Origin: Chloroflexota bacterium
GTDB taxonomy: Bacteria > Chloroflexota > Dehalococcoidia > Lucifugimonadales > Lucifugimonadaceae
DNA length: 43,567 bases
Assembly (NCBI GenBank): GCA_022567135.1
Contig: JADFHP010000006.1
Location: forward strand, 1 to 43,567
Direction: 5' to 3'
Shown here: positions 1-43,567 of the stretch, piece by piece
Layout: each line of letters starts with the position of its first letter
Position numbering within the stretch: position 1 is the stretch's first letter
Translations under genes and position numbers: made by a program
Notes under the pieces: model-generated
The model's database searches: none
Told to the model about the DNA's origin: nothing
What the model saw: only the letters and a program-made list of their open reading frames with translations

Positions 1-20
1 GGTGAAATGCCCACGTCAAC

Positions 21-920
21 TCATCCGGAGCCGATCGTCAGTCGAATTGCTTCCTCGAACGGGACTCGTTCGGAATACCCGAGCTCTTTGCGGATCAACG
101 GCGATTCACTATAGAGGTGTTGGGAGTAGTTGATCCCGCCGGTTTCATCTTCGTCAGAAGCTTCGATCGTGCCTTTCCAATCCAACGCCTTGGCGACCAT
201 GTGGAACAGCTCCAGGAGGCTTGTCCCGGTCGGGTAACCCACGTTATAGACGAAGTTGCCTGGTCTGCGGTCGGTTGCACAAAGTATCAGTGCGTCACTG
301 ACGTTGTCGACGTATCCGTAGCCCCACCTGAAGTTCGCTCGGTTCCTGGCTCGGACGATGTGCCCGTTCGATTCGTTGAGCGCGTCAACAACGTTCCCGA
401 TTCGCCGTTGCCTGTCACCCGGTCCAAAAATTCCGGGTGCGCGTACTATCGTCGACGGAATATCAGTCTGTTCAAGCGCAGCTCGTTCGGCAAAGATGTT
501 GTCTTCTGATTCGGTCTGGTCGAATGACGGCATTGTGCGTAGTTCCGACTCCTCAGTGATCGGCATTTCCTGGATTGGCCCAGGCTCTGTGCCGTGGAGA
601 ACACCGTATCCGCGATAGACGTCCTTGCTGCTGACGAGCACATAACGCTTCGAGAAATTCCTGATGGTGGCGATGACGCTCTTGGTCGTATCGGTCCGGA
701 ACTGGGTCGTGTCGATTACAGCTTCTGGTGCGAACTCTGCTAGCTCTTCCGAGTGATCCGCGATCGAGATCGTGTCGCCGTGCAGGTGTGGTACATCAGG
801 ATCCTGATCTGTGTGGCTCTCGCCCCGATGGAAAACCAGGACTTCATGATCCATGTCGAGCGCGCGCCGGACGATATTTGCACCGAGCCATCCAGTTCCC
901 CCAATAACGAGCAGGTTCAT
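21..920 (-). CDS. NAD(P)-binding extended-SDR / NDP-sugar epimerase-like protein
   Basis: MNLLVIGGTGWLGANIVRRAL Rossmann motif; start taken at internal ATG (918-920) rather than the longer ORF; RAPGIFGPGD and VDNVSDA motifs typical of extended SDRs. Confidence 0.85.
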   Translation of the reverse strand: MNLLVIGGTGWLGANIVRRALDMDHEVLVFHRGESHTDQDPDVPHLHGDTISIADHSEELAEFAPEAVIDTTQFRTDTTKSVIATIRNFSKRYVLVSSKDVYRGYGVLHGTEPGPIQEMPITEESELRTMPSFDQTESEDNIFAERAALEQTDIPSTIVRAPGIFGPGDRQRRIGNVVDALNESNGHIVRARNRANFRWGYGYVDNVSDALILCATDRRPGNFVYNVGYPTGTSLLELFHMVAKALDWKGTIEASDEDETGGINYSQHLYSESPLIRKELGYSERVPFEEAIRLTIGSG

Positions 921-1079
921 GGTTTTACCCTTCTTACGACTGCACCGATCGATTGCCGTGTCAGATCGTACGGTGCTCGTGGACAGATATTCCACTTTAG
1001 TATCAAGTGTCACTTTGAGAGCCAGATTCGAGCCCATGAAGTACGGCCACCACCAGCGAACAGGCCATAGCCGTCCGCC

Positions 1080-1135
1080 CCACCTCGCCCTAAGCAGGAC
1101 GCCGTCCTGAGGTTCTCGAAGGGTGGCCGCGAGCA
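1080..1135. repeat. Degenerate palindromic intergenic element containing cctgaggttctcgaagg
   Basis: ccacctcgccctaagcaggacgccgtcctgaggttctcgaagggtgg; gtcctg/caggac inverted motif; resembles the widespread CCTTCGACAAGCTCAGG-type repeat with mismatches. Confidence 0.35.
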
Positions 1136-1202
1136 TCGGACCGGTGTAACTAGGCCACAACCGCCACTCGCGAAACGGCCGTCAACCCGCTAACATCTCG
1201 GC

Positions 1203-2132
1203 ATGGCAGGACGCTCAAACAAGAAAGCCGACGGGACGTGGAACCGCACCCCCACGACCACCAGCTCATTTGGCACAAACGGCCGCATCAGCCACGACTC
1301 GACGCCCTACTACCAGCGGGCCATGCAGCCCGGCGTCGCCGAGGCCGTCGAGGAGGGCGAGCAGCCGGTTCCGAAAAAGCTTCTGGACTCGTTCATCAAC
1401 CACTCCAGCGAGGATATGCACGAGTTGCCCGACCGCTCCGTGCACCTCATGGTCACTTCGCCCCCGTACAACGTGGGGAAGGAGTATGACCAGGATCTGA
1501 GCCTGGACGACTACAGGGCGCTGTTGCAGCGGGTAATGGCCGAGACGTACAGAGTGCTCGTGCCGGGCGGCAGGGCGTGCGTGAATGTGGCCAATCTGGG
1601 CCGCAAGCCTTATATACCGCTGCACGCATATGTCATCGCAGACGGCTCGGAAGTGGGGTTCCAGATGCGCGGCGAAATCATCTGGGACAAGGGCGCAGGC
1701 GCCGGGACGTCAACGGCGTGGGGGAGCTGGCTGTCGGCCTCGAACCCGACATTGCGCGACACGCACGAGTACATCATGGTCTTTCAGAAGCCGCCGTTCG
1801 GAAGGCCTCGTCACGATGGCCAGGAAAGCACGATCAAAAAAGAGCAGTTTCTCGAGTGGACACGCAGCGTCTGGAGTTTTGGCCCGCAGTCGGCGAAGCA
1901 GGCGGGCCATCCGGCGCCGTTTCCGCCCGAGTTGCCGAGTCGGCTTATACAGCTCTACACCTATAACGGCGAGGTGGTGCTCGACCCGTTCATGGGCAGC
2001 GGAGCCTCTGCCATCGCGGCCGTCCAGTCAGGCCGCCGCTACATCGGCTACGACCTTTCGGCCGAGTATCTGGCGCGGGCGGAGGAGCGGGTTGCGGCGG
2101 CGGTTAAGGCCGGGGTGACGCCGAAAAGCTAA
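1203..2132 (+). CDS. Site-specific DNA methyltransferase (N4-cytosine/N6-adenine, beta-class motif order)
   Basis: TSPPYNVGKEYD catalytic motif near the N-terminus, DPFMGSGASAIAA SAM motif near the C-terminus. Confidence 0.93.
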   Translation: MAGRSNKKADGTWNRTPTTTSSFGTNGRISHDSTPYYQRAMQPGVAEAVEEGEQPVPKKLLDSFINHSSEDMHELPDRSVHLMVTSPPYNVGKEYDQDLSLDDYRALLQRVMAETYRVLVPGGRACVNVANLGRKPYIPLHAYVIADGSEVGFQMRGEIIWDKGAGAGTSTAWGSWLSASNPTLRDTHEYIMVFQKPPFGRPRHDGQESTIKKEQFLEWTRSVWSFGPQSAKQAGHPAPFPPELPSRLIQLYTYNGEVVLDPFMGSGASAIAAVQSGRRYIGYDLSAEYLARAEERVAAAVKAGVTPKS

Positions 2133-2542
2133 TCCACCTCCGCGGCCCTGCATCTGGCGATGATCTCCGTAGTCGAGATGCCGGCGGTGTACTGCACGGT
2201 GCGGTAGATGCCGAGTTCAATGGGCGTCTTGTAGCAGAGCTCTTCAAGCTCTTTCGAGAAGTCGTCGCCGTGCAGTACCAGGTCGATGTTGTGGGTCTGG
2301 ATCCACTCCCGGTCCATGGTGAGCGGCGCGTCGGGAATTACCTCGTCAACGTAGCGGCATCCTGTGACGGAGCTTACTCGCTCGTCCATGGAGAGGATTG
2401 GACGGCGTTTGTAGCTCATTACTACTTCGTCCGCGTGAATTCCAACCAGTAAATAGTCGCCCTGTTCGCGGGCTTTCTTGAGGAAATTCATATGGCCGTA
2501 GTGAAATAAATCAGCTACCATATCCACGTATATTCTTACGAT
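2129..2542 (-). CDS. Cytidylyltransferase (ethanolamine-phosphate / glycerol-3-phosphate cytidylyltransferase-like)
   Basis: (IVRIY)VDMVADLFHYGHMNFLKKAREQGDYLLVGIHADE, HxGH motif; no ATG in frame upstream; the GTG at 2527 cuts into the first beta strand, ATC at 2540-2542 has AGGAGG 7 nt upstream. Confidence 0.85.
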   Translation of the reverse strand: MVRIYVDMVADLFHYGHMNFLKKAREQGDYLLVGIHADEVVMSYKRRPILSMDERVSSVTGCRYVDEVIPDAPLTMDREWIQTHNIDLVLHGDDFSKELEELCYKTPIELGIYRTVQYTAGISTTEIIARCRAAEVD

Positions 2543-2587
2543 TTCACGGCCTCCTGAATCAGATAAACCGGCCCGAAAAAGCAGGCT

Positions 2588-3484
2588 CTAAGACGCCTCT
2601 TTCGGCGCCAGCACGTAAGCCCGGCCCGAGCTTATCTCAGGATCCGGTCGGTAGACGTAGTCAACCCGCGCAGCCAGCTCTTCCAGGTAGAGAATCTCTT
2701 CGTGATCCTCATACCGGATGGCCAGCACGTACTTCCCGTCCGTCGGCAGGCCGAGCCCGACGTAGCCGTTTTTGTCGGTCGTCGAGCGGACCAGCCCGGC
2801 CTGCAAAGTTGTAGCGGCTACCACTACTTCAGCTCCGTGAACCGGCATGCCGCGTTGGTCGAGAACCTTGAGTCTTCCTCTGCGGCCTCCGGGCAGCCGG
2901 CTCCTCGCCCATCGGACCAGTTTTTCGACAAGCGATGGAGGAACTGCGTCCGGCATCAGGTCGAGCACGTCATTCTCATACCCCGCCCGCTTTGGGATCT
3001 TCCAGTCGGGTCCATACTTGAGCCGCAGGTACTCTTCAGGAGGGTTCGGCACCATGAACCGCTCGCCCAGGAAATCGATCTCCTTGAGATTTTCGTGGAG
3101 GCGGGCGGGTATCTGAACGGCCGGCCACTGATATATGTAGTCGTCAATGATCCGGTAGCAGGTCCAGTCCAACTGCGTGCCCGATTTGTGCATGTCGACG
3201 CTCATATGCAGTTCGCTGTCTATGACCTCGACTTCAAATCCGCGCTCCCGGAAGAGTTCGGCGGCCTGCAGTACCAGTGGCTCGGTCAGGCCGTGGAATC
3301 CGATCACTGAGCCGATGTCGAGATCGTCATCCCAACCGATGAACGCCTGGTCCCTGACGGCGCCCAGACAAGTGCCGTGCCGCAGAAAGAAGGGCAGTCC
3401 AAGTTGATCGAGGATCTCTTTTGCCTCTTTCAACACCGCTTCAGCAACGGCCATGTCCATGGGTTCAAAGACTGATGACTGCAT
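2588..3484 (-). CDS. LicD-family protein (phosphocholine/phospho-substituent transferase-like) with C-terminal Ig-like/carboxypeptidase-regulatory-like domain
   Basis: RHGTCLGAVRDQAFIGWDDDLDIG signature; YLRLKYGPDWKIP; C-terminal GRLKVLDQRGMPVHGAEVVV...TTDKNGYVGLGLPTDGKYVLAI. Confidence 0.82.
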   Translation of the reverse strand: MQSSVFEPMDMAVAEAVLKEAKEILDQLGLPFFLRHGTCLGAVRDQAFIGWDDDLDIGSVIGFHGLTEPLVLQAAELFRERGFEVEVIDSELHMSVDMHKSGTQLDWTCYRIIDDYIYQWPAVQIPARLHENLKEIDFLGERFMVPNPPEEYLRLKYGPDWKIPKRAGYENDVLDLMPDAVPPSLVEKLVRWARSRLPGGRRGRLKVLDQRGMPVHGAEVVVAATTLQAGLVRSTTDKNGYVGLGLPTDGKYVLAIRYEDHEEILYLEELAARVDYVYRPDPEISSGRAYVLAPKEAS

Positions 3485-3832
3485 GAGCGTTGCGCACTCC
3501 TGGGCTGGTGATCTGATCGGGCAGACTGGATAAACCGGGCTACAAGACGTATATTGCTGGCCATTCGACACTATACGGGCCGGCCAGGGAGGACGGGCTG
3601 GCTCGGTATTAGCGCCGGTTGCATATTACCCCCGGTCTGAGGCAGGCACCTGGAAGTAGCCGCCCGGACAGGCCGCGACTGCTACGCCAGGTGGCATGCG
3701 CGGCAGGGGCCGACCGGCCGATCGCATTGCGGGCTCTGATCAGGATAAGTGGTCAGTGGGACCTCTGGTGACCCGCGTGCGTCATGTGTACTTCCAACAC
3801 GAGCGCCAGCGGCGCATGTCAGGAGTTGTTGC

Positions 3833-5014
3833 ATGCTCGATCTGCAGACACAGCGAGCCACACCGGAAGAACGAGATTTAATAGCCACCCTCGAGCAGCT
3901 CAGCTTACGATCCGGATCGCACTCGCCCAGCCTCGCAACGATGCTGGAGGCGCTTCCGGACATCGACGTCAAGATCGATGCGTGCTACCTCTCCAATCCT
4001 CTCGCCACAGACCTATTCTGGTCGTATTTCAACTCCGACGCCTCGGCTGACCCGCGATTCTTCATGCGCCTTCTCGAGGCCTACCCATCCCAGAACAGGA
4101 TCATTGCTGAGCGGCTTGCCCCCACGATCGGCGTCGACCCCGGCGGCCTGTTCATCGCCAATGGCGCAACGGAAGCCATACAGGCCATCCTGCACAACTA
4201 TTCGTCCCATGTTCACGTCAACGTGCCGACATTCTCTCCGTACTACGAGTTCGCAACCCCGAAGCACGAAGTGACGATGTTCCAGCTCGATCAGGATGAG
4301 GATTTCATACTTGATCCGGAAAGATACGTGCGATCAGTCAATAAGAGCGGCGCCGACACGGCGATACTGATCACGCCGAATAATCCGGATGGCTACCAGA
4401 TCCCGGACGATCACCTGGAATGGATTCTTTCGCAGCTCTCCGGCCTCAGGACGGTCATCGTTGATGAGAGCTTCATCCACTTCGCGCGCGCCGCGGATTC
4501 GCATCGGCTGCCGACGCTAGTTGGACTGACGGAAAAGCATCCCAACGTCACAGTCGTGAAGAGCATGTCAAAGGACTTTGGCATAGCGGGGATACGCGCA
4601 GGTTACGCGATTATGAGTCCGTCGCGAGTAAATGAGCTTCTGGATCACGGATATCTCTGGAATATAAACGGATTAGCCGAGTATTTCTTCTCGCTATTTT
4701 CCAGACAACCATTTTTGGACGAATACAGGACTGTTCTGAGAACTTATAACGGCTATATTTCCGATTTCATCTCGAGGACGGCAAGTGCCGGGTTTACTCG
4801 AGGCTTCCCGACGAGTTCCAATTTCCAGCTAATGCAGATAACCAACGGCATGACATCTGAGTTGGTCACGACGTTGCTGTTGTTGAGGCACGGGGTCTAC
4901 GTGAGGAACTGCGCAGACAAGATCGGCCTCGATGGCGAATTCATCCGGGTTGCGATCAGGACTGAATCTGAAAACGGTCACATCTTCCAGGCGCTGGAGG
5001 ATGTCCTGGCCTGA
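3833..5014 (+). CDS. PLP-dependent aminotransferase class I/II (HisC/CobD-like)
   Basis: ITPNNPDGYQIP, VVKSMSKDFGIAGIRAGYAIM PLP-lysine region; AGGAG upstream of ATG at 3833. Confidence 0.9.
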   Translation: MLDLQTQRATPEERDLIATLEQLSLRSGSHSPSLATMLEALPDIDVKIDACYLSNPLATDLFWSYFNSDASADPRFFMRLLEAYPSQNRIIAERLAPTIGVDPGGLFIANGATEAIQAILHNYSSHVHVNVPTFSPYYEFATPKHEVTMFQLDQDEDFILDPERYVRSVNKSGADTAILITPNNPDGYQIPDDHLEWILSQLSGLRTVIVDESFIHFARAADSHRLPTLVGLTEKHPNVTVVKSMSKDFGIAGIRAGYAIMSPSRVNELLDHGYLWNINGLAEYFFSLFSRQPFLDEYRTVLRTYNGYISDFISRTASAGFTRGFPTSSNFQLMQITNGMTSELVTTLLLLRHGVYVRNCADKIGLDGEFIRVAIRTESENGHIFQALEDVLA

Positions 5015-5082
5015 GCGGGTGTAATTCACACCGGCGTTGTTTAGATTCCCGTCCTTCCGGCTAAGGCGGGGGCCGTCCCGCC

Positions 5083-6360
5083 TCAGAGCGCGGCTGAGGC
5101 CCGGTAGCGCTTCCCGTACGCCTCAGGCGACATGCCGGCCGCCTGCGCCAGCTTCGCGCACATCTCCGGGTCCTCGAGATCCTCGGGCTCCAACCGGGTC
5201 ATGTACTCACGCGCAACCTGGTAAAGCTGTGAGTCGACATCGACCATTCGCACTTTTGGGCGGCCTGTTCCCGGTTCGCGGAGCTCCTCAAAGGGAAGAG
5301 CCGTGAGGCGTCGCTGCACCATACAGACCAGTCCGCCGTTTTTGAGATTGTCTTCGGTGGGTTCGTCGAGTAAAAACCGGACGGCCCAGTGTCCCAGGGT
5401 GCGGGTGTACTCGATATCGAAGGGAATCGGCGCGGCCGATCTGAACTCATAGCCCATCGTCGCCTCGACGATCGCGAATGTCTCTCCCCGCTCGGCAAAA
5501 CGCTGCTGCACCTGCCGTTTGAGTATCGTTGCGAGGGGGATCTCGCCGAGGCGTATGTGGCCGAATTCGTCGTAGTCGATCTCTACACCGGGAATCGCGG
5601 CAAGCTGCTCGGGGTTGACCAGCTCCGCAACTCCCTCCGCGATGACGGCCATGCCGTCTTTGTGGCCATGCACGCGGCGCTTCATGATGGCGCCTTCAAG
5701 GACGTCGGTTATATCGGCGAGATCGATTCGGGGCTTGCGAAACTCTTCCGGAATGATGGTCACGGTGGCGCCCGCCGAGATGCCGATGCCGAGGGCCAGG
5801 TGGCCGGCCTTCCTTCCCATCACGGTGACGAAGTACCAGCGGTCGGTTGTACGCGAATCCTCCATCAAGTTCAAGACGAGCCCGGTACCGACGTGGCGGG
5901 CCGTCTCGAACCCGAACGTTGGCATGTCGCCCGGCAGCGGCAGGTCGTTGTCGATGGTCTTGGGAATGTGCGCGACCCGGATCTCCCCATTGGCGGCCTG
6001 GGCCAGTTCGGATGCTGAGTAAGCGGTGTCGTCACCACCGATGGTCACGAGATATTCGACCCCGAGGCCCTTCAGGGTCTTGATGGAGGTCTCGACGCCG
6101 TCCGGCTCTCTGGTGGGATTGGTTCGGGACGTCCTCAGTATCGAGCCGCCCTGGCTGTGGACTCTGGCCACGTCCGGGATGTCTAGCGGGCGCGTCTGAT
6201 CGACCTCGCCCTTCACGAGATGGGCGAAGCCATCATAGATTCCGATTACCTCGAGCCCCGAGTTGACGGCCTCTATGACGCTGGCGCTGATGGCGCCGTT
6301 GATGCCCGGCGCCGGGCCGCCGCCGACCAGGACGCCCAGTCGGCCTTTCTTCACTGGCAT
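5083..6360 (-). CDS. 6-phosphofructokinase, probably pyrophosphate-dependent
   Basis: GRLGVLVGGGPAPGINGAISA, TIGGDDTAYSA and PKTIDNDLPLPG motifs; start at ATG 6358-6360. Confidence 0.92.
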   Translation of the reverse strand: MPVKKGRLGVLVGGGPAPGINGAISASVIEAVNSGLEVIGIYDGFAHLVKGEVDQTRPLDIPDVARVHSQGGSILRTSRTNPTREPDGVETSIKTLKGLGVEYLVTIGGDDTAYSASELAQAANGEIRVAHIPKTIDNDLPLPGDMPTFGFETARHVGTGLVLNLMEDSRTTDRWYFVTVMGRKAGHLALGIGISAGATVTIIPEEFRKPRIDLADITDVLEGAIMKRRVHGHKDGMAVIAEGVAELVNPEQLAAIPGVEIDYDEFGHIRLGEIPLATILKRQVQQRFAERGETFAIVEATMGYEFRSAAPIPFDIEYTRTLGHWAVRFLLDEPTEDNLKNGGLVCMVQRRLTALPFEELREPGTGRPKVRMVDVDSQLYQVAREYMTRLEPEDLEDPEMCAKLAQAAGMSPEAYGKRYRASAAL

Positions 6361-6583
6361 GGGTTTTCCCCCTGATGTGGAGTCTATAGCGAGGCAGATG
6401 TCTCTGCACCACATGGGATTGGGGCGTCGTTGGCCGTGTTGGCCGCGCGCTGTCCACGGGGGTAAACCCGCTTTGGTAGCTGCGGGGCTTCCCGCCTGCG
6501 ACGCCGGCAACGGTAGATGGCGTACCAACCTCGGGAGGGGCGAGCCACTCGGCTACCGGGGGTTCTGGGGGTGCTTGGGGGCC

Positions 6584-7159
6584 TTACGGGAGGCCCGGCG
6601 GCGGCAGAGGCGCGGCCTCACCGATGAACACGTTGGCGACATCGCCTGATCGGGCATCTATTACGGCTCCAACGAATTGGGCGGGCAGGTTTACGGGGCC
6701 GACCACACGAAAGTTCACCACCCAGAATCGGTCTTCCGGGTCACCCGCCGAACTGAAAGAGAATCTGGATTCGCGTACGCCACTCAGCACGATCAGTAGT
6801 CTGCGGGTCGCGAGAAACGTCCCGGCCGGCTCGACGTCTGGGAAGCGGATCCGCAGGCCTTCTCTGGCGAACTCCTGCTTGGCAATGCGCTGGGCGAGAG
6901 CCTCGCTGACCTCCGGCCGGGGGGTAGGCGTGGTCGCCACGCGGGTAACGGCATGTTCTTGAATCGAGGGAGCGATTCCCTGGCGCGATGGCGGGAGAAG
7001 GTCCTGGTAGCTCAGATCTCCCGCGACCTGCTGGACGGGCGGGACGGCGGTCGCCGTGGGATCGACGACATCGCCGCCGGAGCAGGAGATTGCCGATAGA
7101 GCCACGGCGCCTGTTACAGCGACTACGCCGGCGGCAACTCTGCGGCTATATCGTCTCAT
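6584..7159 (-). CDS. Putative lipoprotein, hypothetical; paralog of the next gene
   Basis: Signal peptide with lipobox-like ALSAISC; FWVVNFRVVGPVNLPAQFVGAVIDARSGDVANVF. Confidence 0.7.
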   Translation of the reverse strand: MRRYSRRVAAGVVAVTGAVALSAISCSGGDVVDPTATAVPPVQQVAGDLSYQDLLPPSRQGIAPSIQEHAVTRVATTPTPRPEVSEALAQRIAKQEFAREGLRIRFPDVEPAGTFLATRRLLIVLSGVRESRFSFSSAGDPEDRFWVVNFRVVGPVNLPAQFVGAVIDARSGDVANVFIGEAAPLPPPGLP

Positions 7160-7236
7160 CCACGCACTCCACGCTGTTACGTCAGGGATGAAGTCGTGCC
7201 GTCATAGTCAGGAGTGTAATGTCCCCCGCAAGTCGC

Positions 7237-7743
7237 CTACCGGCCGCCTACCGGAACGCTCCGGTTCAGGAATGTCAGCAACGCTTCGCCGGTCTCAGCG
7301 TCGAGCACCGCCCCACTATAGCCGGCGAACTCGTTGTCTCCGCGAAAATCCAGAAAATTCACGATCCAGAATAGTTCGGACGCCGGAGGCAGGGCGCTCA
7401 TCGAAAATCCCAGTGCCCGTTCGCTGGAGAGCACGAGCATTTCATCACGGGTGGTGAAATGAATCTCCCGGGCCAGGATTCCGCCCTCAGTGAGTGGGAA
7501 CAGGCCACCTCGGAGGAGCTGCTCAGCGAGTCTCCTGGCATCGGCCTCGGAAATGCCTGTCCTGCCGGGCGCCGGAAACGTAGGGTGTAGTTGCGGGGTT
7601 TCGGCGCTCCGAACCGCCGCCAGTTCGCTTGACCGGAACTCGCCCGCGACCTGCCGCGCCGGGCCGCCTTCGCCTGAACTGAAGCACGCGACGGCGAGAA
7701 CGAAGGCAAGCGATGCCGATAACCGGACTGTCCGGGCCATCAT
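7237..7743 (-). CDS. Putative lipoprotein, hypothetical; tandem paralog
   Basis: MMARTVRLSASLAFVLAVAC lipobox; FWIVNFLDFRGDNEFAGYSGAVLDAETGEALLTFL matches the neighbour. Confidence 0.7.
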   Translation of the reverse strand: MMARTVRLSASLAFVLAVACFSSGEGGPARQVAGEFRSSELAAVRSAETPQLHPTFPAPGRTGISEADARRLAEQLLRGGLFPLTEGGILAREIHFTTRDEMLVLSSERALGFSMSALPPASELFWIVNFLDFRGDNEFAGYSGAVLDAETGEALLTFLNRSVPVGGR

Positions 7744-7798
7744 GCCGGAATGCTGCCGCAAACCGGAGACGCAAACGGAAAGTGGGCCGGCTACGCGA

Positions 7799-9382
7799 TC
7801 ACTCCGATGTTGTGGTGTCATGGAACTGCTCACGCAACTGGCTTTTCATCACTTTGCCGAGCTGGCTGCGCGGGAGTTCGTCCACGAAGTGGACCGCTTC
7901 GGGCCGCTTGAAGCTTGCCATTCGCTCCCGGCACCAGTGGATGATCGCGTCCTGGTCGCTGCTCGCGCCCGGCGCCGGCACGACGATCGCGTGAACCACC
8001 TCGCCCCATGTTTCGTCGGGAATGCCGATAACGGCGGACTCGGCTACGGCGGGGTGCTGGTCGAGTATCGATTCGACCTCTTCCGGAGAGATCATTTCGC
8101 CTGCCCGCTTTATGAATTCCCGGGCCCGGCCGGCGAGGAATATGTAGCCGTCCTCGTCTGACCATCCGAGATCGCCTGTGTGCAGCCAGCCGCTCTGCAG
8201 GGCGCCCGCGGTGGCCTCCGGCTGGTTCCAGTAGCCCTTCATTAGCCGCTCGCCGCGCGCGATGATCTCGCCGGTATCTCCCTGCGCGACCTGGTTTCCT
8301 GTTTCATCGACTATTCGAACTTCGACATCCGGCAGCGGCCGGCCAATGGACCGCAGCCGGGCTCTCTTCTCTTCGATCTGCTCAGGCGTGCCTTCGAGCC
8401 GGTGATCCGCGGGCGAGAGCTGGGTGATCGTCGAGGCAGTTTCCGTCTGGCCGAACGCGTTAATGAACTGGGCATTCGGGAACTTTTCCAGAGCGCTGAG
8501 CAGCACCGCCTCGGGCATGGCGGCAGCGCCGTAAGTGATGACGTTGAGGCTGGAGAGGTCCCAGTCGCCGAATGTCTCATGCTCCAAGAGCGATTTGAGC
8601 ATTGTGGGAACGACCATTGCCAGGCTGACCTTTTCGTCCTGTACCAGGCGGAGCCACGACTCGGGCTCAAACTGGGGCTGCAGGACGAGGGTGCGTCCAC
8701 CGTAGATGCCGGCCATCATCGCCTGTGCGCCTGCGATGTGGTAGAGCGGGACGGTGAGCAGCGTGCGTTCGGCGCTCTCGGGATCAGGGTCGGCTGGATC
8801 GACATTGGACATCACGTAGCCACAGAAGCTTGAGTGGGTGAGGACTACGCCTTTGGGCTGGGTGCTGGTGCCGGATGTGAACATGATCATCGCGGCGTCG
8901 CTGTCCGAGGCCCGGGGGGAGATATCCGCCGGAACCGAAGCATCGATAAGGGCGTCGTACGAATCCCAACCGGGGGCGGCACCGATGACGATTCGCGCGG
9001 TGGCTTGCCTGGACGATACGATTGCCTCATCGAGGAGCGATGCGTATCGCTGGCCCGAAATCACTGCCCGGGGGCTGATCTCGTGGAGCATTTCGGCGAC
9101 TTCGGACACTCGGGCGCGGTAGTTGACGGGAACGAAAACCGCATCCAACAGGACGCAGGCGAAAAACGCCTCGCCGAATTCGAAGCCGTTCACCTCCATC
9201 ATTGCTACCCGGTCGCCGCGCACGACGCCGGCGTCCTTCAAGGCGGTTGCCAGTTTCCGCGCCCGATTTTCGATCTCCGAGAACGTGGCTCTTCGCTTCG
9301 GCTCTTTGCCAGAGATGAAAGCGGTCCGGTCCGGGACGATGGCTGTAGCGATCTGGAGCAAGTCGAAGGTATTCAGAGCCAT
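7799..9382 (-). CDS. Acyl-CoA synthetase / AMP-dependent ligase
   Basis: MFTSGTSTQPKGVVLTH, GEIIARGERLMKGYWNQPEAT, LHTGDLGWSDEDGYIFLAGRAREFIKRAGEMISPEEVE motifs. Confidence 0.95.
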   Translation of the reverse strand: MALNTFDLLQIATAIVPDRTAFISGKEPKRRATFSEIENRARKLATALKDAGVVRGDRVAMMEVNGFEFGEAFFACVLLDAVFVPVNYRARVSEVAEMLHEISPRAVISGQRYASLLDEAIVSSRQATARIVIGAAPGWDSYDALIDASVPADISPRASDSDAAMIMFTSGTSTQPKGVVLTHSSFCGYVMSNVDPADPDPESAERTLLTVPLYHIAGAQAMMAGIYGGRTLVLQPQFEPESWLRLVQDEKVSLAMVVPTMLKSLLEHETFGDWDLSSLNVITYGAAAMPEAVLLSALEKFPNAQFINAFGQTETASTITQLSPADHRLEGTPEQIEEKRARLRSIGRPLPDVEVRIVDETGNQVAQGDTGEIIARGERLMKGYWNQPEATAGALQSGWLHTGDLGWSDEDGYIFLAGRAREFIKRAGEMISPEEVESILDQHPAVAESAVIGIPDETWGEVVHAIVVPAPGASSDQDAIIHWCRERMASFKRPEAVHFVDELPRSQLGKVMKSQLREQFHDTTTSE

Positions 9383-10131
9383 GTCCTCGGGGTCGATTCG
9401 CCCGCTGGGTGGGCGGCTAATTGCTGCGCGATTTCGGCTTCGGTGGCGAGTCCGTCTGAGAGCGGTTGATCCAGTGCGGCATGAACGGCCCGCCTGACGC
9501 CAATGGCTGCCTCTCCGGGGAGTTGCACGAGTGAGCGCGCCAGCTCATCGGTGTCCGGTCCAAGATTTTCTCGCTCTACGAGGCGATGCACAAGCCCTAT
9601 GGCGAGCGCTTCATCGGCCTGCACGGTCCGGCCGGTGAGCAGCAGTCCGAGCGCCCTCCCCTGCCGCAGATGCCGTGGCAGGGTCTGCGTCCCTGTGGCA
9701 GCCGGTATGAGGCCCAGGCTGGTCTCCGGCATGGCGAAGCGGACGTCCCGGCTGGCGATTCTCATGTCACACAGGAGCGCGATCTCCAGCCCGGAGCCTA
9801 TGACGTGGCCGTGGAGAGCGGCGATAGTGGGGGCGGGCAGCCGCCGGAGGAGGCCGAAGACATCGCGCTCCCAACGCACTATGCGTGCGATCTCAATTGA
9901 GGGCGCGGTCCCGAATTCGGTGAGATCGGCGCCGGCGCAAAAGCCTCTTTCGCCCGCGCCCCGAATTACCACGCAGCGAATCTCGCGATCGATCTCGATC
10001 GCGGAGAAGACGGACCAGAGGTCGTCGCGCATCTGAATGTTGTAGGCGTTGATCTGGTCCGGCCTGTTCAGAGTGACGGTGCCGATTCCATCGTTCTTGG
10101 TAAACAGAACGGTTTCGAATCCGGTGGTCAT
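9373..10131 (-). CDS. Enoyl-CoA hydratase/isomerase (crotonase) family protein
   Basis: RGAGERGFCAGADLTEF oxyanion motif; HVIGSGLEIALLCDMRIASRDVRFAMPETSLGLIPAATGTQ. Confidence 0.92.
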   Translation of the reverse strand: MTTGFETVLFTKNDGIGTVTLNRPDQINAYNIQMRDDLWSVFSAIEIDREIRCVVIRGAGERGFCAGADLTEFGTAPSIEIARIVRWERDVFGLLRRLPAPTIAALHGHVIGSGLEIALLCDMRIASRDVRFAMPETSLGLIPAATGTQTLPRHLRQGRALGLLLTGRTVQADEALAIGLVHRLVERENLGPDTDELARSLVQLPGEAAIGVRRAVHAALDQPLSDGLATEAEIAQQLAAHPAGESTPRTWL

Positions 10132-10907
10132 GAGGCGTCCCGGGGCGCTCCGGGCATACGGGGCTTGCGACCCTCCCGGAATGCGGCCAGTCCCTCTTGC
10201 CGCTCATCCTTGCCATGAAGGAGGAAGCTGAGATCAGCTTCCAGTTTCGCGCCCTCATCGAACGTCATGTCGCCCGCTGCGAGCACGGCTTTTTTGGTGT
10301 ACGCGGATGCCTGGATGCCATGCCGTGCGATGTCTCGTGCAACTTGCTCAGCCCGGGAATGTGGGTCCGCTGCGATCTCCGTGATCAGGCCGCGTGAGCG
10401 CGCCTCATCGGCAGCAACTGTTTCGCCGGTGAGAAGCATCTCCGTGGCCAGTGCGGGTCCGGCGATCCTCGTCAGGCGCTGGGTCCCGCCGTCAAACGGG
10501 AACCCGCCGTTCACAACTTGACGCATCGCGAGGCACGTATCGGGGGATGCGATGCGGATATCGGCCGCGAGGGCCAGTTCCAGGCCCTGATCGGCAACGG
10601 TTCCGGTGAGCGCGGCGATGACCGGTTGCACGAGCTGTCCGAGTGGGGCGGCAACTCGGGCGTTCGCGAAATCAGGGGCCTGGTGGTCCGGGGGGGCCGG
10701 CGGGCGGCCTCCTACGCAGAAATCGGGGAGGGTCGAGCGGACTATTACTGCGCGCACTCCCTGGTCGCCGGCAATCGTCTCGCAGGCTTCTCGAAACGCT
10801 CTCGCGAGGGCGGTGTCGATCAGATTGCCGGTTTCCGGGGAGTTCAGCGTGATTACGGCGAGCGTGTCCCGAACTGAGAGCAGGACCGATCGTTCAGACG
10901 CCGGCAC
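10128..10907 (-). CDS. Crotonase-family protein with altered active-site residues
   Basis: GLELALAADIRIASPDTCLAMRQVVNGGFPFDGGTQRLTRIAG; ATGA overlap with the downstream crotonase. Confidence 0.88.
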   Translation of the reverse strand: MPASERSVLLSVRDTLAVITLNSPETGNLIDTALARAFREACETIAGDQGVRAVIVRSTLPDFCVGGRPPAPPDHQAPDFANARVAAPLGQLVQPVIAALTGTVADQGLELALAADIRIASPDTCLAMRQVVNGGFPFDGGTQRLTRIAGPALATEMLLTGETVAADEARSRGLITEIAADPHSRAEQVARDIARHGIQASAYTKKAVLAAGDMTFDEGAKLEADLSFLLHGKDERQEGLAAFREGRKPRMPGAPRDAS

Positions 10908-11698
10908 TATCCGGCGTTCCCGGCAGTTCCGGAATGGTCGAACGGCGAGGCGATTCCGGCTGCCGCGGGCATCAGGACCTTGACCGTCGCGCGGACCTTC
11001 TCGGCTGGCACGGCGAATGAGATAGCGCGGGTGGAGTCAGGCGCCGATGTGACGATTCCCACCAACCGGCCATGGCCGTCTACCAGCGCGCCTCCGCTGA
11101 CTCCCGGCTCTACGGCGGCGGTGGTCTGGATCAGGCCGTCGACGAGGTCACCCGAGAAGTTTCGCGTAGTACGGCCCAGGACGTTGACAATGCCGTCTGA
11201 GACGACGAACCCGATCTTTGGCGGGCGTCCGACGGCGAGAACGACGCGTCCGGGCGCCACACGGGCGTCTGTCAGGTCGATCGGCGAGAGGTCCCTCGCG
11301 TCTATCTTCAGCAGGGCGAGATCGTCTGCCTCGTTGCGTCCGACGACTACGGCGGGATACTCGACGTCGCCAGAACCTGTGACCGGAATGGTGATCGTTA
11401 TGAGTTCGGCCCTCGAGACGACGTGGGCGGCTGTGACGATGAGTCCATCACGGGATATGACGACACCGGACCCGACGCTGCCGACGTGGCTCTGGCTGGG
11501 GTAGCCGGGCGCGCCGAGCGGGCCCAGACGTTCAATGCGTATTGCAACGATTGACCGGGCTACCGATTGCGCGACCGTCTCTACCGCATCGGAGATGGTG
11601 TCCAGCAGATCAGCCGCCGTAGCGAGATCGGTTGCCGGGGCTGGGGCTGGCGGCTCTCCGGTGTGGCCGTCCGGCCTGGTGATCTCTGAGTGAGGCAC
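10907..11698 (-). CDS. Trypsin-like serine protease (S1C/HtrA-like, no PDZ seen)
   Basis: GVVISRDGLIVTAAHVV, NEADDLALLKI, AAVEPGVSGGALVD: His/Asp/Ser triad motifs; TAGTG-type stop/start overlap with the next gene. Confidence 0.87.
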   Translation of the reverse strand: MPHSEITRPDGHTGEPPAPAPATDLATAADLLDTISDAVETVAQSVARSIVAIRIERLGPLGAPGYPSQSHVGSVGSGVVISRDGLIVTAAHVVSRAELITITIPVTGSGDVEYPAVVVGRNEADDLALLKIDARDLSPIDLTDARVAPGRVVLAVGRPPKIGFVVSDGIVNVLGRTTRNFSGDLVDGLIQTTAAVEPGVSGGALVDGHGRLVGIVTSAPDSTRAISFAVPAEKVRATVKVLMPAAAGIASPFDHSGTAGNAG

Positions 11699-11825
11699 CG
11701 GATTCGGCTTCCTTCCATAGCCCAGTGGCCACAGCCCTCCGGCATCGACTCCAATAGCACTGGAACCGCCGGTTGATTGGGCTGAGGGTCTCAGATTCTA
11801 CACATGAAACCCGTTGGGAATGCGA

Positions 11826-12692
11826 TCACCATCGCAGGGCGACTATTTCTTCGACATCTTTTCTGGCCGGGATGCCGCTCAATCCGACGCCCGTTACGGA
11901 GAGTGAAGCAGCGGCTGAAGCGAAGCGGGCTGCGGCATCAATATCGCCTGTCTCACGCAGCCGGATCAGGTAGGCGGCGGCCCACACGTCACCCGCCCCG
12001 GTCGGGTCGATTTCGTCCACTGGCGGAGTCGCGATGTTGCCCGTATCCCGCGCGGTGTAGAGTTCGGCGCCCTCCGGTCCCCGTGTGCGGACCACGACTT
12101 CGGCAACGCTGGTCCAGGCGCGGGCTTGATGCGGGTCGATCTCGTTGTGTGATGCGATCGCGAGCGCGACTCGTGATCCCCCGGTGGTCGGAAGTTCCGG
12201 TTGCACCGTGACGATGCCATATTCGTCCCAGTGCCTGAAAAAACCTTGCAGCACCAGCCCTGTTGAGGTTGTGGACCGGGAAAACCATGATCGTGCGCCT
12301 GCAGGAAGCTCGCGGGCGAGCGGGCAGATCACCACTATGGGAACGGAGTTCCAGGAGTCCGGGACGTCCGATCGTGCGATGTCCCCGCCCCGGGCGGCCA
12401 GCCACTGTTTTCGATTTCCCGCCTGGTACAGGTTCTGGAACGTGGTGGTATTCGGGGATTCGACATTAATCGCGGTTACGCCGGGCAATATTTCGGCGAA
12501 TGGATAGTCGCTTCTTGCAGAGGTCAGGACAGCCGCGTTCAGGCCCATCGACGCGGCTGTGAGCGCTGCGTATGCCGCGGCGCCGCCGTACCGGCGCTCA
12601 CCTTCGGGATGCGCCGGTGTCGGCGTTATGTCGATGGTGACGTGGCCGATCGCAACGAAATCGGGTGACTCACGACGGGCCGAATTGCCCAT
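11826..12692 (-). CDS. PfkB-family carbohydrate kinase
   Basis: GHVTIDITP N-terminus, DPTGAGDVWAAAYLIRL C-terminal PfkB signature. Confidence 0.9.
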   Translation of the reverse strand: MGNSARRESPDFVAIGHVTIDITPTPAHPEGERRYGGAAAYAALTAASMGLNAAVLTSARSDYPFAEILPGVTAINVESPNTTTFQNLYQAGNRKQWLAARGGDIARSDVPDSWNSVPIVVICPLARELPAGARSWFSRSTTSTGLVLQGFFRHWDEYGIVTVQPELPTTGGSRVALAIASHNEIDPHQARAWTSVAEVVVRTRGPEGAELYTARDTGNIATPPVDEIDPTGAGDVWAAAYLIRLRETGDIDAAARFASAAASLSVTGVGLSGIPARKDVEEIVALRW

Positions 12693-12759
12693 CAGGCGCC
12701 TCCTCGTTGCCTGTCGGGCCTGCTGGGCCGGTTGGGCTTAAATATTCCGGCCTTAAGGC

Positions 12760-13719
12760 TCAGTTCTTCAGCAGCACTACCACGCGGCGTTGATCACCAT
12801 GGCCGCGGCTCTGGGTGTCCACGTCCGGGTGATCGACGAGTGTGATGTGGATGATGCGCCGGTCGGCCGCGTTCATGGGCTGGAGAGTCTGTGACTCGCC
12901 GCTACTGAGCGCGCTCTCGGCGGCCCGCTCGGCTGTATCTCTCAGCGCGTCCTGCCGTCTCTCGCGATAGCCCTCCACGTCGATGGTGATGTATGCCGGT
13001 CGGTCCATCTTCTTGTTAATGACCATATTGACGAGGAATTGAAGTGCCTGGAGCGTTTCGCCGCGCCTTCCGATCAGGAGCCCGGAGTCCTCGCCCTCAA
13101 TCTCAAACGCTACGTCGCAATCATCTGAAATTTCCGACACATAAGTCGTCACGGACACGTCCATGACGGAGAGGAAATAGTCGAGGACCTCGGCCGCCAC
13201 GGGCTCGACCTCCGGATCCGGGCCAGGCGTGTGTACGCGTTGTTCCCGTCGCCTTGGCCCGCTTTCCGGGGCTTCTTCGTCCCGTTCATCATCTGGTGGC
13301 CTGGCTTCGACGTCCGGTGAGGCCTCATCACGCATGGCCGGGCGCACGTCATCACGCATGGCGGGAGGCGCGTCGGCCGGATTGTCGCCGAGACGGGACC
13401 CGGAGCCGCCGCGGCCGCGGCTGCGGCCGCGTCCGCGCCTGCCCTGGCGGCCGCGCGATGATCCTGGCCGCCCTTCCTGTTCCGATTCGGATTCTTGCCC
13501 CGGCTCGGAAGACGGCTCGCCGGTCTGGAGAATATCCTCGTCTACGTCCTCAAGAGGCGTGACATTGATCTCGGCGGGCTCACCGCCGAAACCCAGAATC
13601 CCGGATCTGCCGGGATTAACGACGACGATTTCTACTTCTTCTCGATTTAGATCTAGAGTCTCTAGAGCGAGATCTGTTGCTTCGTCGACGGTTTTTCCGA
13701 TGAATTGGCGCGTCGGCAT
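12760..13719 (-). CDS. jag: Jag/KhpB RNA-binding protein (Jag_N, RG-rich linker, KH, R3H)
   Basis: TVDEATDLALETLDLNREEVEIVVVNPGRSGILGFG (Jag_N); GLLIGRRGETLQALQFLVNMVINKK (KH); R3H-like MNAADRRIIHITLVDHPDVDTQSRG; adjacent to yidC. Confidence 0.95.
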   Translation of the reverse strand: MPTRQFIGKTVDEATDLALETLDLNREEVEIVVVNPGRSGILGFGGEPAEINVTPLEDVDEDILQTGEPSSEPGQESESEQEGRPGSSRGRQGRRGRGRSRGRGGSGSRLGDNPADAPPAMRDDVRPAMRDEASPDVEARPPDDERDEEAPESGPRRREQRVHTPGPDPEVEPVAAEVLDYFLSVMDVSVTTYVSEISDDCDVAFEIEGEDSGLLIGRRGETLQALQFLVNMVINKKMDRPAYITIDVEGYRERRQDALRDTAERAAESALSSGESQTLQPMNAADRRIIHITLVDHPDVDTQSRGHGDQRRVVVLLKN

Positions 13720-14569
13720 CGTCTGACGTCCCCTCCCTATCTGAAGTTTCGGTTTCGGCGCCCGTGGTCCCCGAGCCGACGGCAGCCAGCACTGGCTGGT
13801 CAGCCGAACCGGCTGATTTGAACGGGTTCTGCCTGCCTGTAACGAAATACTGAATCACGAATCCTGCGATGTTTGAGAACAGGATGTAGATGGCCAGGCC
13901 TGTTGGGAATTGAAACGTGAAGAACCCGAACATTATCGGCAGCATCCACAGCATGATCTGGTTCGTGGACTGTTGGCGGGGGTCCGTGGGGCGGGTCATT
14001 GTGGTCTTTTGTGTAAGCCACATCGTTCCGCCCACCAGGACCGGGAGCAAAATATTTATCGGCGGCGTCTGTGATGAGACGAGGCCCACCAGGTCCATGC
14101 CCAGAAAGTCGCTGCTCAGAGGCACGGATGAACGCGCCGGATTCCAGGAGTAGAGGAGGCCGTTGAGGTTGGCCATCCCCTCCGGCGTCGGTGGAACCGC
14201 TTTGAACAGGGCTCGGAACAGGCCGAACCAGATTGGCATCTGGATGACGAATGGTCCCAGGCAACCGATAGGCGAGACGCCGTTCTCCTTGTAGAGCCTC
14301 ATCGTCTCCCTGGAGAGGTTCGAGCGCGCGTCCTTGCTTTTGCCCTTGTACTTTTCCTGCAGCGCCTTGATCTTTGGCTGCAGCCCGCTCATGGCCTTCA
14401 TCTGCTTGGTTTGCCTGATGGTCAGAGGAATAAGAGCGAACCGAATCAGGAGGGTGAAGACGATGATGCTCAATCCGAAGTTGTCGAACAGCACGTCATA
14501 GAGGATCGCCAGGCTGTTGACCATCGGGCGCATGATGATCTCGTTCCAGAGAAGGCCGAAGATTTCCAT
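13616..14569 (-). CDS. yidC: Membrane protein insertase YidC/Oxa1 family
   Basis: GLSIIVFTLLIRFALIPLTIRQTKQMKAMSGLQPKIKALQEKYKG; SPIGCLGPFVIQMPIWFGLFRAL; basic C-terminal tail. Confidence 0.96.
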   Translation of the reverse strand: MEIFGLLWNEIIMRPMVNSLAILYDVLFDNFGLSIIVFTLLIRFALIPLTIRQTKQMKAMSGLQPKIKALQEKYKGKSKDARSNLSRETMRLYKENGVSPIGCLGPFVIQMPIWFGLFRALFKAVPPTPEGMANLNGLLYSWNPARSSVPLSSDFLGMDLVGLVSSQTPPINILLPVLVGGTMWLTQKTTMTRPTDPRQQSTNQIMLWMLPIMFGFFTFQFPTGLAIYILFSNIAGFVIQYFVTGRQNPFKSAGSADQPVLAAVGSGTTGAETETSDREGTSDDADAPIHRKNRRRSNRSRSRDSRSKSRRSRNRRR

Positions 14570-14663
14570 CAGCTTGTCTCTGTGGCGCGCACTAAGGTGG
14601 AACAGATAAGGGTGCAGCGCATCGGGGTGGCCGGCATTGTGCTGCGGCGGGGCAACGTTGTCC

Positions 14664-16037
14664 TCATCCGCATCGCTCGCCTGACTGGAGCTTCAAGCAG
14701 CCCAGTTGCGACCTATCGCCGATTGAGAACCACTGAAACTCCCGATCAAGGGTGTGGACGTAGATGAGATTGTCTTTGACTACCGGCGATGCTTTCACGC
14801 CCGAGTTTGTGGCGAACTTGCCCAGTACCTGCCCGTTCGCGGTAGCGACGATCCATACTGCGTCTTCGCCGGAAGGTACGGCGAGCAGCCGGTCAGGCCG
14901 GCCGCCGCTCGGCGGCGGGGGACCATCGTAAATTGCAGGCTGCGCCACGATCTGGCCCTCGATCCCGGCCGGCGCCGCCCATACGGGCTGGCCGGAATCT
15001 CTGTTCAAAGCGAACACGTCACCGTCGAGCGTCGCGACGTAGACGATGTCACCGTCCACAACGGCTTTTGCCCATATCCAGGCCTTCGCGTCGAATTTCC
15101 ATTCGCCGGCGGGTTCGAGCGTCCTGCCGGTGGTGTCCCGAATGCGGGCTTCGAGGTCGAGCGCGTAGAAGCTGCCCTCAAAGTCGCCGACATACAACTT
15201 TCCGTCTACAAGCAGGGGGTCTGCTGTTGCCGCGCCATCCGTCTTGAAGCTCCATATGAGGCGGTCATGGAGGGTATCGATCTTTTCGGATATTCCTTCG
15301 GAAAGATCCACCGCGTAGACGTGGCTGTCCATGGATGTGAAATATGCCGTATCGTCGACGATGATGGGAGAGCCCCAGATCCGCTTTTCGACCGGGAACA
15401 TCCACTTGATACGGTCGCCGTCTACTCTGCCCGGGGTGGTGTCCAGGGCGATCAGGAAGCCGCCCGGATGTTTGTCGCCGCCGATCTCGGACGTTCCGAA
15501 AATCAGGGTGTCGCCGTAAAGAGCGATGTCGCCCACGATTTCGGTTTCGATGTTGAACCATCGGTTGAAGTCACCGCGGCTCTGCGGATCCTGGTTGGGC
15601 GGGGTATACGGTCTGAGGTCTCCCCAGAGATAGCCCGAACTGTCTCGCCGCTGCAGATTGAGGTTCTCGGCGTTTCTGTTGATCGCTATTACGTTTGCTT
15701 CGCAGTCGGCACTGCGGCAGTCATAGGTTGAGAGGAAGATGGCGTCTTCCGTGATTATCGGTTTGCCGTAAAACTTGCCGACTCCCAGGTCATCCCCCGG
15801 GAAAAATGCATCTCCGGAGTCCAGGAACCGGCCTGAATCCTGATCGAAAACGCGCAGGTCGCCATTCTTATCGGCGACGAAGATGCCGTCTTCGGTCACC
15901 ACCGGCTCGGCCCAGCCGCCACTCGGCGACAGTCCGCCGGTGCATGCGAGCGCGGCAAAAGCGAAGAGCGCGAGAAGGGCGGGAAGAAATTGCCGCACGC
16001 GGGGATTTGGACGGGATTGCCGGGGTTGCGAATTCAC
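14664..16037 (-). CDS. PQQ-like beta-propeller repeat lipoprotein (BamB-like)
   Basis: Lipobox FAALAC; repeated blades such as VDDTAYFTSMDSHVYAVD, VDGKLYVGDFEGSFYALD, VDGDIVYVATLDGDVFALNRDSGQPVW. Confidence 0.88.
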   Translation of the reverse strand: MNSQPRQSRPNPRVRQFLPALLALFAFAALACTGGLSPSGGWAEPVVTEDGIFVADKNGDLRVFDQDSGRFLDSGDAFFPGDDLGVGKFYGKPIITEDAIFLSTYDCRSADCEANVIAINRNAENLNLQRRDSSGYLWGDLRPYTPPNQDPQSRGDFNRWFNIETEIVGDIALYGDTLIFGTSEIGGDKHPGGFLIALDTTPGRVDGDRIKWMFPVEKRIWGSPIIVDDTAYFTSMDSHVYAVDLSEGISEKIDTLHDRLIWSFKTDGAATADPLLVDGKLYVGDFEGSFYALDLEARIRDTTGRTLEPAGEWKFDAKAWIWAKAVVDGDIVYVATLDGDVFALNRDSGQPVWAAPAGIEGQIVAQPAIYDGPPPPSGGRPDRLLAVPSGEDAVWIVATANGQVLGKFATNSGVKASPVVKDNLIYVHTLDREFQWFSIGDRSQLGCLKLQSGERCG

Positions 16038-16309
16038 GTTAACGGCTGCTCGGCCGGCGAATCTCCGTCATCGAGATCAGGTGAATGCGCCGCATGCGAG
16101 TCCGGCACCGGGTCATAACCGCCACCAGATGCGGGCTGGCACCTTCCTATCCGGCCTGCGGCCAAACGGAATCCGGAAACGACGCCATGCTTCTGAATTG
16201 CTTCCGCGGCGTAGGCGGAGCAGGTTGGCTCGTACTTGCACTGGCCGGGCCAGTACGGCGAGATCACCAGTTTGTAGAACTTGATAAGGAGAAGAGGTAT
16301 GAATTTCAT
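16034..16309 (-). CDS. yidD: Membrane protein insertion efficiency factor YidD
   Basis: LIKFYKLVISPYWPGQCKYEPTCSAYAAEAIQKHGVVSGFRLAAGRIGRCQP; ATGA overlap with the next gene. Confidence 0.96.
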   Translation of the reverse strand: MKFIPLLLIKFYKLVISPYWPGQCKYEPTCSAYAAEAIQKHGVVSGFRLAAGRIGRCQPASGGGYDPVPDSHAAHSPDLDDGDSPAEQPLT

Positions 16310-16323
16310 TCAGATAATGGAAA

Positions 16324-16343
16324 GGAGGGGTTGGCTCCCCTCC
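16324..16343. repeat. Perfect GC-rich hairpin between rnpA and yidD
   Basis: GGAGGGG-TTGGCT-CCCCTCC, 7-bp perfect stem. Confidence 0.5.
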
Positions 16344-16419
16344 GCCGGGCAGCCGGCCTCAAGCCGACGTTATGAGATAAGTTATATCAACTCCCGGCGG
16401 CGACCGCTACCGGTGCATC

Positions 16420-16794
16420 TCATGATTTGACTCCAATAAATTCGCTCCCGACCGCTGCGGGCGGCGACGTGAGGCCTGCGCGTCCGGCCAGTTGGCGCAG
16501 GGAACTCCTGACGGACTCGCTGCCAGCATCCGCTGCCGCGGGCCGGGCGGAGACGATCACGTCCTGTCCGTTAATGCAGCGAATATCTCGGATGCTCTCC
16601 CGTATTTTTCTCTTGACCCTGTTGCGTACGACGGCATTACCTACGCGGCGGCTAACGGCCAGGCCCCAGCGCGTCTGATCAGGCTCCGACGGGGCCACTA
16701 TGAGCACGAAGAGCCGGTCGCTGACCCTTTTGCCATGCGATCTGACATGGTCGAAATCGGCGCGTTTTCGCAATCGCTGATCGCGGCTAACCAT
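16420..16794 (-). CDS. rnpA: Ribonuclease P protein component
   Basis: RLRKRADFDHVRSHGKRVSDRLFVLIV...RWGLAVSRRVGNAVVRNRVKRKIRESIR; start at ATG 16792-16794. Confidence 0.95.
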   Translation of the reverse strand: MVSRDQRLRKRADFDHVRSHGKRVSDRLFVLIVAPSEPDQTRWGLAVSRRVGNAVVRNRVKRKIRESIRDIRCINGQDVIVSARPAAADAGSESVRSSLRQLAGRAGLTSPPAAVGSEFIGVKS

Positions 16795-16845
16795 GGGTCC
16801 AATCCAAGTTTGCCAATCCAAACAGGCCAGTTGCGGCCTGGCGGA

Positions 16846-16983
16846 TCAGACAGTAAGGGAGGAACGGCCGCGCTGCCGTCGTCGGCTGAGCACGCGGCGC
16901 CCTCCTCGGGTGAGCATCCTTCGGCGAAACCCGTGGACACGTGCGCGGCGGCGTTTTTTCGGTTGATAGGTACGAAAAGGCAT
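16846..16983 (-). CDS. rpmH: Large ribosomal subunit protein bL34 (absent from the supplied ORF track)
   Basis: Manual translation of the minus strand: [45 protein letters not shown], 45 aa, canonical bL34, directly upstream of rnpA. Confidence 0.96.
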
Positions 16984-17196
16984 ATCGTCTCGATAACTTT
17001 ATGAATCACAGATTATAACGAATCGACGTCGGAGTCTGTGTGCCGGGGGGACGCGGATTTGCCTGACGGCGGGCGCTTACTTACAATCAATACAGGCAAA
17101 CACAGCCGGCGGACCCGAATCTTTATCCTGCCGCATGGCCTTCTTCCCCGGCCAATCGCCTCCAAGTCACCCACAGTCACAGGGAGTGGATTACTC

Positions 17197-18030
17197 TTGG
17201 CAACCGAAACTGGCGTCGCGACTGAGACTATCTCCGATCTTCAGCTCACCTCTGCTCTCGCCGAGTATATCCAGACGGTTTCGGAGAACGATAAGAAGCA
17301 GGCCCAGACAGAGTTGGCCAAGTTCAGCCGCTGGGTAGGAATGGACAGGATGGTCTCCACGCTGGCGCCACCGGAGATAGGCGAATACAGCGACATTGTC
17401 AGCGCCAGGGGTACCGCTCCGGGCGCCACGGAGCGGCTGGCCGCGGTGAAGCTGTTCCTGGCATATCTGAAGAAGAATGGTCTGATCGAAACGGGCCTTG
17501 CGCAGCATTTACGTGTCCGGAAGGGGCGGTCAACCGGGGCGAAGAAGACCACGGCGGAAACCAGGGTTGTGCAGCTCACCAAGCAGGGACATACAGAACT
17601 GGTGAAGCGCCTTGAGGAGTACCGCGGAGGCCGGCAACATCTGGCCGAAGAGATCCATCGCGCTGCGCAGGACAAGGACGTCCGCGAAAATGCTCCACTG
17701 GAGGCGGCGAGGGAAGCGCAGGGTTTGCTGATGTCTAAGATCGCAGAGGCGGAAGCGACGCTTCGGGCCGCGGTCATCATCGACGAGTCCGGAAAGAAAT
17801 CCGCGAATCAGATCATCCGCCTGGGCAGTAATATCACGCTGCAGGATCCCGCCACCGGAAAATCGATGGCCTGTCAGATCGTTGAGGCTAACGAGGCCAA
17901 TCCGCTCAACTCGAAGATTTCGAATGTCTCGCCGGTTGGCGCGGCGGTCATCGGCAAGGCCGTTGGCGACCAGGTGACTGTCTCCACCCCCAGGGGCGAA
18001 CAGACCTACGTCATCGTGAAGACCCGGTAA
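17197..18030 (+). CDS. GreA/GreB-family transcription elongation factor with an extra N-terminal ~95-aa helical domain
   Basis: TRVVQLTKQGHTELVKRLEEYRGGRQHLAEEIHRAAQDKDVRENAPLEAAREAQG coiled coil plus LGSNITLQDPATGKSMACQIVEANEANPLNSKISNVSPVGAAVIGKAVGDQVTVSTPRGEQTYVIVK; TTG start at 17197. Confidence 0.9.
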   Translation: MATETGVATETISDLQLTSALAEYIQTVSENDKKQAQTELAKFSRWVGMDRMVSTLAPPEIGEYSDIVSARGTAPGATERLAAVKLFLAYLKKNGLIETGLAQHLRVRKGRSTGAKKTTAETRVVQLTKQGHTELVKRLEEYRGGRQHLAEEIHRAAQDKDVRENAPLEAAREAQGLLMSKIAEAEATLRAAVIIDESGKKSANQIIRLGSNITLQDPATGKSMACQIVEANEANPLNSKISNVSPVGAAVIGKAVGDQVTVSTPRGEQTYVIVKTR

Positions 18031-18142
18031 CACCGGGACCCGCCATTCCCCGAATCTCGTATCTGCAGGGCCCGCTCTGGCCGGTAGGCGCGATATAGAT
18101 TCGGTTCTGGGCAGCGAGAGGGCGAAAATCAGAAACTGGTTC

Positions 18143-19411
18143 TTGCTCGGAGCCGCCGCCGCGGTCATGGTTCCGGCGGTCCTGTTCCGGCTATTTTTTG
18201 ATCTCGGCGAGCCGTGGCAGGAATCCCTCATCTTCGGGATTGGGATCGTCGGCGCTGCATTGCTGCTGGCGTGGGCGGCCGAAGCGGCGCAGGTCGAGAT
18301 TTCTGCCGGCCTGGCGATTGCGCTGGTCGCCCTGCTCACCGTTCTGCCCGAATATGCGGTCGACATGACTTTCGCGTGGAAGGCCGGCACCGACCCCGCG
18401 CTACCCGCCTTTCTCGCCGACGCCACCGGAACTGTTCCCGAGCCGGGCTCCCTCGCGTTGCCGGCCGCCAACCTGACCGGGGGAAATCGGCTTTTATCGG
18501 GCTTGGGCTGGCCAATTATCATTCTTCTTTTCTGGTGGCGGCGCAGGCAGTACGTTCACCTGACGAAAGAGGTGTCCCCGGAGATCATCGTGCTCGGGCT
18601 GGCGGGCCTTTATTCGATATTGATCTTCGCCAGGGCCGAGATTGCGCTCTGGGATGCCGCCGTCCTGTTCATCCTCTTCGGCGTGTATCTGTGGCTCATC
18701 TCGAAACCCGGTGGGGAACAGGAAGGGGAGATGTTCGGTCCTCCGGGCGTGATCGTCGCGTTACCAAAGATACGACGCAGGCTGATCATCATTGCTCTGT
18801 TCGCGGGTGCGGGCGCTGTGGTCGGGATCGCCGCCGAGCCGTTTGCAGATGGGCTCGTTGAGACCGGCAAGCAGTTCGACATCAGCGAGTTTCTTCTCGT
18901 CCAGTGGGTCGCCCCCCTCGCTTCGGAATCGCCGGAGATACTCGTCGCCTCCATCTTCACCCTGCGTGGCAATCCCATGTTTGGAATGGCGGCACTGATC
19001 TCTGCTGCTGTCAACCAGTGGACTCTGCTTGTCGCTTCGCTGCCGATAGTGTTCAGTCTTGGTCTTGGTGAAGCGCACTCATTGCCACTGAACAGCCAGC
19101 AGCAGGCAGAGATATTTCTGACCCTGGCCCAGATCCTGTTCGCCGTCACGCTCGTTTCCAAGCTCCAGGTCGGTTGGGTGGGGGCGGCTTTTCTGTTCGT
19201 AATATTTGTCGGGGCAATCGTCACTCAGGTAATTTTCGAGGAGGTGGTCCCCAACCACGATGTCGGGGTGTTCTTCAGATACGCATTCGGTGTCACCTTC
19301 CTGGTGCTGGCCGCAGTAATGATGGCTTATGACCGGCGGCATCTGTGGGGGATCAGAGATCGGTCCGTAGAGTTTTACGAAGCTCTGAGGGAACGGGCAG
19401 GAGTCACTTGA
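18143..19411 (+). CDS. Sodium/calcium exchanger (CaCA) family membrane protein
   Basis: LLTVLPEYAVDM (alpha-1-like) and APLASESPEILVASIFTLRG (alpha-2-like) repeats, multiple hydrophobic segments. Confidence 0.82.
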   Translation: MLGAAAAVMVPAVLFRLFFDLGEPWQESLIFGIGIVGAALLLAWAAEAAQVEISAGLAIALVALLTVLPEYAVDMTFAWKAGTDPALPAFLADATGTVPEPGSLALPAANLTGGNRLLSGLGWPIIILLFWWRRRQYVHLTKEVSPEIIVLGLAGLYSILIFARAEIALWDAAVLFILFGVYLWLISKPGGEQEGEMFGPPGVIVALPKIRRRLIIIALFAGAGAVVGIAAEPFADGLVETGKQFDISEFLLVQWVAPLASESPEILVASIFTLRGNPMFGMAALISAAVNQWTLLVASLPIVFSLGLGEAHSLPLNSQQQAEIFLTLAQILFAVTLVSKLQVGWVGAAFLFVIFVGAIVTQVIFEEVVPNHDVGVFFRYAFGVTFLVLAAVMMAYDRRHLWGIRDRSVEFYEALRERAGVT

Positions 19412-22305
19412 GTACGGCAACCGCAGCGGAAAGGGACCAGCTCAGGGCCGAGCTTGAAAGGGTGGTCTCGGGCGAGGTGCGCTTCGACAGCTACACCCGG
19501 GCGATCTACGCGACAGATGCGTCCATCTACCAGATGGACCCGGTGGGAGTGGTGCTGCCGCGCGACGCGGCGGACGTGCAGGCGGTGATCGAGACGTGCA
19601 GCCGGCATAAGGTTGCGGTGTTGCCGCGCGGCGGCGGGACGAGTCTATCCGGACAGACGGTGAACCACGCTGTCGTGATCGACTTCTCCAAATACATGCA
19701 CGACGTTCTGGAGATCAACCCCGAAGAGCGGTGGGTACGGACACAGCCGGGGATCACGCTCGATGAGTTGAATCGCCGGGTTCAGCCTCACGGCCTCATG
19801 TTCACGCCGGATCCCAGCACCTCCAGCCGCGCGAACGTTGGCGGGGCAATGGGCAATAACTCGTGCGGCTCGCATTCGATCATCTACGGCAAGACCGTGG
19901 ACCACGTCCTGGAGATGGACGTGACGCTGTCAGACGGGGCTCAGGTTGTCTTCGGCCTGCGGGAGGGAGCGGCCCTGGAGTCCATCCTGGCCCGTGATGG
20001 GCTGGAGGGAGATATCTATCGGGGGGTCCGAGAGATCTCGGCTCGCGCCTCGGCTGCAGTTGAAGAGAGGTTCCCGAAGATATTGCGCCGCGTAGGCGGC
20101 TACAACATCGACCGCACCCAGGACCCGTCATCACTCGATCTGACTCAGGTTCTGGTCGGGTCCGAGGGTACGCTGGCCGCGTTCACAGCGGCGAGATTGA
20201 ACCTGGTGCCGATTCCGAAGCATAAGGTCCTGGGAGTGGTTCATTTCAACGGCCTGATCGAGTCGATGGAAGCGACGGTCGCGATCCTCGAAGAGTCGCC
20301 GTCGGCAGTCGAGCACGTCGGCTCAATGATCATCAGCCAGGCGCGGCAGTCGCTGGGCTTTTCGCGTTCGCTCGGGTTCTTGCAGGGCGAGCCAAGTGAC
20401 GTTCTGGTGGTGGAGTTCAGCGGCGACGATGCAGGCGAAGTGAAGGCGAAGCTCGACGGGCTCGTGGCGAGCCTTGAGCGCAAGAAGCTTGGCTACGCGA
20501 CGACAAAGCTCTATGCAACGGCCGAGCAGAATCAGGTCGCAGATTTTCGGCGCGCAGGTCTCGGCCTGCTGATGAGCGTTGAGGGCGAGGCCAAGCCGCT
20601 GCCGTTCGTGGAAGACACGGCAGTATCTCCTGAGAAGCTCCCCGAGTATGTTGCCCGGTTTGACGAAATCGTCAAAAGCCATGGGACCGAGGCGGGCTAC
20701 TACGGTCACGCCAGCGTCGGCTGCATGCATATCCGTCCGCTGGTGAACATTAAATCGATCGATGGCATCGAGAAGATGGAGGCGATTGCCGGGGACATCG
20801 CCGATCTCGTGCTTGAGTTCGGTGGAGCGTTTTCCGGCGAACACGGCGATGGCATTGTGCGCGGCTTCTGGACGGAGAAGATGTTCGGGCGTGAACTGAC
20901 GCAGGCGTTCCGGGACGTCAAGAAGGCGTTTGATCCGAAGGGCATCATGAATCCGGGCAAGATTTTCGATACCCCGGATATAAAGGACAACCTGCGATTC
21001 GGTGACGCGTATCGCACGGCCCCGGTGGCCACGCGGATGGACTTCACATCGGAGGGCGGCTTCGCGGGCGCGGTGGAGATGTGCAACGGGGTTGGCGCCT
21101 GCCGGCAGTTGGACGCGGGGGCGATGTGCCCGTCTTACATGGCGACACGCGAGGAGGAGCACTCCACGCGCGGCAGGGCCAACGCGCTGAGATTCGCGCT
21201 GTCCGGCAGGTTGCCGCTGGAAAACCTGGCATCGAAGCGGATGATGCAGGTGTTAGACCTCTGTCTCGGGTGCAAGTCTTGCAAGGCGGAGTGCCCGTCC
21301 AGCGTCGATATGGCGAAGATCAAGTACGAATACCTCTATCAGTACTACAAGACCCGGCGCGTGCCGCTGGGGTCACGAATTGTCGCCGACATCCACCGGC
21401 TGAATGCCCTGGCTGCGCCGATTGCGCCGCTTGCGAATGCGGCGAATCGGTCGCTTCCCGCCCGCATCGTGTTGGAGATAGTCGCAGGGTTCGACCGCTC
21501 CAGGCCGATGCCGAAAGTGGTTCGTCAGACCTTCCAGAAGTGGTTCGACGGACGGAAACCGGCGGGTGTTGGGACGCGCGGGCAGATCGTACTGTTCCAC
21601 GATACGTTCATGAACTTCAACCACCCGAGTATCGGGGTCTCGGCGACTCGTTTGCTGGAGGCGCTGGGGTTCGAGGTTGTGGTGCTCAAGGACCGCAAGT
21701 GCTGCGGCAGGCCGATGATCTCCAAGGGTCTTCTGGACAAGGCCGGCGATAACGCCCGGCACAACGTCGATCTGCTGGAACCGTACGTTCAGAAGGGGAT
21801 GAAAATCGTCGGCTGCGAGGCCAGCTGCGTCTCGGCGATCACGGACGACTGGCCGGACCTGCTCGGCGGCGATGAAAAAGCGAAGAAAGTCGCCGGGGCC
21901 GTTGTCACGATCGAGCAGTTGCTCGTCGAGACCGCGGGTGATGGCGGCCAGCAGATCGAGTGGTCCGACCTGCGGAAAGAGGTGCGATTCTTCGGACACT
22001 GCCACCAGCGTGCGCTGGCTGGAACTGCGGAGTCTGTGGCGGCCCTCAACATGCCGCCCGGTTACGAGGCTAGCGAGATTTCGGCAGGCTGCTGCGGCAT
22101 GGCGGGGTCGTTCGGCTACGAGAAGAGCCACATCGAGGTGGCGACGGCTGCCGGCGAGGACAGGCTGTTCCCGGCGGTGCGGGATGCTTCGCCGGATACT
22201 GAGATAGCGACTTCCGGCGTATCTTGCCGGGAGCAGATCGGCTTCAACACCGAGCGTGAGTCGCGCCATGTGGTCGAGATACTCGCCGACGCCCTGCCCG
22301 ACTAG
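19408..22305 (+). CDS. FAD-linked oxidase / Fe-S fusion protein (GlcD-GlcF/YdiJ-like 2-hydroxyacid dehydrogenase)
   Basis: FAD_binding_4 VLPRGGGTSLSGQTVNHAVVIDFSKYM; CLGCKSCKAECPSSVDM; CCG-domain motifs RKCCGRPM and AGCCGMAGSFGYE; TTG start overlaps the previous stop (TTGA). Confidence 0.92.
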   Translation: MSTATAAERDQLRAELERVVSGEVRFDSYTRAIYATDASIYQMDPVGVVLPRDAADVQAVIETCSRHKVAVLPRGGGTSLSGQTVNHAVVIDFSKYMHDVLEINPEERWVRTQPGITLDELNRRVQPHGLMFTPDPSTSSRANVGGAMGNNSCGSHSIIYGKTVDHVLEMDVTLSDGAQVVFGLREGAALESILARDGLEGDIYRGVREISARASAAVEERFPKILRRVGGYNIDRTQDPSSLDLTQVLVGSEGTLAAFTAARLNLVPIPKHKVLGVVHFNGLIESMEATVAILEESPSAVEHVGSMIISQARQSLGFSRSLGFLQGEPSDVLVVEFSGDDAGEVKAKLDGLVASLERKKLGYATTKLYATAEQNQVADFRRAGLGLLMSVEGEAKPLPFVEDTAVSPEKLPEYVARFDEIVKSHGTEAGYYGHASVGCMHIRPLVNIKSIDGIEKMEAIAGDIADLVLEFGGAFSGEHGDGIVRGFWTEKMFGRELTQAFRDVKKAFDPKGIMNPGKIFDTPDIKDNLRFGDAYRTAPVATRMDFTSEGGFAGAVEMCNGVGACRQLDAGAMCPSYMATREEEHSTRGRANALRFALSGRLPLENLASKRMMQVLDLCLGCKSCKAECPSSVDMAKIKYEYLYQYYKTRRVPLGSRIVADIHRLNALAAPIAPLANAANRSLPARIVLEIVAGFDRSRPMPKVVRQTFQKWFDGRKPAGVGTRGQIVLFHDTFMNFNHPSIGVSATRLLEALGFEVVVLKDRKCCGRPMISKGLLDKAGDNARHNVDLLEPYVQKGMKIVGCEASCVSAITDDWPDLLGGDEKAKKVAGAVVTIEQLLVETAGDGGQQIEWSDLRKEVRFFGHCHQRALAGTAESVAALNMPPGYEASEISAGCCGMAGSFGYEKSHIEVATAAGEDRLFPAVRDASPDTEIATSGVSCREQIGFNTERESRHVVEILADALPD

Positions 22306-22328
22306 TCGCCGGTTGCGCTGTACTTCCC

Positions 22329-22817
22329 TCATATCGCCGTCACATTGGGGTTGCCGGGGGTGTCGCGGCCGCCGAGTCCGTAGCCGATCTGATCGACGGC
22401 GATATTGACCGGTTCGAACGAGGCGATCTGGGTTAGCAGCGCTGCACCAGTCGGAGTGACCGTCTCACCTTCCGGGAAGTCGGGTCCGACGGTGCGGAGC
22501 GGCGCACCCGCCGCGGCGAATATCTCCATGGTGGCGAGGGCGGGAACGGGCAGCACGCCATGCCGGGTTTTTACCATGCCCCTCCCGGCCGGAAAGGTGG
22601 AGCAGAAGACCTGCGCCACACCGAGTTCTTCGAGGCCGCTCAGCACGCCGAGGACGTCGACAAGCGTATCGACTGTTCCGAGCTCGTGCGGCATGTCGTG
22701 GTGATCGCCGGTTCGATGGGCCCGGGCCTCGCCTTCCATCAGCACCGGCACCGGTCTCGAAGGCTCGTTTAGCCCGTAATTCGTCCCTGCGAGTGGACAG
22801 TTTTGCAGAGCGCGCAT
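22329..22817 (-). pseudogene. larC: LarC (DUF111, nickel-pincer cofactor biosynthesis) internal fragment
   Basis: HELGTVDTLVDVLGVLSGLEELGVAQVFCSTFPAGRGMVKTRHGVLPVPALATMEIF...GETVTPTGAALLTQIASF...IGYGLGGRDTPGNPNV matches the LarC core; N-terminal start region and entire C-terminal half absent. Confidence 0.7.
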
Positions 22818-22825
22818 CCTGTCTA

Positions 22826-22996
22826 ACCCCTCTGGCTTTCCTGGATGTGTTCGGCGTGCGGTGCGACCCGATAGACCCAGAAGGCTTTATCTATCTGGCG
22901 CAGGGTCCGGGGCCGGGTTTCGAATTCAACTGGAACTACATCAAAAACAACCTGACTCAGGTCGTTATTTCGGCTGTTTATGGGGCCGATCTGTAA
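22826..22996 (+). pseudogene. C-terminal fragment of an enolase-superfamily (mandelate racemase/MLE) protein
   Basis: PLAFLDVFGVRCDPIDPEGFIYLAQGPGPGFEFNWNYIKNNLTQVVI resembles the ...G.i.vP.GPGLGvEiDWdYi... C-terminus of MR/MLE proteins; no upstream barrel domain. Confidence 0.5.
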
Positions 22997-23072
22997 TTTC
23001 CGCGCGCGTTCTCACCGGGATTCGTTCTTATGAACGCTGTAAGATGCGTGGGAGTTCCCGGAATCTGGCAGT

Positions 23073-23450
23073 TTGGCGGATTTGATCGTGCACCAGCTAC
23101 CTCCACATATGAACAACCCGATGGCCATGGAAGCGGATTCGCGTCTCCGCCGAGAAAGGCTCCGAAAGGGCGGCCTGGGCGGAATGTCCACCAGTACGCT
23201 CATCGTCGTTCTGCCTTTCGCGCTCGTCTTCTGGGGCGCCCGCAGGATATATCGAAAAGCCACCGGCTACACAGCGCCGCCCGAGCCGGCGCCAGAGGTG
23301 CTGACCCGGTCTGATTTGAAGGCTGTGATGGACGATATATGTTCGGGGTCCGGGGCGGAGTTCGACGGTGACGGCAAGTCGGCAACCTGTGACCGCTGCG
23401 GCAAAGTGACCGGTGTGGCGTACGGCAAGCTCATGACGCACGGCTGGTAG
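23073..23450 (+). CDS. Small single-TM protein with C-terminal C3H putative zinc-binding motif, paralog 1
   Basis: RRERLRKGG-TM-RRIYRKATGY...CSGSGAEFDGDGKSATCDRCGKVTGVAYGKLMTHGW; start may be ATG at 23109. Confidence 0.72.
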   Translation: MADLIVHQLPPHMNNPMAMEADSRLRRERLRKGGLGGMSTSTLIVVLPFALVFWGARRIYRKATGYTAPPEPAPEVLTRSDLKAVMDDICSGSGAEFDGDGKSATCDRCGKVTGVAYGKLMTHGW

Positions 23451-23467
23451 GCACAGGCGTATCTCTG

Positions 23468-23809
23468 ATGGCACTCCTTCCCCCATTGCACGATTCGGAG
23501 AATCTGCGGGGGGAGATCGCGTACCGGCGGGAGCGGCTGACGAAAAGGGGCCCGTCGTTCTATTCGACCTCTCGGGTGATATTTATCGTCCCGCTGCTGG
23601 CCGTCTACTGGCTGATTCGAATGTTGTTCAGTCGGGCCACAGGCAGGTCTTTGCCAGGGCCAGAGGTATGGGTCACTGGAGACGGCGACCAATCGGCGAA
23701 CTGCGCCGGCTCCAAACGATCATCGAACGGCGGCCCGCTGGCGCGCTGCAGCGAGTGCGGAAAGTACGTCGGCCTGAGCAACGGCCGACTGCTGGTTCAC
23801 GGCCGATGA
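23468..23809 (+). CDS. Small single-TM protein with C-terminal C3H putative zinc-binding motif, paralog 2
   Basis: YRRERLTKRG-TM-RMLFSRATGR...CAGSKRSSNGGPLARCSECGKYVGLSNGRLLVHGR. Confidence 0.75.
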   Translation: MALLPPLHDSENLRGEIAYRRERLTKRGPSFYSTSRVIFIVPLLAVYWLIRMLFSRATGRSLPGPEVWVTGDGDQSANCAGSKRSSNGGPLARCSECGKYVGLSNGRLLVHGR

Positions 23810-23855
23810 GGCGTATTTACGGCAGTCGCCGGGTCGCTCGCCGGAGCTATTTCCG

Positions 23856-24200
23856 ATGAGGGGAATACCGCCACCAGTAGTGACGTACAGGGGTGAGGCG
23901 CGTCAGCGCATCCTTGCGCCCGAGGGGGCAAAGCCTGCGATTCCGATGATTGCGCTTCCTTTCTTACTGCCCGTATTGCTGCCGTTCTGGGCCGGGAGAT
24001 TCTTGTATCGAAAGATCACCGGCTATGAGCCGCCGCCACCGCAGGATGTGTTCGTGCCCGACCCGGAAGAGCTGGCGTCCGCGATCGACGCCATATGCGC
24101 AGGATCAGGACGCGAGGCTGATTCAGCCGGCGAGGGGTGCCCGGTGTGCGAACAGGACATCGGCGTGATGAACGGACGGCTGCTAACCCATATTCGATAG
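23856..24200 (+). CDS. Small single-TM protein with C-terminal C3H putative zinc-binding motif, paralog 3
   Basis: TM-GRFLYRKITGYEPPPP...CAGSGREADSAGEGCPVCEQDIGVMNGRLLTHIR. Confidence 0.75.
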   Translation: MRGIPPPVVTYRGEARQRILAPEGAKPAIPMIALPFLLPVLLPFWAGRFLYRKITGYEPPPPQDVFVPDPEELASAIDAICAGSGREADSAGEGCPVCEQDIGVMNGRLLTHIR

Positions 24201-24213
24201 TTCAGCAAAAGGT

Positions 24214-25098
24214 TCAGAGACCCTGGTACCAGGCCGCGATCTCTGAGCCGATCAGGTGCGGGTTGTCTTCCTGCAGGTAGTGGATGCCCGGCCCGATATC
24301 GACCGTTTTCAGGTTGGGAAGATTCTCTTTGCACCATTCCACCATTTGCGGCGGAAGGATGCCGCCGGGCGAGGCGTGGAACAGCAGCTTCGGGAGATCG
24401 GACTGTTGTAGCTTCGCTCCGTATGCATCGACCGCTTCCGCTACGTCTGCCGGCTCGCCCTCGATGGGCAGCTCGTTCGGCCATCGCCACACCGGTTTTC
24501 GGCTTTCGGGATCCAGAAATGGCTCCCGGTAAACGTTCATCTCCTCTTCCGTGAGGTCCCTGACCATGGCGTTCGGGAGAACGGCCTCGACGAACATGTT
24601 CTGATTGACGATCATGTCCCAGCCAACTTCAGGCGTGCGGAATCCCCTGAACATCTCCTGGAAGTCGGGCGGAAACGTGTCCCACGACGGGATGGACATG
24701 AGGAGCGCTTCCATCATCGCGATGCCCTTGATATTCGATTCGTTCCGCATCGCGTAGTGGAGGCCAAGACCCGAGCCCCAATCGTGGACAACGAGTGTGA
24801 TGTTCTTGAGGCCGAGGGCTTCTATGAAACCCTCGATGTAGTTCACGTGGTCGAAGAATCGGTACTCGATGTCCGGCTTATCGGATTTGCCGAAGCCGAT
24901 CAGGTCCGGCGCAATGCAGCGGCCGAGAGAGGTCAGGTGAGGGATGATGTTGCGCCAGAGGTACGACGAGGTCGGCTGACCGTGGAGAAACAGGATTGGA
25001 TCGCCTTCGCCTTCATCGATGTAGTGGATGTTTGAGCCCAGCACCTCGATGTACTTCGACTCGAAGGGGAAGGCGGCTGAGATTTCCTGAGTGGTCAC
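24214..25098 (-). CDS. Haloalkane dehalogenase-like alpha/beta hydrolase
   Basis: [35 protein letters not shown] (Asp nucleophile + Trp), [20 protein letters not shown] (His); GTG start at 25096-25098. Confidence 0.87.
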
Positions 25099-25336
25099 GA
25101 TGAGACTCCAATCGGGGTCGTAAACAAAGTATAGGGATGGCGACCCTACCAGCGGGGTGGGGTAGGTACAACCGGCGCGTATCACCCATGCGGAACCTGG
25201 TCTGTAGGAGAACGATTGCGGCCACGGCGGCGTTACTTCACAGAGGTCCATCAGAGGGAAATCCCTAAAATAGACCGCCACTAACGCCCTCTTATCGGTT
25301 AGTCCCATGTGCCTTCGAGACTGGCGAATGCTTTCC

Positions 25337-26914
25337 ATGCGAAATCGGCGTTTGAACCTCCGGATTGTGTCGGCGCTACTGGTGCTTGCGATTGCAGCGC
25401 TGGCGTGCGGTACCGACGCGGGCGCGCCGGCTGCTGGCGGCACAGCGCTGACCGAGCAGCAGGCGCTGAAAAAAGCCTATGACCGGTCGCATAACAAGCC
25501 ATACGCAAATCTTCAGGGGACTCCCATCTCGGCCTGGGGCGACACGATGACCTACGCCGAGGCGGCCGACTTGATGGGGAACACGATCAGTCCCGATACC
25601 AGTGAGTACGAGCGCAGGAATGACCGTGTCTGGTACATCGTTCTGGAAGGCGAGCTGACCATGACGACGCCCGGCGTGCCGGGTGGATCTGGGTCCACTA
25701 ACGAAGTTGGACGCGGGTTCATGGCGATTCAGTTCAACGTCGACGGGAGTTTTGGCGGCAGTTCATCCAGTCTCGTCGAGACGGATTTCGGCCAGGACGG
25801 CCTGCCTGTTATCGAGATCCCTGATGACCTGGAGTCGATCGTCGTGCCCACTGTGCCGCCCGCTCCCGCCGTAACGGCGGCGCCACCCGCAACACCTGCG
25901 CCGCCTGCGCCCTTCTTCGGGCGGCCGGGTCCTGGCGGGCCGGCTCCATCCGCAGAGGAGCGAACCGCGACCGCGGAGGCGGAAGCGCTGCTTCCTCCAA
26001 CCCCGACCGCCACGGCATTACCGTCGCCAATCGAGGACACGATGAACCTCCTTTACGACGAAGTCGTCAGGCACGTGCTCATCGGCACGGTGGCCGAGTT
26101 TCTCGGCGAAGCAGATATTCCGATCATCGGGCGCGACTCGTCGTTCATCAACGAATGGTGGCGCATCGAGACGGAGGAGTACCTGATGGGCCGTTTTCCA
26201 GAGGCCGAATTCGTCGTCCAGGTCGAGAAGTGGCAGGTGATGGAGGATGGCACCCGAATGCCTCTCCGTTTCCCGTTTTCTATGTTTGAAGGCGAACGGG
26301 TAGTGGTATTCCTGGTGTTCGGGCAGGCATCAAGTAGGCCGCCGCTATCTAGCAGAGTGTTCACGATCCCCCAAACCGGATTCCCGGACGGTGGACCGAA
26401 CGCGGCGATCATGCCGATACGCGACGGGCGATTGACGGTGAGACAGGATGGCGAGCCGGTGGAAGTTGATCTCGCCGAATTTCTCAGGCGGTTCAGCGAG
26501 GTCGCGGTCATCGCCGACCGCTTCACCGGGCCCTATCCGCCGGAAGTGGCCACTGCGCCCACGCCGACGCCAGTCCCGACTCCGCCCGGCGGCGTGTTCA
26601 CGAAAGAGACGCTGGGCCCGGCAATCGAACGCGTGCCCGATGAGTTGAAGCTGGTGATCTCTGAGGATGTCATTGTTGTGTTCAACGATGGCGACCGCGC
26701 GCGAAACTTCTTCTTCAACTTCAACGGGCCCGCGACGGCGTTCCATCTGCCGACGGCGTCGTACTCCGACCTTCGGCCGGAGGAGCCGCCGTCGCTGCGG
26801 TTCGGGGGCACGCGCCACTACTTCACGCCGGAGGCGGCTGGAGCGATCAACCAGGCGATCTACGGGAGCGACGTCGTGATGGCGGCTGTGCGGGCGTTCG
26901 TCACAGCGCAGTAG
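25337..26914 (+). CDS. Secreted lipoprotein with Ala/Pro-rich linkers, hypothetical
   Basis: [24 protein letters not shown] lipobox; [19 protein letters not shown] linker; no family recognised. Confidence 0.72.
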
Positions 26915-27788
26915 GCCCTGATAACGCCTCCAGCCGCGCGATTGCGATACCGCGCTCGCCTGCGACGGCGTAGAGCAGGTAGGTGGCGTCGCCGTCCTCG
27001 AAGATGCAGGGATCGCGGAGCTGGTTGACGGGCGGCTCGATGATGCCGCGCGCAGAGGGGGCCAGCGGCTGGTTGGCGCCTTCCCAGTCGAGTTCCGGCC
27101 GCAGCAGCTCGCGGCTGCGCTCCACCGACCAGTCGGTCCAGTCGAGGGAGAGGTCTATCTCGCCTGCGATTATGCTTTCCGGCGGCGTCTCGCCGACCAT
27201 CGTGTAGAAGAGGGTGAGCGAGTCGCCGTTGAGTAGGACCGCAACGTGGCGGGCCTCATCGGGCAGTATTTGCGAGGCGCGCTCGAAGCCGGACCGCCCG
27301 TCTGCGGAACGATAGAGAATCCCGGGCATGCCGATGGCGTAGTGGCGGCCGCGGTGTTGGAAGACCCTGAAGTACGGCGCGCCAAGGACCTCCGGCTGGG
27401 CCGTGAAATTGACGCCGTCAGGAGAGAGCGCGACCCGCGTCTCCTGGCCGGGCGCATCGACGCTCTGCTTGCCGTGGTAGTACATGACGATCTCGCGGCG
27501 GCCGTGATCGACGTGGACGTCCGGAGACGCGATGTGGTCGGTGGCAAACGAGTCGGCCAGCTCCAGCACGCCGGGTTCATAGGTGGTGTACGGACCCTCA
27601 GGCCCATCAGCGTACGCCAGCCTGATGTATGTGCCTTTGTGGTGGCCGAAGTAGAGGTAGTAGCGGCCAAGTGGATTTTCGAGCCACTGAGGGGCGCGGA
27701 TCAGGGACGGGCCATTGATATTGTCGCCCATCCGCTCATCCATGTTGGGCCGTACGATCGGGTTGTCGGGCAGGCGATGCAGGCTCAT
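26901..27788 (-). CDS. Five-bladed beta-propeller (GH43/GH32-like fold) protein
   Basis: MSLHRLPDNPIVRPN, GRYYLYFGHHKGTYIRLAYADGPEGPY, HIASPDVHVDHGRREIVMYYHG, LRDPCIFEDGDATYLLYAVAGERGIAIA. Confidence 0.7.
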   Translation of the reverse strand: MSLHRLPDNPIVRPNMDERMGDNINGPSLIRAPQWLENPLGRYYLYFGHHKGTYIRLAYADGPEGPYTTYEPGVLELADSFATDHIASPDVHVDHGRREIVMYYHGKQSVDAPGQETRVALSPDGVNFTAQPEVLGAPYFRVFQHRGRHYAIGMPGILYRSADGRSGFERASQILPDEARHVAVLLNGDSLTLFYTMVGETPPESIIAGEIDLSLDWTDWSVERSRELLRPELDWEGANQPLAPSARGIIEPPVNQLRDPCIFEDGDATYLLYAVAGERGIAIARLEALSGPTAL

Positions 27789-27990
27789 CTCGCGGTCCAG
27801 GGTTTTCCTCCGTGTGAGTTCGGTGACATATCCGGTTGTTGCGGCGCGGCCCATCGTAGCCTCGGATCGTTCCGGCGGCCAGGTGTTCGACGAGGCCGTG
27901 ATCCTCCCCTGGCCATCTGGTGGGTTGCGCCGCGCGCAGCCGGGTCAACGGGCGTAGACTCTCCGCCACCAGCGGCGTTCGCATGGGGAG

Positions 27991-28974
27991 GTGGACATGC
28001 CGGCGATTACGGTGGCGTTTTTTTACCAGGATGAGTGGGAGGCGCAGCGCTTCAGGGACAACGTTTCTCCTGAGGTGACTGTAGTTGCGCTGCCGCGCGG
28101 CAGCGCGCCCGATGAGGTGGATGCGGCCAGCCGCGAAGCCGACATGATCGTTGGCGGCGGCCGGGTGCGTGAGCTGGACGTGGCGCGGACATACTCCAGG
28201 TTGAAGCTCGTCCAGACCCTCAGCGCCGGCACCAATTACCTCCCGACTGCCGAGCTTGCCGAGATGGGAATACGCGTGGCCAACAACTATGGGGGCAACG
28301 CCGTGGCAGTCGCCGAAGTCACGATCGTCCTGATTGTTTCCGCTTATCGGCATTTGATGGTCCAGTGGGACCAGACGAACAACAGGGGCACGTATATGGA
28401 GGGTTTCCAGGACGATTGGGAACGGTTCCATGAGTTGACCGGCAAGCGGGTCGGCATCGTGGGGCTGGGCCAGATCGGATCCCGGGTCGCCAAACGGCTC
28501 TACGGATGGGAGTGCGAGGTCGTCTACAACGACGTGGTGCAATTCGACGCGAAATACGAAGCTGCATGCCACGCGCGCCGGGTATCGCTGGACGAACTGG
28601 TCGAGACGTCGGATGTGGTGACTCTCCATGTACCGCTCGACCATACGACCGAGAAGATGATCTCAGACCGCGAGTTCGAGTTGATGAAACCGGGCGCGGT
28701 GTTGATCAACGCATGCCGCGGCCCGGTTGTTGACGAAGCGGCGTTGATTCGCGCGCTTGACGCCGGCCAGATAGCCGGAGCCGGCCTTGACGTGACTGAG
28801 ATCGAGCCGATCGAGGCGGACAACCCACTGCTTGGCCGTGACAACGTCGTGCTACTGCCACACCGCGCGGGAACGAGCATCGAGGCGCGTGAAAAGAGCA
28901 TTGATACGGCAGTTATGAATGCGACGCTGCTATCGGAGGGGAAGGACCCTGTTGGAGTAGTGCTGCCGGTCTAA
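27991..28974 (+). CDS. D-isomer-specific 2-hydroxyacid dehydrogenase
   Basis: GKRVGIVGLGQIGSRVAKRL; NACRGPVVDEAALIRALDAGQIAGAGLDVTEIEP; LLPHRAGTS. Confidence 0.93.
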   Translation: MDMPAITVAFFYQDEWEAQRFRDNVSPEVTVVALPRGSAPDEVDAASREADMIVGGGRVRELDVARTYSRLKLVQTLSAGTNYLPTAELAEMGIRVANNYGGNAVAVAEVTIVLIVSAYRHLMVQWDQTNNRGTYMEGFQDDWERFHELTGKRVGIVGLGQIGSRVAKRLYGWECEVVYNDVVQFDAKYEAACHARRVSLDELVETSDVVTLHVPLDHTTEKMISDREFELMKPGAVLINACRGPVVDEAALIRALDAGQIAGAGLDVTEIEPIEADNPLLGRDNVVLLPHRAGTSIEAREKSIDTAVMNATLLSEGKDPVGVVLPV

Positions 28975-29002
28975 GCGGGGCCGGCTAAAAGGAGATATTG
29001 AG

Positions 29003-29401
29003 ATGGGACTTGGACACGTCGATCACATCACTTTTAATGTCACGGACATCAATGCCGCGACGGAGTATTTCCAGAAATTGGGCCTTGAGATCGAGGGTTC
29101 TCTGGATGACGGCGACATCGTGATGCTTACCAATGGCGATTCCGAGCGGCCACTGCAGATACAGCTCGATACCGTCCACGGTGACATGGTACCCGGCCTC
29201 AACCACATCGCCTTCTTCACGGAGGCGGTTGAGGATGATGCGAAAGAGATTCAGGAGCTGGGTTTCGAGCACCGGCGGGACGCCTTCTATCAGTCGCGTT
29301 CCGGCCGCACGATCTTCAGCTTCAAGGGACCGGACGGCGTAGGGCTGCAACTGGCGCGCAAGGACAAGCGCGGCGAATACGAGGACTACCCGAACCCTTA
29401 G
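29003..29401 (+). CDS. VOC-family (glyoxalase/bleomycin-resistance-like) protein
   Basis: GHVDHITFNVTDINAATEYFQKLGLE; PGLNHIAFFTEAVEDDAKEIQELG; strong SD aaggagatatt upstream. Confidence 0.85.
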   Translation: MGLGHVDHITFNVTDINAATEYFQKLGLEIEGSLDDGDIVMLTNGDSERPLQIQLDTVHGDMVPGLNHIAFFTEAVEDDAKEIQELGFEHRRDAFYQSRSGRTIFSFKGPDGVGLQLARKDKRGEYEDYPNP

Positions 29402-29538
29402 CGGCTACCCGGCGTTACTTTCGGCCATCGATTGTTCACTTTCAGGCACCCGCTGGCAGACCGGGGTCCGTGGCCGCGGCGGCAACCTGAGTATTGGACT
29501 GGTGGCCAGCACACTGGAACGAAGCATTCGGAGGCCCC

Positions 29539-29604
29539 GTGGCAAACATCCTGGTAGTGGACGACGATCACGACGGCCGTTGCGCGCTCGGGGAGACCGC
29601 ATAA
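29539..29604 (+). pseudogene. Truncated response-regulator receiver N-terminus
   Basis: GTG start after gagg: VANILVVDDDHDGRCALGETA*; canonical ILVVDDD receiver start ended by TAA after 21 codons. Confidence 0.5.
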
Positions 29605-29652
29605 CACTGCATCGGCGGCAAGGCCCGCCAGGGTGCGGTGCACGATCATTGA

Positions 29653-29955
29653 TCATCCGATCCGTGCCTTTCGGCGCTCCTGCCGCTCGCGCGCGATCCG
29701 TTCGGCCAGGAAGTTCTTCATGAGTGACTGATATGGCACGTCCCGCTCATTGGCGAGTATCCTCAAATCTTCAAGCAACGCGGCGGGAAGTCGAATTGAG
29801 ATCGTCGTCGTGGACGGTTTCAGCGCCGGGAACGAGCCCGGCACCGCCTTATCCCAATCGAAGAAATCTACTACGTCATTCTCGGCCCAGAACTCCCGTT
29901 CCTGGTCCTCGCCGTCAAACTGTGGCGGCTGCTTAATCTTTTTCCTCGTGCTCAT
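29653..29955 (-). CDS. brnA: BrnA-like antitoxin (type II TA)
   Basis: TTISIRLPAALLEDLRILANERDVPYQSLMKNFLAERIARER; overlaps and follows brnT. Confidence 0.85.
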   Translation of the reverse strand: MSTRKKIKQPPQFDGEDQEREFWAENDVVDFFDWDKAVPGSFPALKPSTTTISIRLPAALLEDLRILANERDVPYQSLMKNFLAERIARERQERRKARIG

Positions 29956-30250
29956 ACACCCTCCGCTCGCGGCGGCTCATGTCCCGTGCTGAGATGATGC
30001 GGATCAGCCCATCTCGAATCGTGAACACCACCGTAAGCAATCGTCCATCCGTCGTCTGTCCAAGAGCAGCATGGCGACGCTCCGCCCGGGAATGCTTCGC
30101 ATCCGGCGCCACCAGGATCGGACGATTGAAAAAGACCTGCTCCGCTTCGCCCTGAGTGACTGCGTGTCGCTCCCAGTTTTTGTCGGTGTTCCCGGCATCC
30201 CACTGGAAGCCCGTACACTCGGTCAGTTCATCCGGAAACCTGGACACCAT
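29933..30250 (-). CDS. brnT: BrnT-family toxin (type II TA)
   Basis: FQWDAGNTDKNWERHAVTQGEAEQVF...RRHAALGQTTDGRLLTVVFTIRDGLIRIISARDMSRRERRVYE. Confidence 0.9.
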   Translation of the reverse strand: MVSRFPDELTECTGFQWDAGNTDKNWERHAVTQGEAEQVFFNRPILVAPDAKHSRAERRHAALGQTTDGRLLTVVFTIRDGLIRIISARDMSRRERRVYEHEEKD

Positions 30251-30331
30251 AAAAGTATATTATCAACATATACCGAAATCAACCCACCGGGCCATGAGCC
30301 TTCGTTGCGCCCGACCACCCGAAACAGCAGC

Positions 30332-31504
30332 TCAAGACCAGGTCGTCTCCTGCTTCGAGCCCCACATGCCCAGCGCCTGCTTGACGTAGCCCTCGGGCGG
30401 GGTTACCTCGACGGGCGGATTCGCACGCAGTGCCGCCTCATCCATGTCGAGACCGATTCCGGGACCGGTCGGCAGGTCGAAGTAGCCGTCACGCTGTTTC
30501 GGGAACTCACCGATTACAACCTGGTCGAACCAGGTGGCATGGCCCCCTTCCTGGATCATGAAGTTCGGCGTGCAGGCGTCAACCTGCAGAGCCGCCATCG
30601 TGTTGATCGGCCCGTACGGGTTGTGGGGCTGGATACCGACGTAATGGGCCTCCGCCATGGCCGCGATCTTCTTTAGCTCAGAGATGCCGCCGGCGTGGCA
30701 GATGTCGGGCTGAATCAGGCCGACGACCTGCTTCTGCAGCAGCTCGACGAAGCCCCACTTCGTGTAGAGCCGCTCACCGGTGGCGAGCGGGATGCTCACG
30801 GCTTGCGCCACGCGGGCCATCGCCTCTATGTTCTGGGGCGGGACCGGCTCCTCGTAGACGTATGGCCGGTACTGTTCGAGGGCATTGCCGATACGGATTG
30901 CCGCGGTGGTGCTGAGCCTGCCGTGGCACTCCACGAGCAGCTCGACATCATCGCCGACGGCCTCCCGCACGGCGGCGACCTTCGCAAGGGCATCGTGTTC
31001 CGCCTCGGCGCTGATGAAGATGCCGGTATGGCCGAACGGGTCGCCCTTCAACGCCGTAAGCCCCGTCGCCACCTCGCGCAGGGCATGCTCGACGGCCGCT
31101 TCGGGTGTCTCGCCGTCGAACCGTCCGTAGGTCCAGATGCGCTCGCGCATGGGGCCGCCGAGGAGTTCGTATACCGGCACACCAAGCGCTTTGCCCTTAA
31201 TGTCCCAGAGCGCGATCTCGATGCCGCTGATCGCGGCCATCTGGATCACTCCGCCACGGACGTTGTGCCAGAGGTGGTACAGCTGCTGCCAGTGTTCTTC
31301 TATGCGGCCGGGGTCTTTGCCGACCAGCGTTGCGCCCATCTCGTCGACCATGTTGGCGACGGTAAGCGGGCCGCATGTCGACTCGCCCCAGCCGGTGACG
31401 CCCTCGTCGGTCTCGACCTTCACGTAGACGTAGTTGCGACGGTTCCCGCGCTGATCAGCTTGCGGCGCTGAACTGGCGATGGCTTCGACGTTGGTGATCT
31501 TCAT
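30332..31504 (-). CDS. Mandelate racemase/muconate lactonizing enzyme family (sugar-acid dehydratase-like)
   Basis: ISGIEIALWDIKGKALGVPVYELLGG; LLVECHGRLS; YEEPVPPQN; LATGERLYTKWGF; IQPDICHAGGISELKKIA; GIQPHNPYGP. Confidence 0.93.
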   Translation of the reverse strand: MKITNVEAIASSAPQADQRGNRRNYVYVKVETDEGVTGWGESTCGPLTVANMVDEMGATLVGKDPGRIEEHWQQLYHLWHNVRGGVIQMAAISGIEIALWDIKGKALGVPVYELLGGPMRERIWTYGRFDGETPEAAVEHALREVATGLTALKGDPFGHTGIFISAEAEHDALAKVAAVREAVGDDVELLVECHGRLSTTAAIRIGNALEQYRPYVYEEPVPPQNIEAMARVAQAVSIPLATGERLYTKWGFVELLQKQVVGLIQPDICHAGGISELKKIAAMAEAHYVGIQPHNPYGPINTMAALQVDACTPNFMIQEGGHATWFDQVVIGEFPKQRDGYFDLPTGPGIGLDMDEAALRANPPVEVTPPEGYVKQALGMWGSKQETTWS

Positions 31505-31607
31505 ATTTTTGTCCCCCGCGTACGGGCCGCTATAACTATTGAACGCTCATGCGGCGAGAGGATACACCGGGACTCGCAGACGAGGGAGGAGCGTTGGCAA
31601 AGCGTGG

Positions 31608-32864
31608 TTACGCCGCAGGGCTGATACGGCTTCGGCGGAGGTTCACGCTGAATACGGCGATCAAGACGGTAAGAACCAGTCCAAGCGCGGCCAGCCCGGC
31701 CACGGCTGCGGCAGGAGAGAACAGCTCGGCCAGCGCGCCGGATGCGATGCCGCCCACCGCCCCGGCACCCCAGGTCATCTGCTGCACCCCGAGAAGCCGA
31801 GCTCGGGAATGCTCCGGCACCGCCTCTATGATGACCCGGGATTGCAGCACGCCCCAGAGAGCGCCCGCCATGCCGAGCAACGCGAGTAGAACGAATGCCT
31901 GTGGCAGCAAGGTGGCGAGAGCGAGCGGAATGGCGATGGCGTGGGCGCAGATGACTCCGACGAGGAACCACCGGCCGGTGTTTACTATCCGGCTGCCTAT
32001 CCATGCGAGAGCGAGGACGCCGATCACCTCCCCGACCGACAATACGCCCTGCAGCGATCCAAGCAGCGCGGCGCCCCCGCCAAACACGTCGGTGGTGAAG
32101 ATCGGGATCAGCGTGAAGTAGTTGAAGGCGAGAAGCTCGCCGACGAAACCGACGAGCAGCAGGCTTCTCACGACCGGGTTGGTCCATGCGAAACGCAGTC
32201 CGTCCATGAAGACGTTGAAGACGCCCATTCCCGGTGCGGCCTTCGACGTAGGCCGCCCCTCCGGTTCGGGCGGCGTGGACCGGGCGACGGCCGGCACGAG
32301 TATCGACGCCAGCGCGAACAGCCCGACGACCCCGAAGAGCACTATCTCGGCGTCGAGCACAGTGAGCAGGATGCCCGTGGCGAACGGCGCGGCCATGAAG
32401 CCGGCCGTTACGCCGAACTCCTCCATGGAGATGGCGCTGGTCAGGTCTGATCGCGGAACGACGTCGGCGGTGAGCGCCCGCCTGGCGGGAACGGTGGCGC
32501 CGGAGATGACGGCGCCGAAAACGTTCAGAATCAGGATGAGCCATATCGCGCCGGGATCCCATGCGACGCCGATGGCGAGCGAGAGCGTGACGATGACGCG
32601 AACCGCCATCCCCGCGCGCAGGACGCGGGCGCGGCCGAACCGGTCTGCAGCGGCGCCGCCGAGCGGCCCGGCGAATATCTGCGGCCCGAGGAACGTGGCG
32701 ATGACGAGCGAGACCAGCACCGGCGAGCCGGTCTCTTCGACGATCACCCAGCCGAGGGTCGTGAAGATGGCGCCCTGGGCAAACGTTCCGAGACCGGTGA
32801 TGACGAACAGGCGCCTGAACTGCGGCGTGTTGAACGCCGCAGGCGGGCGAATGTGTCGAATCAC
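31608..32864 (-). CDS. MFS transporter
   Basis: 12-TM-like protein; GPLGGAAADRFGRARVLRAG loop motif. Confidence 0.9.
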   Translation of the reverse strand: MIRHIRPPAAFNTPQFRRLFVITGLGTFAQGAIFTTLGWVIVEETGSPVLVSLVIATFLGPQIFAGPLGGAAADRFGRARVLRAGMAVRVIVTLSLAIGVAWDPGAIWLILILNVFGAVISGATVPARRALTADVVPRSDLTSAISMEEFGVTAGFMAAPFATGILLTVLDAEIVLFGVVGLFALASILVPAVARSTPPEPEGRPTSKAAPGMGVFNVFMDGLRFAWTNPVVRSLLLVGFVGELLAFNYFTLIPIFTTDVFGGGAALLGSLQGVLSVGEVIGVLALAWIGSRIVNTGRWFLVGVICAHAIAIPLALATLLPQAFVLLALLGMAGALWGVLQSRVIIEAVPEHSRARLLGVQQMTWGAGAVGGIASGALAELFSPAAAVAGLAALGLVLTVLIAVFSVNLRRSRISPAA

Positions 32865-33787
32865 AGGACGCGCCGGAGCCTTTCGATTATCTCCCGGCTA
32901 CTCTGCTCAAAATGCGAGTCACCGTAAGCGCTCGCCCACGTGACGGATCCCACGGAGTTGACCAGCTTCATGAGCAGCAACTGGCGCTCTTCGAGCTCGG
33001 TGAGCTGACGCCCGTAGCCATCAAAGAAGGCATCTTTCAGATGTGGCTCCCGGTACCAGTGGTCGAACTCCATTCGGACGGCGTCCTGGAGCCAGTGCTC
33101 AATCCGCGCCCGCTCCCAGTCGATGATCCCAAACCTGATCCCCTCTTCCCGGCGATCGATGAGCCAGTTCCGCGGCGAGTAGTCCATGTGGGTGCAGACG
33201 AACCGTACGTCCGTGAACTCAGAACCGTTGTCGTAGACCTCCCTGACCCACTTGATGGTCTCTACGCCAACGATGTCGTCGGCCTCCGCAAGAGAGCGCT
33301 CGCCCCACGCCGCGTAATACTCAACCGAATCCCCGCGATCATGCGAGGGCAAATCAACGTCATGGAGCATTCGGGCAAACCTGCCTGCGAGAATGAACAT
33401 CTCACTGGACTCCGCCGGCGACACGCCCGTCTCGTCGAGCAACCCGCCCTCCACATTGGTGAGAATCATCGCCGTCAGCTCATCAGACTTCGCGACCAGC
33501 TCCGACGACCGCCACCATGTCGGCTCGCCGAGAAGGGGAATCCAGTTTTCCAGGGCGTTGAGTTCCCTCTCATACAGCAGCGGTGCAGTGTGCTTGCCCG
33601 GCAACCCCGGCAGGTCGTGGCGCTTCAGCCAGAATCGGCCGCCGTCGGGGTCGGTAATTTGCCAGATGATGGACTGCCGGCCGAATGAACGCGACCGGTT
33701 CTCGATCCGGAGGTCCGGGCCGAGGACGGACGCCGCGAACTCTCTCAGCGGTCTGTTTTCGGGCCGGTTTAGTTCACCCTGAGTCAT
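32861..33787 (-). CDS. APH-like phosphotransferase (small-molecule kinase)
   Basis: FVCTHMDYSPRNWLIDRR catalytic loop and FGIIDWERARIEHWLQD; ATGA overlap with the MFS gene. Confidence 0.82.
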   Translation of the reverse strand: MTQGELNRPENRPLREFAASVLGPDLRIENRSRSFGRQSIIWQITDPDGGRFWLKRHDLPGLPGKHTAPLLYERELNALENWIPLLGEPTWWRSSELVAKSDELTAMILTNVEGGLLDETGVSPAESSEMFILAGRFARMLHDVDLPSHDRGDSVEYYAAWGERSLAEADDIVGVETIKWVREVYDNGSEFTDVRFVCTHMDYSPRNWLIDRREEGIRFGIIDWERARIEHWLQDAVRMEFDHWYREPHLKDAFFDGYGRQLTELEERQLLLMKLVNSVGSVTWASAYGDSHFEQSSREIIERLRRVL

Positions 33788-33794
33788 TGGAAAC

Positions 33795-34970
33795 TCAGCT
33801 AAAGAAGCCCGGTAGCCACTCCCGCTTTAGCTCAAGGCCGAAGCCGGGCGCGTCGGACGGGTGCAGGCGGCCTTCGCTCGGAACGGGTGTGCCGGGCAGT
33901 CGGTCCTTTTCCTCGAGCGGCACGCCGGGCTCGGTCATCACCGGGCCGCTGCACTCGATCATGGGCACCGCGGCGAGGCCATAGCAGGCGTGCTGGCCGA
34001 ATGCTGTGCCGCCGCTGCCGTGGGGTATGACTGAGAGGCCCGCGGCTTCGGCGATGTGGCAGATCTTTATCACGGGGCTAAGGCCGCCGCACCAGATGAT
34101 GTCGGGCTGAAAAATGTCCACAAGCCCGCTCGACGCGGCGTTGAAAAACGGGTAGACGCCGTACCAGTGCTCGCCGGTCGCGAGGCCCTGCCACGGCACC
34201 CGCTCGCGGAACTTCGGGTACTCGTCCAGCGACTCCGACAGGAACGGGTCTTCGATCCACTTCAGGTTGTATGGCCGCAGTCGCTCGGTCGTCCGGACGG
34301 CTGTCTCCACATCCATGCCCAGCCAGAAGTCGAGCATCAGTTCGGCGTCCGGGCCGACCAGCTCGCGGGCCTCGGCTATCTCCGCTTCGAGCCTGTTGAT
34401 GCCCTCGATGCCGTCGTCCGGACCGTAGTGCGAGAAGCGCTTGAAGTTCTTGAAGCCCAGCTCCTTCTGCCAGCCGGTGTCGTTGCCCGTTGAGTAGAGC
34501 GGCAGGTCCTCGCGTACCGGCCCGCCGAGCAGCGCGTATACGGGCTGCTCCAGCACCTTGCCTTTCACGTCCCATAGCGCGAGATCGACAGCGGCGATGG
34601 CGCGGGCGGTCAGCGACCCGGAACCGAAGCCGGACGTCACGCGGACCATCATGTCGTAGAGCCGCTCCGTGGCCATGGCATCCTGGCCGACCAGCGCGGG
34701 GGCGAGGAAGTCGTCGATGATGGCGGCAGTCGCCCGGCCATAGTCGGTCATGCCGAAGCCCCATGAGCCGTCTTCCAGCGTCACCACGCAGCCAACGTCG
34801 CGAGCCCCACCCGGCATCCAGCGACGGTTGCCGGGCGCGCTGGCGTAGCGGCGCATTGGCGTGGCCTGCGAGTTGAGCTGGCCGCGCGATGGGCCATCGC
34901 GGGGCGGGGTCCGTTTCGTGATCGGATCCGGATACTCGATTCGTGTGGCTTCGATGCTCTTTATCTTCAT
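33795..34970 (-). CDS. Enolase-superfamily dehydratase, L-rhamnonate dehydratase-like
   Basis: AIAAVDLALWDVKGKVLEQPVYALLGG; LMLDFWLGMD; WIEDPFLSE; LATGEHWYG; IFQPDIIWCGGLSPVIKI; VIPHGSGG. Confidence 0.9.
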   Translation of the reverse strand: MKIKSIEATRIEYPDPITKRTPPRDGPSRGQLNSQATPMRRYASAPGNRRWMPGGARDVGCVVTLEDGSWGFGMTDYGRATAAIIDDFLAPALVGQDAMATERLYDMMVRVTSGFGSGSLTARAIAAVDLALWDVKGKVLEQPVYALLGGPVREDLPLYSTGNDTGWQKELGFKNFKRFSHYGPDDGIEGINRLEAEIAEARELVGPDAELMLDFWLGMDVETAVRTTERLRPYNLKWIEDPFLSESLDEYPKFRERVPWQGLATGEHWYGVYPFFNAASSGLVDIFQPDIIWCGGLSPVIKICHIAEAAGLSVIPHGSGGTAFGQHACYGLAAVPMIECSGPVMTEPGVPLEEKDRLPGTPVPSEGRLHPSDAPGFGLELKREWLPGFFS

Positions 34971-35063
34971 GGTGTGGCGGATCTCCATGTCTTGCCCGGC
35001 CTCGCAGGACGGATTGATGCACTTTACTGCGGACGGCGCATTGTAGGCGCCCGCCTGTCGTCA

Positions 35064-35131
35064 GGGGAGGGGCTTGCCCCTCCCGAGCCTGGACGGCCAG
35101 CCACGCGGGACGGGTCGGGCAAGCCCGGCCC
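35064..35131. repeat. Pair of REP/BIME-like hairpins
   Basis: GGGAGGGGC-TT-GCCCCTCCC (35065-35084) and GGGTCGGGC-AA-GCCCGGCCC (35112-35131): two near-perfect palindromes about 27 nt apart between two minus-strand genes. Confidence 0.6.
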
Positions 35132-36217
35132 CTACTCCCGCAGCATCCTCAGGTAGCTGTCGAAGCGAGCCCGGGCTATGTGCCCTGCGTCAGTGGCCAC
35201 TCGGATAGCGCAGTCGGGCTCGCGGTCGTGCGTGCAGTCCCGGTAGCGGCAGCCGCTGAGGTGATCGGCGAACTCGGGGAAGTACCAGCCGAGTGTCTGG
35301 GCATCGATGTCCCAGAGGCCGAGAGATCTGATGCCGGGGGTGTCGATCAGGAGGGAGTCTGGCGACCACTCGACCATCGTTGATGAGCCGGTCGTATGCT
35401 GGCCGCGGCGATCCGTTCCTACCGCCCCGACCTGTAATGACCTTTCGCCTGTGAGGGCATTGATGATGGACGACTTCCCGACGCCGCTGTGGCCGGCCAG
35501 GACGGCGGTTTTGCTCTGTAAAAGGGCCTGAAGCCTGTCCATCCCCTCGCCGGTCTCTGCCGATACGGCTGTCCACGTGACGCCAAGGTCCGTGTAGATG
35601 GCCAGCGCGGCATCGTCCGGCTGCTGCAGGTCGATCTTGTTGACGCAGATTACCGGCTCCACGCCGCCGTACTGGCACATCACCAGGTAGCGGTCGATCA
35701 GGCGCGCCCGAAACGGTGGCGAGGTAGTGGAGGCAACGATCACGGCGACATCTATGTTGGCGGCGATTACGTGCTCTTTTGCTAGCGCCATGCGGCCGTG
35801 CTCGGCGCGCAATCGGACGAGCTTCGAGCGGCGCGGCCCGATGCTAACGATGCGGCCTGCGCCGTCGTTGATCTCGATCTCTACCCGGTCGCCGGGAACG
35901 GCCCCGTCCGGGTAATCCTCTGTCTTGAGGTTGTTTACAGCGCGTTCGCCGAAGCCGGCGTCCCGGAGCACGACGGCGGTCTGGCCGCGAATCGCGGCGA
36001 CGGTGGCAGTGCCGCCCACGGAGGTGACGTCCCATAGTCCGGCGCCTGTGACCTGCGTTTGCAGGCCAGGTCGCGCGCCGCTGTTCGAATCGTCGCCGCG
36101 CCGCGTGCTCCGCCTTGCGCGCTTGCGGGCAAGCTTCTTCGGTGTGATTTTGTTCCTGGCCAAGCTGGCTCTCCCGTATGGCCGGGCGCACTTCTCGTTT
36201 CGTCGCGCGCCCGGCAT
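35132..36217 (-). CDS. rsgA: Ribosome small-subunit-dependent GTPase A (circularly permuted)
   Basis: VICVNKIDLQ (G4) before LAGHSGVGKSSIINAL (G1) and IDTPGIRSLGLWDI (G3); C-terminal zinc motif CRYRDCTHDREPDCAI. Confidence 0.95.
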   Translation of the reverse strand: MPGARRNEKCARPYGRASLARNKITPKKLARKRARRSTRRGDDSNSGARPGLQTQVTGAGLWDVTSVGGTATVAAIRGQTAVVLRDAGFGERAVNNLKTEDYPDGAVPGDRVEIEINDGAGRIVSIGPRRSKLVRLRAEHGRMALAKEHVIAANIDVAVIVASTTSPPFRARLIDRYLVMCQYGGVEPVICVNKIDLQQPDDAALAIYTDLGVTWTAVSAETGEGMDRLQALLQSKTAVLAGHSGVGKSSIINALTGERSLQVGAVGTDRRGQHTTGSSTMVEWSPDSLLIDTPGIRSLGLWDIDAQTLGWYFPEFADHLSGCRYRDCTHDREPDCAIRVATDAGHIARARFDSYLRMLRE

Positions 36218-36341
36218 CGTTTTATGTGCCGATTGGGGGCGCGTTCCCTCGGGAGAGCGTGGTTAGTTTTTACCGCGTGAGAACCCGGTTATGAAGGGGT
36301 CGCTCGAGTCGGTTGCGGCGGCGCGTTGATTTCAGCGCTGC

Positions 36342-36395
36342 TCAGCAGGCCCTGACGAGGGACGCGCGGACAGACACAGAGATAGTCGTTCTCAT
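36342..36395 (-). other. Candidate 17-codon leader peptide upstream of rsgA
   Basis: aaagggggacgtgaaATG then MRTTISVSVRASLVRAC*; purine-rich SD; in the otherwise empty 36218-36507 gap. Confidence 0.3.
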
Positions 36396-36507
36396 TTCAC
36401 GTCCCCCTTTGGAGTTGTTGCGGCGTCTGCCGCGGGTTATCGGGCCAATGGGGTCAGGATACCACGGCCCTGGGAAGCTGCAGCCGTTAGAGGCATATAC
36501 ATAGACG

Positions 36508-37062
36508 CTATTGAATCGTGACTTCCGGCCATCTCTCTGTGTACTTCTTCCTGTTGGTCCGGCGCCTGTACTCATCCTCAGTTACTCGGACCGGGTTACG
36601 CCTGACTCGCATCTCCAGCAGATCCTCAAGGCCGTACGGTGCGATTACATCTAGCTTTTTATCCTCGAGACGAACAGAAACTGCCGAGGCATATTCCGGC
36701 CAGCTCGCGACGGCCTCTCCCAGGCTTGCGAACGGGGCCACGTCGTAACCGAATACGTCTTTGAACCAGAGGTGTACGCCGGCCTGGTTCTTCACGTCCC
36801 ACTGCACGTCTGCTCGTTGCTGAGCAAGGCCCTGCTCAAGCTCAGCGTCCAGGTCGCCCCCGGTTGATCGGGCGTCGAAGTACACCACGTCTATATCCTT
36901 GATCCCATCGTGGACCTCGATGCCTGACATTCTGTCCCAGACCACATCTCGAACTGCGCCAGCGCCGATATAACAGCGCTGGGGTTCGATGTCGCTCACG
37001 AGACGCAGCAGGTCCATCAGCCACAGATCGGATTCGATGATGGTCACAAACTGTTCCATCCG
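36508..37062 (-). CDS. Nucleotidyltransferase-family protein (DUF925/NTP_transf_6-like)
   Basis: CYIGAGAVRDVVWDRMSGIEVHDGIKDIDVVYFD; start taken at MEQFVTII, longer in-frame starts possible to 37098. Confidence 0.78.
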   Translation of the reverse strand, partial: RMEQFVTIIESDLWLMDLLRLVSDIEPQRCYIGAGAVRDVVWDRMSGIEVHDGIKDIDVVYFDARSTGGDLDAELEQGLAQQRADVQWDVKNQAGVHLWFKDVFGYDVAPFASLGEAVASWPEYASAVSVRLEDKKLDVIAPYGLEDLLEMRVRRNPVRVTEDEYRRRTNRKKYTERWPEVTIQ

Positions 37063-37106
37063 TGAATCCACCGGCATGCTCCTTCGTGGCGAGCGCAAAC
37101 TCCTGG

Positions 37107-39689
37107 CTATAGAGCGTCCGCCAGCCGTTTTGCCTCGCGCTCGCGGAGCGCGACGTTTACACGCAGCTTCTCCAGGTGCTGCTCGAGCATGAGTCTGCCC
37201 TGCGGCACTTCATGGTCCTTGAAGAACGCCTCGACGTCCGCGGCAAGGTCTGGTTTGGAGAGCGCTTTGACGCCGCCCAGCATCCGCACGATGGTGTTTA
37301 TCGGGTACTTCTCGTTGATGTCTTCCCAGTTGGCCTTGATATGCTCCCAGCCCGCGATGCCGTGATCGCGATTCATCATGCAGGAGGCGATCACGAACGG
37401 CGCGTTCTGGGTGCGGATATCGCCGTTGAGCGTCATTGCCAGCGTGCGGTCGATCTGGGAGCGCTCCGGAAAGGCTGCGAGCGCGTACATGTAGCGCGTC
37501 TCTTCCTGCGGCGTTATCGGAGACTTGAAACGGCCAAGATACGTCTCGTAATCGGCATCGCTGCCCTTGTTCGCCACAACCGATGCGACGGCGGCGGCGA
37601 CGTTTGGCTCTATCGAGCCGGCATTCGCGAGATAGCGGTCGTGCATCTCGCCTGCGGTCGTCCGTGTCGCGGCATCGTCGCCTGCCACCCCCATGGCGCG
37701 GATTAGCAGGCCGCGCAGCTCGAGATCGCGCTCAGACTCGCCGGGCGAGGCCTCCCATCCCAGGCGGCCGTGGGCCGGCGCTACCAGGTCGCGTATGTAG
37801 GCCCTGAAGCGCTCGAGCGGCTCATCGTCGAGCAGCCTGCTGAGCTGGGTCAGTGCGCCGGTGAGCGAGGACCATACGTCGGGGTCGGTTTCGTCCTTGA
37901 ATCCGCTCGCAAACGCGAGGAACTCGGGCGACGTGGTGCCGCCTGTCATGACCGACGACCATGTATCGTCGACGACGCCGTAGCGCTCGATTGCGGTCAG
38001 GTTTTCGGCCATGGACGATACGAGGGAATCGAGGAGGCCGGCCGAGTACTCGACGCGGTAGAAGCCGTCGCCACCGGCGTTGACCAGGACAGAGTCTGCC
38101 GCTCTGTCGAGAGCGATCTCAATGGACCTATCTTCGAGGAGCTCACGCCGAACGGTTTCGCCACCTGCGGATCGGATTTTGATGACCAGCGGGACGGACC
38201 AGAGTGTCTCGTCAGCTTCTTCGGGAGGTGTGAAGAGGAACCGGCGCTGGGAGAGCGTCAGGGTCCGGCGGTCATCGGAGAGGCTTACGTTGACGATCGG
38301 GAAGCCGCGCTGGAATATCCATGAGTCCATGATCCGCCGTGCGGGCTGGCCGGTCACTTCTTCGATGGCGTCCCACAGGTCGCCTGTCTCGGTGTTCCCG
38401 TAGCTGTGCTTCTTGAGGTAGTGGCGTATGCCGTCGCGGAATCCCTCTTCGCCAAGAAACTGCTCGAGCTGTCTGAGGACGGAGCCACCCTTCTCGTAGG
38501 TGAGGAGGTCGAACATGCCCTCCGCGTCCTGCGGTGACTCGACGGGGTACTCGATCGGCCGGGTGCTGCCAAGCGAATCGACGTCGAATGCCGCCGACCG
38601 CTCGAGGCCGAACTGAACCCAGCGCTGCCATTTCGGCTGAAACGCATCGACGGCTGAGGTAGCCATGAATGTGGCGAAGGCTTCGTTGAGCCATATGCCG
38701 TTCCACCAGCGCATGGTGACGAGATCGCCGAACCACATGTGGGCGAGTTCGTGCGAGATCACGTCGGCGACCCGGGACAGCTCGCCCTGGGTGACCTTCT
38801 CGCGATCGAGGAGCAGCAGAACTTCCCGGAATGTGATGCAGCCTACGTTCTCCATGGCGCCTGCGGCGAAGTCCGGGACGGCTACGAGATCGACCTTCTT
38901 GTCGGGGTACGGGATGTCGTAATACTTCGAAAAGTGCCGGAGGCAGAACTCGCCGACTTCCAGGGCGTATTCAGCGAGGTGGCCTTTGCCGATGGGGTGG
39001 ACGATCCTCAGAGGAACGCCGTCGACGTCGACCGGGTCGGTCGCCTCGAAGGGGCCGACGATGAATGCGACGAGGTATGTCGACATCTTCATGGTGTCCG
39101 CGAACACCACGACGCGCTTGCCGTCTTCGCGGATTTCCGATGAGGTTTCGGGGCCGTTCGAGACTGCGAATTCGCCTTCGGGGACTATCAGCGTTACGCC
39201 GAACGTGGCCTTGAAGTCGGGCTCGTCGAAGCACGGGAACGCCCGCCGTGCGTCGGTCGACTCAAACTGCGTGGTGGCGATGTTGTGCTCGACGCCATCG
39301 TCGTCGGTGAAGCGCGACCTGTAGAAGCCGCGGAGCTTGTCGTTGAGGACGCCGGTGAACTTCACGTTGAGTGTGGCGCTGCCGGCCGAGGTCTCCGATG
39401 ACATGAAGATCGTCGCCCGCTCATCCTTCTCGTGCAGCACTATACCGGTCGAGCCAACGCCATCGAGAGATGCCGACAGTAGGTCCAGGTCTGCTGCGTT
39501 CAGGGTGAACTGAGACGTCGGTTCAGATATCTCCAACTCGATATCAACCGTGCCGGTGAACGTGGCGGCATCAAGATCGGGCTCGAGGGTGAGGGCATAG
39601 TGTGTGGGAATGACGGTTCGGGACAGGCGGTACGGGTTGGAGTTTGAAGTGGTCAACGGTGTTCCTGTAAACCTGAGCGTGAATTGCAA
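37107..39689 (-). CDS. M1-family aminopeptidase (PepN/puromycin-sensitive-like)
   Basis: GAMENVGCITFRE; HELAHMWFGDLVTMRWWNGIWLNEAFATFM (HExxHx18E); a TTG start at 39656 is possible. Confidence 0.95.
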   Translation of the reverse strand: MQFTLRFTGTPLTTSNSNPYRLSRTVIPTHYALTLEPDLDAATFTGTVDIELEISEPTSQFTLNAADLDLLSASLDGVGSTGIVLHEKDERATIFMSSETSAGSATLNVKFTGVLNDKLRGFYRSRFTDDDGVEHNIATTQFESTDARRAFPCFDEPDFKATFGVTLIVPEGEFAVSNGPETSSEIREDGKRVVVFADTMKMSTYLVAFIVGPFEATDPVDVDGVPLRIVHPIGKGHLAEYALEVGEFCLRHFSKYYDIPYPDKKVDLVAVPDFAAGAMENVGCITFREVLLLLDREKVTQGELSRVADVISHELAHMWFGDLVTMRWWNGIWLNEAFATFMATSAVDAFQPKWQRWVQFGLERSAAFDVDSLGSTRPIEYPVESPQDAEGMFDLLTYEKGGSVLRQLEQFLGEEGFRDGIRHYLKKHSYGNTETGDLWDAIEEVTGQPARRIMDSWIFQRGFPIVNVSLSDDRRTLTLSQRRFLFTPPEEADETLWSVPLVIKIRSAGGETVRRELLEDRSIEIALDRAADSVLVNAGGDGFYRVEYSAGLLDSLVSSMAENLTAIERYGVVDDTWSSVMTGGTTSPEFLAFASGFKDETDPDVWSSLTGALTQLSRLLDDEPLERFRAYIRDLVAPAHGRLGWEASPGESERDLELRGLLIRAMGVAGDDAATRTTAGEMHDRYLANAGSIEPNVAAAVASVVANKGSDADYETYLGRFKSPITPQEETRYMYALAAFPERSQIDRTLAMTLNGDIRTQNAPFVIASCMMNRDHGIAGWEHIKANWEDINEKYPINTIVRMLGGVKALSKPDLAADVEAFFKDHEVPQGRLMLEQHLEKLRVNVALREREAKRLADAL

Positions 39690-39750
39690 AGGATGAGATT
39701 ACCACCCGTCGGAGTTCCGAACCTGCTGTGGGTCGGCTGCTACCGGCACT

Positions 39751-40575
39751 CTACTCAGCCAGTCCGGCATCGGACCAGCCGCTTGCCACGTCTATGCAGC
39801 GCATGAACTCGACTCCGTCGCGGGCTTTCATGTGGTTGATGAGGCGCTCTAGCACCTGCAGCCGGCCGTGGTGGCCTGAAAAGTACGGGTGGAGGGTCAG
39901 GATGAGCGCGCCGCCGTCCCTGTAGGCACCCTCGAACTCCCACTCCCAGGCTTCGTAGACGGCCTTTGGGCTGGCCAGAGTCGAGGTTCTGCCCTGGGCG
40001 GGCGACCACGGGTAGTACGGCGCGTCGTCTAGCGACCAGTGGACGGGAATCTCCACCATCACGCCATCACCCGCGTCCACGAAATACGGCACGTCGTTGG
40101 CCATAAGACTCGAGTCGTAGATGAAGCCGCGCTCCTTGAGAAGCCGGAGCGAGTCGGCGCTGAGTTCCCATGACGGCGAGCGGTATCCGAGTGGTTTCTG
40201 GCCGGTGACGTCTTCGAGGATTGCGCTGGCGCGGTCGAGCAGCTCGCCCTCGTCTTCGTCCGGGCCGAGCGTCGCGGGAGGCTCATGCAGGTAGCCGTGG
40301 TGGGCGATCTCATGGCCCCGATCAGCGATATCGGTGATGCGCTCCGGGTGGCGCTCGGCAATCCAGCCGGGGACGAAGAACGACGCTGGAATGGCGTGTG
40401 TGTGCAGCAGGTCGAGGATGCGTGGCAGGCCGACCGTTGGGCCGAAGTCGCCCATCGAGAGCAGACTCGGCTTATCGGCCAGCGTCGGGTCCCTGCGAAG
40501 CGCGCCGGATGGACCGTCAACGTCGAAGGTCAGCATGGCGACGAGCCGTGTGTCGCCTGGCCATAATCCGGTCAT
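39751..40575 (-). CDS. Polysaccharide deacetylase-family (NodB/PuuE-like) protein
   Basis: MLTFDVDGPSG; PASFFVPGWIAERHPERI; GHEIAHHGYLHEPP; GYRSPSWELS. Confidence 0.88.
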   Translation of the reverse strand: MTGLWPGDTRLVAMLTFDVDGPSGALRRDPTLADKPSLLSMGDFGPTVGLPRILDLLHTHAIPASFFVPGWIAERHPERITDIADRGHEIAHHGYLHEPPATLGPDEDEGELLDRASAILEDVTGQKPLGYRSPSWELSADSLRLLKERGFIYDSSLMANDVPYFVDAGDGVMVEIPVHWSLDDAPYYPWSPAQGRTSTLASPKAVYEAWEWEFEGAYRDGGALILTLHPYFSGHHGRLQVLERLINHMKARDGVEFMRCIDVASGWSDAGLAE

Positions 40576-40595
40576 GGGCGCCTTCTCCGAGGGTG

Positions 40596-41486
40596 TTAGC
40601 TATCGTCTGGCGCAGGCGCGACCACGTCTGCGTAGAGGTGGCGTTTTGTGATTATGCCGCTGTGTAGAAAAACGTCCAGCGCAACGTCGTAAGACTCCTG
40701 GCTGATGGTGGGATCCGGGTTCCAGCAGCCGAGGCCCTGGTAGAACGAGATGGTTTTTTCCAGGACGGCCTGGTCGATGTCCGGGAAGAACTCTTTCTCC
40801 GCTGCCGCGATGTCCGCTGCGGGTGTCTCATTCACGTAGACGCGCGACTTGCGATAGGCCCGCATGAACGCCGCTGCTTCGTCGGTCTGCAAAAACTCGC
40901 GAGTGGCGATGACCGAGCTGAAGGCGACGGGTCCGATGGCCTCTCCGACCGAGGCGACGACGTGGCCGATGCCTTCCGATTCGAGCTGCTGCGGATACGG
41001 GCCCTGCAGGTGCACGTAGTCGCCCTGGCCATCGCGAAATGCCTTGTCGACGGCGTCTGCCTCGCCGGCGTCGATTGTGTCTATGTCGCCGTAGTCCACG
41101 CCCATCTTGTGGACGCCGTACTTGAACATTGCGAGCGGCTGGCCACCGATGTCGGCTATCACCTTTGCCCCCACGAGCTTGTCCCACGTGAAGTCGGGGT
41201 CCGGCTCGCGTCCGGCGATGAAGAAGCCGTCGCGCTCGTTGATCTGCGCGAAGTGGGCGATGGGCGGCGTCTCGCCGCGTTCGAGGAAGGCCCACGATGC
41301 CGAGACGGCTGCCTGCCCCACATGGGCGGTGCCTGCAACGACTGCGCCGACGGACGGGTCGTCCGGGGTGGCCGGCCTGTACGACGATTCGAGTCCCTCT
41401 TCTTCCAGGAAGCCGCCCGCGATAGTCGAGATCAACGGGCTGTAGAAGGCCGAGTGGCGGGAGACGATGATGTCGATCTTGCTCAT
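40596..41486 (-). CDS. NMT1/THI5/SsuA-like substrate-binding-fold protein without signal peptide
   Basis: MSKIDIIVSRHSAFYSPLISTIAGGFLEEEGLE...VGAVVAGTAHVGQAAVSASWAFLERG; WDKLVGAKVIADIGGQPLAMFKYGV. Confidence 0.75.
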   Translation of the reverse strand: MSKIDIIVSRHSAFYSPLISTIAGGFLEEEGLESSYRPATPDDPSVGAVVAGTAHVGQAAVSASWAFLERGETPPIAHFAQINERDGFFIAGREPDPDFTWDKLVGAKVIADIGGQPLAMFKYGVHKMGVDYGDIDTIDAGEADAVDKAFRDGQGDYVHLQGPYPQQLESEGIGHVVASVGEAIGPVAFSSVIATREFLQTDEAAAFMRAYRKSRVYVNETPAADIAAAEKEFFPDIDQAVLEKTISFYQGLGCWNPDPTISQESYDVALDVFLHSGIITKRHLYADVVAPAPDDS

Positions 41487-41601
41487 TCAGGCGGCTCCGG
41501 GAGTTCGATCGTGCCGGTTTATGCGACGCGGCAGGATGGCGATAGCGGACCGCTATTCTAGCGCCGGGCCGTTTGGGCGGCGTATAGGAGGGCCGAGGCC
41601 A

Positions 41602-43245
41602 CTACCCGCCCCTGGTGAACTCCAGCCTGAGGATTGGCCGCTTGGCGGTATCGTTGGTCTGCGTGCTGGCGAATCGTTTGGCGGTTGCGCCCCTAGTCTC
41701 GTCGCCCAGCAGGATCCAGCCAAAGTTTTCAGACGGGTCATCGAGCCAGCGCTGAACGTCGATCACCATCTGATCGGTGGATTCCCACGTGTACGCGCCA
41801 GCGCCTCCAACGGTCGTCTCAGCACTGGATTGGGGGCTGAAGTCGCCGCCCGAGTTGGTCCAGAGTTTGGAGTCAAATTGCGAGTGGAGCCAGGTCGCGT
41901 CACCGTCCGTCGAGTCGGTGCCTGCACCCTCATTTCCGGGGGCGTCGGAGGTGCCTTCGCCCCAATCGGTTTGAACCCTGTGCAGGGAAACGGCCGTGTC
42001 GCCGGCGATCGTCCGGGTCATCATCAGATCAAGGGTGGCGCGGGTGATCCGTGATCCGGCCGGGATAGAGCCTGCCACGTCGAATGCGATGAGGGCGCGC
42101 CGGGTTGATCCGTTGTTCGTCTTGCCGGCGAATAGGCTCGTCCCGCTGCCGTTGCTGAGCGTCCCTGCGCCGCTTTCGTAGAGCGTATTGTCTTTGAACG
42201 CGGTGATCGAGAAAGATTGAGCCACCGGCGTTGCTGTCGGCTCGGGGGCGGGCGTGGCCGTTGGGGCAGGAGCAGGAGTGGGGGTTGGCGTCGTCGCCAC
42301 TGGCGAGACGGTCGCGGGCGTCTGAGTAGGAGGTATCGCCGTTGGCTCCGGAGCTGCCTGAGGTTCTCCCGCTGAAAACCCGATGACGAGCCTGGGACGC
42401 TGACCTGGATCTTCACCCTGCGCGCTCACGAATCGCTTTGCCGTCTGGCCGTGAGATTCATCGCCGATGATGATCCAACCAAAGTTGCTCGACGCATCAT
42501 CCGCCCAGCGTTGAACGTCGGATACGAGTCCTTCTGTTGTGCCGAAGGAAGCTGCGCCGAAGCCGCCCAGGATGGCCTCTGCGCTTGGCTCTGCGATAAA
42601 GTCGCCTCCCTGTGATTTCCAGGTCTCGGCATCGAAGAACCTGTGCACCCAGGTGGCATCGCCGCTGGCGGCGGGTGCGCCGCCCCCCTCCTCGGCGGGC
42701 GCATCGGACTCGCCTTCTCCCCAGTCGGCGGTAACGCGGTGAACGGTCCCATTCGATTCACCCGATGAAGTCCGGTCGAGCTGTAGTTCGATGGTGGCAG
42801 TCACGATTGTGGCGCCCGAGGGGATAGAGTCGGTTAGATCGAACTGGATCAGCGCGCGACGCGCCTCGCCTCGGCCCGTTTTCCCAACAAATAGTGCCAT
42901 TCCCGCGCCATTGCTTAGCTCCCCGGATGTGCTTTCGTACAGAGTGTTGTCCTTGGATGCAGTAACCGTTACTGACTGAACTCCGTCAGGCACGGTTGGC
43001 GTGGGCGCGACGGCAACTGCGGGCGCGGTCGTTGCAGTAGGACTGGGTTCGGCAGAATCCACGGGCACGGTCGTGGAGGTGGGCTCCGGAGCCGCCGTCG
43101 GCGCCGGGGTGGACGTGGGCGCGGGACCGACGGTGACGACTGGCGCTGTTACCTCGTCGTCGCCGCCGCCGCAGGCGATTGCGATCATGACAATCGCGAA
43201 TGATGCGAACAGTAGTTGCCGCGACCTCGACCGGATTAGTGGCAT
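41602..43245 (-). CDS. Lipoprotein with two tandem DNRLRE-like beta-sandwich domains and TPTPAP linkers
   Basis: Lipobox IVMIAIAC; DNTLYESTSGELSNGAGMALFVGKTGRGEARRALIQFDL and DNTLYESGAGTLSNGSGTSLFAGKTNNGSTRRALIAFDV are clear repeats. Confidence 0.85.
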   Translation of the reverse strand: MPLIRSRSRQLLFASFAIVMIAIACGGGDDEVTAPVVTVGPAPTSTPAPTAAPEPTSTTVPVDSAEPSPTATTAPAVAVAPTPTVPDGVQSVTVTASKDNTLYESTSGELSNGAGMALFVGKTGRGEARRALIQFDLTDSIPSGATIVTATIELQLDRTSSGESNGTVHRVTADWGEGESDAPAEEGGGAPAASGDATWVHRFFDAETWKSQGGDFIAEPSAEAILGGFGAASFGTTEGLVSDVQRWADDASSNFGWIIIGDESHGQTAKRFVSAQGEDPGQRPRLVIGFSAGEPQAAPEPTAIPPTQTPATVSPVATTPTPTPAPAPTATPAPEPTATPVAQSFSITAFKDNTLYESGAGTLSNGSGTSLFAGKTNNGSTRRALIAFDVAGSIPAGSRITRATLDLMMTRTIAGDTAVSLHRVQTDWGEGTSDAPGNEGAGTDSTDGDATWLHSQFDSKLWTNSGGDFSPQSSAETTVGGAGAYTWESTDQMVIDVQRWLDDPSENFGWILLGDETRGATAKRFASTQTNDTAKRPILRLEFTRGG

Positions 43246-43450
43246 TTCACATCCTCTGCTTCTTCAGTTGCGCGTTCTGCAACGTCGGACTCTGTTCGTA
43301 GAGAGAGACACCAAGAGGTAATTCGCTCATATCATACCGGCGGTTCACTCCGCTTAACCTGGCGGCGCTCTCTTTGACATCTGGGTGATGTAGATTTGGC
43401 CTGGTTGTTATCGATGCCAGTGCCACATCGACTTGAAGAGGTCTAAGTAT

Positions 43451-43567
43451 TTGCTCGATCTGAAAATCGCCGACGGGGAGATCATCGACGGTACCGGCAG
43501 CCCGGGCTTTTTCGGCACGGTGCTGGTCGAGGTCGACACAGTAAAGATTCACCGTGGCGCCCACTCG
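43451..43567 (+). CDS. N-terminal part of an amidohydrolase (N-acyl-D-amino-acid deacylase/dihydroorotase-like), runs off the window
   Basis: LLDLKIADGEIIDGTGSPGFFGTVLVEVDTVKIHRGAHS, open to the last base. Confidence 0.55.
   Translation, partial: MLDLKIADGEIIDGTGSPGFFGTVLVEVDTVKIHRGAHS

Follow-up and report, generated by a model that had tools for sequence, protein, structure and literature searches.

What is a GreA-type transcript cleavage factor doing with an N-terminal region that resembles part of a recombinase? The question is raised by a gene (Table 1) in the window, i.e. the whole 43,567-nucleotide stretch of Chloroflexota DNA that was analyzed. Few bacterial transcription proteins are as conserved as the Gre factors, and every Gre studied experimentally has, to our knowledge, the bare two-domain form. 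The initial annotation saw a complete GreA retaining the D and E of its coiled-coil tip, and both Pfam domains are indeed above their cut-offs, GreA_GreB_N at residues 126-194 (43.6 bits, cut-off 24.5) and GreA_GreB at residues 204-275 (70.4 bits, cut-off 26.9), with D161 and E164 present. A Pfam scan of the window protein alone gave no match in residues 1-122. The AlphaFold model of the whole protein has a mean pLDDT of 88.6, with low confidence in the linker at 113-119, and it superposes on GreA and Gfh1 at a TMt of about 0.9; given a pTM of 0.56, the orientation of the N-terminal domain relative to GreA is not fixed by the model. The fused protein is the single GreA_GreB match in the window's genome (82.6% complete). 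Upstream, on the opposite strand, are rnpA- and yidD-like genes, and downstream an FAD-linked oxidase gene (neighbors named by eye). Elsewhere in the window, at 23073-24200, lie three adjacent small ORFs (113-125 aa), apparently tandem paralogues, each with a membrane segment and then a CxxC-type end, and with a 'G.L..H' tail in common.

Table 1. Features of the fused gene, in window coordinates
Feature	Position	Strand	Remarks
CB-domain-GreA fusion, whole gene	17197..18030	+	277 aa, TTG start, TAA stop (18028-18030)
AGGGAG, plausible Shine-Dalgarno	17181..17186	+	10 nt 5' of TTG start; read from sequence
Tyrosine-recombinase-type core-binding (SAM-like) domain, residues 15-110	17239..17526	+	Conservation, profile, structure, dN/dS
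Linker, residues 111-122, flexible, weakly constrained	17527..17562	+	pLDDT < 50 at 113-119; conservation, dN/dS
GreA coiled coil (GreA_GreB_N), residues 123-195	17563..17781	+	Pfam, AlphaFold
Coiled-coil tip D-V-R-E, residues 161-164	17677..17688	+	D161/E164 = E. coli GreA D41/E44
FKBP-like C-terminal GreA domain, residues 204-277	17806..18027	+	Pfam, structure match

The initial annotation likened some 95 N-terminal residues to the core-binding, SAM-like domain of recombinases and proposed a structure and profile check; AlphaFold, Foldseek and hhalign all give a core-binding (CB) domain. Residues 15-110 are a genuine tyrosine-recombinase CB domain, an assignment made because of a profile-profile match, the AlphaFold and Foldseek results, and four matching conserved basic positions considered below. 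In A1, an alignment of 77 homologue sequences, conservation in bits per column is 0.61 for residues 1-14, 2.16 for the N domain (15-109), 1.03 for the linker, 2.55 for the GreA coiled coil and 2.31 for the GreA C domain, and these sharp borders delimit the domain at residues 15-110. PF02899 (Phage_int_SAM_1) matches six of the 77 fusion members, at E 8e-5 for the best, and other members are matched by related integrase families, while a profile of the fusions finds an integrase N-terminal domain, 3nrw (E 0.013), and over residues 51-108 also picks up apparent recombinases elsewhere in the same genomes. Compared by hhalign with the CB domains of XerC/XerD from the window's own family, the N domain scores 64.3 over 91 columns (probability 97.5%, P 6e-12), as against 18.4 for the best of 100 column-permuted profiles, 10.6 for a reversed profile, 15.7 for the Xer catalytic domain and 7.6 for the GreA coiled coil set against the Xer CB domain. 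Chance helical similarity is ruled out by these permuted, reversed and unrelated-domain controls. AlphaFold gives a confident N domain of 4-5 helices (17-27, 30-47, 58-70, 77-93 and 101-104), and the top 25 PDB matches found by Foldseek for the isolated domain are recombinases without exception (prob up to 1.00). Its PDB neighbors are the CB domains of 3nrw (TM 0.73 over 102 columns), lambda Int (TM 0.74-0.77), Tn1549 Int, 3lys, XerA and Cre; against a viral library, phage integrases make up most matches. As the initial annotation also had it, the ORF contains no recombinase catalytic domain (R..H.R..Y), and GreA comes after the linker.

How widely, and for how long, has this arrangement been kept? 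Within the window's family the fusion is present in 56 of 61 genomes, full-length and co-linear, with exactly one copy per genome, and in the order 58 of 59 genomes match, nearly all with the full architecture and two in pieces. Of 148 genomes sampled across the class Dehalococcoidia about 138 carry it, and beyond the class so do 25 genomes of the phylum sample, so that an earlier guess that it might be lineage-wide in Dehalococcoidia, whose taxonomic check has now been run, was right but too narrow, other Chloroflexota families having the fusion too. The extension is not a matter of chance, with full-length co-linear homologues across the family, the order and most of the class. Exceptions within the class are the f39 genomes, which have stand-alone Gre only, and no fused gene was found in G154, G168, G202, G162 or G228 of the class sample; the f50 genomes are apparent exceptions, their fused gene being present but diverged. 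No Gre other than the fused one is encoded in the window's family or in family f44, which is Dehalococcoides-like and consists mostly of 1.4-1.9 Mb genomes in a single contig. A single-sequence scan of named genomes found the full-length form in Chloroflexota only. One genome, G175, encodes a fused-type GreA without the CB domain (L154/L204; G175:C18:147423-147902), with the tip DKDFRENAPLD and nested in the fused clade. On the GreA tree, which is unrooted, the fused proteins together with this N-less protein fall on one side of a supported branch and other stand-alone Gre opposite, so that no more than one fusion and one loss need be assumed (the f107 proteins, on a long branch, are less certainly placed). 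The distribution has the look of a single ancient fusion followed by one clear loss, and recent or multiple fusions are ruled out by the one-sided grouping on this unrooted tree. Viral contigs encoded no relative of the fusion, and matches in phage records were confined to the GreA part, none covering over 80% of the query; with these searches and the housekeeping genes alongside, a mobile-element or phage gene is ruled out. A second, diverged CB-GreA whose tip acids are lost occurs in G132 (L197; G132:C103:5474-6232), together with a normal fused copy. Shorter proteins of about 187 aa are encoded in two genera of family f81 (L222, G216:C58:22797-23345; L223, G207:C1:605-1180), where a separate stand-alone Gre is also present.

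Which Gre of the lineage cleaves? Work on E. coli GreA (PMC7527559) assigns the activation of cleavage to D41 and E44, and a supporting part in RNA polymerase (RNAP) binding to the globular domain. The equivalent D161 and E164 are invariant in all 77 aligned homologues, and of 124 fused rows, in which a few genes appear twice, 123 keep the pair. Of the stand-alone Gre from genomes that have the fusion, 64 have a tip that can be read (three rows, fragments or misassigned, having been set aside), and none of these keeps the pair; the usual tips of these paralogues (L139-L157, L229-L262) are GGTVDNAEY and GTSQTDAEY, the f50 form being strongly altered. From genomes that lack a fused gene there are 32 distinct stand-alone Gre; 20 of them have the D/E pair, and the others mostly keep one acid or have a D/D or E/E pair. 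Tip loss in the stand-alone paralogues maps largely to one tree clade, and because of this clustering the counts are a lineage pattern rather than 64 separate losses. Since the fused Gre keep the acid pair and the co-resident stand-alone forms have lost it, the fused protein is most likely, to judge from the sequences, the working transcript cleavage factor of its lineage.

What, then, might a CB domain do for such a factor? Of the domain's four conserved basic positions, R80 has a basic residue in 93% of fusions, K85 in 100%, R106 in 97% and K109 in 96%; for the Xer positions aligned with them the counts are 25/25, 25/25, 22/25 and 24/25. Median net charge of the CB domain is +5 in the fusions (+2 in the window's own), Xer CB domains being mostly negative. 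The shared basic positions support, short of proof, a putative nucleic-acid binding role for the domain. The account toward which we lean is of a working Gre factor kept near its substrate by a CB domain that would bind duplex DNA. The GreA coiled coil would enter the RNAP secondary channel and set D161 and E164 at the active-site metal, leading to cutting of the backtracked RNA, both steps being expected from conserved features of the Gre family. A CB domain taken from a tyrosine recombinase and joined to GreA via a flexible linker of about 12-16 residues would, from outside the channel, contact nearby duplex DNA, non-specifically or with weak specificity, and such contact would raise the local concentration of the factor at stalled elongation complexes. 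A tethering role on DNA is proposed with moderate confidence; homology, fold, selection, distribution with vertical inheritance, and tip conservation all come from computation. Recombinases hold DNA by a two-domain clamp, and an isolated CB half may bind weakly; the low net charge of the window's own domain, +2, also counts against the tether. In G175 the CB domain was lost and the tip kept, so the domain is not always essential.

All this presupposes that the N-terminal region is made and matters. That it is a fossil or an annotation artefact, with translation starting just before GreA or the domain being present without function, is extremely unlikely. With the closest species as reference, residues 1-14 have a dN/dS of 0.90, residues 15-110 of 0.089, the linker of 0.14 and GreA of 0.151, and remoter pairs, those from Dehalococcoides-like genomes included, mostly have the same pattern; the Dehalococcoides-like pairs give 0.006-0.035 for the N domain and 0.061-0.089 for GreA. 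Purifying selection on the N domain is thus at least as strong as on GreA in most pairs tested, which supports probable translation from the upstream start. The start position is common to the close homologues L002 (TTG) and L003 (GTG); another TTG candidate about 45 codons upstream is better on Shine-Dalgarno alone, but lies outside the conserved region. Near the GreA boundary a start codon of any kind is present in 57 of 77 homologues and ATG in just 16 of 77, from which translation does not generally start right before GreA, and median Shine-Dalgarno pairing is stronger at upstream than at internal starts (-6.4 vs -3.5 kcal/mol). An internal start before GreA, which the initial annotation had named as fatal to its idea, is ruled out by dN/dS and this start-site survey. 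In favor of an artefact are the one genome, G175, without the domain, and an acetylated K17 reported in GreA of Dehalococcoides CBDB1 (PMC7918482), whose numbering fits an internal Met (MTASGYKKLEDELSTLK; L092, L094, L103). By that numbering the public model may omit the CB domain, and public greA gene models in Dehalococcoides may start too late.

If the region is real, its partner could still be other than DNA, and the activity other than cleavage. Protein docking, on RNAP or another protein, is the main rival to the DNA tether: the CB domain would be a module for RNAP (e.g. the secondary-channel rim), a Xer recombinase or a repair factor, DNA binding having been lost, and the conserved basic residues could contact a protein partner. 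This is possible, though we doubt it. The f81 proteins, in which the CB domain and a Gre coiled coil with intact GDLSENAGY tip occur without the FKBP-like domain that aids RNAP binding, give the impression that recruitment could pass to the CB domain, and conservation extends to the non-basic F43, W46, G48, Y64, F87 and L88, most of which look like hydrophobic core. Against docking, the best-conserved polar residues are basic and are at the basic positions of Xer CB domains, and we know of no CB domain that binds RNAP. That the fused protein instead inhibits in the manner of Gfh1, the CB domain acting as regulator, is very unlikely; although the best single PDB relatives of its GreA half are Gfh1 and a GreA/Gfh1 chimera, the tip is not altered in the Gfh1 manner, the D..E pair being near-universal in fused rows, the loss sits in the co-resident stand-alone paralogue, and many genomes have no Gre besides the fused protein.

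With tethering to DNA as the preferred reading, the architecture suggests a rescue factor held on DNA or polymerase in a manner not described before. A broader and distinctly tentative proposal is that a branch of Chloroflexota has rewired RNAP rescue, its sole cleavage-competent Gre being DNA-tethered and its stand-alone Gre, where retained, a cleavage-dead secondary-channel regulator. If so, contact with DNA would decide where rescue takes place, with replication conflicts or repair sites as conceivable locations. A nucleic-acid-binding domain of a mobile-DNA enzyme has been fixed on a catalytically intact Gre and the canonical paralogue has lost its active tip, in a host lineage that is old and ecologically large (SAR202-type and Dehalococcoides-like bacteria). 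The pair offers a testable case of two secondary-channel factors dividing their labor, and with it the consequences of tethering a cleavage factor for transcription, fidelity or replication conflicts could be cleanly addressed. Searches of open-access literature gave general Gre papers only and none on a CB-GreA fusion; GreA, CB domains and long Gre fusions are each already known separately, and their CB-GreA combination was not found described.

How does the fusion compare with its separate relatives? With GreA (Pfam PF03449 and PF01272; E. coli GreA, 1grj) it has in common the coiled coil, the FKBP-like domain and the tip D and E, and differs in an added N-terminal region of 110 residues with the recombinase CB domain, and in the tip DKDxRENAP where the canonical one is GDLxENAEY; NCBIfam GreA models match the fused protein below their own cut-offs. 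With the CB domains of tyrosine recombinases (PF02899 and relatives; XerC, XerD, lambda Int, 3nrw) it shares the fold, the 91 co-linear columns and the basic positions; however, there is no catalytic domain and the linker runs into GreA. Gfh1 and other cleavage-inactive Gre paralogues of Thermus are paralleled by the co-resident stand-alone Gre, likewise without the catalytic acid pair, whereas the fused protein keeps the acids, and the stand-alone tips are of a type of their own. GreA is C-terminal in a longer protein, as here, in NCBIfam PRK06330 ('transcript cleavage factor/unknown domain fusion protein') and PRK14720, but these models, of 718 and 906 positions, match the fusion over its GreA part only, with no sign of a CB domain. 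A Gre-type domain also occurs within a multidomain protein, TPR-GreA/B-C-PIN, of predicted conflict systems (PMC8195603); there, however, it is the C domain only, with effector and PIN parts, whereas the fusion is a full GreA encoded by a vertically inherited gene of housekeeping type.
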